The position numbers and the translations under genes are program-made. A stretch of DNA of 64,000 nt from Gordius sp. MW1 (taxonomy: Eukaryota; Nematomorpha; Gordioida; Gordea; Gordiidae), in the NCBI GenBank assembly GCA_964036665.1, contig OZ038532.1, positions 7,316,001-7,380,000 on the forward strand. Direction: 5' to 3'. Shown here piece after piece: positions 1 to 64,000 of the stretch; positions within the stretch are counted from its first letter, which is position 1; each line of letters opens with the position of its first letter. The notes beneath the pieces are model-generated. The model did no database searches, had not been told where the DNA came from, and saw only the letters and a program-made list of their open reading frames with translations.

Positions 1-280
1 TATAGGGAAAAAACTAAAAAATATAATTGTGTTCACCGTAAAAAACTTTACCAAAATCTGCAAACAATTTGCCGCTTGGTTTTATCCATTATATGTTGAA
101 TAATGTAATTTGGCTTTTTGAAAATTGAGATAGTTTTTTAAGAAATTAATTTAGAAATAAACCCCTTTTCATTTTAAAAAGCGTCTTTACGGCTTGAAAT
201 TTTTGTATTCAAAATAGTAATTTTTCAGGTAAAATTACATTAAATCCAACAGCTCTCCCGATCTTATCCCTTGTGGATCC

Positions 281-634
281 TCACTTGTAAACTTGGGCGG
301 ATTTATATGAAGAGATGGCTGCTAATGAGATTGAGGTAGCTAAGCGTATGCCTAAGCCGCCAGCTCTAGTAGGTAATGAGGCTTGGAGCCACGAAGAAGT
401 GCTGAATTTGACATAAAGGTTTGCTTCTAGAGTGTTTCTCATAAAGCTATCATAGCTTTTTAAAATCTCCGAAGTAAAAGCTGATGAGGAGAAGCAATGT
501 TGAATTTTGGATTGTTTATCTACTGCTTCTGGAAACTTGCATGGCGCAGACCCAGCCGGCGGACGGGTATAATGTAAGTAACTCAACAATTTCAATATCG
601 TTTCAGTAGTGGCCACGTCGGTAATTGAGGACAT
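281..634 (-). pseudogene. Reverse transcriptase C-terminal fragment of a retroelement
   Basis: An open frame of 117 codons. Its C-terminal half reads ASLPTRAGGLGIRLATSISL, the pattern found downstream of the polymerase core in many animal reverse transcriptase-like proteins (an L-P-x-x-x-GGLG-I-R segment followed by an alanine/serine-rich helix). No palm motif, endonuclease or RNase H is present, and the frame stops after Q-V-Y-K, so this is a broken 3' piece of a retroelement rather than a gene. The family assignment rests on one motif and is moderate. Confidence 0.5.
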
Positions 635-1542
635 GGGTAGCCAATTTCTTAGAAAATATCAAGATATTATCTAAATCACATATAAATGACCCCAAAGAAT
701 TTTTCTACATTAAGCGGGAAATCACCATGGAAATTGTAAAATCCAATACAATTGCAATTTATGGCTCTATTACAGCTCATTAATTTAATAGATTTTGGCA
801 TGTATTTTTATAATGATTTAGGAATAAACCTCTAGTAATCTAACAAAGATTAATTTTATTTCTATCAGGGCAACCAACAAGAGCCCTAATGATATCATTG
901 AGTTTTTCCGTATAATTCTGAATCTATTTTTTATTTTGCGCCAATGGGGTGATACCCCCCCCCCCCCCGACTAAAACATTGGATAATTTAAAACTAATTT
1001 TGATATCTAAATTAAATCAATTAAATAACTCTAAATGTTTTATATCGAAATTAAATATACCTGCCCAGGCCTGTGCCTAATAAGATAGCGTCAATAGGGC
1101 TGTTTTTTATTTTGCAAAATTCTTTCGCATACTTGATTAAGATAAACCTTTTAATTAAATATCTTCATCAAGGTATATTATTTTGATATCTGATTTCACA
1201 AAGTTCGTTCTAATCGAAAGGCCTTGTATTTACTTAATCAACATCTTAAGTTCTTAAATTTAATTTTCAATTTCCACCTAATCTTAAAGTTAAACAATTG
1301 ATTGGCTATTTTAATAATTTTTTTTTTATTTTGAATAATGTTATTAACCGTTCTAATCATAAAAAATATAGATTTTTTATGATTTTTACAAAGGAATAAG
1401 GCTTCATGGTTCATGCCCATGCAACTAAATGTTGATCTCATACATGACATTTTTGCAATTTTCATCGATTATTTTTTAATTTAATAATAAAAAGTTAATT
1501 TAGTGACTTTTTATAGGTAATTTTCAGTGTACAACTCTAACA
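635..1542. other. AT-rich non-coding stretch
   Basis: No gene, RNA or clear repeat is visible. It contains a homopolymer C run near 955-968, of the sort seen inside the local poly-C/poly-G MITE family. Confidence 0.5.
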
Positions 1543-1550
1543 ATATTAGC

Positions 1551-1706
1551 CATGGGCGTAGCCGGGGGGGGGGGAATTACGAGAAAAAAAAATTTAATGC
1601 AAAAACGTTGAAAATAAAAAAAAATATGTTTTGCCCCCCCCCCCTCTAGTTGACCTTTTAAACGCTTTGCCCCCCCCCCCTAATCCAAAACCTGGCTACG
1701 CCCATG
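1551..1706. mobile_element. Palindromic CGTAGCC MITE with 8-bp target duplication
   Basis: The element starts CATGGGCGTAGCC and ends GGCTACGCCCATG, a near perfect inverted terminus, with poly-G and poly-C runs between. Both flanks carry the 8-bp direct repeat ATATTAGC (1543-1550 and 1707-1714), the duplication size typical of hAT elements. It carries no coding capacity. The same family recurs at 22128, 27533 and 57685. Confidence 0.85.
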
Positions 1707-1939
1707 ATATTAGCGCTTGATAATTTAACAATAAACATATGTTGCTCAACACAAGGTCCAATTTAAAACTAAAATCATGTTCGTGTGTAACAAGCAGTTC
1801 GCTGGAAAATAGCAAAACTTGATTAATTAAACCTTCCATCGCTATTCAAAAAACAAAATCAACTTTACACTGTTTAAATTAGTCGTTTTGTGTGATATAG
1901 CAGGTTTTATCACCACTTTGTTTTACATTTTGTGAGAGG

Positions 1940-2952
1940 ATGCATTCAATCAAATTACTCGGAATTATTTTGTCTTTCATCTACTGTTGCTATTCGCTAG
2001 AAAAATACAAAGGTAATACCCTTCTCATACCCTTTACATCTTTTAATCTTGTATGTGCTATTAAATTAATTTTGTAATAAACTAGGGAACGCCAATTTTG
2101 TTCTTCCCAATAATTTGGCTTTTTTAACGATATTTATTACATATCAATCAATGCCTATGGTTTTTACTTTGCAGTAACAATTTCCTAATTTAGCAAAAAC
2201 ACGAGTATCATAAATTTTCACTAAAATTCTTATAATTAAAGGTCAGATTGTTTAACCGATCTGCTCGCCCGAACATTTCTATTTGTCCGCCCGGCCAGGC
2301 CCGAAGCTACCCGAAATGCCCGGCCCGAAATGATGTGTCTTTAAGTTTTAAGCACTAATATCTTTAAATTATTCCAAATTTTTTATTTTGTTTCCGTTTT
2401 TTTTTGTGATAACTAGGATCACCAAACATTAAACAATCATTTAAAAAGTCACAAATCATACACGAAAACAAAATAATACATTCTTTAAAAAGATCCTTAA
2501 GTCCAAACGGACCAAATCTTATTTTAATGACCTCCCGGGCCCGCCCTAAAGTTGAAATATACGACAGTTGCCCGGCCCGACCCGTGAGCCGCGCGGGCAA
2601 ATTTGGGCTGCCGGCGGGGCTGGGCTTTTCTGGTCTCTGCTATGAATAACAGCCATTAATACTTTTTGATGAGATATTTTTTTAAATTCGCCATTAAAGC
2701 CCAAAGCGCGCTTATATTTGGTCCTTTTTTGTTTCAAAACGCTTTTTTGTAAGAATTTGATTAAATTTAATTATTTCAGAGGATATTTGCAGTTTACCGG
2801 CGGATCCAGGATCATGTGAAGCATTAATGCCTATGTTCTATTATGACACAAAAACTAATAGTTGCCAAGCATTTAATTATGGCGGCTGTCGAGGCAATCA
2901 AAATAGATTTTCCACCGTAAAGGAATGCAAAAGGATTTGTGGAAATCATTAA
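1940..2952 (+). CDS. Secreted single-domain Kunitz protein
   Basis: Two exons, 1940-2012 and 2780-2952, joined in phase 1 across a 767-base intron with GTAAT donor and TTTCAG acceptor; the product is 81 residues. Residues 1-19 form a signal peptide (M-H-S-I-K then a hydrophobic core). The second exon encodes one complete Kunitz/BPTI domain with all six cysteines at standard spacing, the FYYD strand and the NYGGC motif, followed directly by the stop. Kunitz domains block serine proteases through the P1 residue after the second cysteine; here that residue is glutamate (S-C-E-A), which argues against ordinary trypsin inhibition, so another target, or a non-inhibitory role, is likely. The start is the only ATG preceding the hydrophobic core in frame. 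A paralogue with the same exon layout lies at 16887-17678. The target is unknown. Confidence 0.87.
2258..2640. repeat. GC-rich GCCCG repeat pair within the Kunitz intron
   Basis: Two GC-rich arms rich in CCCGGCCCGA-type words (about 2264-2332 and 2531-2638) flank an AT-rich core, lying inside the intron of the Kunitz gene. The same layout is present at 32745-33365 and 61903-62990. It looks like a MITE with degenerate inverted ends; no target duplication was identified. Confidence 0.5.
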
Positions 2953-3330
2953 TTGTGTGCTACTTAATTTAACTTAACCAAAATTGATTAGTTTTTACAA
3001 TATTTATAATTAATTGAATTGTGATTTTTGATATGTTATTTGTTTTATAAATTTATCGGATATGTCATGTTTGAAGGTAAACTATATTGATAATTTTATT
3101 AAAACCTTTTAGTTCGATATCTTAGAAGAGTGGTACTTTCAACCATTATCGATTAATATAATATTTCATAGTCACTCGTCATAATATTTATATGACAATT
3201 GATCGATTTGATTAAAAATGTGGTGCAAATCGTTGAATTTAAAGCAATTAATGTTTTTTGTAAGACAACTTGTTTTTTAAAATATATGCTAAGTATTAAA
3301 TTAATTAGCACATTAGCAGGTATAATCATA
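2953..3330. other. 3' flank of the Kunitz gene, no feature seen
   Basis: AT-rich sequence between the Kunitz stop codon and the P-element relic. No coding or RNA signal is visible. Confidence 0.45.
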
Positions 3331-3618
3331 GACTACATAGACCGCTCATCACGGTATAAAATGTGTGTGTTTTTTTCCGCCATTTGATGAACACATCATA
3401 TACCTCAATACCCTCTCAAATAAGGTCAATTATGAATTATAAAATTACAATAAAAATATTTTGATATAGAGTATTAGTAATTTTTGTAGATTAAATTATT
3501 TTAAAGAGGTGAATGAAACATATTAAACTAGTTAGATATCAACAACAGTATTTTATAATAGATATTATTGACACATTTCATAAAAATTAAAAATGTAAAA
3601 ACTGTAATAAATTAAATT

Positions 3619-4346
3619 TTGGCCCCCCCCCCCAAAAAGCGGGGTCACCAATGTGGTAGCACCACTAAATTCAATTACCTGCAAACAATGGCAACCTCAA
3701 AAACTTTACCAGGCCTAACAAAATCATTTACGGAGTGCCCAATCTACAAGTGGAATTATTTAGCAAGCTCCATAAAATTCAGGAAAGTTATGGGCTACGT
3801 GGAGCAAATCGACTGACCTTAAGCCATATATATTATTTTAATTCAAAAATGAAGGTTTATATTGAGATTTTTTTCATCATTTTAATTGCAGGTAAAATTG
3901 GCAACTCAAGTTTTTTCAGCCTCTGTGGCCAAGGGGATTATGTTGGTCAGGGAATCCAAAGAACCTGTGTTTGAGGACTCAAAAGCAACAGTCTCCTTTA
4001 TTTTATTCATAAATAAGTATGAATATTTCTCATTTATTAAGATTATGATATATCTATTATATGAATCCAGGCAGTTTGATACTTTAACAGTAGGAATGTT
4101 TTGGCAAAAGATTGGAAGGTCCCAATCTTCAAGGAGTCACTGGACCTCCTGAAAAGCTTCTACCAGAAGATGATAAAGTACCTGGCACAATTGAAGTTTC
4201 AGGATGGAACCTTGATTTACACTTCAAATAAAAAAATACCTATAGTTGGTCTTATATCAGCTATGCACTTTATTCCTTTGTTAGCAGAAGATATTTTGAT
4301 TAATGCTAACACACCGGCAAAGTACAATATATATAATTATACTTAA
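3619..4346 (+). pseudogene. P/THAP9-like transposase, N-terminal to central part, frameshifted
   Basis: Three frames must be joined to follow the protein. One gives the segment around L-H-K-I-Q-E-S-Y-G-L-R-G-A-N-R-L-T. The next gives KLATQVFSASVAKGIMLV and a FEDSKATVSFI segment. The third gives the WKVPIFKESLDLLKSFYQ and LKFQDGTLIYTSNKKIPIVG segments. The order and wording match the region of P-element/THAP9 transposases between the coiled coil and the catalytic core. The THAP zinc finger itself is not visible. At 4356 the frame is broken by the hairpin end of a Helentron-like element. Frameshifts make it a pseudogene. Confidence 0.7.
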
Positions 4347-4379
4347 ACCTTAATCTAAAAACTCGGGCCTTCGGCCCTC

Positions 4380-4450
4380 GTGGGAAGGGGGAGAAGGGAA
4401 GGGGAAGGGGAAGGGGAAGGGGAAGGGGAGGAGGGAAAGGGAAGGGGGGA
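4380..4450. repeat. GGGAAGG-type minisatellite near the Helentron-like 3' end
   Basis: A purine-rich run of GGGAAG/GGGGAA words directly inside the terminal hairpin. The same run occurs in the other copies at 14038-14095 (reverse), 42410-42490 and 48475-48525 (reverse), so it is an integral part of the family. Confidence 0.75.
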
Positions 4451-4819
4451 CGACTCATCTATACTGCGTATAAATGTATCATATTTGCTATGCAATTTAT
4501 GGGCGAGAAAGATGGGAAGGGGCGAGAATGCCTATAGGGGGGTATTAAATGCCTAATGATTAATTAATTATTTATACAAATTTTTCATTTATAGGCAAAA
4601 TTTAATATAGGCAAAATGTAATATAGGCAAGGGTTAGGGTTAGATTTAGTGTTTGCATCTAGTTGCGTATTACATTAGTTTTTATGGCCTTTAGTGATTA
4701 TGGGTCTAACAAACATTATATTATAAAACATCACAATGTTAAGAATTTGCAGAATTGTTGGGAGAAATTTTTTTGTTGAATTTGAACAATTTTTAATTAA
4801 AAAAATCAAAAATTTGGCC

Positions 4820-5190
4820 AGTGGTCATTTTTTCTCCATTGGTCAGTACCAACAGATACTCTATAAGTCAATGATAGCCAAAAAAACGGGAAAAAAAATT
4901 TTGAGGCTCACTTTGGCCAATGGTCATTTTTTTCCATTGGTCAGCAGCCAGCACACGGTAAAAGTGGATATAAATTCATAAGAGTAAAAAAAAACGAAAA
5001 AAAAATTTTCGAAACACATTTTGGCCAATGGTCATTTTTTTCCATTGGTCAGCAGCCAGGACACGGTAAAAGTGGATATAAATTCATAATAGTCAAAAAA
5101 AACGAAAAAAAAATTTTCGAATCACATCTTGGCCAATGGTCATTTTATTCCATTGGTCAGCAGCCAGCGGACGGCCAAAAAGTCATAATG
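4820..5190. repeat. Tandem CCAATGG-hairpin repeats in element A
   Basis: At least four units of roughly 110-130 bases. Each contains TTGGCCAATGGTCATTTTTT, then CCATTGGTCAGCAGCCAGC, then an A-rich spacer. CCAATGG and CCATTGG form a stem around the T run. The same unit recurs in the other Helentron-like copies at 9980-10360, 12090-13650, 42960-43540 and 46650-47350. Confidence 0.8.
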
Positions 5191-5197
5191 GCAATGG

Positions 5198-5595
5198 TGT
5201 AGAGGCTCTTTCGCACGCTACTTTCCCATGACCCCGTCTAGGCGAATTCTAACACGTGATTTTTATTTTTAATAGCCCCTCGCTTGTACTTAACCATCAC
5301 GTGATTTTTATTTTAATAGCCCCTCGCTTGTACTTAACCATCACGTGATTTTTATTTTAATAGCCCCTCGCTTGTACTTAACCAACACGTGATTTTAATT
5401 TTAATAGCCCCTCGCTTGTACTTAATCATCACGTTATTTTTATTTTAATAGCCCCTCGCTTGTATTCAATCATCGCCTGATTATTCAAATTATAATGGGC
5501 TCGCGCAGCTAGATAAGCACAACCTTTAAAACTAACATTTATTATTCATTTTTTCGCATAAGTATCTCTTCTAAATATCGAGATAAACCACTTCA
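5198..5595 (+). repeat. 5' LTR of Gypsy 1
   Basis: 398 bases, matching the 3' LTR at 9557-9954. U3 contains five to six tandem units of 44-45 bases, each with the words CACGTGATTTTTATTTTAAT and AGCCCCTCGCTTGTACTTAA. Confidence 0.93.
5250..5480 (+). promoter_or_regulatory. Tandem E-box array in the Gypsy 1 LTR
   Basis: CACGTG (or one-base variants in the last units) recurs at 5253, 5298, 5342, 5386 and 5430, a 44-45-base period. CACGTG is the palindromic E-box bound by bHLH factors, so this resembles an enhancer of repeated sites; binding is an inference. The 3' LTR carries the same array. Confidence 0.6.
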
Positions 5596-5610
5596 TTTGG
5601 TGACCCAAAA

Positions 5611-6405
5611 ATGTCCACGCAACCATCTGATATGGAGGTTAAAAGCGAAAATGCCACATATTTTAAACTGCCACAGTTTAACAATATAAACCCCCGCTCA
5701 TGGTTCATCCAAATAGAGGCTCTTTTCTTGGTAAGAAAGATAAAAAGCGAAGCTACCAAAGTTGGGTACTTAATAGAAGCCTTGCCACTGGAAATAACCA
5801 TCGAAATTCAAGACATCCTACAAAATATGCCCGACATTTTACCCTATACAACCATGAAAGCAGCCATCATAGACCGCACTAGCCAATCCGATTCTGCTAG
5901 ACTTCGTGCTCTTCTCACAACTGTCGAATTAGGAGATCGCACCCCATCCCAGCTTCTGCGTTTCATGAAAAATCTTCTGGGAACGAATTCCATGGATGAA
6001 CGAGTTCTTAAAGAACTTTGGTTATAAAAACTTCCAAAAAACATGACCGGCATTTTGGCAATTGTTTCTGACGAGCAGTCCCTCTCCAAATTGGCCGAAA
6101 CTGCGGACAAGATTGTAGAGACCTACCACAACTCCACATGTCCAATTGTAAATGTAGTCACGGAAGATGAATCGACTCGGCTTAGGGAGATGATTGCAAA
6201 ACTCACACAGGAGGTACAAAATTTAAAAATCTCATTCAATAGGCCACGTGATCGTTCCAACTCGAGACGCCGCAATCCCTCTACCGTTCGCCACCCTAGC
6301 GCGCATATTCAACCAAATATACTTTGTTGGTACCATTACCGCTTTAAAGACAAGGCGCTCAAATGCGTGCAACCTTGCGCATTTAACCTCCCCTCGACAA
6401 ACTAG
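5611..6405 (+). pseudogene. Gypsy 1 gag with one internal stop
   Basis: The frame runs 5611-6027, meets a TAA, and continues in the same frame to 6405, so a single base change is the only break. The N-terminal half resembles the short Gag of arthropod-type Gypsy elements (PRSWFIQIEALF, a bundle of helices, then LPKNM). The C-terminal end has CWYHYRFKDKALKCVQPC, the cysteine/histidine motif that replaces the classical CCHC knuckle in this group. The start ATG lies 15 bases after the LTR. Gag forms the particle that packages the RNA. Confidence 0.82.
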
Positions 6406-6419
6406 TAGACCACCCAGGG

Positions 6420-8279
6420 ATGGCGACGCCTGGACTTGGTCTAAAACTTAGTCGCCTATTTTACATATTCGACAAATCCACGGGTCAGCGATTTCTCATT
6501 GACACAGGCGCGGAAATTTCCGTTATTCCGCCTTCTCGAGACCATTCCTTGACCCCTTCATATGTGCAACTTCAGGCCGCCAATTCTACCCCTATCAAAA
6601 CATATGGCCAAAAGCTTTTCACTTTGGACCTCGGCCTACGCAAAGAATTTAGATGGATTTTTACAATAGCAGACGTTAAACAAATCATCGGAGCCGATTT
6701 TCTTATTCACTACCATCTAGTAGTTGATATAAAAAATAAGCAGCTCTTCGACACTCAAACGACATTAACATCTGCAGGCAAGGCTACACTCGCTACGTCA
6801 ATCAACATACAAGTTGGGATAATTGACACCTCCCCCATCAAATCACTACTTCAGAAGTATGCCTCCATAGTGTCCCCTTCTGATTATAAGGCTCAAGTAA
6901 CTCATAGCACTCAACACCATATCCACACCAACGGCCCCCCGGTTCGCTCAAAACCAAGGAGACTCTTCCCGGACAAGCTTAAGATTGCCCGAGACGAATT
7001 TACTCACATGCTCGAACTTGGTATAATCCGTCCCTCTAACAGTGACTGGTCCTCACCCCTGCACATGGTACCCAAGAAGGCCGCGGGAGATTGGAGACCT
7101 TGTGCCGAGTATCGCATGCTCAACAGTCGTACAATTCCCGACTGTTATCCCCTTCCCCACCTCCATGATTTTGCACTGACCCTTTGCAATAAAACGGTAT
7201 TCTCAAAGATCGATTTAGTCAGGGCATACCACCAAATTCCAATGGCCCCCGAGGATATTTCTAAAACCGCCATCACAACCCCGTTCGGTCTTTTTGAATT
7301 TCTTCGCATGCCATTTGGCCTTCGCAACGCTGCCCAGACGTTTCAACGCTTTATGAACCAAGTTTTTAGAGAACTTGACTTTGTTTTTGTTTACCTTGAC
7401 GACGTACTCATCGCGAGTTCTTCCATTGATGAACACCACAATCATATTAGACTTATTTTTGAAAGACTCAAGTCTTTCGGTATTAAAATCAGTCAGGATA
7501 AATGCGTATGGTGTCAAAACGAAATTAATTTTTTGGGACACAAAATCACCCCTCAAGGTTTGTCACCCCTTCAGGACAAGGTGGAAGCAATCCTCAATTT
7601 CCCACAGCCTACTTCGATGACTCAGTTGAGACGCTTCTTAGGGATGGTTAATTTTTATAGACGGTTTATTCCGATGTGTGCCGATTTACTCATCACCGAT
7701 TTGCTCGACGGTTCAAAGAAGAATATTTCCTGCACCCCGGAAGCTTCGACTGCTTTTAACAACGCCAAACTCGCTTTAAGCAATGTCGTGCCTCTCTCCC
7801 ATCTTCAAAAAGACGCTCAACTCTCAATCACCACTGACGCCTCCAACTCTGCTGTAGGAGCCGTATTACATCAAACATCTAACGGTAATACGCTGCCTTT
7901 GGCCTTTTTTCCCCAAAAGCTAACAAAAACTCAACAACGATACAGTGCATTCGGTCGCGAATTATTAGCAATATATTTAACAATCCGCCATTACCGCCAT
8001 TTTTTAGAAGGGCATGAATTCACTATTTATACAGACCACAAGCCACTAACTTATGCTTTCAGTACACCTATCGACAAATACTCCCCGCGGGAGATTAGAC
8101 AGTTAGACTATATTTCGCAATATACTACCGATCTCCAATATATACCTGGCAAATCAAATGTAGTCGCTGACACCCTCTCAAGGTCTGAAATTGATTCCGT
8201 TGATTTTAAAGACAGGCCCCTAGTAGAAAGGTTAGCTTTGGCTCAGATGGAAGAAAAGTCGGCATTTCAGGACCTATAA
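6420..8279 (+). CDS. Gypsy 1 Pol: protease, reverse transcriptase, RNase H
   Basis: A 619-codon frame. Domains in order: aspartic protease ([13 protein letters not shown], about residues 25-37); reverse transcriptase (about 170-380) with the catalytic Y-L-D-D box intact and [18 protein letters not shown] before it; RNase H (about 455-590) with [18 protein letters not shown] and YTDHKPL. It ends in AFQDL at a stop caused by a frameshift; the sequence just after it continues in another frame towards integrase. The start has no good ATG context and the protein is probably made by frameshift or reinitiation after Gag. Only the RT core looks fully intact. Confidence 0.9.
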
Positions 8280-8311
8280 AATTAACGCAACTTCCTATAC
8301 CTGGCTCTGAT

Positions 8312-9523
8312 TTGACCGTGCAATGCGACATGTCCACAACCTCACCTCGACCACTTGTTCCAATTTCACTCAGACGCCTAATTTTTGATAACTTCCACAA
8401 CTTATCACACCCTGGTACGCGTGCAACACTTAAGCTGATTTCACGTCGATATGTTTGGCCCTCCATCAATAAGGATGTAAGGAAATGGGCCAAATCATGC
8501 GTTGCTTGCCAAAAATCGAAGATTCATCGTCACATAAAAGCCCCTTTAGGCACATTTGCTGAACCTGACGCTCGATTTAGCCACATCCACGTCAATCTCG
8601 TTGGTCCACTACCACCGTCGAATGGATATACCCACTTACTTACCATTATTGACCGTTTCACACGATGGCCTGTCGCCATGCCGATCCGTGACACCTCAGC
8701 CCAAACGGTTGCAAAAGCTCTGATCAAGTATTGGATAGCTGACCTCAGAGTACCATCAAGCCTCACAACAGATAGAGGTCCCCAGTTTGAGTCCCAATTA
8801 TTTCGGAATCTCACGCAACTCCTTGGTGTAAATCACATCACAACCACTGCCTATCATCCACAAGCCAACGGCATGATTGAGAGATTTCATCGACAGTTGA
8901 AAAGTTCCTTGATGGCACAAGGTGACACAAACAAATGGGATGAGCTCTTACCATTAATTTTGCTTGGCATTCGAACCACAATCAAGGAAGACTTAGGTTG
9001 CACTCCAGCCGAATTAGTTTATGGCACTACACTTAGACTTCCCGGCGAATTTTTCACGAACTCAAGAACACCTCATAACGCCTCCGAATTTATTAAATGC
9101 CTAAAACAACATTTTTACCATTTACCTTTTAAAAAAGTCAGGACACAATTGACAAATGCGAGTACAACTTCACTTCTTAAGGACTGTAAATACGTTATTA
9201 TCCGTAATGATTTCGTTCGAAAAAGTTTGGTGCCACCATATGACGGCCCGTTCAGAGTAAAGTCCAAACATGCTAAATATTTCATTATTGAAAAAAACGG
9301 AAAAGCTGACTTAGTTTCGATCGAGCGATTGAAACCTGCATATTTAGATACTTCAACTCAGCCGCTTACGGATACCGAAAATGTAAATCCACCCAAAGTT
9401 TGTCCCTCCGACGACATCGCCGGACCTGCTAACTCCGACCCGGACCTAACAAAATCAAAAGAAAACCCATACATCACATCGAGAGGAAGGCACGTGCATT
9501 GGCGCTATAAACTACTACACTAG
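8312..9523 (+). CDS. Gypsy 1 integrase
   Basis: A 403-codon frame continuing Pol after a one-base frameshift near 8275. The zinc-binding HHCC module is present (HNLSH then CVACQ). The core has TTDRGPQF and HPQANGMIERF, giving the second aspartate and the glutamate. The first catalytic aspartate, expected in the V-D-L-V-G-P-L segment, is asparagine here (IHVNLVGPL, AAT codon). The C-terminal part has the usual VPPYDGPFRV segment. Integrase joins the cDNA to the genome; with the changed residue this copy is probably inactive. Confidence 0.88.
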   Translation: MTVQCDMSTTSPRPLVPISLRRLIFDNFHNLSHPGTRATLKLISRRYVWPSINKDVRKWAKSCVACQKSKIHRHIKAPLGTFAEPDARFSHIHVNLVGPLPPSNGYTHLLTIIDRFTRWPVAMPIRDTSAQTVAKALIKYWIADLRVPSSLTTDRGPQFESQLFRNLTQLLGVNHITTTAYHPQANGMIERFHRQLKSSLMAQGDTNKWDELLPLILLGIRTTIKEDLGCTPAELVYGTTLRLPGEFFTNSRTPHNASEFIKCLKQHFYHLPFKKVRTQLTNASTTSLLKDCKYVIIRNDFVRKSLVPPYDGPFRVKSKHAKYFIIEKNGKADLVSIERLKPAYLDTSTQPLTDTENVNPPKVCPSDDIAGPANSDPDLTKSKENPYITSRGRHVHWRYKLLH

Positions 9524-9556
9524 CCACCACTCTCCGAGTGGAGCCCCGAGGATAGT

Positions 9557-9954
9557 TGTAGAGGCTCTTTCGCACGCTACTTTCCCTTGACCCCGTCTAG
9601 GCGAATTCTAACACGTGATTTTTATTTTTAATAGCCCCTCGCTTGTACTTAACCATCACGTGATTTTTATTTTAATAGCCCCTCGCTTGTATTTAACCAT
9701 CACGTGATTTTTATTTTAATAGCCCCTCGCTTGTACTTAACCATCACGTGATTTTAATTTTAATAGCCCCTCACTTGTACTTAATCATCACGTTATTTTT
9801 ATTTTAATAGCCCCTCGCTTGTATTCAATCATCGCCTGATTATTCAAATTATAATGGGCTCGCGCAGCTAGATAAGCACAACCTTTAAAACTAACATTTA
9901 TTATTCATTTTTTCGCATAAGTATCTCTTCTAAATATCGAAATAAACCACTTCA
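9557..9954 (+). repeat. 3' LTR of Gypsy 1
   Basis: 398 bases, almost identical to the 5' LTR including the E-box array, preceded by GAGCCCCGAGGATAGT, which could be the polypurine tract. It is followed by the ATGG target duplication. Confidence 0.92.
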
Positions 9955-10584
9955 ATGGTAGGAACAGCAACAGGAACAATCATAATAGTCAAAAAAAAAC
10001 GAAAAAAAATTTTCGAATCACATTTTGGCCAATGGTCATTTTTTCCATCAGTCAGGAGCCAGCGGACGACCAAAAATTCTTATTATCAATGATAGTAACA
10101 AGAACAATCATAAGAGTCAAAAAAAACTCCGGGATTCTAACTCAAAAACTAGTTAAATTGCATAGCAATTAAAAGTAAACAACTTTTATTTATGTTTATT
10201 ATATAACATTGGTCAGCAGCCAGCGGACGGCCAAAAAGTCATAATAGCAATGGTAGGAACAGGAACAATCATAATAGTCAAAAAAACGAAAAAAATAATT
10301 TAGATTCACATTTTGGTTAATGGTCATTTTTTCCATCGGTCAGGAGCCAGCGGACGGCCAAAAATTTTTATTCTCAATGATAGTAACAAGAACAATCATA
10401 AGAGTCAAAAAAAACTCCGGGATTCTAACTAAAAAACTAGTTAAATTGCATAGCAATAAAAAGTAAACAACTTTTATTTATGTTTATTATATAATAGATA
10501 ATTTAACAAATCTTATATATAACACACCGAGGGAGATAGAGATGAGGGGTGGGGCACCTCTTATGCATAAATTTAAAAAATAAC

Positions 10585-13500
10585 TGTTATGTAGGGCTAC
10601 CCAGGATGACAATTTAACTGTCCTAAATCCAACACTTTATTCAAGAATTTAATAACCGTTAAGAATCTATTGCGACTAAAATATTTCTACTCACTATTTG
10701 TTTTACAATTAGGTTTAAATAGTAATAACAATAATGATGTAGGATGTTGATAACAAATAAAATGGTAGCGTACAACAATAATACATAGATATAGCGATCA
10801 TTGGTGAGGGGCGTAAATAAAGATGGCGCTAAATAAATATGGCGCATCGTAAACATAAACAACGCCGCTAACAACTACAATTAACGAAATTAACAACCAT
10901 CATCGGGGGGGGGGGGGGGAATTGAAGATGTAGTAAGTATGAAGGTGGTAAGCAATACAATGGGGGGGGGGGGGCTTTAGAAGAATCAAACTAACACGAG
11001 ATCACCGTGACCTTGGATGGGGTATTTTTTTACGACCATTCATTAAATCTATTTTTAACTCTCCCTAAGAGAAAGAAGGGTAATTAAAACTGGAAAAGGA
11101 GGGAATCTAAAACAAAGCGCCTCCAACTGGATCAAACTAAAAATTAAGAGGAGAAAGGGGGGGGGGGGAAACAGGGAGTAGTGATACCACACCTACCCCT
11201 TTTCCCAAAATTAACTCTACCCCTGTGGACCACCCGACAGGGTTAAATTTTCCAACGGTGCTATTAAGGCTCCGCTTGGGTTCAGATCCCACTTCTGACA
11301 CCAAATGTTATGTAGGGCTATTCAGGATGACAATTTAACTGTCCTAAATCCAACACTTTATTCAAGAATTTAATAACCGTTAAGAATCTATTGCGACTAA
11401 AATATTTCTACTCACTATTAATTGCTATGCAATTTATGGGCTCGTTTTTTGTTGTCCGTCCGTTGTCCGTCTGTCCGTCCCTATCTATTTGCATTGGGTA
11501 TATTAGGTTATCGATTTTTTAAATTTATGCACGAGAAAGAGGTGCCCCACCCCTCATCTCTATCTCCCTCGCTGTGTTATTTTTTAAATTAATGCATAAG
11601 AGGTGCCCCACCCCTTATCTCTATCTCCCTCGCTTTCGGGCGGGGTCGGGTTTTAATTGCTATGTTAAATTAATGCATAAGTATATCTATTCGTTTTTGA
11701 ATTGGGTAACATTGATATTAATTGCTATAATTACCCTATGCCCTCCACTACAAGGGCCTATGCCTCTACTGATATGGGTCCCTGTGCCCCTACAAAAGCC
11801 TATGCCTCTATTAATGTGGGTTCGAACCCCGGCGAATGTTCTGAATTGCTGGTTCGATTCCCGGAGAGGGCAAAATTTTTTTTTATTTTTTAAATTAAAT
11901 TAATATATTTTTCCTGTTATTACCATTGATAATATGACTTTTTGGCCGTCCGCTTGTTTTATTATTGTTTCATTTTATTATATAATAAACATAAATAAAA
12001 GTTGTTTACTTTTAATTGCTATGCAATTTAACTAGTTTTTGGGTTAGAATCCCGGAGTTTTTTTGGCTCTTATGATTGTTCTTGTTACTATCATTGATAA
12101 TAAGACTTTTTGGCCGTCCGCTGGCTGCTGACCAATGAAAAAAATGACCATTGGCCAAAATATGAATCCGAGTTTATTTTTTCGTTTTTTTTTGACTATT
12201 ATGATTGTTCCTGTTACTATACGACTTTTTGGCCGTCCGCTGGCTCCTGACCGATGGAAAAAATGACCATTGGCCAAAATGTGAATCGAAATTATTTTTT
12301 TCGTTTTTTTACTATTATGATTGTTCTTGTCCTACCATTGCTATTATGACTTTTTTAATTGCTATGCAATTTATGGGCTCGTTTTTTGTTGTCCGTCCGT
12401 CCGTCCGTCCGTTGTCCGTCCGTCCCTATCTATTTGCATTGGGTATATTAGGTTATCGATTTTTTAAATTAATGCATGAGAAAGAGGTGCCCCACCCCTC
12501 ATCTCTATCTCCCTCGCTGCGTTATTTTTAAAATTAATGCGTAAGAGGTGCCCCACCCCTCATCTCTATCTCCCTCGCTTTCGGGCGGGGTCGGGTTTTA
12601 ATTGCTATATTAAATTAATGCATAAGTATATTTATTCGTTTTTGAATTGGGTAACATTGATATTAATTGCTATAATTACCCTATGCCCTCTACTACAAGG
12701 GCCTATGCCTCTACTGATATGGGTCCCTGTGCCCCTACAAAAGCCTATGCCTCTATTAATGTGGGTTCGAACCCAAGCGAACGTTCTGAATTGCTGGTTC
12801 GATTCCCGGAGAGGGCAAAAAATTTTTTTATTTTTTAAATTAAATTAATATATTTTTCCTGTTACTACCATTGATAATATGACTTTTTGGCCCGTCCGCT
12901 TGTTCTATTATTGTTTCATTTTATTATATAATAAACATAAATAAAAGTTGTTTACTTTTAATTGCTATGCAATTAAACTAGTTTTTGGGTTAGAAACCCG
13001 GAGTTTTTTTGACTCTTATGATTGTTCTTGTTACTATCATTGATAATAAGACTTTTTGGCCGTCCGCTGGCTGCTGACCAATGAAAAAAATGACCATTGG
13101 CCAAAATGTGAATCCGAGTTTATTTTTTCGTTTTTTTGACTATTATGATTGTTCCTGTTACTACCATTGCTATTATGACTTTTTGGCCGTCCCTGGCTCC
13201 TGACCGTTGGAAAAAATGACCTTTGGCCAAAATGTGAATCGAAATTATTTGTTTCGTTTATTTTTGACTATTATGATTGTTCCTGTTCCTACCATTGCTA
13301 TTATGACTTTTTGGTCGTCCGCTGGCTGCTGACCAATGGAATAAAATGACCATTGGCCAAAATGTGATTCGAGAATTTTTTTTTTCTCGTTTTTTTGACT
13401 ATTATGAATTTATATTTACTTTTACCGTGTCCTGGCTGCTGACCAATGGAAAAAAATGACCATTGGCCAAAATGTGATTCGAAATTTTTTTTTCGTTTTT

Positions 13501-14612
13501 TTTACTCTTTTGAATTTATATTCATTTTTACCGTGTGCTGGCTGCTGACCAATGGAAAAAAATGACCATTGGCCAAAGTGAGCATCAAATTGTTTTTCCC
13601 GTTTTTTTGGCTATCATTGACTTATAGAGTATCTGTTGGTACTGACCAATGGAGAAAAAATGACCATTCGCCAAATTTTTGATTTTTTAATTAGTTCAAA
13701 TTCAACAAAAAATTTCTCCCAACAATTCTGCAAATTCTTAACATTGTGATGTTTTATAATATAATGTTTGTTAGACCTATAATCACTAAAGGCCATAAAA
13801 ACGAATGTAATACGCAACTAGATGCAAACACTAAATCTAACCCTAACCCTCCTTGCCTATATTACATTTTGCCTATATTACATTTTGCCTATAAATGGAA
13901 AATTTGTATAAATAATTAATTAATCATTAGGCATTTAATACCCCCCTATAGGCATTCTCGCCCCTTCCCACCTTTCTCGCCCATAAATTGCATAGCAAAT
14001 ATGATACAACATTTATACGAAGTATAGATGAGTTCCCCCCTTCCCTTCCCCCCTTCCCTTCCCCCCTTCCCTTCCCCCCTCCCCCTTCCCACGAAGGCCG
14101 AAGGCCCGAGTTTTCGTTTTACAATTCGGTTTAAATAGTAATAACAATAATGATGTATGATGTAGGATGTTGATAACAAATAAAATGGTAGCGTACAACA
14201 ATAATACATAGATATAGAGATCATTGGTGAGGGGGGTAAATAAAGATGGCGCTAAATAAATATGGCGCATCGTAAACATAAACAACGCCGCTAACAACTA
14301 ACAATTAACGAAATTAACAACCATCATCGGGGGGGGGGGGGGGGAGAATTGAAGATGTAGTAAGTATGAAGGTGGTAAGCAATACAATGGGGGGGGGGCT
14401 TTAGAAGAATCAAACTAACACGAGATCACCGTGACCTTGGATGGGGTATTTTTTTACGACCATTTATTAAATCTATTTTTAACTCTCCCTAAGAGAAAGA
14501 AGGGTAATTAAAACTGGAAAAGGAGGGAATCTAAAACAAAGCGCCTCCAACTGGATCAAACTAAAAATTAAGAGGAGAAAGGGGAGGGGGAACAGGGAGT
14601 AGTGATACCACA
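10585..14612 (-). mobile_element. TRIM-like LTR element, right LTR split by a Helentron-like element
   Basis: The left LTR is 10585-11191 (607 bases, TGTTATG to CCACA). The right LTR is 11306-11417 plus 14114-14612. The internal region is only 114 bases (11192-11305). Read on the minus strand it has a primer-binding-site-like start next to the right LTR (TGGTGTCAGAAGTGGGATC) and a polypurine run GGGAAAAGGGGTAGG next to the left LTR. With both signals and no coding, this is the TRIM layout. Flanks read ATAAC on the left and ATAAG on the right, probably a 4-bp duplication. The LTRs contain poly-G runs. Confidence 0.82.
11418..14113 (+). mobile_element. Helentron-like element B
   Basis: It starts TTAATTGCTATGCAATTTAT and ends with a GGCC-GAA-GGCC hairpin (14090-14108) and T-rich DNA. 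The reverse of the 5' motif lies at 13979-14000, about 110 bases inside the end. It splits the right LTR of the TRIM. Comparison with the intact left LTR shows insertion into a short T run with no clear duplication, as expected for Helentrons. Inside lie CCAATGG-hairpin tandem units, tRNA T-arm-like words and two long direct copies of the 5' segment (11416-11960 and 12356-12920). Non-coding. Confidence 0.68.
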
Positions 14613-14819
14613 ATAAGCGAGGGAGATAAAGATGAGGGGTGGGGCACCTCTTTCTTATGCATTAATTTAAAAAATCGATAACTTAATATACCCAATGCAA
14701 ATAGATAGGGGGACGGACGGACGGACAACGGACGGACGGACGGACACCAAAAAACGAGCCCATAAATTGCATAGCAATTAATAATTAAATTGTGTTAAGA
14801 TATCTGAAAACCTATCAAC

Positions 14820-15311
14820 TTTCTCAGGACCACCTAGAAATTTACTTTTCTGTGATTGGTCCAAAGGAGGTTTTCCTACAATCCTTCTGCTTAGCAACTT
14901 CGGGCAGCTGTAAGGGGCACTTTGTGTGCCAGAGTCATTAATAATAACAACGGCAATTGTTTTGATTTTGGGGATAATACAATCATTTGTGGTGATTTTC
15001 AACGAAGAAAAGAAGAAGATGTTCTAATAGATGACGAGGACGATGAAATTCTTAATGTATCGCAATTACCAGCTTTTTGTGACAACATTATCGTTTATAT
15101 TTCTGCTTATATTCTAAGAAACCTAGTTGAGAAAGGTAAATTGATCTGTATCGAATGTATTTCATTTTTATCATCTATTCCTAATGATTCTTTAACTAAA
15201 AATTATTATTTAATTAATATAAAGAATAATTTTTTAATTTTATTATGTAAAACTACGTACTCTATCTTTAATAATTTTAAAAATAGAAATTTATTAAATG
15301 AAAAAACATAA
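14820..15311 (+). pseudogene. P/THAP9-like transposase, C-terminal part
   Basis: The clear frame (14922-15311) has N-I-I-V-Y-I-S-A-Y-I-L-R-N-L-V-E-K followed by a C-x-x-C pair. This is the conserved C-terminal end of P-element transposases (a Y-I-A-G-Y/F-V-V-R-K-L segment with CxxC). Just upstream, in another frame, W-S-K-G-G-F and S-N-G-N-C-like words match the region that normally precedes it. This is the second half of the pseudogene starting at 3619, cut apart by the Helentron-like insertion. Confidence 0.62.
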
Positions 15312-15824
15312 ACTCAATTATATTAAATATAATAGTTTCTTATGTAATCGGTTCTAATATTTTTTATACACTAAATAATCACCTTATTAATGAAGATTTA
15401 ATACATTTGAAAATCTTAATAAATTTAATAGTTTTGAAAAATTTTTAAATCCTTCTTCATAATCATTCCCGTAATATAAATCCAAAATTAAGAATAAAAA
15501 TAAGAAATAAATTTAGTAAAAATGTTTTATTTTTAGGTCAATAAACAGTCAATTTACGTATTTCGCTAGTAATAAATTTGAACAAAATTTTAAACATAAT
15601 ATAGATGGCTCGAAATTGTTAATTTTATATATCATTACAGGTTTTACTTTTTAATTTTTGTGAAATGTGTCAATAATATCTATTTTAAAATACTGTTGTT
15701 GATATCTAACTAGTTTAATATGTTTCATTCACCTTTTTAAAATAATTTAATCTAGAAAAATGTGTTTATCAAAATGGCGGAAAAAACACACACATTTAAA
15801 CCGTGATTATGTAGTCTTGTATAT

Positions 15825-16514
15825 TATAGAAAGACAAATAAAACCATGATAATATTATTTATTAATTATTGATAAAGATACCACATATATGAACGTTAAT
15901 TTGTTGAACATGGGTAAAACATTTCAGGTCTGAAATGAACACCTAAAATTTTTTGAAAATATCATACATCTTGTAATATCTTACTTATTCATGGAATCAA
16001 ATCCTTTTTTCTTTAACTCTCCTGTACCAACAAAACGGCACAACGAAAAAGTAGTGTCTATCAAAATGGTGGCAAATTTAACACACAATTTGCCATATGG
16101 AACATATGACATGGGCAGTCTATGGGTATAATAGAGCCATGGATCGAAATTGTTCTGCAAAATGTGGAACAATACTTTGGCGGTCGTGTGTGATTGCAGT
16201 AATAAAAATAATGATATTTTTAATGAAATTGGCTACCCCCGGGTCCTAATTTATCCAGGGTCGTGACCATTAGAGATGAAAATTAAATTGATTCAGTATC
16301 TGTTAGATTCAATTAATATATCCACTATAGTAAAGTTTAAAAAAGCATTTAGGCCCAAAAAGTATATTTGTACCAAGACGAGGTCACAAAGCTATAAATT
16401 TAATAAAAGCTCTTTTTTCAAACTTTTTTGATGCAATAACAGTTAAGGCATCTGAAACGATTTGGTTAGAATATACAAAAACGTGTTAATAAAATACCTA
16501 TCATGTTTCTTTAA
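15825..16514. other. Non-coding stretch with a second P-like terminus
   Basis: Around 16050-16130 the minus strand reads CATAGACTGCCCATG followed by GCCACCATTTTGATAGAC, resembling the neighbouring P-element terminus (CATAGACT and CCGCCATTTTGAT). It is probably the end of a related relic. Nothing else is visible. Confidence 0.4.
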
Positions 16515-16838
16515 TCTTATATATAAAAATGAAACTATGTGTGTGTGTGTATATATGCCGCCCCCAATTTTGGAAAACTGCCAGACCGATTTGGCTCAAA
16601 ATTTCACAGTTTATTTCTGACACTCCGGAGCATGTTTTGAGCCAAATCGGCCCAGTAGTTTTCGAGTATTCGTAGGCGTGCACTGTATACGGAAATAGAA
16701 CAATAGAAGTAGAACATATAGACATCAAACTTTATTTTTACTTCAATAACCGCTTTATCATCATATATGCCCTAAAATTCCAACATAATTTAATACACCC
16801 GGGGAAATGGCAAAACAACGTTTGCCGGGTTCATCTAG
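16515..16838 (+). mobile_element. Short non-autonomous Helitron, copy 1
   Basis: It begins TC after an A and ends CTAG before a T (GCCGGGTTCATCTAG), with no target duplication: the Helitron insertion rule. A GGCAAA/TTTGCC stem sits just before the end. A TG microsatellite lies near the 5' end. A near-identical copy is at 60609-60943, and a 3' fragment is at 63291-63440 on the other strand. Confidence 0.78.
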
Positions 16839-16886
16839 TATTTTAATACCAAAGGGCTTTCTTGTTTAGTCCATTAACTTTATACT

Positions 16887-17678
16887 ATGTGTATGTATTT
16901 ATTTTTTTATATTTTAATAAATGCAAAAATTATTCTCGATTTAGAATGCCACATTTTAATACTTGCTTTGTTCTTAATAAATGATGTCGCATTCAATCTC
17001 ATTCTTTTTATTATTAGCTTTGTAATTTTTATTCAAACTTATAGTGCGCCTGCTAAAGGTTTACTTATATTTTTTATATAAATATACTTTTTTATATAGT
17101 TATCTTATAGACTTCATTAAATATATTAAATCAACCACAAATTAATGATGTTAAAATAAAAGTTAATAAATTAATTTTCTTCTAAATCGTCCTAATGATA
17201 TATTATTAGACTTATATAGTTATAAATGATAAGAAACTCTTCGCTTTTTTATGTCGCATCGCATACACCAAAAACTTTAAAAATTAATTTATCTTTTATT
17301 ATATAAACTAATTAAAACAAAATAATTTTGCACATCTAGTACGAACCACTTTCTTTTATTTATAAGTTAGTGTCAAAATATTGGTAGCATTTGTATCGAT
17401 GGATATATAAATTTGGCCAACATTAAGTATTGAAAAAAGATTTTAAACACCAAAAAACTAATTATTATTTATATTATTTTTAAGATGCTTGCAGCTTACC
17501 ACGAAATCCTGGACCTTGCAAAGCTATATTAACTAAGTTCTATTACGACGTAGCATCGAAGAAATGCAAGCCATTTTTTTACGGGGGTTGTAAAGGAAAT
17601 GAAAATAGATTTCTAAACATGTCTATGTGTATACAAGATTGTGGAGGATTAGTTTATCCAAAATTAACGAAAGCCTAG
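16887..17678 (+). CDS. Second secreted Kunitz protein (paralogue)
   Basis: The second exon, 17485-17678, is sure. After a TTTTTAAG acceptor it encodes a full Kunitz domain with six cysteines, FYYD, FFYGGC and a short tail ending K-L-T-K-A. The P1 position is lysine (P-C-K-A), suited to trypsin-like proteases or to a channel-blocking role, unlike the glutamate of the first paralogue. The proposed first exon, 16887-17058, ends in frame after a long hydrophobic run and F-I-Q-T-Y-S-A-P-A-K, with a phase-1 GT donor (GTTTAC, weak). Phase and position match the first Kunitz gene, but its N-terminus is long for a signal peptide, so its start is uncertain; the true start may lie in another exon. Confidence 0.68.
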
Positions 17679-18030
17679 AAGTATGTGGTCGGCGTTATAC
17701 TTGTTAATGCTAACTAATAATTGTATGTATACAAAAATTTAAGTTTTATACACAGTGGATAATATATTTTATAGCCTATGTTCACAATTTAACATGACTA
17801 TTTTAAAGTTACTTATATGAATTTGATGCTTCTGAGTAGGGCGTAGCCAGGGTTTGAGTGGGGTGGCAAATAATTAGGGTTCTAAAGAGAAGCAAAATAA
17901 ACATAATATATTAAACATAAAATAATTATTAAATTAAAGGGAGTGTAACAGCCTGTCCCAAACTCACCTTGGCGATGTAATTAATCTCATTTAATTAATT
18001 TTAAAAAAATCCCCATTTTAACGCGTTATC
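17679..18030. other. 3' flank of the second Kunitz gene
   Basis: AT-rich. A CGTAGCC MITE fragment (GGGCGTAGCCAGGGTTTGAG) starts near 17838. Nothing else was identified. Confidence 0.45.
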
Positions 18031-18806
18031 CAGGGGTCGGCAACCTGTTTGTCCTTAAGGGCGCAATACTAAATTTGAAAATCACTGAGGGCGCATATTT
18101 TACAGATAATCAACAGGTATAAATAGGCATTAAAAAACAGATTTTTTATAACTTTATTTTGTTGGTGTCATACATAATAATTGAGTGTGAAACTTGGGTG
18201 TCCATATTTTCTGCTAATTTCTTATAATCCATCCGTAAATGGTTTTTTATTCTTAGCTAGCTAATGCGATATTTTATATGACGCGATCGGTGCTGCTTTC
18301 TGTTGTTGCAGTGGTTTAGTAAAAAAACTTTGCTGGTTAGTTCTTGAAGATTTTAAGGAAATAATTTTTTTTCTTCTAATTTCAGAGTTCATTGGATAGT
18401 CACTATCAAAATTTGTATGAACGGTCTTAAAATGTCGTTCAATTTTACTTTTCTTGGGAATCGCAACACTATTATTACACAACAAACAAATACACTTCCC
18501 TTTGTAATCAACGAAACAATATAGATGTTCCCATTCATCGTTAAAATAATATGTTCTTTCTCTTTTACATTTATCCATGAAGGGTTTTGAAAGAAAAGAA
18601 TTATTTCGGATTACTTGGTAGTTTTAAATAGTTTTAAATGCACGGTCAACGCGTGGTCTATTTGAAATACGATCACACACTAACAAAAAATACGTGCGTG
18701 TTATTAGATACGCTCATATGATACATTTACATTAGTCCAGCGAGGGCGCATTAAAAATCGATCAGGGTCGCCATGGCGCCCACGGGCGCCGCGTTGCCTA
18801 CCCCTG
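18031..18806 (-). mobile_element. hAT element, internally deleted
   Basis: It starts CAGGGGTCGGCAACCT and ends, read inversely, CAGGGGTAGGCAACG: the classic terminal inverted repeat of hAT elements. It is 776 bases long and keeps only the beginning of a transposase (18261-18578). The eight bases on each side (GCGTTATC and ATTTAATC) agree only in part, so the duplication has decayed or one flank was changed. Confidence 0.82.
18261..18578 (-). pseudogene. N-terminal piece of a ZBED/GTF2IRD2-type hAT transposase
   Basis: 105 codons with a BED-like zinc finger (C-L-L-C, then K-I-E-R-H-F-K-T-V-H), followed by a Y-P-M-N-S-E-I-R-R-K-K segment and QSFFTKPLQQQKAAPIASYK. This order is the N-terminus of hAT transposases related to domesticated ZBED5, EPM2AIP1 and GTF2IRD2-like proteins. 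The catalytic core and dimerisation domain are missing. It lies within the hAT inverted repeats, so it is the remnant of that element's own gene. Confidence 0.8.
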
Positions 18807-19946
18807 ATTTAATCATTAGTAAAGTGGACCATGTGTGCCGAATTAGTTAGCAGGGGTTGTGAATCGTCATACCTATTAAGATGTATGGAATTATATGACA
18901 TAATCATATAACGCGTTAAAACCATGTTAAAACGCGTTATTTTGATGCACTTACAATTCCATTTTGCGAAATAGTATATAAATTTAGGCATTTGTATTCG
19001 ATTGTAAAGCCTTTCCACAACTAAAGAATGCTTTTGTATATTAAATTGCTGCAATATTTATTTTGTCGCCTGTAAATAAATAATCCTATCCTACTTCACA
19101 AAATGTGTTTAAAGGTTTAGGCAAAAATTAGCTTAAACACATTAAAACACTTTGAGAACTTTGTAATGATGAGTTCAATTAGCTTGGATGTTAACTCATT
19201 ATCTGTCACTTACAAAGTGACCTAAAGCAAACCCATTAGCTAATTGCCTTCTATACTACAATGATAATAAATTTTTTATTAGCTATCGAGTCGATCGTAA
19301 AGTTGAGACCATTAAATGGATGTAGATTTTAAGTGGGCTTGAGGAAGGAAAATATTGATCTACAACAACTTAAGAAAGCTGGAATTATAAAAAGCTGTAA
19401 CTTTAATTTTTAAGTATAAGTTATTTAATGAGTCCTAACCAGATCAATCTTAAATGTCGTATATTTTTATAAACCTTCATTCCGCTTAGGTGGCAATGTC
19501 CCGTCAAGTATAGTTTAATGTTGCTTATTGCTTTTTGGTCATATCTAGCTTCTTGCATATCTGATTTGGCCAAATTGGGTTGAAATTTTGGTGAAACATG
19601 GAATACGTAGAATTAAAATCAGATAAATAGTCAAAAAATATGTGAAAGGGTTAATTTATAAACAAACATTCAGATCGAGGATTCTATAGTTTCTATTATA
19701 AATTTTCCTATCTTTGGTTTTGAAATAATATACGTAGGTTTTTTATTTTAATCTGATAGTTTACAATAGCGTGCCATAGTTTATAAGGATGTGACAAAAA
19801 TATTTATAGTGTGTTATAAAAATTAAACAAAGCTTAAAAATATGATTAACATAATCTTAAAAGGGTGAAAACGATAAGTTTTTATACATGAGCGTTTTCT
19901 TAGAATTCTTATTAAATGAATGTTGATGCTTGTATATGGCTCTTTT
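18807..19946. other. AT-rich non-coding stretch 3' of the calexcitin-like gene
   Basis: No coding, RNA or repeat signal was recognised. It should contain the 3' untranslated region of the minus-strand EF-hand gene ending at 19947. Confidence 0.45.
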
Positions 19947-22900
19947 TCAAACATGTCCACAGAATATCCAATTTCCAGGACTGTTCTTATCATTTCCCAA
20001 AAAATATTGATTCCATAGCATACAATAATTCTTCATATCTAATCTCATTTGCCCATGCTATAAAAGTGGATTACAAAATAATTATTAAATCTTCATAATC
20101 TAATAAATCAATTTAACTGTAATATTATACGTTTGTCAATTGCGCATAAGCATTTTTACACTCGGTCTCCTTATATCCATAAGATTTGTACACCGTTGTG
20201 AACTCAGTTTCATCAATGTAGCCATCACCTATTAATAAATCGAGGCTTCTATAGATAAAGAATCAAGGATTGGATTCAAAGTAATATATCAAAAATTCAG
20301 ACATGTTGAGTATTCAAGTTTTTAATTGTCAATACAAAAATTAGTTATGTATAGATGATAATAAAAAAAATATAAGGATAAGAATAATATTTAATAGACG
20401 TGTTATGGGTTAATGGGCACATGTAGTTAAGCTTAAGGTTGTATTTTATTACCTGTTATATCATTAACATCATACATAAATTCCATATATTTGCGTTCCC
20501 ACTCTGGCATATGATCTGTATATAATAAAATTTTGATTTTAAATAATTATAAATAGAGTATGGTAAATAAAAACAATCCTTTTTCGCGCGATAACCTATA
20601 GATCAATAAATCTAAAATGGCAATGCTTGGACATTTTGTGATATTAATAATACGGTGTGAACCTAAATACTAACTTACACAAAGCTCAATAATTTAAACA
20701 TCTTTAATCTAACTAGATGAACAAAAAATGATTAATGTTAATTAAATCACAAAAACACTCTATTATAGATGTCCTCGCAGATAAAACGACTGTATAAATT
20801 TATTAGATCAAAGGAGTATATAATTACCAGGATTTATGGTTCCGTTGCCTTCTTTGTACTTATTAACGCAGTCAGTCCACATTTCGAACCATTCAGCTTT
20901 GGTTACACGGTCATCATTATTGGCATCAGCCATTGATCGCAATAATTCCCATATACCTAACAAAGTTTCTTGGGCCACTTTGTGTTCTGTGCAATCGCTG
21001 GACCAATTGCGCATCGAATCAATTTTCTACATGACGCGATTTTAAGTTACATTAAAACAATTTTCTACGTGATTGGATATTTAGTTCTTCCAAGACAAGA
21101 TTAATATACTATAACATGTGTATCAAAGTATAAGCAAAAGCACTTTATGATAACCCTTAATACTTTAATAGACCGTTGAAATATATTTTGATCAAGCAAA
21201 AATTAATAATCAAATACAATACTATTCTGAGGTTATTCATATTGGTTTGGATTGATAAAGAACCTATTCTAAACGTTAATTTTTTTTATTTCAATTAGAC
21301 TTATATAGGAAATAATTGACAATTTATATCTTTACGAATTCTCATCATTGTATAAATTCAGAATGTTAATTTAATGAGTCTATTTTATTTTTATTTTAAA
21401 AATATACAATTCAATCATTTTTTATAAAATGCCCCTTTTAATACATTTTATTATTCAGGCCCTTTTTGTCATTAGTCGGCGATTCATTAACTAAAAGTTA
21501 TGCCAGGACTTACCTCCATTTAATATAGTCTAGAGGCAACTAAAACATATGAAATTTTTTATGATTATGATTATGAAAGACAAATTTAAATTCCAAAAAT
21601 TTTTATTGGGTGATATTAATGGCAGTTTTTAAGACAAGTGTCTCGAAAGTCAAATGTTTTATGGTTCGCAAAGCTTTTGCTCTTCTAATTTTATTGTTAA
21701 GTGAAAAATTGGAATAGCATTTAAAATCTTCTTCTATCTAATTTTATTATTATTGTCATTGCCAAAAAGTTTCCCTAACTTCGTGTTTTCGAACGCTAAT
21801 GCCAAAAACATTTTGATTTTTAAAACACTCAAAATAATGTCTCGAGAACTAATGAATTGAAATAGCATTTTCTAATTAAGAATAAAAGTTTAATTTAAAT
21901 AAATTTAAGGACATTGTAAAATCTCAAAAAATTTAACTTTGATACCAAGGGCCCAGCCAAGCATGGGTAGGGAGGAGTATATGCACCTGATCAAATCTAT
22001 ACATTTTTAAGTACGCGATGCGCTTAAGATGAAAATTTCATTATTATTTTGCCATCTACTTAACTATTACCAATCTTTTTGTCTCATCTAATTAAATTCG
22101 AGCACGTGATAGACGCATAAGTTTAGCCATAGGCGTAGCCGGGGGGGGGGGCAATGGCAAAAAAAAATTTTCAATGCAAAAAGCCTTAAAAATAAAAAAA
22201 AAAGTTATGTTTACCCCCCCCCCCCTAATTGAACTTTTTAACGTTTCGCCCCCCCCCCCCTTATCCAAAACCTGGCTACCCCCATGAGTTTAGCTATTAA
22301 ATTTAGCATCCCAATTTGATAAAGATGAACTAATCCATTTCAAAGTTTACTTTAAACACTTGTAAATATGATAGAAATTACGAGTGTCCTTCCAGTCTAT
22401 TTAGAAATTGGATTAATTTTTATCCCACCCTTCTCTTGATTAATTTTTTTCCGAGCCTAATTCAATTAACGTTTTTCGTGTATAATGATTGGTTTTGATC
22501 CTATCACAAAGTAGTCAAATATTGATAGGGATTAAGCAGGATTAGTAACAAACATATGGAAAGGCAATGAAGCTTTTATATGATCATAATCTGAAACTCT
22601 ATATAATTTTCAGACAATTGTTAAATTTTCGGACCTATAATAAATTGACACCATTGATTTAAACTATATACATAAAATGAATTTGCGATTTTAGAATTAA
22701 ACATCATAGGTATATTCAAGACGTAAAAGAATTTGAATTACATTTGTAAAATGAAATCTAGATAAAAGCATTCTGAAAACTGAAAATTATTTTAAAATCA
22801 GGCACAATCACAAAAGTATTACTTTAAATTAATGTTTATTAAAGAGTGAAAAAATATATTTCACATTTATTATTGTACTTGAATGGCCAATTCAAAATCC

Positions 22901-25201
22901 TCTTTTTCAATCAACCCGTCGCGATTGACATCTGTTCAAAGTAGTCAAAGAGGAAAAAATATTACTTTAAATTATTTATTAATAACGCTTAAAAAGGTCG
23001 ATGAAAATTATTATTTTTAGAGTAGTTATAAACGTTAATAATAAATACAATTTAATAAATCAAAGTGAGATGAATACAATGATCAAAGGCAACTCATTCT
23101 AAGTTCTTTTCATTTAGCAGATTGAACATTAAATTGAAAGGCTTCATAAATTTATTGAATTCTAAAAGTATACATTTTAACTTTATTTATAGCTTTATGA
23201 AACTGTATAGGTGCCTTCGCGCTTCAATAAATTAAAATTTAAAAGAAATGCCCATTTTAAAAATAAATTCGCAATCACCCTATTTACCCAACATGTGAAT
23301 TTAAAAGTTATTTTTAGGAAATTTATGTTCCGTTTCCTAAGTGTTGAACCTATTTCTACTATTAACCTAGATAAATATTCAAGAAGACCATGATTATAAC
23401 TACTTTAAAACAATATATAGCCTTCCTTTATAAAATTAAGCAAAGATATCTTAAAATAGTAAAATTGTTATCATTGTAGTGAAATGTTAAAAATATTAAA
23501 CCTCAAATTAAGTCTCACGAAAAGTTGTTTATATAATTTTAAAAAGCTAGATACTTATTGTTTTATAGCTTTTGCAACGACTTTTCAAAACCGTTTCACA
23601 ATTTTATTTAAATATCTGTAGCTGGTTTATATGAAAATGACATTTAAACTGGGGCATTAGAAACTTTTCCGCCATTTATTAAATCACAATCTAGTTTGCT
23701 TACAGGAAAAGATGAAATTTTTATATAGGATAGACCGAGAATAAAATAGGCATATAAACAGTAAACCGCGTTTTAAAAAAACTATTCACAATTTTTGTTG
23801 AAATATATTCTTTAAATGTAATTTTAGCATAGGAAAAATTGATAGAAATAAAAACCCAAATCCTGAAAACTTTAAAATGCCGGGGTTACCTTGATAATTT
23901 GATGTTTTCACTTTATTTATAAAACTATTATTTTATTATAAAAAGCATAAAATGCAAATTATGGTTATATTTTACACATTACAAATAAACCTATTTGTAC
24001 CAATAAAAGACAGACTTTACAATGGAAAAAGTATATTAATAGTATATTAAGCTATAATGATAGTCTAAGTCTCTCCCAAATTATAATAAGTTAAGCTTTT
24101 TACCTAATTTTTTTCTTTACATCTGTCATTATGAGTTAAGATACAATTAGGAATGCCTATCACTAGCCCCTCTCTGATTATAGCCCCAACCCCTATTTTT
24201 GTACAAAAAATAATTCAACGTATTAAATTGCTAATAAAAATTTAATTATCAGTGGGTTTTAACCTTTTTTTAATGAAATTTAGATTAGTTTAAAAGATGG
24301 AACCAATAAATGTTGTGTGAAAAATACAACAATTGTCAGGGCTACTATTAGTCCCAAAAAACCCTTTTTTCTATATAAAATTTTATTTTTATTTTTCCAA
24401 ACAATAAATTATCTACTTATACATAGCAAAATACAAACACGATTAAAATTCTATGCTCCATAATTATTTTTTTTTCATAATAGTTACAATGCACAGTAGC
24501 CCTGAGCTATAACTAGCCTCGATCTTCTCTACTTAAAATTTGTATTAATTAGTGGCCTCACGGATTAATAAAATGCGTTAGAAGTATAATTCGGACTAGA
24601 TAGGCGAACAGCACGAACTATGTAAATGGATCAGATTCAGAGGGCCCTCTCCCTTACATATATTATCGACATCATTACTAATGAATAATTGCATATACTA
24701 AGAATTGACTAGAGCCCAATCTATTATATAAATAAATTTGTAATTTAAATTTGATATATATTTACTAGCTGCGCCTTTTTTACACGTAAGATTATAAGAA
24801 TAGGTGCAAATCCAAAGGCTTCTGCCAGGACTCGGGGCTATAAAATTTTAGTATTAATTATTATTTTATGCCTCAGCGTTATTATTAGAATATTAGGCTC
24901 AAGACTACTTAAGGGTGTAGAATAATATAACAGATAGTAAACAGCACAATCTTTGGTAGTATAATAATGATTTAATCAATTTAAATTAATTTATGAAAAT
25001 ATACAATAGCTTAGGATGGGTGTAGAAATTATAATAATAAAAAGTTGAATAAATGCGACAAGCCCATGATATGGCTTCGCTTCGCATACGTTTGAAATAT
25101 CTAAATGTCCACAACACAAGGACCTTACCAAAAAATGTGTTAAAAACCATCATAAGTTTCTTCTTTTGGAAGTCACTGAGTTCGGAATGTTGTGAAGCCA
25201 T
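19947..25201 (-). CDS. Calexcitin / sarcoplasmic calcium-binding protein-like EF-hand protein
   Basis: Six exons on the minus strand, all with GT-AG junctions and consistent phases: 25129-25201, 22879-22931, 20828-21026, 20453-20515, 20131-20228, 19947-20057. The product is 198 residues, close to calexcitin length. It starts M-A-S-Q-H-S-E-L-S-D-F-Q, like calexcitin. EF-hand 1 is canonical (DVNRDGLIEKED). EF-hand 2 (DANNDDRVTKAE) lacks the loop glycine, as in calexcitins. EF-hand 3 is good (DITGDGYIDETE). The fourth loop (HGQMRLDMKN) is degenerate. The C-terminus has N-S-P-G-N-W-I-F, matching the family's S/A-x-G-N-x-x-F ending. The family binds Ca2+ in the cytosol of muscle or neurons; calexcitin also acts as a signalling protein. 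Intron 1 is about 2.2 kb, intron 2 about 1.9 kb. Confidence 0.9.
22128..22286. mobile_element. Palindromic CGTAGCC MITE in calexcitin-like intron 2
   Basis: It starts CATAGGCGTAGCC and ends GGCTACCCCCATG, with poly-G and poly-C inside. Perfect 8-bp target duplication AGTTTAGC (22120-22127 and 22287-22294). It lies in the intron between exons 2 and 3 of the EF-hand gene. Confidence 0.85.
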
Positions 25202-27532
25202 CGCTGATTACACTGTTGCAAACTAAATTAAATAATTTATTCAATGATACAACTTGAACTTATAAAATAACTTAAATCAAAAAATCAATAATTTATGATA
25301 CATATAAATTCAATCGTTCTTCTTTTAAAGCAAACACACTAGTTTTAAAGCATCTTCAACTTTTTAAATGTTATTAAATAAACACATCGTTGCTATTAAA
25401 ATGATTGGTTGTATAGAAGAAGCTTTGATAAGAATTTTAATGATAAAACATAATAAGCTAGCCTAAAATTGGACACTATGGAATCAATAAGGCTTCAGGG
25501 TACATACTTAGCCATGATGGAAAATCAATAAAAGTGTAAATAGTATATTGAAACGGGAAGAGTTAAATCAATAGCAAAATTTGGGGTTATTGCTTTAACC
25601 AGGCCACTAGACATTTCTTATCAAAAACTAATATGATGTCGACATTTAAGCTAACTGAACACACATATATTATTTAAAATTGTTTGCCCATTTAATTTGG
25701 TAGTAAGGGAAATTGTTACTCATACATAACAAGATTGCATAGTAAGATTGTACTTGTTAAACTAAAAACACATTGAAAATTGTTTAAAAGATAGAGTAAG
25801 AAGTAATCGCCACTTGCCTTTAAATAATAGAAAATATTCCATATTGAACAATTTTTAAGGCCATTTTGTTTTAGAGCTGGATAACTGCTTTTGAAACTTG
25901 CGAAAGCAAGCTTGTAATAAGTACTGCCTTTTTTACAATTATAAAAGCTTAAATATACCATTTGTCTTCTTAAGTGCATTACTTACCTTCTGAACCAAAT
26001 TTTTGTTACTATTGAAAATATAATTTTTTTATAATTTTAAACAAACATATAAATATTAACTATTTTATTAATAGCACTTTTGATCGTATAGGCTTAGGAA
26101 TTTATAATGTTATATTATAAAACGCATTTTTATAATAAATTGGGAAAATTTACGTGAAAATAAGTATAGGTAGCAAATGAATTTTCCAATTATAAAGTAT
26201 TGATGAAGGTGTCATATTCTATATTATTTATCGATTTTAATTTTTTTGTTTTGCATGTCTTAACAAAGTACCTTAATTAGTTTTAATTAATTATAAGGCA
26301 AATGCTACATAGAGGGGCATCTGGACATTTAAAAGAACCGTTAAGGCGCTCTTACCTCAATTACTATTCTTTCGTTACAAACATACATCCTCATTTTGAA
26401 ACCGTTGCTCATTGAAAAAGGACAAAATTAATGTTTGCTGAACAAAAGTCATTCTGTTAGGCCTTAGACTTAACTATTTGTATTGTTGCTTCCTCTAAAC
26501 ACTTGAATAAAATACAATTTTTTCATATTATTTTTTATTAGTTTTACAAATGCCTATGCCCTCTATTTTTCAATTTCCTTTTTCTACATATTTTGCAAAA
26601 ATCAATGGATTATTAATAAACCATTAGTCTAGGTCACTTATATTCGATTAGCCATTAGATTCGGCAAAATTATTGGAGCGGTGTAAATCTAACAAGGTCA
26701 CTTTGCGTACGCCTAAGACAAGTAGATTAGTGTTCAATCAATTTTAGATATTGTTTCGTGGATAATGGGTGCACATAAATCAAAACCAAAACATTACTAA
26801 ATTCATATAAAGAATAAAAATCCTTAGCCTTTTTCCTTAGAAGGCAATGTAGTTTTAAGTAAATTAATTCTAATAAATTTAATGCATATCCCTAAATAAA
26901 AGACACGTTAAAAAAAGAAAGGTGTTCGCGTAGTAATATACATATAAAATTACTATAAAAATATGACTCTCTATGTTGCTTCCAATCTAAAGGTTATTAT
27001 AGATAATTTTTGCTTTAATACCCTTAAAATGAAATCTCATTAGCATAGGAGTCGTTGTTTGGTTTATAATGCTGATGACAGCGCTGAAGGACTAGCATAA
27101 ATTGCATTTTTCTTATGTAAATTTCATATACTCTTTGCTGTTATTCATGAATAAATTATATCAGGCGCAAGGCCATTGCAAGCCAACATCATGGACTTAT
27201 GAGAAATTATAGTAATCTTTCACTTTTATCATGCAGTCAAGATTTGAAAAAATACCTTTTTCACTATGGTATAAATTAAGTTTAGAGACATTGATTAGGA
27301 TAGCTTTGTTAAGCATGTGATATTAGGTAACAAAAAGTTATACAATCGATTTATATTCTCATTGTGCAACAAGTTTGCAGACTTGATTAAAAATGACTTT
27401 TTTGAGGGAGATATTTACTACTACACGTGCCTTATAATTCTTATGTTATGGACTCTGCTTTAAAAGTCAAAAAACAATTGCATATAGATTATTTATTTTA
27501 AAACGATGTCTAATATAACAGAGGCCTAGAAG
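25202..27532. other. Upstream region of the calexcitin-like gene, no further feature
   Basis: AT-rich DNA. The minus-strand promoter and 5' untranslated region of the EF-hand gene should lie just above 25201, but no TATA box or start site can be assigned with confidence. Confidence 0.45.
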
Positions 27533-27663
27533 CACGGGCGTAGCCAGGTTTTGGATTAGGGGGGGGGGCGAAACGTTTAAAAGTTCAATCAAGGGGGGGG
27601 GGGGCAAAACCTAAAATTTTGATTTTTCGTCATTTGGGGGGGGGGCCTTTGGCTACGCCCATG
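27533..27663. mobile_element. Palindromic CGTAGCC MITE, copy 3
   Basis: It runs from CACGGGCGTAGCC to GGCTACGCCCATG with several long G runs. Flanking octamers CCTAGAAG and CCTAGATT agree at six of eight positions, fitting a decayed target duplication. Confidence 0.78.
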
Positions 27664-28002
27664 CCTAGATTAACACTATTTTATTTAGTATGGACTTAAA
27701 GATAATAGTATGAAGAATGATTTAAATTATGTATCACCAACAGGTTATGTCATTGAATATGTGACAGATAACACATGCCACACTTATAACAAATGAAGCC
27801 TAATGTATATATTATTTTTACAAAGGTGCCTTTATTTGAAATAAATATGTTTTAACTTAAAAATACACTTTTACTTATATTGCTTTTTTATACGGATGTT
27901 TGATAGATTAAGACTTTTATTATAAAGTTTCATTATAAATTATATTCTAATCGATATATATTGTGTCATTTTTAACCGATTAAAACTTTACATATATTAA
28001 AC

Positions 28003-28168
28003 GGTGGCCCGTCAACTCGCCGAAAACAATCTCGCCGAAAATAATCTCCCCAAGCTAAAAAGTGGTCCCCAAATTTGTGATTGGTTCATGGGTTAGGGTT
28101 AATAAGCGGGGGACATTTTTCGCACCAATCAGAAAATGTCCCCTGTTTCGGCGAGTTGATAGGGCACC
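28003..28168. mobile_element. Mutator-like MITE with 9-bp target duplication, copy 1
   Basis: Inverted ends: GGTGGCCCGTCAACTCGCCG at the left, and reverse GGTGCCCTATCAACTCGCCG at the right. A perfect 9-bp direct repeat ATATTAAAC flanks it (27994-28002, 28169-28177). Nine-base duplications point to the Mutator/MULE group. 166 bases, non-coding. A second copy is at 60958-61219. Confidence 0.85.
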
Positions 28169-28177
28169 ATATTAAAC

Positions 28178-31100
28178 TATATATCTTTAATTACAAATTC
28201 GATTAACGGGTCGAAAATAAAATGCTATTTGTAGTCTTATTAGTGCCATCTAAGGGTACTCTATTTTTTCAAATCATATACTAATAGAGTTGCGTATTTA
28301 TATATAACTAAAATAGCATCTAATTTCATTTTCAAATTACACACTAATAGAGTTGAGTATTTATAACCTATAGCTTCTAAGTTAAATTGCCTTTTAATGG
28401 TATTAATTAAAATATTATAGACTCATAGACTCATATATCGGCTTCTCTTTACTAATCATAACATAACAATCATTATTAATTAATTTCATTGTCCTAGTGT
28501 ATACTTGTTGATAGGAATATTAAACAAAAATCCGAATAAAGGAATATAGACTTGTTCAGAAAGTGTAAATTGTAATATGTAGGCGTTTATTAAGGATTTG
28601 TAGAAAAATATATTTGTATGATTTATGTACTCCCCTAAACTTTATAGAAAAAATATATAAGAAAAATAATGTTATTATTTCTGATATAAGCTCGTTGTTT
28701 CCTCCTCGGAATACAAATATATTACACCCTAATTACGAAGAAATCGATAATGGCTGAAGGGGCTGTTTATTTTACACTCTGAAGTTTAGGCTAATTATAA
28801 AGTGATTAATTCCAGACTTTTGAAATAATTGTTGAACATTTAAGTAATATAACATAATCATTACTCATATGAAACAAAACATTAAGTGCTTTTGTTTAAT
28901 TTTTTTCTGATTTGATGAAGTAATCTAACATACTTTAAGTGTTGTATTTTGCTAAAAAAGGTAATGCAGATTTGTATTTATTATTTTTGCTTATATCTCA
29001 AAACACAAACTTGCTAATTATATTATATAATATGATAGATATTTATTAATGCAAAAATTTTGCAAATTATTTCCGTAATGTTGTTAATATTACCTACATT
29101 GCAATGAGCTTTATATTATCTACTATGGGCCAGCAAAATATTTATGTTGAAAATAAACTATTTCATAGCAGAGAGTCTAAAAGTTCCGGTAGGATTTGAA
29201 TTGCTTTATTGTCTTTTCAGAATTTTCATATATTAAGGTCAGCTTGATGCTAAACATTATTTTTGAGGCTAAATTAAGCGATATTTATTTTGGGTCGAAT
29301 CAAGGATTTGTTGATTATAAAAACCGGTGTACAGGTATTAAATTTTTATTCATCTCATATTTCATTATCTTAAGTTCCCTCTATGATATATATATTCTTT
29401 AAAAAAACATTGATTTTCTTCACAGCTTTGATAGCATTTAGAGCTTTAAATAATTTCCTTAAAAATAAAGTGTCACATATAACCATTTTACTAACGACTT
29501 AATCACGTGGAAAGCTGATTTTATTAATATTATATGAACATGACAATTTCATATTATTATAACATAAATTTATTATAGAAGTTAAAAAAAGTATTAAGCG
29601 TACTTCTCATTAGATTTTGACTTAACTTGTTTATATATATGTGATCAAAGCATTCTAAAAATCTTATTTTTCTTTAGAGTGTACCTAGCTATACTATGTT
29701 ATATGGAATAGCCTAGAAGTTTAATAAATTTCACTACCAATCTCGCAATAAATGGGTATGCTTATGAAGCCTTATGCAATGTTTACTAATATGTGCAAGA
29801 GAAGTGTCGATCTCTGATAAAATTTAAATAAGTTTAAAATTTTGTAATTATTTACATTATATTTTAGACGCGTTTATTGATTTTAGGTGTGGAACTACTA
29901 AAAGGTCTTTAAATTGTGGAAATTTAATCAAACGTATTGTAGTGCATTAATTATTTATAGATTCAAGGCAGGTCAATAATGACTTTTCATCCTTCATATC
30001 CAGGATGGTAGACAAATATCCAGGTATATATAGGCACCATAAAAAACAATTGCGTAGACTAGACATCCTCTTAAAACTATGCTTTCGGGTTAACTGCACA
30101 AACATAATTTCGCTTTTCAAATTTGTGTCAATATAGTGTCTTCATATATTTGTGATTATTGACACAAAAATAAAGCATTTAGATCATTGTCTCTTGTATA
30201 TAAATAAGATAACTTTGACTATAAACTAGAGCCACAGTAAAAAATACATCACTCAAATTTTGAACAATAATAAATATTTATATAATGTTTATGTAAGGCA
30301 AAGGCCATTTTTTTAAATTTATAACAAAAGGAGTCAGGAGTATTAAAACGAAAACGGCTACGACCTGTGTATAGTCTTTCAGATACCAACTGCTTTAATC
30401 AGTGTTGCTCGCAATGCAATTCATTTCTTAGCTAAGCCATTGAGTGGTAACGTACGCAATCATAATATAAATAAAATTATTTTGATAATATGTTATTAAT
30501 AATATATAATTCCATGTTAATCCTTCTAGTGCATATCCATTAACCTAAATGTTTTAGTATATGCATATATTGGTGACCCGTAAACTATATTTTCGATCAA
30601 AGTGTTGTGTCTCACATATTCCTTTGCGATGCAAGCTACATTTGTATGTAGATTTTTAAGGCCATTATCGCATGATTAAAAGACAAAAATCAAGAAGATA
30701 GCCAAGGAGGGATATTAATCAAAAGCATTTTTATTTTAAGAATCGGATCAATATTTAGAATAGGATCAATATTTAAAATATGATCACTTTGCCTCTCTTT
30801 AAAACATTATCTAACTTTTACCGCTATTTAGTCTTACTTAGAAATGGACTATAATTATTTTTTATTGAATGAGAGCTTTTATGTTAAATATTTATCTAAA
30901 ATTTATACGTCTATGGCTTGTGAATCGAAAAGTAATAGTGTTTTGAATTCAGTTAACTGATAATTTAAGTTTATTAAATATTTGCAAGATATAATTTTTC
31001 AAACATCTTTCATCTTTTAGTCCTATTTTGTGAAATCTGAAATGCATGCTATCATTCAGTCCAATAGTCTCTACTTTCATCAAAAAGCAAGGCGTAAAGA

Positions 31101-32744
31101 AAATATTAAGTGTTAGCCCTTGTTATACTAATCGATAAGCGGAAGCAATAAAAATTACTTTAGGACAGTGGGATTACACGTGTGCCTACTTTCAAATCAT
31201 TTTAAAAAATATAGTTCATATAATACAATTTGAGTTTTTTACGGAATTAGGTAAAAGATAAGAGGGAAGAATGTTTGTACCTTTTTGATCTCTTTCCTAT
31301 TATTACATATCTAAAATATGTCACTTCAATATTTAATCAATTAATACAAGCTTTTCATTCAAAGTTTTAAATTAACTTATAATAATCTATAAAATTCCAA
31401 CATGACCCATAATATGGATAAATTGTCACAATGGCATTATAAAAGCGTAAATTGCATTGCTCAGGTGTAAATAATAAATTTGCAAAGAGCCACTTGCAAA
31501 AATAAAGTTTTAGACTAATACCACAACGGCCAACGAATGTTAATTATTAAGTCAAGGTTTGAGCCGTCATAACTTATGTTTGAAATATTTCATTATTCTT
31601 GCTTCCATGAAATTAGTAGTTTTTCACTGCACGCGAGTATGCATTTTGAAATAACCTCACTTAAAATGGCGGATTAAGTTACTTACTAAATCTTAATGCA
31701 AAAATTAGCTGTTCGTCAGTGTATTGTAATATTAGTATATGATTTAAATTTCAACGCGTTTATGATTCGAGAACCAAAAACGAAAAAATATATTATTTTG
31801 AATAATGGAGACCATGCCATGCCTCTCAACCAACAAATTAACCGAAACTTCATTACAGAATTATAGATGAGTGTATGCTATTAAGGGCCATTACCTTTAA
31901 TTGCTATAAATATGATATTGCAAATCAGACTCAAAGTGTTATAAACACAATAATCACTAGCTTTGAGAGTTTAGCCATTTAAATGAGCAAAGGTGGCGTT
32001 AAAGTTGCTCAACTACTTGTCCTTAATTGCCCAAAACCGATAGCTTTTAATACAAATGTTAAGCAGAGCCGCATAAATGGAATAGAAGAATGCATGACTT
32101 AATATGGGCAAATACTATTAATGATCATTTTACATATTCATGTTGGACTCATTTTCAATCATCTAAAAATAACGGCCAATTTAATCATTTTTCAATCAAA
32201 ATTTTAAAATGTGCCGAAATTAACCGTTGCTTAAATATCTCTAAAGTTGTTTTCGGTGGAAATAACACAATCTGATTAAAATTCTTCTTCTTTAATTTTA
32301 AAATTTAGTAAAAAAATTCTGGATAGGATGGGTTCATATAAATTTGCAGGCACCAACGCAAATACGAAAGTAGCATCAAAAGTACTGACCCACCGCTATG
32401 AAGCAATACAATTACTTGTTAACTTTTTATTTTAAATTATCCATTGTTATCAATTTTTAAGCCATGAAATTAAAGTAATCACTTAAAAACATTGTAGAAA
32501 TTGGTCATAAATATTTAATCTCAATTCTACCGAAAACATTCTATCAATATGACATATAATAAAAGGGTTAAAAATCCCCTTTTGTTTAATATTCAGGGCG
32601 ATAAGTATGTGATTGCTACTTCTTTTCACCATATTACATATAAAGTGGTAGGGACTCTAGTTGCGGGCAGCAGTCCCACCAAAGTTATTGCCCTCATCCT
32701 TTAATTTACACCCTGTCTACGCCTAGAACCCGTGTAATTTCTTC
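28178..32744. other. Long AT-rich region with one weak exon candidate
   Basis: No recognisable gene. A pair of short frames at 29220-29336 and 29425-29513 (+ strand) have TTTTCAG and TTCTTCACAG acceptors and a CAG|GTATTA donor between them, and join in phase to a 39-codon plus 29-codon reading. No family is recognised and no start is convincing, so they are not called as a gene. Confidence 0.35.
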
Positions 32745-33365
32745 GACTCGAGACCGGCCCCAGCACATAGTCTCAATTTTTAATTTACCCATGGCCGATT
32801 TGAGCTCGGATTTTTTATTTTGGCCCGACTTGAGCCCGAGCCCTGCCCGGTATTTTAAATAAAATTTTTTGGCTAATTTAACATTTGAATTTTTACCATG
32901 TAAATATATAAAATAAATTGATTTTTAATATACGTAGTTTAAAATGACGATAAATTTGGAATATTAAATTTCTCTCGTTAATTTTATTCAACAGTTGTAA
33001 AAACTTTTTAAAAATAAATTTTATCAACGTTTTGGATAAAAATTTCTAACAAAAGGTACTTGTAAAAACTTTTTAAAAATAAATTTTATCAACGTGTCGA
33101 ATAAAAATTTTGAAATATTTAATTACTTTATTTTATTTTTATTGTTCTAATAGCTTTAGAATAAAATTGGCTATTTGACCAATCATATTTTATAAATGGT
33201 TAGTTTGCTTAGGTTTAATTGGGGCAGGGCTCGGGACATGGGCAACTCCATCAGACCCATACCAAGCCCGAGGTCCAGTTATTTGTTAAATTTGCCCGAG
33301 TCCAGCCCGATACCCTGTTGGATGTCGGGACGAGCCGGGCTCGGACCGAATCGGTCTTTGTGCAG
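32745..33365. repeat. GC-rich GCCCG repeat pair
   Basis: Left arm 32745-32862 and right arm 33222-33365, with words such as GCCCGACTTGAGCCCGAGCC and GAGCCGGGCTCGG, in inverted relation around an AT-rich core. The core contains a near-perfect tandem pair of about 77 bases (ACTTTTTAAAAATAAATTTT, at about 33002 and 33068). Confidence 0.5.
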
Positions 33366-36300
33366 CCCGTGCAAGGCCTTAAATACACTACGGTATTCGT
33401 TACTTATACTATATAAATTTTAAAAAATTTGGTTTGAGGAAAGGGGTGATTCAATTTTAATTAAATTTGGAATTGTTAACAATTGGGATTTAATTGGGTG
33501 GGGGGGGATAATGCCACCGAAAGAAACCCTATGGAAAATAATGGATGTTTTAGACAAATGCCGCCTATTAATTGCTATGCAATTTTTGGTTTTTGCTTGT
33601 CGCTTTATTAGTAAACAATCTGAAAACAGAGCTTAGGCTTATGTATGATAAATATCTCTAGCGGAATTATGCTAATGAGATAATCTAAATTCAATAACTT
33701 TTGCTGCTATGATAAAGTTGGCTTGAGTATTTTATCTTTTTAAATATCCTTTTAGCCGTAGCCTGTGTCCTAAGAGCTTAAAAAAAGCAATATCTTATTA
33801 ATTTTTAATTAAAATTTGTGGCCTTGGATTTTTTTGAGAAGCTTTTAGTGTTGAATGAACAATTAGTGGATATTAAAAAATTAATTATTAATAAAAAATT
33901 TATAATGAAACATAATTTATGCGAACCACTTCTTAATTTAAATTAATAATATTTCTAAGATCTTTGTTTAATATTCGCAAAATTATTAATTTCCACTGTT
34001 TTTTATTATTTTAACTTTTTCACATCATGTTCAGATTAATATTGCTCTATTTTAAAGTTTGAAAATCATTCAAAGTCCTTACGATTAATGCACTTTACCT
34101 TGCTATAAAAAATAGCGGGTAGCCTTTTAATATTTTAATCAAATTACGATTTCGAATATGTTTCTATGAAAAGATTTACGCACCAACATGATCTTTTGGA
34201 TTTGATATAGTGGTGGTAAATGACAATAACTTTGATCTTAATCTTTAAAATCGAGCGATATAACATCATTTCTTCAAAATTAAATAAACGAAATTAAATT
34301 TAAAGTATTCTCTTGATTAGTGCTTTAAGTTAATATCATAAAATCACGTTCTTGAACAGGCAGATCTAAGAATGAAGAATAAAGCCACCTACCGTACTGA
34401 CGACATTGTGTACCACTGAACAAAAATCAGAAAAACCAGGGGCCTGATTGATTGATTAAAACAGATCTCTAACGTCAAAATAGAATTTAACGCTTTGGCA
34501 GAACAGTAGTACAGTCTACTACCAACATTAATCCAATATTGAAAGGAATTCAATAAATCTCATATTCAAATTAGTAAGTGTTATTTGAAAGTCTTAAATT
34601 GTTTTTTTGCTCAACTCGTATAATAAAATTAGCTAAAAGCTCCTTCCTTATACAATATTTTTAAATCTCAAAATACTTAATCAATGGCGTAGCTAGAGCT
34701 TCTCCGTTTTAAAAGGGGTTTGAGCATTATATCAAGTGAGCAGGTAACGGCGAAAAATTTTCCCTATATTTGTTGTCAATAGGTCAATTGATCTTATTAT
34801 TTTATCCCCTTATACGTCTGCAGGTACCAAAATGGCTTAAATCCGTACCTTTTTATTCCCTATCAATAGTATGTACCCAATCAGCTTATTTTAGTTCTCT
34901 AACCACTTACACCTTAATCAAATCAACAACAAAATTTTTTCGCACTTTAAGTGATAAAAATATCTTGTGAAACAACAATGGCAAAAAGTGAATTATTTAG
35001 TGTATAGTAAGTTTATAAAAATGAATTGTAAATGTACAAAATGGAACCAGTAAAAGGAGTAAAAATATTTTAACAAAAACGACAATTTTTGTAAATATAG
35101 GATGTTGCATCGCTCCTCAAGAATATCTAGCCACAACCATAAAAAGCCAGATTTAAAAATAAAATTTTTTACACATTTGATACCTTCAAAGCAGCTTGCT
35201 TATGGATGAGTTTTAAAATCCGCGATATTAGTTGAAACATCGTATCAACAAAGCCTCTTTAAAACTGAGACACTTGAAAGGCGATATGATATATTTTAGT
35301 TTAATAAAATTTCAATTATTTAATTAAAACCATGAAATACATTGTAAACTAAAATATACGGATGAAAATTTTATTATCTTTTAAACATTATAAACCTATA
35401 ATTTCAAGAGTAAAACTAGTCCCTAAGTAGTAGCTATTCGTTATGTTTTTATTCGATTTGCGAAAAAATCTTAAAAATCTTAATTGATCTTGTCCCTTAT
35501 AATTCAGCCTGGCACAAGGACTTTTAAGCACAGCTTAAAATCCAAAGAATCAGGCTCGGGGGTGAGCCAGTTCCTCAATGTCGCATGGCCCAAAGAAAAT
35601 TCAAGCCAAAAGACCATATAAAACGTAATTTTCCAAAATGAACACAGCTCTAATTTAAATTAATATAATGTCCCTACAGCGTTCTTTGTATATAATTATT
35701 TTTTGGTCAAAATTGTGAATTTAAATTTGTGTTCTTAATACAAGCATCCCTATCTATATAACTTGACAAAAGAATATAAATAAATAACACAAAACGTTTA
35801 TATTATTACTAAAAAGTAGCATTTACAATTTTTTAATTAAATTAATATAATAAAATAAAATAATGATTAAATTTAGCGTAAATTGGATTGACCATTATCT
35901 ATCTGTCATACATATTCTTGATTCAATTATCTGCAATCAGCAATTAATTTTATTATAAATCGATAAGGTAAAATTAATGAAATATTATAATAAAAATTAC
36001 GATCAAAAAAATGTTGGGATTTAATCAGGCTGACAACTACATTTCAGGCCCGGGTCGTGCTCACACGGTTTTAAGTTTAAAACTACCATTAGAGAACTAT
36101 GCGAGAGCATTAATTCGTTCTGGTTTGACTTAATTTAAAATAAATGAATGAAAGCACTTTCCTTTCCACAGCCTTTTAGAACTCACCTTAGTAATTAAAT
36201 AAATTAATCAATCATAATATAAAATGCCTTACCTATTTGATCCCAAGATATCATTTGGAGCTAAGTAATCGGATTGCGGGCTATTGCCAAACGAAGTGGA

Positions 36301-37830
36301 AAACAAAAATTAATTAGTTGATTAAAGGTGGACTTTGAAAATTAATATGTTTAATATTTATATTATATTTTCCTTAAAAATTAATATTAGGCTTAAATTT
36401 TCCTGCTTGGGGACCAAGATTTTTGTTTTGGGGGATCCGAAGGGGCCAGGATTTTGCTCATCCGGGTGGGGCCTTGACCCCTCCTTACCTATGCCACTCT
36501 ACCTAATATTCGAGATTCCATAGATTTTTATTGATAATTTATTTAAAAGGAATTATAAAGGTTACACAAATATATTATACGTTAGTTGCACTGTATACTT
36601 TATTAAAGACAATTAAGTTATACGAATATTATATTTGAATGCAATTATTAATATAAACTAAACACTTTCTAATTCTATGCTATTAATAGTAAAGAAAAAT
36701 ATTATTTTTCAGCAGTATAAATAACACCGATTTTAACAAAATGTGTGTGAAGATACCAAGCATAGCATAAAATTAAGTCTAAGGCAAATTAAGGAAAATG
36801 CCAAAATTTGCATTTTGCGTTAGTGCTCATAATTTAACGATATTTTAAAAGACATAGCTAACTACTTTTTCAGGCATACACCATTAAAATTTCTTAACAT
36901 GTTAGCACAACCTTCTATGTTTAAAAGCATTACCAAGGCTGCCTTTTAAATATCCTTTTTTCAAATGGCACCTTGCGTGCATAAGTGCACATGATTTATC
37001 TTATAATTCCAAGGTTTTTTAGACTAAATAATCTCAGGCGCCTAGCCAAGATTTTCTCGAAGGGGGGGGGGGAAGTCGGCAAAATATTTTGGAGACATTT
37101 CATTTGTAATTAAAAATAAAAATTAAACAACCAAAAAGTCGGGCTCGCTGCTGGGCCCACTCGGCTAATGGTTCGGGCAGGCTAAAGTTCTAAATTGAGA
37201 TTTTCAAGTAGGCCTGGACGGGCACCATTATGAGATTTTTTATATAGTTTACTATTTTTTTGTCACCTTTCATAAAAAAATTCTAGAATTAGATCAAAAT
37301 TTTTGAAAATAAGACTAAATTAATTCTTGAAATTTTAAATCGTCATCTTGGGCCGGTGTAATGATCTGAAACGTCGACATTTAAAAACGACGACGCTCAA
37401 TTGAACATTCCTATTGGTTAATATGGCATAGTAACGAGTTATATGCCATATCACGCGATCTTCCTAAAAGCACAATAGGTTAGTTTTGGCACAAAATTAG
37501 CTATTTTTTTTGAAAAATGACGACACAAGACTTTCAAAATATATCAAGTAATTACTATGCATAATTATCTAAATTATAAATTAAAATTTAGAGAATCACT
37601 AACAAACTATCAATTTAGCCATTTAAGTATATTATCAAATCTTTTTTTTAACATGTATTTCATTAAAATTCTTATTATAATTTAGGTTGGATCAAGAAAA
37701 TTATAAATATCAGTTTAGTCAGCTCAAGCATAGGTATTTTATTCCATCTCTAATTTTTTATAAAAATGCACATAATCATTTGAAGCTGATTAAAAAATCT
37801 TTTATTATATAGAATTAGCCTAAGTTATAA
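33366..37830. other. AT-rich region with repeat fragments only
   Basis: No gene seen. A 5' terminal fragment of the Helentron-like family (TAATTGCTATGCAATTTTTG) lies at 33569. GC-rich scraps of transposons lie at 36410-36500, and poly-G scraps at 37040-37200. Confidence 0.45.
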
Positions 37831-38310
37831 ACTTTACCTTAGTTTTAAGCTTATAGACAATAAAAATAATTAATAGGATAGGCTTCTAAACATAAATTAG
37901 ATATAATGTTCATTAGCTCAAGCTCAATGTATTCAAATACTACCTCAAATATCCCTTAGGTTATTATAATTGTACCAAATACAATATTGAGTTTATCAAT
38001 TAGCTTAACCAGAATTACATTTAAAAGGATAGGCTTATAAACATAGATTAGATATAATGATCATTAGCTCAAGCTCAATTTATTTAAATACTCACTCAAA
38101 TATCCCTTAGGTTATTATAATTGTAATAAATGATTATACAATGTTATTACCTAAACATATTTATATAAAACAACATGGCATTAACACGTGACAATGTAAT
38201 GAATTGCGCATTATTGGGATCTTATGATATATTTGAATAAACTATGAATCGGACTTTGAAGCTTTGTAATATTGGCGACGAGGTAAAACTATCACAAAAA
38301 ATATATATAT

Positions 38311-39504
38311 ATGCCAAGAATGGATGAGCAACTGAAAAGAATATCCATGGCTGAATTTAATCCAGAAATTCATGCAATTTAAGATTATCTGTACAATTTA
38401 GATGCCATCCTAGACATAAAAGGAATTAAATCTAGTCCAATAGTTAAAAAGAAGATAGTTTTGGCATACATAGGATTACCAATAATCAAGGAACTGAGCG
38501 AAATTTTATATCCCATGACTTTAAATGACGCAAAATGGGAAAATTTTGAAAAGGGCTTATATCAAAGATATCAAACAATGAAAACTATTTTTGCTCATGG
38601 GTTAGATTTGATGAACTTAAGCAGATTGCCTGGTGAAAGTGTTTTAGAATTGTCAAAAAGAATTAGAATATGCTTAAGTAAATGTGCATACAAGCATGAC
38701 TTTGATGAAAGAGCCCGAGATCATTTTATCTTTGCCCTTAAATTTAAACAACTAGAGATGGAACTTAAGACAAAATATCCTGATACTCTAGATGAGGAAG
38801 GCAAGCCCCTTACGTTTGAAAGAATAATAAATATGGCTTTATGTATGGAGAGAGCTGAAGTAGAGACAAATGGTGATTCTGAGGAAAGACTTTTCAAACT
38901 AAAATATGACACTAAGAAACAGTTGAATGATCACAACAAGAATGATAACAAAACATTATTTAAATGTTCAAGTTGTCTAAAACAACATGCAAAATTTCGT
39001 TGTCCAGCCTTTACAGCAACATGCTTCAGCTGTCAAAAGAAAGGTCATTTTGCTATAGCTTGTCGTAGTGTATTAAATCAAATGACTTTCGAAAATGATA
39101 ATGATGATTCTGGTGATTCTATCAAGCGTGTATGTCAATTATCTAAACGAGCCACAATAGAGGTTAAATCAAATGGTCAAAATTTCATAATGGAATATGA
39201 CACGGGGGCTCAGATTAGTCTTATCAACCTTAAAATGTGGAAACAAATAGGCAGACCCAGATTGACCAAATGTATGTCTCCCAAAGCTTATGGTAACCAG
39301 CCAGTAGAAACGCTGGGCAAAACATTATTAAATGTCCAGATGGGGAAAATTAATCATAATTTGAGAGCTGTGGTTACAAAGACAGATGATGTCCCCTTGT
39401 TTCGATTATCATGGATTATAAAATTCGGATTAAATATTCCACAAGAAGTAAAAATTCATCAAAAAAATATATGCAACAAGTCCGAATTTCCACTGTATTC
39501 GTAG
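38311..39504 (+). pseudogene. Gypsy 2 gag-protease with an early stop
   Basis: The ATG at 38311 opens a frame that meets TAA at 38380 and is open again in the same frame from there to 39504. The Gag has helical core words (LAYIGLP, RARDHFIFALK) and one zinc knuckle, C-F-S-C-Q-K-K-G-H-F-A-I-A-C, preceded by a C-x-x-C pair. It then enters the aspartic protease with Y-D-T-G-A-Q-I-S-L-I. It ends soon after the protease, where the RT has been deleted. Confidence 0.82.
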
Positions 39505-39509
39505 AATGT

Positions 39510-40369
39510 AACAGAACAGCCTTGGGAACGTATACATATGGACTACGCGGGTCCCATAGATGGATATTTTGGTGCATAGCTGTTGATTCATATTCAAAAT
39601 GGGTCGAAGTGCAGCTACAAAATAGCTCCACCACTACAACGACCATTAAAACCATGCGCCAATGGTTTGCAAGATAGGGGTTCCAAAACAGATCGTTACA
39701 AACAACGGTCCTCAGTTTCGAAATTATGAAATGGAACAATTTTGCAAATCTTTAAACATAAAACACATCAGATCTACGCCATATCATCCAAAAACAAATG
39801 AATTGGTGGAAAGAGCTATTAGAACTATAAAGAGCAGATATCAAGCATGCAGAGTATATACCAAAGATCCCGAGTCATGTATGCTTGACGTGTTGATGGG
39901 GTATAGAATCAGTGAACACTCATCAACTGGGAGAACACCGTCGAAAGTGATGATGGGGAGAAACTTAAAAACCTCACTCGATTGGATTCAACCAACAGTC
40001 GGCAATTACATAGAACAAAAGACAGAGAAAAGTGAAAACAGGCAAAGGGACAAAGCTGTTACCAGAGAGTTTATTCCAGGTCAGGCTGTATGGGTAAAAA
40101 ATGAGATCAAAAAAGGATGGCGGCTGGGGAAAGTCCTTAAGCGAAATGGACCTTATTCCTACGTGGTCGATACGATGAATAGAACCGTGAAAAAGCATAG
40201 TGACCAGCTAAGGGAACGATACCAGCCAACCAAGAATGTTAGAGAAGAGAGCGATGAGGAAATAAATTGCGATGACGAAGGCGTTGAAGATATCGTTACA
40301 GAAAGCACAGGGCCTCGAAGGTCAAATCGAGAAATACATCCTCCTAAGCGGCTTATTCAAGAAATTTAG
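39510..40369 (+). pseudogene. Gypsy 2 integrase, frameshifted
   Basis: Segments in two or three frames: M-D-Y-A-G-P-I (first aspartate) then AVDSYSKWVEV, a stop/frameshift near 39675, and the long frame 39662-40369. The second catalytic aspartate is replaced (TNNGPQF instead of D-N-G-P-Q-F); the glutamate remains in HPKTNELVERA. The C-terminal chromatin-side region keeps VWVKNEIKKGW. The HHCC zinc module is lost with the upstream deletion. Confidence 0.82.
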
Positions 40370-41370
40370 TTCTAACTAAAATTAGCGAAGGGAAATGTAA
40401 TAAATTATTATACAAAGTTATTGCCTAAACATATTTATATAAAACAACATGGCATTAACACGTGACAATGTAATGAATTGCGCATTATTGGGATCTTATG
40501 ATATATTTGAATAAACTATAAATCGGACTTTGAAGCTTTGTAATTAATTGTACCAAATACAATATTGAGTTTATCAATTAGCTCTACCAAAATTACATTT
40601 AAAGGGATAGGCTTATAAACATAGATTAGATATAATGATCATTAGCTCAAGCTCAATGTATTTAAATTCTCACTTAGATATCCCTTAGGTTATTATAAAT
40701 CTACCAAATACAATATTGAGCTTATTAAGTAGCTTTACCAAAATTACATATAAAAGGATAGGCTTATAAACATAGATTATATATGATGATCATTAGCTCA
40801 AGCTCAATGTATTTAAATACTCACTCAGATATCCCTTAGGTTATTATAAATGTACCAAATACAATATTAAGTTTATCAATTTACCAGAATTACATTTTAA
40901 AGGATAGGCTTATAAACATAGATATAATGATCATCAGCTCAAGCTTAATGCATTTAAATACTCACTCAAATATTTCTTAGGTTATTATAAATGTACCAAA
41001 TACAATATTGACTTTATAAATTTAATTTATTAAATCAGCTCAGGTTATAAGCTTTATCAAAATTACATTTGAAAGGACAGGCTTATAGACATAGATTAAT
41101 GATCATCAGCTCAAGCTCAAAAACACATATCAAAAAAAGTAAATGCAGTGTGCTAAATATGATAAATTTTAATTATAAAGATAAATTTTAATTAAGCTTG
41201 TAAACCTTGGTTAAATTATAATCATATTTGTTGTAAATATAATAGGTTATTAACTGAAAACATCTGTTGATTGACGTTTGTGTTAGCCTATAGAAATTTA
41301 ATTTCAAATTTTAAGAAAATTTTTTGATTTGCATGTCGATTTTTTTGAGCGTCGTGGAAATGGAGAGTGG

Positions 41371-42086
41371 GGGTCAAAGGAGCTCATCAGGGGAAAAAGG
41401 AGCACACTTTGTTTATTGAAAATAAATCAAGGCAAAACTATCAAACCTATTTCTAAGAAGAATTTGCACAAAGAAGGGTGTATTAATTTTAAAATAACCC
41501 TAACCCAAATCAAGAAATCAGTCCCTCATTTTTTTTAAAAAACATATCATCTCATAAAATGTCAATATACATCATGCAATTATATCACATGTATATAAAC
41601 AAAATGATACAATAAAATCTTTTCATACATGACTTTTATTATAAGTATGAAAAAACATCAGGATAAATAAAATATGTAATTTTATAAATATCCATAGTTG
41701 GTATTTAAAAAATATAAGTGCTAAATTATACAATAAAATCTTTCCATACATAAATGACTTTTATTATAAGTATAACATCAGGATAAGGTATTTGCTAAAA
41801 CAATATGTTAAATTCTGATATACATGATGAGAAATGTTCCAATACAATCTTTATATATTCATATATTTACTTGTTATAATTTCACTAGGACATGTTAATA
41901 TAAAATATTTTGTGCTAAGACAATATGTTAAATTCTGATAAATAATATGAGAAAAGTTCCAATAAATTCTCTACAAATTTATGTATATATTACTTGTTAC
42001 AAATTCAAATTCACCATATCAAACAACCCTGAGCAAATCTGAGCAATCATGACGAGTTTCGCTCCTATTTCTGTGCTCCTTTGACC
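41371..42086. repeat. Possible MITE with GGTCAAAGGAGC inverted ends and inner tandem repeats
   Basis: GGGTCAAAGGAGC at 41371 and its inverse GCTCCTTTGACC at 42075-42086. Between them lie about four degenerate units of roughly 110-130 bases (words GACTTTTATTATAAGTAT, AACATCAGGATAA and CAATATGTTAAATTCTGATA). No target duplication was identified, so the boundaries are tentative. Confidence 0.4.
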
Positions 42087-42389
42087 GGTTCCCGAAATGG
42101 ATATTACACCGGCTGTTCGGACAGCATTAGTGAATTAACCAATTAAAGGGTTGCCAATTTAGTTATCTAACCGTGATGGGTTCTAGCAGAAAATTTTGAC
42201 AAATATGATAAATGATAAAAATATTTATATTATATAGAGGAACTTATAATAATCGCTTAGTTATCTACTTACTGGTGCGGTCTGGTGTTTTCAAGGGAAA
42301 TAAATGTTTAAACAAGTTTTTTTCCATAGCAATTTTCACAATCATATCCGGAAATTTTACAATGCAATTGGTCAAAAATTAAATTAAAA

Positions 42390-43545
42390 CCAGGGCCTTC
42401 GACCCTGGTGGGAAGGGGGAGAGGGGAAGGGAAGGGGGGGAAGAGAAGGCGAGGAAGGGAAGGGGGAAGGGAGGTGCAGGAGGGAAGGGGGAACTACACT
42501 ATCTATACTCCGTATAAACGTAGCATATTTGTTATGCAATTTATGGGCGAGAAAGGTAGGAAGGGGCGAGAATGTCTATAGGGAGTATAAATGCAAAATG
42601 ATTAGCTAATTATTATTTATACAAACATTTAAAAAGTTAAATTTTTGTAAAACCTGCTATAAAAACACTCATTAATACTTTATTTATTGAGGAATAGGTT
42701 TCTTCCATTCATTCTTAGTTATCAACCCCTAAATTAATCAAAATGACGAAAGGAACGCAAATAGAGGGTATGACCTTGGAAAAGCCAATAGTCATCCTTC
42801 CAAACAACTTTCAATTCAGAGTTTTTTTTATAATGTATAAATTTAAACAATTTGGTGTAAGCGACCCATAATTTGAATTATGACTATAGACTCTATTCAA
42901 ATCATGCGCATATGTATAGTATAAACAAGATATTATAAAAACGAAAAAAATTTCCAATTAGACCTTGGCCATTGGTCATTTTTTCCATCACTTTGGCCAG
43001 TGGTCATTTTTTCTAGTGGTTAGCAGACAGCCAAATAACTAGCCTATAATTATCTAAAAAAAAATGGATTTGAATCTCACTTTGGCCAGTGGTCATTTTT
43101 CCATTGATCAGTAACCACCAGACTGTCAAATACCGGCCAATAATTATAAGCTAAAGAAAAAATTTGATCTTAATCTCACTTTGGCCCGTGGTTATTTTTT
43201 TTATTGGCCAGTAGCCAGCAAACGGCCAGATAGCCTATATTTAAAATATAGAAAAAAAAATTGATTCACACTTTGGCCAATGGTCATTTTTTTATTGGTC
43301 AGCAGCCAGCGAACGGCCAAAAAGTCATATTATCAGTGGTATTAACAAGAACAATATACTAATTAAAAAAAGAAAAGAAATTAACCCTCTCCGGGATTTG
43401 AACTCACATCAGTAGAGGCATAGGCCCTTGTAGGGAGGGGGGGGGGAATAGGTAATTATCAATAATAACCTAATATACCAATTCAAAAAAAAAAAATTTC
43501 GATTCATAATTTGGCCAATAGTCATTTTTTTATTGGTCAGTAGTA
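42390..43545 (-). mobile_element. Helentron-like element D, 5'-truncated
   Basis: The 3' hairpin on the left is CCAGGG-CCTTCGA-CCCTGG (42390-42408): the stem differs from copies A-C but stays paired. Next come the GGGAAGG minisatellite, the subterminal TTATGCAATTTATGGGCGAG motif, and several CCAATGG-type units to about 43540. The 5' terminus is missing; the element runs into another repeat at 43546. Confidence 0.62.
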
Positions 43546-43830
43546 GTGTTGTAAAAACGGCTGGCTGGTTTTCCCCGCGTATTGCTTAGCTTAGTTGTTG
43601 GCGTTTTTTTTCACCCAGCCTTTTTAGTGTTAGGTGAAATTTCTTGGGAGGGCTTTGGCGTTTCTTTAAAAAACACCCAAAGCGTTTTGGGTGAGTTTTT
43701 TTGGGCGACCTTTGGCGTGCTTTGGGTGTTTCGTGCTTTGGGTGTATTAAACACCCAAAGAGTTTTGGGTGGAAAATATTATTAACCTTTTGGTTTGGTT
43801 TTGGTCGTTTTGGGTGGGGCATGCAAATAT
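43546..43830. mobile_element. Diverged hAT-MITE copy
   Basis: It begins TAGTGTTGTAAAAACGGCTG, the terminus of the hAT-type MITE at 56525 and 58254. The interior is made of inverted words CACCCAAAG and CTTTGGGTG. The right terminus is not clear, so it is a truncated or rearranged copy. Confidence 0.45.
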
Positions 43831-44819
43831 ATCAATTTGTTTATATTGTTCATCATATTGCTGTGTTTAGATTTAGGTAATGACTTTTAATTTTGGAAAA
43901 TAAAAATAAATGTATTATGACGTAACTGAGTGGAAATTTTTCACATTGTGACGTCATAATGTATAGTATTAGTATTATAATCTAATCTCTAGTATATTAT
44001 AGTTTATTATTATGCATTATATAAGCAGGTAGTGAATCAATATGTTTTATTTAAAAAAATATTTTTGTAAATATTTGCGGTCACAGTGGTGACAATTGTC
44101 ACAATCAACATTTTCTATTGAATTAAATATTTTTTGTTTGAAAATTGACTTATTATATGAGTAAGAGATGTTGTAATATTAGAAAAAATATTTTTGGGAA
44201 GATTTGCGGTCACAGTGGTGACAATTGTCATAAACAACATATTCTATTGAATTAAATATTTTTTTTGAAAATTGACTTATGAGTAAGAGATGTTGTACAA
44301 TTAGAAATAATCTTTTTGGGAAGATTTGCGGTCACAGTGGTGACAATTGCATAACAACATTTTCTTTTAAATTAATTTTTTTTTTTGAAAATTGACTTAT
44401 TATATGAGTAAGAGATGTTGTCTTCTTCTTCTTTATGAGTTATTTGGTCCCACATTCGTGGGTTTTGTTTTGATAGGTTTCTTCCATCTTTACCGGGTGT
44501 GCCATGTCTTTAGTAATCTCTTTAATTTTCATAACTTTATCGACTTGCGCACGTGACACGGAGTCGTCCTCTTCCTCTCTTCCCCGGTACCTCCATGTTC
44601 AGTACTTTTCGATTTACGTCATCCGTGTCCCTTCTTAGTATATGCCCATATCACCTTAGCCGGTTTTCGTTAATTATGTCCGCCCTAGGTTGAATACCCA
44701 TATTTGTCATGAAAAAGTCATTCGTCATATGGTCGAGCTTAGTATACCCCAAGCTCTACCGTATCATTCTCTCTGTGGCTTGTAATAGCTTTCCTTCCGT
44801 GGTGTTTAATGTCCATGTT

Positions 44820-45796
44820 TTACTTCCATAGAGTAACACCGGTCTTACGATGGATTCGGAAGCTTTGCTCTTCAACCATATTGGCATTTTCTTGTCGCGC
44901 ATTACACCAGATATATTTCGCCATTTGAGACATCGTTTTTGGGTCTATGTAATGACATTTTTTGCAACCTCTTATCGATGTAGCATCAAGCCGAGGTATG
45001 TAAACCTGTCTACTTTTGGGTATAGATGGTGATCCAGCGATGGGGTGCTTGTACCATTCATTTCCATGTATACCGTTTTTAGATCGTTGACCTTTAAACC
45101 ATATCCAGCTAAGCGCTTTGACCACTTTTCGGCTTCTTCGAATACTATCTCCCTTGTTTGCTCTCATAGTACTATATCATCGGCATATAGCATACACCAT
45201 GGCGATGACTTTTGAATGTCCCTCGTTATCGTGTCTATAATTATGGACTTAAATTGGATCCTTACCCGAAAAGATTTAGAGTCTCCAACTGTCGTCCTAA
45301 CGCAAGAGTTTGAGGCTTCATACATATTCATAAGCCGTTTATATGCGTCAGGGATATTTTGTTTTCTCATGCACCGACATATTAAGTCGCGGGGGACCGT
45401 GTCATAAGCTTTTTCCAAGTCGATAAATACCATACGTAGGTCTTTCCTCTTTTCACCATACTTATTCATCATTTGTCTTAGTGCGAAGATTGGTTCGATT
45501 GTGGATTTGCCGGCCATAAATCCGAATGGATTAGCCGATATTTTGACCTCGTTGTTACTAAGATTCTTTCCATAAGCTTCAAGGAGTGGCAAATTAGCTT
45601 GATACCTCTGTAATTGCCACAGTCTTGAGGGTCTCGTTTGCCTTTAAATAAGTGTATAATCGTTCTTGCTGTATTGATTAGGAATTCGCTCTTCTACCAA
45701 TATCTTGTTAAGGAGGTTCGTCATGGTGATAACTCCTTCTTCACGACATCCGAGCAATGCTTCCATAGGTATTCCATCTGGGCCATTTGCTTTTTA
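44820..45796 (-). pseudogene. LINE reverse transcriptase
   Basis: Minus-strand pieces: K-A-N-G-P-D-G-I-P-M-E at 45796 downwards (immediately at the Helentron-like insertion), Y-R-G-I-K-like words near 45600, then the 142-codon frame 45164-45592 with PFGFMAGKSTIEPIFALRQ, MVFIDLEKAYDTVPRD and the catalytic box W-C-M-L-Y-A-D-D-I-V. A following frame (44820-45167) carries the thumb/C-terminal part. The motifs are typical of LINE reverse transcriptases of RTE or related clades. Several frameshifts and a small deletion (before T-R-D-I-Q) disrupt it. Confidence 0.85.
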
Positions 45797-48624
45797 ATTG
45801 CTATGCAATTTATGGGCTCGTGTTTGGTTGTCCGTCGTCCGTCGTCCACCAAGTTATTGGCGCCAGTTTTGTGACCTGGATATCCCGGGTTCAAGCCAGG
45901 GAGAGGACGAATTTTTTTTTTAATTTTTTTAAATTAAATTAATATTTTGTTCTTGTTAATACCATTGATAATATGAATTTTTAACCATCCGCTGGCTACT
46001 GACCAATGAAAAAAATGACCATTGGCCAAATAAAGCGAAATTTTTAATTGCTATATGCAATTTATGGTATTTTTTCGTCTTTGAATAGGTTAACATTGAT
46101 AATTACCCTATGCCCTTTCCTACAAGGGCCTACGCCTCTACTGATATGGGTCCTTGTGCCCCTTACCAAAGCCTATGCCTTTACTGATATGGGTCCCTGT
46201 GCCCCTTACCAAACCCTATGCCTTTATTAATGTGGGTTCGAATCCCGGAGAGGGCAAAATTTTATTTATTTTTTAAATTAAATTAATATATAGTTCTTGT
46301 TAATACCATTGATAATGTGACCTTTTGGCCGTCCGCTGGTTACTGACCAATGAAAAAAATGACCATTGGCCAAAGTATAAATCGAAATTTTTTTTCGTTT
46401 TTGAATTGGTTAACTTTGATAATTACCATATGCCCTCCCCTACAAGGGTCTATGTTTCATTATCTATATAGTGTCACGCTCTTCGGTGTCTTGCACCGAA
46501 TGTCTTGTCACGCATCGAATGTCTTCTCACGCTGTTTACTTTTAATTTTAATTAATTTAACTAGTTTGTGGGTTCGAATCCCGGAGTTTTTTTTGACTCT
46601 TATGATTGTTCTTGTTACTACCATTGATAATAAGACTTTTTGGCCGTCCGCTGGCTGCTGACCAATGGAAAAAAATGACCATTGGCCAAAATGTGTATTG
46701 AAATTATTTTTTTCGTTTTTTTTGACTATTATGATTATTCCTGTTCCTACCATTGCTATTATGACTTTTTGGCCGTCCGCTAGCTGCTGACCAATGGAAT
46801 AAAATGACCATTGGCCAAAATGTGATTCGAAATTTTTTTAAAGTTTTTTTTGACTATTATGAATTTATATCCACTTTTACCGTGTCCTGGCTGCTGACCA
46901 ATGGAAAAAAATGACCACTGGCCAAAATGTGATTCGAAAATTTTTTTTTAGTTTTTTTTTGACTATTATGAATCTATATCCACTTTTACCATGTCCTGGC
47001 TGCTGACCAATGGAAAAAAATGACCATTGGCCAAAATGTGATTCGAAAATTTTTTTTCGTTTTTTTTGACTCTTATGAATTTATATCCACTTTTTGTGTC
47101 CTGGCTGCTGACCAATGGAAAAAAATGACCATTGGCCAAATGGTGAATCAAACTTTTTTCTCCGTTTTTTGACTCTTATGATTGTTCCTGTTAATACCAT
47201 TGATAATATGACTTTTTGGCCGTCCGCTGGCTGCTGACAAATGGAAAAAAATGACCATTGGCCAAAGTGAGCATCAAAAAATTTTTCCCCGTTTTTTTGG
47301 CTATCATTGACTTAAAGAGTACCTGTTGGTACTGACCAATGAAAAAAAATGAACATTGGCCAAATTTTATATATAACCTAAAAATTTATTATAGATGGTC
47401 TAACAGAACAGACAGCCAACTATGTAATATATATTTTTAACTTTATAAATGCATATATATTTTTTTATTGGGTTAATATATTTCATTTAATTAGATTGTG
47501 ATTTCATAGAAAACCTAAAAAGTAATAGTTAAAAAAATATAGGTATTAGATTCTAATTTACGATACAATATATTGATAGAAACTAACACAAAATTCGACA
47601 CCTCCTTCAAAGGTATAATCATAGCCCGTTCTTTCTAATTAAATTCAATCTACTATTAAACTATTAAAACACGAATTGTACTTTATTAGATGGGCGCGTA
47701 ATTAGTAAAATTTTCTACGTGTTATAGATATACACCGCACGTGTGGCCGGGAAATGTCCGATATTTTTAAAACGAAAAGGTATTTTAGGAATCTGAAAAG
47801 GCTATTTTACCCCTGGCCGCCCTGGGCACCTACGGGTAAAGTTTCGAGCGAATCGGGCGGGTAGTTTCAGAATTTAGCCCTTTTTTAAAACTAAAAGGAA
47901 TTTTTATTTTAATTTTTTTTCTTTATAATTAAATTAATATTATGTTCTTGTTAATACCATTGATAATTTGACTTTTTGACCGTCCGCTGGCTACTGACCG
48001 ATGAAATATATTGATTTTCTAAACATAAAACAGAACTTTATTATTTCATTATCTATATAAATAACATAATAACTTATACTATTTTAATACCAGCATGGTG
48101 TGACGGGTTATATCGCACGGCTTGTAAACAGGGTGACCTGGATATCCCGGGTTCAAGCTCGGGAGAGGGCAAAATTTTTATTTTTTTTCAAATTAAATTA
48201 ATATTTTGTTCTTGTTAATATCATTGATAATAAGACTTTTTGATCGTCCGCAGGCTTGACCAATGGAAAAAATGACCATTGGCCAAATAAATCGATTTTT
48301 TTTCGTTTTTGAATTGGTTAACATTGATAATTACCCTATGCCCTCCCCTACAAGGGTCTTTAACTAATTATTTTGCATTTAATACCCCCCTATAGACATT
48401 CTCGCCTTCCTACCTTTCTCGCCCATAAATTGCATAGCAAATATGCTACGTTTATACGGAGTATAGATGAGTCGCCCCCCCCCCTTCCCTTCCCCTACTC
48501 CCCCTCCCCTACTCCCCTTCCCACGAGGGCCAAAGGCCCGAGTTTTTTTTTTGCATCTTGTTCATCGATGTACTAACTTCATACTCCCCTTCCCACGAGG
48601 GCCAAAGGCCCGAGTTTCTTTTTT
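45797..48624 (+). mobile_element. Helentron-like element C within the LINE
   Basis: It begins AATTGCTATGCAATTTATGG directly after a T run in the LINE and ends with the hairpin GGGCC-AAA-GGCCC and a T run, present twice (about 48525-48552 and 48597-48624) because of a local 72-base duplication. The inverse 5' motif lies at 48423-48445. Joining the LINE across it (… N-K-M-Q then K-A-N-G-P-D) restores a normal reverse-transcriptase reading, which confirms the insertion. Inside are tRNA-like modules and about seven CCAATGG-hairpin units. Confidence 0.7.
48093..48170 (+). other. tRNA-derived module inside Helentron-like element C
   Basis: A stretch resembling the 3' three quarters of a tRNA(Thr): CGGCTTGTAAACAGGGTG resembles a TGT anticodon arm, and CCCGGGTTCAAGCTCGGG is a T arm with a B box. 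The 5' acceptor half does not pair and extra bases interrupt the variable region, so it is a tRNA-derived repeat (SINE-like), not a working tRNA gene. Confidence 0.5.
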
Positions 48625-48654
48625 GCATCTTGTTCATCGATGTACTAACTTCAT
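48511..48654. repeat. 72-base tandem duplication across the end of element C
   Basis: Two adjacent units each contain the hairpin end of the Helentron-like element plus 30 bases of flanking LINE (GCATCTTGTTCATCGATGTA, starting 48553 and 48625). The duplication therefore happened after insertion, or as part of an imprecise insertion event. Confidence 0.8.
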
Positions 48655-49092
48655 CCTCCTGAAAGAGTTCGACCATACTTATATTTGGCTCAATTTTGGG
48701 AAGGGAATTCTTGTCATTTGCAATATTAATAAGTTTCTTAAAATATCCTTACCTTTCCATCACTTCTTTCGGCTTGAATAAGGTTTGACTCTTCTCGTTT
48801 TTGACTATTTTAAGAACTCCGACATCGCGACTTTTCTTCTCCATTATCTTGGCCAATTTTTACATAAGCCTATCGCCCCCTTTATGATCGAGTTTGTTTG
48901 CCATCTCGGTGTAGGCGGCATTCTTCGCTTTTGCAACGGCCTTTTTTGCGGCCCTCTTTGCGTCCCTATGCTTTTGATAATCCTCCAACTTTTTTGATTA
49001 TGCCATCGTCTATATAGATTTTTCTTTCTTTCGATGAAATCCCTAACCGATTGATCTCACCACCATAGTTCCCTTGCCTCCTTTGGTCTGTC

Positions 49093-49422
49093 CTAGAACA
49101 TGAATCGCTGTTCCTTAATGCCCTTAGATAGCGTCTCCCAATCGCCGTCTACGTCGCTTTGCAACTTCCTTGCACTTAAGAGTGAGGAGGTTTTTTGATG
49201 GTATTCTTCGTTCGTCGACGTATCCTTTAGCCCTTCGTATCGAATTCGAGATTCATATATCTTTCTTCTTTCGGGAAATACTCTTCTGTCAAGATCCATA
49301 ACAAGGGAACGATGTTGCCTGGCAATTTCTTCTCCCGGTATTACTTTGCAATCCTTGATACTCCATATCCTTTCGCCGTATAAGCAAATAGTCAATTTGA
49401 CTAAAATGCTTCCGACTTCCAT
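49093..49422 (-). pseudogene. LINE linker between endonuclease and reverse transcriptase
   Basis: An open frame with I-K-D-C-K-V-I-P-G-E-E-I-A-R-Q-H-R-S-L-V-M-D, the conserved sentence that ends the endonuclease domain in RTE-like LINEs (a D-C-K-V-I-P-G-E segment followed by Q-H-R-x-L-V-M-D). It sits in the correct order between the endonuclease and the RT pieces. Confidence 0.75.
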
Positions 49423-49617
49423 AGGTCACAATATGATCGTCGCGCTTTTGAAAATAGTGTTAACGATCGTGTCATATGCTTGGGATACTTGAAGAAGTTT
49501 TTCACCTTCTTTGTTCTTCAGACCATGCCCATAGCCTCCATGATTGCGTTCATACCCGAGGCGATCTTTCCCTACGTGAGCGTTGAAATCTGCCCCAATG
49601 ATTAGCCTTTCTTCCTC

Positions 49618-49990
49618 CTATTCCTTGTATTTCCTTTTCCAACGAATCGAAGAATATGCCTTTCTCTGATTCCGACACCCAATTTGGGGAGCATACGCGC
49701 ACATAACTAGGAGGCCCCTTAACCTGCAATCTTCACCCACATTAGCCTGTCGGAACAACGCTTGACTTCGACCACCTTGTCCTTGAACGATTCGCGCGAT
49801 ACCGAGACCGACCCCGTTTCTACGATTTGGTGACCCACTGTAGAAAAGCTTGTCTCCTAATTCCCGAGCTTTCGTTCCGTTCCACCTCGTCTCTTGTAGG
49901 CAAGCGATGTGTACCTTTCTTCTTTTTAGCATTTGTGCGACCTCGACGTCCCACATTCCAACACGTTATTCGCATTCTTTCAACAACTAA
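49618..49990 (-). pseudogene. LINE APE-type endonuclease
   Basis: The frame 49618-49956 carries KVHIACLQETRWNGTKAREL, with the catalytic Q-E-T segment, then RNGVGLGI and VMCAYAPQIGC. These are the standard blocks of the apurinic-type endonuclease that nicks target DNA for LINE insertion. The N-terminal W-N-V-G start is shifted out of frame by a small deletion around 49955. Confidence 0.83.
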
Positions 49991-50185
49991 TTTCCTTAAC
50001 CGCTTTCTGCTTAACTACAATGTAGTATATCAACTACTCAGAAATCGCTGAAGCTTCTTATTAATATGCAAAAATCAACTAAAACATGATGATCAAAAAA
50101 CGTGTATATTCCCACTAGGAACAACGAACTTAAACGTATATATAAATACAAAGTATAAATCTATGATATTACATTTCTCCCTAAT

Positions 50186-51556
50186 TTAAAAGTTAAATTC
50201 ATCGTGGAATCGTACCGGTGGTTTTGATATTCTTGTTGAACGTCGCAATATAGGGGAACTTTCAACTCCTTCTATGTTTTGTTCCAAACCTGTTGTCGCA
50301 GTCTCTAAACTTGGCCTAAACTGTGATCGCAGCCTAAACTTCATTTGATCAGCATGTTTTCTTTTGATTCCACCGTCTGTCCGGACATTATACGAATAGT
50401 GGCCCTTCCGTTCTACAATAATACCTTTGTACCATCCCGGCTTAATTTCGTTGCGAATCCATACTGGATCTCCAACATCAAATTCCCTAAAACGTACATT
50501 TTGATCGTGATATGTTTTCTGCTTCCATATCTTCTCCCTTATTACGTTTCTTAAATCCGGCTTTATTAAATCTAGTGCGGTTTGTAATCTCCTTCCTAAA
50601 AATAATTCGGATGGGGTTTTTCCCGTCGTCGCTTGAGGAGAGTTTCTGTAACTTATCAAGACCTGTTGGAGACAAAGTTCTTTGTTCCAAGTCTGTTTTC
50701 TCGCCGCATAATATCTTGTTTTTAACGTCCTTATCATCCTTTCGGCCTGCCCATTGGTTTTAGGATGATATGGAGTCGATTTTATGTGAGTAATATTATT
50801 TGAAACACAGAATTTGAAAAATTCTTGTCCAGCAAATTGTGGTCCATTGTCTGACACAATCTGCGTCGGAATTCCAAATCTCAAGAACCAATTCCGTAGA
50901 TGATTGATTACGGCCGATGTTGTTGTCGAAGTTACCGTTGCTACCTCAACCCATTTTGAGAATGAGTCTATTAATACTAACCACCATTTTCCTTCTATTG
51001 GACCAGCTATATCAATGTGCACACGGTCCCACACACGATAAGGTAAATTCCATGGATAGAGCGGTACCTGCTTTTCTGGAGGTCGCACTTCTTGACATCC
51101 TTCGCATGATTTTACATGTCTGTCAATGTCTTCATCCATTCTCGGCCAATAAACATAATAGCGACAAACATTTCGCATCCCAGTAATTCCAGGATGTCCT
51201 TGATGTAAAATCCGAAGAACCAAATTCTGTAAAGATTTCGGAATGATCAACCTATTTCCTAGAAATAGTAGTCCAATTTCGTATGAAATCTCTTCACGTT
51301 TATTGAAATATCCTTTTATATCTAACTGAAATTTGGACATGTCAATGCGCCAATTGCGCTCAATAGCACGAATTAATTCTAGACAACTACGATCTGTCTT
51401 TATTGCATTTTTAATCATTTCTCTATTCAGTGTTAAGTCCTCGATCATTAATAACCCAATATTGTTTATATTTGCATCGTCACCATCTTCGTGAGTAGTC
51501 AATAGACAGAGCATCTGCACATTTGTTGTTTTTACCCATACGATATTTAATTTCAT
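50186..51556 (-). CDS. Gypsy 3 integrase
   Basis: A 456-codon frame. It overlaps the end of the RT/RNase H frame by a one-base shift near 51510, so the first residues are out-of-frame. It has the zinc module (H-x-G-H-P-G-I-T then C-E-G-C-Q), and the full D,D,E core: VHIDIAGPIEG, SDNGPQF and HPKTNGQAERMIRTLK. The C-terminal part has FDVGDPVWIRNEIKPGWYKG. All catalytic residues are present, unlike Gypsy 1 and 2. Integrase inserts the cDNA into the host genome. Confidence 0.9.
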   Translation of the reverse strand: MKLNIVWVKTTNVQMLCLLTTHEDGDDANINNIGLLMIEDLTLNREMIKNAIKTDRSCLELIRAIERNWRIDMSKFQLDIKGYFNKREEISYEIGLLFLGNRLIIPKSLQNLVLRILHQGHPGITGMRNVCRYYVYWPRMDEDIDRHVKSCEGCQEVRPPEKQVPLYPWNLPYRVWDRVHIDIAGPIEGKWWLVLIDSFSKWVEVATVTSTTTSAVINHLRNWFLRFGIPTQIVSDNGPQFAGQEFFKFCVSNNITHIKSTPYHPKTNGQAERMIRTLKTRYYAARKQTWNKELCLQQVLISYRNSPQATTGKTPSELFLGRRLQTALDLIKPDLRNVIREKIWKQKTYHDQNVRFREFDVGDPVWIRNEIKPGWYKGIIVERKGHYSYNVRTDGGIKRKHADQMKFRLRSQFRPSLETATTGLEQNIEGVESSPILRRSTRISKPPVRFHDEFNF

Positions 51557-52895
51557 ATTGATATGAATTTAATAGTAAAGCCCACCGTACCAGCCTGTTA
51601 TTAACGATTTTGGGTAGATCCCTTTTACAACCGAAAATTCTTTCTAACGGTTTGTGGTCCGTTGTTAACGTAAATTTTCGTCCTCTGAGATACTGATTAA
51701 ATTTCTCAACTCCAAAAATTATGGCTCTAGCTTCACGGTCAATCGTCGAATAATGTTTTTCTGATTGGCTCAACGTTCTAGAAGCATAAGCTATGGGTCT
51801 TTCAGATTTGTCGGGAAAAACATGAGATATCACGGCGCCTACACCTGTCTCGGACGCATCAACTGCAAGATTAACTGGTAACGTTGTACTATACGGTACT
51901 AAGGTGTCAGTAGATGAAAGCATCAACTTAACTTCATCAAAAAATTTTTGTTCCTGAATTGTCCATCTCCACATTATGGTAGAACCAGTTAAGGCATGTA
52001 GTGGAGCACATTTTTCGTGTAATCGAGGAATAAACCGTTCCTGATAATTTACAAGACCTAAAAATGAACGTAGCTCCTTTTTATTTTCTGGTATCTTGAA
52101 ATTCTTAATTGACTCAATGCGTTCTTCTGTAGGGTGGATACCTGTCGAATCAATTTTATGTCCTAGATAGATAACTGAGTTTTGGAAAAATTTTACTTTT
52201 TCCTTTTTTGCTTTCAACCCAGCATTTTGTATTCTTGTTAGGACCTCGTTTAGATTTTTCAAATGGTCATCTTGATTTAACCCCGTGACTATAATATCAT
52301 CTAACAGTACCCCAGTGTGCGGAATTCCATTTAATAAGTTTTCCATATATCGTTGAAAAAGATTTGGTGCCGTCGCTAAACCAAATGGCAAACGTTTGTA
52401 CCTAAAATGACCAACATGCGTAGCAATTGTTAACAATTGTCTACTCTCTTCATCTACCATCATTTGTAAATACGCGTCGCGTAGATCTATCACTGTATAT
52501 TTCTCACCACCAGCTATTTTTGTAATTAGATCATCAAATGTTGGCAGCATATGATCATTGGTACTAAGGTAGGGGTTCAAAGTAACTCTGAAATCCCCAC
52601 AGATTCGAATAGAACCATTCCCTTTAACAACATTTACCGTTGGTGTGATCCATTTAACTTCACTTAAAGATGGGTCCACTCGTTCAATAATGTTTTCGTC
52701 CTCCAACCTTTTTAATTCCAATTCTACTTTTTTCCTTAACGGAAACGGTACCCTTCGGGGTTGAAATGATATTGGCTGGCTTTCATCTTTTAAAAATATT
52801 TTGACTTTATAATTCTTAATAACTCCGGGGCCATCGCTAAATATAGTTGGATAACGAGTAAGTAATAGGGAATCTAATTCCTGTTGTATTTTGTT
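51480..52895 (-). CDS. Gypsy 3 reverse transcriptase and RNase H
   Basis: The frame is open from close to the gag end down to 51480; the first clear block is QPRRVPFPLRKKVELELKRL just before 52721. RT motifs: IRICGDFRVTLN, VIDLRDAYLQM, KRLPFGLATAPNLFQRYM and the catalytic V-L-L-D-D-I-I box (L for the usual Y). RNase H: LAVDASETGVGAVI, REARAIIFGVEKF and TTDHKPLERIF. It ends in N-N-K-C-A-D-A-L-S with a shift into the integrase frame. Confidence 0.9.
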   Translation of the reverse strand, partial: NKIQQELDSLLLTRYPTIFSDGPGVIKNYKVKIFLKDESQPISFQPRRVPFPLRKKVELELKRLEDENIIERVDPSLSEVKWITPTVNVVKGNGSIRICGDFRVTLNPYLSTNDHMLPTFDDLITKIAGGEKYTVIDLRDAYLQMMVDEESRQLLTIATHVGHFRYKRLPFGLATAPNLFQRYMENLLNGIPHTGVLLDDIIVTGLNQDDHLKNLNEVLTRIQNAGLKAKKEKVKFFQNSVIYLGHKIDSTGIHPTEERIESIKNFKIPENKKELRSFLGLVNYQERFIPRLHEKCAPLHALTGSTIMWRWTIQEQKFFDEVKLMLSSTDTLVPYSTTLPVNLAVDASETGVGAVISHVFPDKSERPIAYASRTLSQSEKHYSTIDREARAIIFGVEKFNQYLRGRKFTLTTDHKPLERIFGCKRDLPKIVNNRLVRWALLLNSYQYEIKYRMGKNNKCADALSIDYSRRW

Positions 52896-54028
52896 TATTG
52901 AAACCTCACCCGGCAGGTCAAGGTCAAACGCTTTATCCAGTCAAGGCCAAAAATTGCCCCTTCGTTTGCTGTTGTAACCACTACAGGTAATGTCAAAACT
53001 TTTAGACCAAGTTGAACTGTAACTTTAGTTTTTCCTAAGATTGGTATTGGATGGTATCCAAAAGATCTTAATTTTGGGCATTCTTCAAGAGTTGGATTCT
53101 GAATCAAATTATAAATTTCTTGGTTTATAATTAAGACTGCTGCTCCTGTGTCGAAAAGCATCTTGCATAGTTTTTGGTTGATACAAACCTTGATATAGGG
53201 TTTCTTCATCCCCAAACTTGTATAATTTTTTACGTGTAAAGTATTTATCATATTGACAGATCCTGTATGACAAAATCTTGCAAAGTGTCCCCTTCTGTGG
53301 CATTTGTAGCACTCTTTATTAAATGCTGGGCACTTGTTAACTTCATGCACCTTTCCACATCTCTCACATCTTTTAGTAGATGTTGATCCTTGGTGGAGAA
53401 ATTTCTTTGTGGTGACATGTCTAAATATTGGCTTAGACTTTTGATATATTACATCTATTTCATGAGTTACTACTTCATTTCTTGCTAATTCCATTGCTTC
53501 AGCAATTTTATACAAATCTTCAAACGTAATTGCATTTCCTTCGGGATCAACTGCATCTGGCCATCTTGTTCTAACTTCAATTTCAAAAGTTTTATTCTGT
53601 ATTCCATGCAAAAATTGATCCCTCAACCTTTCATTAAGTTGTATAGAAAAGTCACATTCTTCTGCAATTTGTTTCAATTTTGTTGCATAATCTTTTATTG
53701 ACTCTCCATCATTTTTTAGGCAACGAATAAACATTAATCTATTTTGAAAAATGGTATTTTTTACAGTAAATACCTTTCTGATGATTTGAATCAATTCATT
53801 GTATTTTAGTTTAGTAATATCCTTTGGGTATACAAAAGTTCTTATCTTCTCGATGTGAGATAGCCCCATATACGCCAATATCAGCGTGGTGGCTTTCTTA
53901 TCCAAATTTTCAATATTCCTGGCCCTAAAAATATTTTCAATGGTAAATATATAAGAATCAATCTTATCTGTGCCATTGTAGCAAGGAATTATGTCCATGG
54001 CCAAAGAATAGATGTAGTACCGCGCCAA
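52895..54028 (-). CDS. Gypsy 3 Gag and protease
   Basis: 377 codons. Gag core with LAYMGLSHIEKI and a helical bundle; a zinc-binding pair C-x-x-C-x-x-x-H followed by the knuckle C-Y-K-C-H-R-R-G-H-F-A-R-F-C; then the aspartic protease, L-F-D-T-G-A-A-V-L-I-I, ending in I-F-G-L-D-W. Pol starts in another frame right after, so Gag-Pol would need a frameshift or the break is a mutation. The start ATG lies about 13 bases after the 5' LTR, a very short leader. Confidence 0.88.
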   Translation of the reverse strand: MARYYIYSLAMDIIPCYNGTDKIDSYIFTIENIFRARNIENLDKKATTLILAYMGLSHIEKIRTFVYPKDITKLKYNELIQIIRKVFTVKNTIFQNRLMFIRCLKNDGESIKDYATKLKQIAEECDFSIQLNERLRDQFLHGIQNKTFEIEVRTRWPDAVDPEGNAITFEDLYKIAEAMELARNEVVTHEIDVIYQKSKPIFRHVTTKKFLHQGSTSTKRCERCGKVHEVNKCPAFNKECYKCHRRGHFARFCHTGSVNMINTLHVKNYTSLGMKKPYIKVCINQKLCKMLFDTGAAVLIINQEIYNLIQNPTLEECPKLRSFGYHPIPILGKTKVTVQLGLKVLTLPVVVTTANEGAIFGLDWIKRLTLTCRVRFQ

Positions 54029-55740
54029 TAAAATGTAGTATTCTTAACTACAATGTAGTATATCAACTACTCAGAAATCGCTGAAGCTTTTTATTAATAT
54101 GCAAAAATCAACTAAAACATGTGATGATCAAAAACCGTGTATATTCCCACTAGGAACAACGAACTTAAACGTATATATAAATACAAAGTATAAATCTATG
54201 ATATTACACTTTCGTTGTGAGTTGGGCATTAACCCTAGTGTATTTTTCACATTGCACGGGGTATGCAGTGCGCGTCGTTTGTGGAGGACCCCTAGCCTTT
54301 TCTTGTAAAAACTTGTTTGAAACTATCATAATTTTGGAGTTGGTTTTTATAGCTGGCTTCCGACCTAACGCCAACCCTTCACTTTTTGCACACGGACTTG
54401 GGACCGTCGTAGGTAGAGTTGAGTAAGAGATGTTGTGCTATTAAATATTTTTGGGAAGATTTGCGGTCACAGTGATGACAATTGTCATACACAACATTCT
54501 ATTGAATTAAATACTTTTTTTGAAAATTGACTTATTATATGAGTAAGAGATGTTGTACTATTATAAAAAATATTTTTGGGAAGATTTGCGGTCACAGTGG
54601 TGACAATTGTCACAATCAACATTTTCTATTGAACTAAATATTTTATTTTGAAAATTGTCTTATTAAATGAGTAAGAGATGTTGTACTATTAGAAAAACTA
54701 TTTTTGGGAAGATTTGCGGTCACAGTGGTGACGATTGTCATAATAAACATTTTCTATCAAATTAAATATATTTTTTAAAAAATTGACTTATTATATGACT
54801 AAAAGATGTTCCTCTATTATAAAAAATATTTTTGGGAAGATTTGCGGTCACAGTGGTGACAATTGCCATAATCAACATTTTCTATCAAATTAAATTTTTT
54901 TTTTGAAAATTGACTCGTTATATGACTAAAAGATGTTGTACTATTAAAAATAAATTTTTGTGAAGATTTGCGGTCACAGTGGTGACAATTGTCATAATCA
55001 ACATTTTCTATTGAATTAAATATTTTTTTTTGAAAATTGACTCATTATATGAGTAAGAGATGTTGTACTATTATAAAAAATATTTTTGGGAAGATTTGCG
55101 GTCACAGTGGTGACAATTGTCACAATCAACATTTTCTATTGAACTAAATATTTTATTTTGAAAATTGTCTTATTAAATGAGTAAGAGATGTTGTACTATT
55201 AGAAAAACTATTTTTGGGAAGATTTGCGGTCACAGTGGTGACAATTGTCATAATAAACATTTTCTATCAAATTAAATATATTTTTTAAAAAATTGACGTA
55301 TTATATGACTAAAAGATGTTCTTCTATTATAAAAAATATTTTTGGGAAGATTTGCGGTCACAGTGGTGACAATTGTCATAATCAACATTTTCTATCAAAT
55401 TAAATATTTTTTTTGAAAATTGACTCGTTATATAACTAAAAGATGTTGTAGTATTAAAAATAAATTTTTGTGAACATTTGGGGTCACAGTGGTGACAATT
55501 TTCATAATCAACATTTTCTATTAAATTAAATATTTTTTTTTGAAAATTGACTCATTATATGAGTAAGAGATGTTGTACTATTAGAAAAAATATTTTTTGG
55601 GTAGATTTGCGGTCATAGTGGTGACAATTGTCATAATCAATACTTTCTTTTCAATTAAATATTTTTTTTGAAATTGACTAATTATATGACTAAAAGATGT
55701 TGTACTATTAAAAAAAATATTTTTGGGAAGCATTGAATTA

Positions 55741-56524
55741 GAAGTGGGCAATAATGTATTAGGGAGGGGCAAAATGATCAGTTTTTGAAATTTTAGCCAT
55801 AATTTTAATAAATTTTAACAAATTTTTGGATTTCGAGGGGGGCAGCCGCCGTCCCCCTGGCTAAGTCTATGGTAAGTTGGCAAACAAAGAAACACAGTCT
55901 TATTAGTCATGGTTATTTTTTACTCGTTTATATTGTAATTATATAAGCAATATACTCTTTTTTAAAAATTTTGTTGATTTTAATACAAAAAATTGGAGAG
56001 GGCACATTTTCAGGGTTGACTTGATCAATTAATTCATTATATCAGATCTCTCTGAATCAAATGAGTGGTTTTTTTTAATAATTTTTAGATTTATATCTTT
56101 GGAATATCAAAAGAAGTCGCGTAGCCAAGGGAGGAAGAGAATTGGGAAGTTATTTTAAAAAGATAATCGCTAAATGAAATATCAAATGACTATTTATTAT
56201 ACCGTTCCAGACTGTATACACCGAATCAATACCTTTATCATTGATCCTATTTGTCTAAAATTTTCTGCAAAAACCCATCATGGTCTGATAACTAAATTGC
56301 CTGCTAGGGACGTCCAAATCATTCTAAGAGTACTCCGGCCATGCCTCACTCACTAGTCCCAAGCTCCCAACTGGCGGGCCCATATGATTTTAAATTTCAA
56401 GCAATAATTTTGTCATATTTTCGAATTGATTTTTGAAATTTTTAAATTAATAAGTGAAAAAATAATTAACTATATAAAAAATCTCATTAAGCCCGCATTG
56501 CTCCAATCATGTTATGGTGCCCGC
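55741..56524. other. Non-coding stretch with a CGTAGCC-type repeat fragment
   Basis: 55740-55876 is a relative, in reverse, of the MITE at 57685 (shared words CAAATTTTTGGATTT and GGGAGGGGCAAAATGATCA). The remainder is AT-rich without recognised content. Confidence 0.45.
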
Positions 56525-56698
56525 TAGTGTTGTAAAAACGGCTGGGTTTTGTTTGGTCGACTATTGGTTTCAGTGATTAAGCATAAACAGACACTGTTTA
56601 TGCGACTTAGAAAAACAGACCAAAAAACCTTCGGTTTATATTTAATCGACTAAAACCAAAGATCAACCAAACAAAACCCAGCCGTTTTTACAACAAAA
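56525..56698. mobile_element. hAT-type MITE with perfect 8-bp target duplication
   Basis: Inverted ends TAGTGTTGTAAAAACGGCTG and (right, inverted) GTTGTAAAAACGGCTGGGTT extend over about 35 bases. GTGCCCGC flanks both sides (56517-56524, 56699-56706). 174 bases, non-coding. An 8-base duplication fits hAT. Confidence 0.87.
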
Positions 56699-56769
56699 GT
56701 GCCCGCCTTGATCTACCTGTAAATCTAAATGAACGATGGTTGCTTGCCCGGCCCCAAGCTGAGAGGGCC

Positions 56770-57684
56770 CGACTTTTTGGATGTTTAATCTTTATTTTTA
56801 ATTGCAAATAAGATTGGTAAATTTTTTTTGGCAGCTTTACCCCCCCCCCCCCCCCCTTAAGAAAATCCTAGCTACGCGCCTGAAGATTTGTAAAATATTT
56901 TAGCATATTATGTTTGAGAGTTTAGATTTTAATGTAGAATATTTTTTAAAGACATCATTTCAGATAGAGCTACAACTCAAGTTAAATGAAATACAAAATC
57001 AATTTTTTAAATTGGAGGGTGCAACGATTACAAACACTACCAACGTTTTTTACTTTAAATTTTGTATTCGCCCACATTTAATAAAACGTAACCTTTTATA
57101 ACATTGCAATATCTTTTCTTAATTTAAAAATATTATCCCTAATTGTATAATAATATTTTATTTTGTTGAGGGAGATGGCATCTCATTAGTGTATTCAAGG
57201 TTCTTTCCTCTTTTAAACCTCTTTCCATACCCCCTTACTAAAGTAACTAAACAAAGCTTTAACTTACCTCCCGGCCCTTTTTCCATATTTTTTAAATAAA
57301 TTTCATGATTATATAGCTTGATTACCTTAATATTTTTGAACCGGTTATTAATGTTGAAATTGACGAAGCGAAAAGTAGGAACGGGTTCCTATATTTCGGA
57401 CTACAGGGCTCATCAAAAATAATAGATTTTTAGCTAAAAGAGTGGGTTAAATGTATGAAAGAATTTTGATACATTGAATCAAATTTAGCCGAACAATTGG
57501 TTTGTCTAATCTAGCTACATAGAATTGTCGCGATGAGAAAAGTTTTAACAAAAAACATTAAACCTATTCCAGAACGCTTATCCCCTAAACCATCACTCAG
57601 GATAGAAATTTGATTGTCCTTCAAATCATCCTTTTTAAAGAAATTTCATTACGCGAGTTTTATTTAATGCTTACGACACTCTGA
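56770..57684. other. AT-rich non-coding stretch
   Basis: A poly-C run and CTAGCTACGCGCC scrap near 56840-56880 come from the poly-C MITE family. No gene was recognised. Confidence 0.45.
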
Positions 57685-57821
57685 CATGTGCATAGCCAAG
57701 GGGGCCCTCTAAATCCAAAAATTTGTTGAAATTTATTGAAAATATGGCTAAAATTTCAAAAAATGATCATTATGCCCCTCCCTAAATCATTATCGCCCAC
57801 CTCATGTTGGCTACGCCCATG
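57685..57821. mobile_element. Palindromic CGTAGCC MITE, copy 4
   Basis: It runs from CATGTGCATAGCC to GGCTACGCCCATG. Flanks CACTCTGA and CACTCAAA agree at six of eight positions. It lies about 100 bases 3' of the YJU2 stop codon. Confidence 0.72.
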
Positions 57822-57924
57822 CACTCAAAATTATAAACAAAAAAAACATATATATATAACAAATTAATATAATAATATATTTTGACGATTATATAAATAG
57901 GCGAAGTCAACGAATAATTTTTAA

Positions 57925-60556
57925 TCAGGAATCGCTATCTTGACTGGTGGAACCTTCGGAATCGCCGTACGATACTAGCAAATTGTCTCGCTTATTAGAC
58001 GGTCCTGGACCCGATATATTTGTGCTCTTGGTGGGGTTAGTACTTTTGCTTTGCACCAATTTTGACAAGAAAGCCTTTCTACTAACCACCACAGGCGCAT
58101 TCGACAAGATATTTGTAGCATTCAGTTTTTCCTGCAATCCATTTTCGTCCTTTTTATCAATATCCTAGATATAAAATCGTGATTTCATCAGGCGCGTTAA
58201 AAAAACTAAAGTTAAAAATAGATGGAAAAGGATAGTTCAGTATGTCATACACTAGTGTTGTAAAAAGGGCTGGGTTTCATTTGGTCGACAATGGTTCAAC
58301 TAAGCCTAGAGGTAGACTCTCTCTTAAATGTCATTATATCTTAAATGTCTATCATAAAAGTATCAAATGATGATACTTTTATATAAGTCATATGTAATAA
58401 TAATTACATTTAGGAAGTATTAAATGTCATTACCTCTTGAGTGTCTATCTTAAAAGTATAAGAAAGATGATTATGTACATAAGTCATATGGTCTGTTTTT
58501 CAAATTTCGACTAAGCCTAGAGGTTGACTAAATAATGTTTAGTCGACTGAAACCAAAGGACGACCAAACAAAACCCAGCCGTTTTTACAACACTATTAAA
58601 CACAATGTCTGTTAATTAAGTTCCACTGTAGAATAGCATTAAAATTTATATCAACCTAGCGTGTTAGAGTAATGCTGCGTGCGATATAATATTAAAATTA
58701 CCGGGGCTAGTGATGTATTAAGGGAATTTTGGTTCGTGGGATTCGGACTAGGCTCTTCGTAATCATCATCATCATCATCTAATCGCCTTATGTTACGTGC
58801 TTTTTTCTCGGCCAATATTTCCCTATTATAAAAGTGGAATCAAGAATATAACTGATACCAAATGGGTGATTAGAGATTAGTTTGAAAGTATTAGTTGCTG
58901 CTTTCGTGTCATAGGCTAATATTGTAAAGACACTGACATGATCATAGCCAGAATTTGGATTAAGGAGAAGGCAAAATGGCAATTTTATTTATCTAAAAAT
59001 CTAATTAATTAGGATTGGGGGGGGGGGGGGGTAGCTACCACTTTCTAACTACGCTATGCTATGCTCCTTATAAAATATATAAATTCTTAATCAGCCTAAA
59101 ATATAATTCAACTAATTAAATCCAAAGTTTTTAACAGCGTGGGTAATTAAACTTGGGATGCAGGGTAAAACATAGATTTAGCTCAATAAAAACAAACTTA
59201 ACAACCCTAAAATTGTTCCTACACATAAGTCTACTTCAAAATTGTGCAATATAATTGAACATGGTCCTTCAATACATTATTGCAACTGAATACTGCAAAA
59301 TTTACTTAAACAATATTTCGTCTTCTTGATCAGCACTCAAGCCAGAACGTTCTCCTTGATACAGCTTGCTTTCAATGCGTTTACTCAGATCCGAGTGCTG
59401 CTTAAGCAAGGCATCATAATCTACACTAGATTGACGGGCATTTAATTCTTTCAGTTCTTCCAACGTCTCTAATAGTTCCATTTCTCTCTGTGAATCTTTT
59501 GTCCTATTTTCCAGGATCTAAATTAAATAAAAAATATTTAAGGATCTGGTGGTAAAGAAGGTAAAAGTGATTTTATAATTCAGACCAAAATAATACCTAA
59601 AAGTTTTATTATGTTTCAATAGATGTTAAAATAACACTAATTTCAATCATAATTAAAACTATTGCTTTAACCCTAACCAAAATCAATTGTTATTTGCTAA
59701 AGTCAACAGGATTTATAGGTAAAAACTCTGACCTTCATTGGATTTTGCATTTCTTCTTGTTCTCTTAAGGCTTTGGCATCCTCCATTTTACGTGCTGTTG
59801 TTTCAGCTTCAAAATTTCTTGTAGCACCATGCTCAATTGCATAATCTGTGTTTTCTGGGTCAGTCTAGGAGCATTATAATATTTTCTAAGCATAAATAAA
59901 CATACCTTGTAAGTTATCTCAGCCAAACATCTTGTGCAACGTATGTAAAATCTATAAATTTCTAACCCTAAATAATTCTCCCCCTTCACAGTTTCTTTTC
60001 TTGAATTGAATTTTTTGCCTTTATATATAAATTCTCCACATGTTTTGCACCTATATAAATTAATTAGTTTTATATTGAACAAAATTGATAGCAAGTAAAT
60101 TAAACTTTAATTAGATGAAAAAATATAATTTAAAGATACAGTTAAGAAAATACATAATATCATGGCATAATAAATGTTGGTTGAAACTCAATACTGCTTG
60201 CATACACAGGATTTCTCAATTTTATAAACTAAATATGCAATAATTGTGTATATTTAATTTTAATAAATAAAATTATCTAAATAAATGTTGCAGCTGAACA
60301 ATAACTATTATAGTTCATCAAATTTCAATAATATACAATTTAGCATTCGTTTTATAAAGATGTGTTGTATGTTAAAGTATAATTTTGACCTCATATTAAA
60401 AGGAGCCATTGTTCTTATCTGATATTGTCTATACTTATCAAGCCTAAGTTTCGGTATTAAAGCTGGGTTGAAATCAGGTGGATAGTATTTCTATAAAAAA
60501 TAATTATATAGGATTCTTTATAATAAACTTACATTTAACACTTTGCGCTCGGACAT
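57925..60556 (-). CDS. YJU2: Splicing factor YJU2 (CCDC94) homologue
   Basis: Seven exons on the minus strand with consistent GT-AG phases: 60533-60556, 60390-60490, 59906-60050, 59733-59864, 59306-59517, 58702-58822 and 57925-58164. The product is 324 residues, the same size as animal YJU2. It starts [15 protein letters not shown]. Zinc-binding CxxC pairs lie at C-K-T-C-G-E and [11 protein letters not shown], and T-D-P-E-N-T-D-Y with E-H-G-A-T-R-N-F follows: the diagnostic CWC16-family block. A charged coiled-coil (about residues 120-200) then precedes a variable acidic and serine-rich tail. YJU2 joins the Prp19-related spliceosome in the nucleus and promotes the first splicing step at the branch site. 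The last intron holds a hAT MITE. Start and stop are both certain. Confidence 0.96.
58254..58595. mobile_element. hAT-type MITE in the last YJU2 intron
   Basis: Ends TAGTGTTGTAAAAAGGGCTG and CCGTTTTTACAACACTA. Flanking octamers TCATACAC and TTAAACAC agree at six of eight. The core carries a degenerate direct repeat (TTAAATGTC…AAGTCATATG twice). It does not touch the splice sites. Confidence 0.78.
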
Positions 60557-60608
60557 TTTAGCAGAAAGTATATGACTGCAATTTGGTACTAAATATCATA
60601 CGTTCTCA

Positions 60609-60943
60609 TCAATATAAAAATGAAACTATGTGTGTGTGTGTGTATATATGCCGCCACCAATTTTAAAAAACTACCAGACCGATTTGGCTTAAAATTTTAG
60701 AGTTTTTTCCTGACACTCCGGAGCATGTTTTAAGATTTGTTTGAGCCAAATCGTTATAATAGTTTTCGAGTATTCGTACGCGTTGCACTGTATACGGAAA
60801 TAGAACAATAGAAGTAGAACATATAGACATCAAACTTTATTTTTACTTCAATAACCGCTTTATCATCATATTTGCTTTAAAATTCCAACATAATTTAATA
60901 CACCCGGGTAAATGGCAAAACAACGTTTGCCGGGTTCATCTAG
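60609..60943 (+). mobile_element. Short non-autonomous Helitron, copy 2
   Basis: TC at the 5' end after A; CTAG at the 3' end before T; nearly identical to copy 1 at 16515, including the TG microsatellite. It starts about 50 bases upstream of the YJU2 start codon, so it may overlap that gene's promoter. Confidence 0.8.
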
Positions 60944-60957
60944 TACTCTAATAAAAC

Positions 60958-61219
60958 AATGCCCTATCAACTCGCCGAAAACATTCTTTCCAGTATACAC
61001 TGGGACATTTAAGATTATCACCCCATTATTATAAAGAAAGCCCTAAATTGAGTACATTTTGTCATAATTATCCATTTTATTATAAAAAATACCTAAATTA
61101 TAACTTTAATTCGAAATTGCATGATTAATATGCTTTCTTATTGGGGGACATTTTCTAATTGGGGGACATTCTTTAACATTGGGTCATTCGATTCGGCAAG
61201 ATTCAGTTGACGGGCCACC
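60958..61219. mobile_element. Mutator-like MITE with 9-bp target duplication, copy 2
   Basis: Ends ATGCCCTATCAACTCGCCGA and CAGTTGACGGGCCAC. The 9-base direct repeat TAATAAAAC flanks it (60949-60957, 61220-61228). The Helitron ends only 14 bases to its left. Confidence 0.82.
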
Positions 61220-61228
61220 TAATAAAAC

Positions 61229-61515
61229 CATAGACTGCCGAACAGCTAATAATATTTCAGCAAATATAGCAAGCGCCATTTTGTTGGAATTGTAATCAAA
61301 CAATAGAATTTAGCATAATTTATTGTTCTAATTTACTTATTTTTTTATTAATTTATAAATTAAGCCATTAGTCTTATTTATTTTCTTCAATATTTTATTG
61401 TGGAGAAGTATAAATATACCTGTTGTTGAGTTTTCCTACAATATGGCAGCTATTTTGGTCTATGAATAATTTTAATAGTAGCTGTTCCGCAGTTTATGGT
61501 TTATTAGTCTATGTA
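61229..61515. mobile_element. Possible P-related MITE
   Basis: Inverted words CATAGACTGCCGAACAGCTA at the left and TAGCTGTTCCGCAGTTTATG with GTCTATG at the right. CATAGACT is also the terminus seen at the P-element relic, and GCGCCATTTTG follows as there. No clear target duplication. Confidence 0.4.
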
Positions 61516-61902
61516 GGTTATAGAGTTAAAGAGTACTTATAGCAGTTTCAAGCTTGCATTGTTGTCAAGCAAAGTTTCAAAGAAACAAAATCGAGGGGGA
61601 AAATGGCCCCAATTCAATATTGCTCAAAATGTTTGCCCTCCCCTACTTTGAAAAAATATAATTGCATTCAAGGGTACAATCTTGCGCCATCCGTTATGCT
61701 TGCCCCCATTTAAATTTTAAAAAAACCTTGGTGTTAACTTTTTTCTTTGTAAAGTGTTTCATACAAATATAAATATATTATTTTTGACTGGACATTTGTT
61801 TGATTCAAAGAGTTTTATTAACTAAGTAATAATAAATTTAAAAATCGATTAAATTGTAGGTTTTGGACTCTGAAGTAAATATCTGGAAAGGAATCTTTAG
61901 GA

Positions 61903-62990
61903 GGTCAGCTCGCCTTTTCAAAAATTCTAGCCCGTCCGAGCCCTTACGTATTTTTTTTTGAGCACTTCAGGCCCGTCTGTTCCCATTTGAAAACTTTTAG
62001 GGCCGGCCCAGGCACGTCCGTAATTTTTTTTATGCATTGCAAGCCTGGCCCCTCCGGATGGCTTGTTAGGCCATACTTATTCATAAATCTATAATGCAAC
62101 ATTTATTGCGATTTATAGGTATTATTAATAAGTTATTCCGAGAAGTTGAATAGGTGGATATTTTTAAAGATTGTTATCCACACCTTGACCCGTAAAATAG
62201 GCAAATTTTTTTATTAGTGACTTTGAGTTTTGTGATTTGTTTGAGTTGTAAATAAGACTTTTTGAAGGTTATCATTTATAAATTTGAATGAAGGCTAATC
62301 GTTAAAGATCTTTGAGTAATTAGATATCCGTGTCTATAGTTGGGCCCACAGTCATTTCTAAATGTAATTTCAATCTGGAATTTGGCACATTAATTTTGAA
62401 TTGCATTAAAAAGTATCTTAATTTTTAAAAAAGAAATTGACACATTAGATGATAGTATAAAAAAAACTTTACGAGTGGTATTCCTGCGCAGATTACTCAT
62501 ACTTTTTTGATGCATCTTCTTCGTGTTTACGAAGCTACCTTAAAAAGTTATCTAATATAAAATAAAATAAAATATAAGCAAACTTTTAAAAAATATAGCA
62601 CGAAATGCAAAAAGAATGTGAAGGTAAGAATGTTCCTAAATAAGTGCAATGATTAAATAAATATAAGCAACATTTCCATTTCCATTTTCTTATACTGATT
62701 AAGACCATGTATATATAATATATTATGTCATAATAATGTTTTTGTTTAAATATCAAATATTCATATCTAGAAACAAAATTTATAAAAATACTTTGTGATT
62801 GGGTTAAATTATATATAAATTCCAGTACTTTTTACTGAATTTTAGGCCCGTTCGAGCCGGTTATCAAACTTGTTTAGCCGACCCGAGTCTGTTTTCACAC
62901 TTTTTTGGCCCGCCCAAGCCCCACCGGTTAAAATATTTTATTTCAAAGCCCGTTCGTACTCACCGTGGGCCGGGCCTGATCGTGCAGATT
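61903..62990. repeat. GC-rich GCCCG repeat pair, third copy
   Basis: Left arm 61903-62070 (GCCCGTCCGAGCCC, GGGCCGGCCCAGGCACG) and right arm 62843-62990 (GCCCGTTCGAGCCGG, GGGCCGGGCCTGATCG) flank an AT-rich core of about 770 bases with no coding content. Confidence 0.5.
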
Positions 62991-63290
62991 TATAGTCTAA
63001 AGATTTGTGATTATATGCAAAATTTTACAAATGGCATCATAAGATAAAGTGTTCCACACCGCGAGCAAGGTGGTGTAACTGATCAAAACAAATGCCACAA
63101 AAGTGGGACTATGACTAATATATGACGAAAAGATAATATATAATAATTTTTTAATGCAGCTTGAATATTATAAATATGTTGCTTGGCTGATGGAAATTAG
63201 TGTAAAATAGATTTAATTTGAACTCTATATCTGTAGTTTTTTGGATATTTTTTAATATTAGTATAATTTAATTACTGATACTATAATAAA

Positions 63291-63440
63291 CTAGATGAAC
63301 CCGGCAAACATTGTTTTGCTATTTACCCGGGTGTATTAGTTTATGTTGGAATTTTAGGGCATATATGATGATAAAGCGGTTATTTAAGTAAAAATAAAGT
63401 TTGATGTCTATATGTTCTACTTCTATTGTTCTATTTCCGT
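63291..63440 (-). mobile_element. Helitron 3' fragment, copy 3
   Basis: On the minus strand it ends GGGTTCATCTAG before T, as in copies 1 and 2. The 5' half is missing. Confidence 0.72.
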
Positions 63441-63703
63441 ATGTGCAAAACCTTAGAGGTCGTAACTGAAGGTAAGCACTAAGGTCTAATCTTTAAAAGA
63501 ATTAAGAACCTTTAAATTAGCAAAAACCATTTCGATTCAAAGTAGGGGTTATTAAACATCTATCAACCATTTATAACGTTATTGACCTTATCAACCCAAA
63601 TAAAAGGTATTAGACGGGTAGGACAAAACGAGTAATTGCTTCCGAGTGACCCTTATCGAAAAAACGTAATCATTCAAACAACCTAATTTTTCACGAAAAA
63701 TAT

Positions 63704-64000
63704 TTAACTATATTCCACTTTAATTCTATCAATGTTATAATGCCACAGTCTCCCGTCGTACTGACCATCACAATCAACATAACCAGGGGTCGTAGGCTTA
63801 TTATCGAAAACCTTTGCCCCTAACACCGAGGTTGGCTCATTAACTGAGTCCATTGCCTCATTAATAACAACCAAGGATTTATGCTCGTGTAAAGATGCTA
63901 CCTTGAAACCGGGTGTTGCATGGCCATCAGCATAATTAATTACACAATTGATTTTCATATTTCTATCACTATAGTTTTTTTTACCAATGTCCCACCAATT
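63704..64000 (-). CDS. C-terminal coding exon of an unknown protein, cut by the window edge
   Basis: The frame is open from the window edge at 64000 down to a stop at 63704, 98 codons, with no start needed: an in-frame ATG at 63958 is preceded by N-W-W-D-I-G-K-K-N-Y-S-D-R-N, still open. The composition is balanced and unlike the AT-rich surroundings, with many glycines, aspartates and tryptophans (YVDCDGQYDGRLWHYNIDRI near the end), which supports real coding. No signal peptide, membrane segment or known motif is visible. The family was not recognised. Confidence 0.5.
   Translation of the reverse strand, partial: NWWDIGKKNYSDRNMKINCVINYADGHATPGFKVASLHEHKSLVVINEAMDSVNEPTSVLGAKVFDNKPTTPGYVDCDGQYDGRLWHYNIDRIKVEYS

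Follow-up and report, generated by a model that had tools for sequence, protein, structure and literature searches.

A high-copy transposon family with HINE/DINE-1-like ends in the genome of Gordius sp. MW1

A high-copy family with Helentron-like ends

The repeats described here, from a 64-kb window of the Gordius genome (the whole stretch analysed, C6:7316001–7380000; 32.7% G+C), very probably form a high-copy, non-coding family of rolling-circle transposons of the Helentron/Helitron2 class, akin to HINE and DINE-1. The ends of the family place it in the HINE/Helitron2 class, and the HINE/DINE-1-like reading draws on this terminal anatomy together with insertion into T runs, copy number and empty sites. 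So assigned, the family is an additional member of a known and ordinary kind, adding a large HINE-type family to a genome whose Rep proteins read so far are of the canonical Helitron type alone. Four copies (A–D) lie in the window, nested with other elements as follows.

11420–14110, plus strand: copy A, HINE-like, its 5′ half doubled, lying within LTR2 of a TRIM-like element
11420–11439, plus strand: 5′ terminal palindromic subTIR of copy A, AATTGC-TAT-GCAATT-TATGG, folding as a 6-bp hairpin
12357–12376, plus strand: second, internal 5′ end (20-mer match), within a T run in copy A's first half
12391–12425, plus strand: GTCC microsatellite of copy A
13003–13614, plus strand: central tandem repeats of copy A, units of 106–127 bp
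13981–14000, minus strand: 3′ subTIR, the inverted 5′ 20-mer with a single mismatch, lying 110 bp inside the element's final base (14110)
14033–14090, plus strand: CCCTT-type minisatellite of copy A, running from the 3′ subTIR to the hairpin
14095–14107, plus strand: 3′ hairpin of copy A, AGGCC-GAA-GGCCC, with its outermost pair (A-C) unpaired
4362–14779, minus strand: copy B, one element (5′ end 14779, 3′ end 4362) split by an LTR retrotransposon and the TRIM-like element
5198 to about 9953: LTR retrotransposon cutting copy B, with LTRs at 5198–5595 and 9557–9954 (98.7% identical)
10585–14612, plus strand: TRIM-like LTR pair (LTR1 10585–11191, LTR2 from 11306) interrupted by copy A and inserted in copy B
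42390–43545, minus strand: copy C, 3′ part with the 5′ end missing, 5′ boundary approximate; divergent hairpin CCAGGGTC-GAA-GGCCCTGG
45796–48542, plus strand: copy D, with a mosaic interior, inserted in an antisense LINE reading frame
46046–46067, plus strand: internal 5′-end stub in copy D, two bases longer than the 20-mer and followed directly by T-rich native sequence
48510–48659, plus strand: 72-bp tandem duplication of the copy D hairpin and flank; the second hairpin copy ends at 48614

The 5′ end described in a first-pass annotation of this DNA is present at 11420 as an exact match to the 20-mer AATTGCTATGCAATTTATGG, and its inverted copy, placed by that annotation about 110 bases inside the 3′ end, was found at 13981–14000 with a single mismatch; the minisatellite and terminal hairpin it listed are likewise seen in copy A. 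The first half of copy A (11420–12355) is 94.4% identical to the sequence from 12357 onward, and the junction at 12357 occurs once in the genome at up to three mismatches. Alignment to copy A shows that 14613–14779 continues into 10584, across the TRIM-like element, and is therefore the 5′ end of copy B. All four copies had been said to share their ends, which is so for A, B and D at both termini; copy C has no 5′ end. With the boundaries used for that count, the four jointly cover about 12.9% of the window.

Beyond the window, the 20-mer has 19,301 matches at up to two mismatches in the genome (211.8 Mb, 12 contigs) against one for a control, a figure that pools 5′ ends and internal copies with the 3′ subTIRs, which differ by one mismatch, and is not a copy number. 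The window itself holds 11 matches at up to three mismatches (0.04 expected by chance). A 3′ hairpin context, CCTTCCCAC-N18-TT, returns 4,078 genome matches against 48 for its control. The family with Helentron-like ends is real and numbers thousands of copies. Pairing with the nearest exact 5′ end within 8 kb gave 29 5′-to-3′ pairs on the plus strand of contig C1, which are 803 to 6,367 bp long (median 1,906).

The termini read 5′ AATTGC and 3′ CCCGAG. Judged by features drawn from an extract of PMC4067079, the family has subTIRs of at least 11 bp near both ends (at 11420 and, inverted, at 13981), a 3′ stem-loop (GGGCC-GAA-GGCCC in most copies listed, with modest fold support) and T-rich sites with Ts at both ends and no other target change. 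Asymmetric inverted repeats with hairpins at both ends, the Helitron2 arrangement, are also present. Canonical Helitrons (Helitron1) have a 5′ TC, a 3′ CTRR and insertion between A and T; the family ends are instead AATTGC...CCCGAG between Ts. The label Helentron-like stands for the termini, and does not separate Helentron from Helitron2, since such termini are common to both groups (PMC5148889, from an extract). No transposase frame was recognized in the copies read. Of the frames scanned from within such copies, the four longest (L048, L051, L060 and L066; 170–209 aa) matched no Pfam family above cut-off, the best score (E 3e-5, in the repeat-rich frame of L060) falling under its family's cut-off.

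Empty sites and insertion junctions

Two empty sites had been deduced from the window, and both are borne out by relatives of the host elements. For copy D, a query of the two LINE flanks joined by four Ts was spanned across the joint by 40 of 40 scored LINE rows (1,486 candidates). The one paralogue read letter by letter (L074) has GCTTTTCCTTTTTGCATC as the empty site, giving GC-TTTTCCTTTTT-GCATC across the position; in the filled site the element is preceded by GC-TTTTT, and downstream of each hairpin copy GCATC comes after ten T-rich bases. For copy A, 44 TRIM rows were obtained (40 of 75 candidates scored): one is the window's own first LTR, two are halves of the filled copy, and the other 41 all span the point, as judged by reported ranges. 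The empty form in the first LTR reads CACTATT-T-GTTTTAC, and the filled LTR has CACTATT before the element and TTTTC-GTTTTAC after it.

Filled sites of copies A and D thus carry about four T-rich nucleotides more than the empty sites, supplied as Ts by the element or arising as a short T duplication. The earlier claim of insertion without duplication accordingly holds for everything beyond these T-rich nucleotides at the two sites, a short T duplication being possible within them. Thomas et al. report the same T ambiguity and count the Ts as element (PMC4067079, from an extract).

The proposed insertion into T runs recurs at junctions elsewhere. Among 46 exact 5′ matches on the plus strand of C1 (from 100 matches listed), 42 are preceded by TT, for a TT background of 0.133 (binomial 1e-32, with some loci sharing descent), and 41 of the 46 flanks end in ATT or TTT. 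At the 3′ end, the 30 loci most similar to copy A gave 27 distinct junctions after removal of three duplicates; the terminal GAG is followed by T in all 27 and by TT in 25. T also follows the hairpin in copy A.

The terminal hairpin

The common hairpin is GGGCC-GAA-GGCCC. A variant with a TTC loop, GGGCC-TTC-GGCCC, listed in the first-pass annotation, is this same GAA-loop hairpin read on the opposite strand. The stems of B and D are identical, D differing in the loop alone, and copy C is the only one of the four with a clearly different, longer stem. It had been argued that hairpin sequences covary, that the stem pairs in every copy and that selection acts on pairing; the first two points fail and the third is not supported. 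The core of copy A has the outermost A-C mismatch. Across 24 distinct hairpin types there are no two-sided changes in the five core pairs, and the observed values were reached by shuffles in 500 of 500 cases for pairing, 500 of 500 for two-sided changes and 405 of 500 for the covariation score. An eight-pair version has one two-sided change, a value reached in 287 of 500 shuffles. Neither version supports selection on hairpin pairing. Rows for this analysis came from 100 hairpin matches listed, leaving out two unrelated sequences, one element ending inside the hairpin and one deletion variant, with identical rows counted once.

The terminal hairpin is real in so far as its stem pairs in 88.3% of core cells over the 24 types, a share that drops to 56.7% or less once one arm is shifted along the other. 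Folded as single-stranded DNA, the consensus hairpin has a modest advantage over shuffles (z −1.8), copy A a smaller one (−1.1) and copy C the largest of the three (−3.1). Many hairpin variants carry one change that disrupts or weakens the stem, as decay following insertion would be expected to produce. The covariation result neither proves nor excludes a role of pairing at transposition.

Clustered 5′ ends and 20-nt stubs

Neighbouring 5′ ends lie within 500 bp of one another in 12 of 99 gaps among the C1 matches listed (0.7 expected). Where clusters were read, the second 5′ end is in most cases located within the first copy, just after ATT or TTT. One such junction, shared by L086 and L087, recurs 98 times across all eight large contigs, in 54 cases identically, so that it has spread by descent; a full 5′ end was observed ahead of it in two of these 98 cases. 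Helitrons are known to form tandem arrays and to bypass their ends (extracts of PMC4067079 and PMC5148889).

More surprisingly, some internal matches are stubs, in which element sequence ends at nucleotide 19 or 20 of the 5′ end. Measured against stub-free forms in the window, the extra piece is 22 nt in L087 (compared at 48022; L086 has the same junction), 25 nt in L001 (compared at 46376–46400) and, on the opposite strand against copy A, 21 nt in L056. All lie at T-rich sites and consist of the 5′ subTIR with flanking Ts. The L001 stub is like that in copy D, whose stub-free form lies near 46376–46400. Seven of the 46 exact 5′ matches lack the GCTC that comes next in a full 5′ end; four of these have T instead, as a possible stub would, all within elements, two of them sharing one junction. 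Stubs are a minority and may represent few events. Separately, copies A and D differ by a 12-nt stretch containing AATTGCT.

The 5′ subTIR (about 20 nt with flanking Ts) might be insertable alone, if Rep were to join the nicked 5′ hairpin to a target and the reaction were to stop at the subTIR end. We regard this as rather unlikely; the stubs may alternatively derive by deletion from nested full insertions. Knowledge of the step order in rolling-circle transposition still derives largely from models. Were insertion of the subTIR alone correct, stubs would be traces of abortive rolling-circle insertion in which 5′ joining precedes synthesis of the rest, and natural evidence on the order of steps. 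Among titles found on truncated or abortive Helitron insertions none concerned 5′ stubs, which leaves the absence of such work unproven.

Search for a mobilizing enzyme

Searching the genome with the PF14214 (Rep) profile gave 150 scored matches of 714 candidates. In the motif RG(L/S)PHxH, L marks Helitron and S Helentron (Thomas et al., extract of PMC4067079). Of 40 loci read, 38 have the canonical L (29 among the 30 best loci, and all nine of the weaker ones), none has S and two are unreadable (L028 and L072); three of the canonical loci are near-identical tandem copies. The 1.5-kb flanks of the 30 best loci contain neither the 20-mer (at up to three mismatches) nor the 3′ motif, although one, L013, includes 76 bp of interior sequence of the family. 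Neither of two longer Rep stretches, of 17.5 kb and 16 kb, gave a BLAST match to either end; one of them contains an intact frame of 1,441 aa, and the 17.5-kb stretch has a lone 20-mer with three mismatches about 1.1 kb after the Rep frame. The Rep–helicase–endonuclease partner suggested by the first-pass annotation was thus not found among the 40 loci read (150 of 714 candidates scored), nor was a Rep–helicase lacking the endonuclease found between such ends at the Rep loci searched. A Helentron-type Rep may be hidden among the 564 unscored candidates, and a complete Rep survey could answer the question of the driver.

Two apparent candidates were rejected. At C1:3253184 (L072 and L073) a decayed Rep has a family 5′ end 4.4 kb upstream, but the family sequence gives way after about 84 bp to a different repeat (1,891 candidates), and no rightly oriented 3′ end follows within 18.3 kb; the pairing was dismissed as a chance neighbourhood. 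The long 5′-to-3′ interval at C1 413102–418708 (L075; 5.6 kb, the longest of the 29 pairs being 6.4 kb) is a 5′ fragment plus a separate, ordinary 1.65-kb copy, with no recognized coding part. As for other Helentron markers, OTU gave 22 matches of 55 candidates, and the one opened (L085) lies behind an integrase-like frame, judged by eye; the RPA C-terminal domain gave two matches within 0.9 kb, apparently one gene.

Proposed mechanism and alternatives

On our preferred reading, an unseen autonomous relative would make a Rep–helicase that nicks the 5′ end in a T run and peels off one strand, with the 3′ hairpin serving as terminator. Clustered 5′ ends would arise when a copy inserts into a T run of an earlier one and the 3′ end between them is lost, and some of the resulting units would then move as one. 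Counting against the family reading, no autonomous partner was found among the Rep loci read or through the OTU and RPA markers, the 3′ subTIR lies further in than in mite HINEs, Ts at both ends leave room for a short T duplication, and the hairpin fold is modest.

That the driver is a Helitron2 (Rep–helicase without endonuclease) and not a Helentron is possible, and we entertain it tentatively, the termini being of the same class. Helitron2 sites are reported as TTTT then T or C, and Helentron sites as TT (PMC5148889, from an extract), to be set beside ATT or TTT in 41 of 46 5′ flanks and T in all 27 3′ flanks; no Rep protein with family termini was found, however, so the two are not separated. 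Movement in trans by canonical Helitrons (RGLPHAH Rep) is improbable. These elements are abundant here and supply the sole Rep genes seen (38 of 38 readable loci, from 150 scored of 714), but the flanks of the 30 best loci lack both family ends, the two long stretches have no BLAST match to either end, the canonical TC...CTRR ends and A^T insertion (extract of PMC4067079) are not seen in the family, and Helentron-type Reps may lie among the 564 candidates outside the scored set. Least credible of all is a cut-and-paste MITE with terminal inverted repeats: two inverted 20-nt repeats do exist, but the 3′ one lies 110 bp inside the end, an asymmetry that already contradicts such an element, and neither empty site has a duplication beyond Ts. 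A rolling-circle family of the HINE/DINE-1-like kind remains our preferred reading.

Comparison with known systems

The published systems are compared here from extracts of their descriptions. HINE-Mo of the mite Metaseiulus occidentalis (PMC4067079) shares palindromic subTIRs, a 3′ palindrome and micro- or minisatellite or other tandem repeats, together with T-rich insertion without other duplication and Ts at both ends that vary in number. Its subTIRs are 12–15 nt, whereas those of the Gordius family are 20 nt, counted from the first base after the flanking Ts; its 3′ subTIR is 38–60 bp from the end, compared with 110 bp in Gordius, where the CCCTT minisatellite separates subTIR and hairpin and so accounts for the distance. 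Cg_HINE elements of the oyster Crassostrea gigas (PMC7492417) resemble the family in the GTCC-type microsatellite that follows the 5′ end in several of them, and in central satellite-like tandem repeats, a 3′ subTIR with palindrome and oligo-T sites, the likeness being drawn from descriptions of the repeats; their mobilizing partner is likewise not identified. They have a subTIR of 11–12 bp plus a separate complementary inverted repeat, whereas Gordius has one palindromic 20-mer. DINE-1/INE-1 of Drosophila (PMC4067079) is similar in its very high copy number, subTIRs, 3′ stem-loop and TT preference, again as described in the literature, and differs in that its subTIRs are non-palindromic, those of Gordius being palindromic. 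Helitron2 elements of Fusarium oxysporum (FoHeli; PMC5148889), one of which, FoHeli1, is reported to have a circular intermediate, encode a Rep–helicase, none of which was found with the Gordius family ends, and share with the family asymmetric inverted repeats with hairpins and T-containing insertion sites.

Elements sharing the 5′ end

At two loci elsewhere in the genome (L093 and L057), the 3′ hairpin of the non-coding family is followed by 5–6 T-rich bases only and then by a new 5′ end, forming head-to-tail joins. A second family, GCTC(A/G)CTTTCCATTTT... (L090, L005, L089 and L092), has this 5′ end in common with an unrelated interior; by eye, copy D of the first family holds a stretch resembling it near 46470–46540. 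Within the window, a lone copy of the palindromic 20-mer 5′ end is possibly a stub, a candidate lying outside any element.

33570–33589: lone 20-mer, one mismatch; TATT before, TTTTTG after

Rep and OTU frames

C3:19.108–19.136 Mb: canonical Helitron Rep, three copies (L018, L020 and L021), spaced ~12.46 kb
L085 1710–2183: OTU-domain frame, ~1.3 kb behind an integrase-like frame (the latter judged by eye)

The Rep copies constitute a tandem array with a long unit; the two that were compared share 99.8% identity over 3,540 bp. Several copies of the OTU-domain frame, of equal score, occur elsewhere in the genome.

Other repeats of the window

5198–9954: LTR retrotransposon inserted in copy B (a minus-strand family member), with gypsy-type frames, judged by eye

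Its LTRs (398 bp each, 98.7% identical) contain a 44-bp tandem repeat, and ATGG flanks the element at either side. Adjoining a retrotransposon-like frame is a 151-bp tandem repeat (40545–41021), with a related stretch upstream (37870–38131). Two arrays of one and the same ~128-bp tandem repeat (44054–44400 and 54420–55730), separated by 10 kb and 87–90% identical, are satellite-like.
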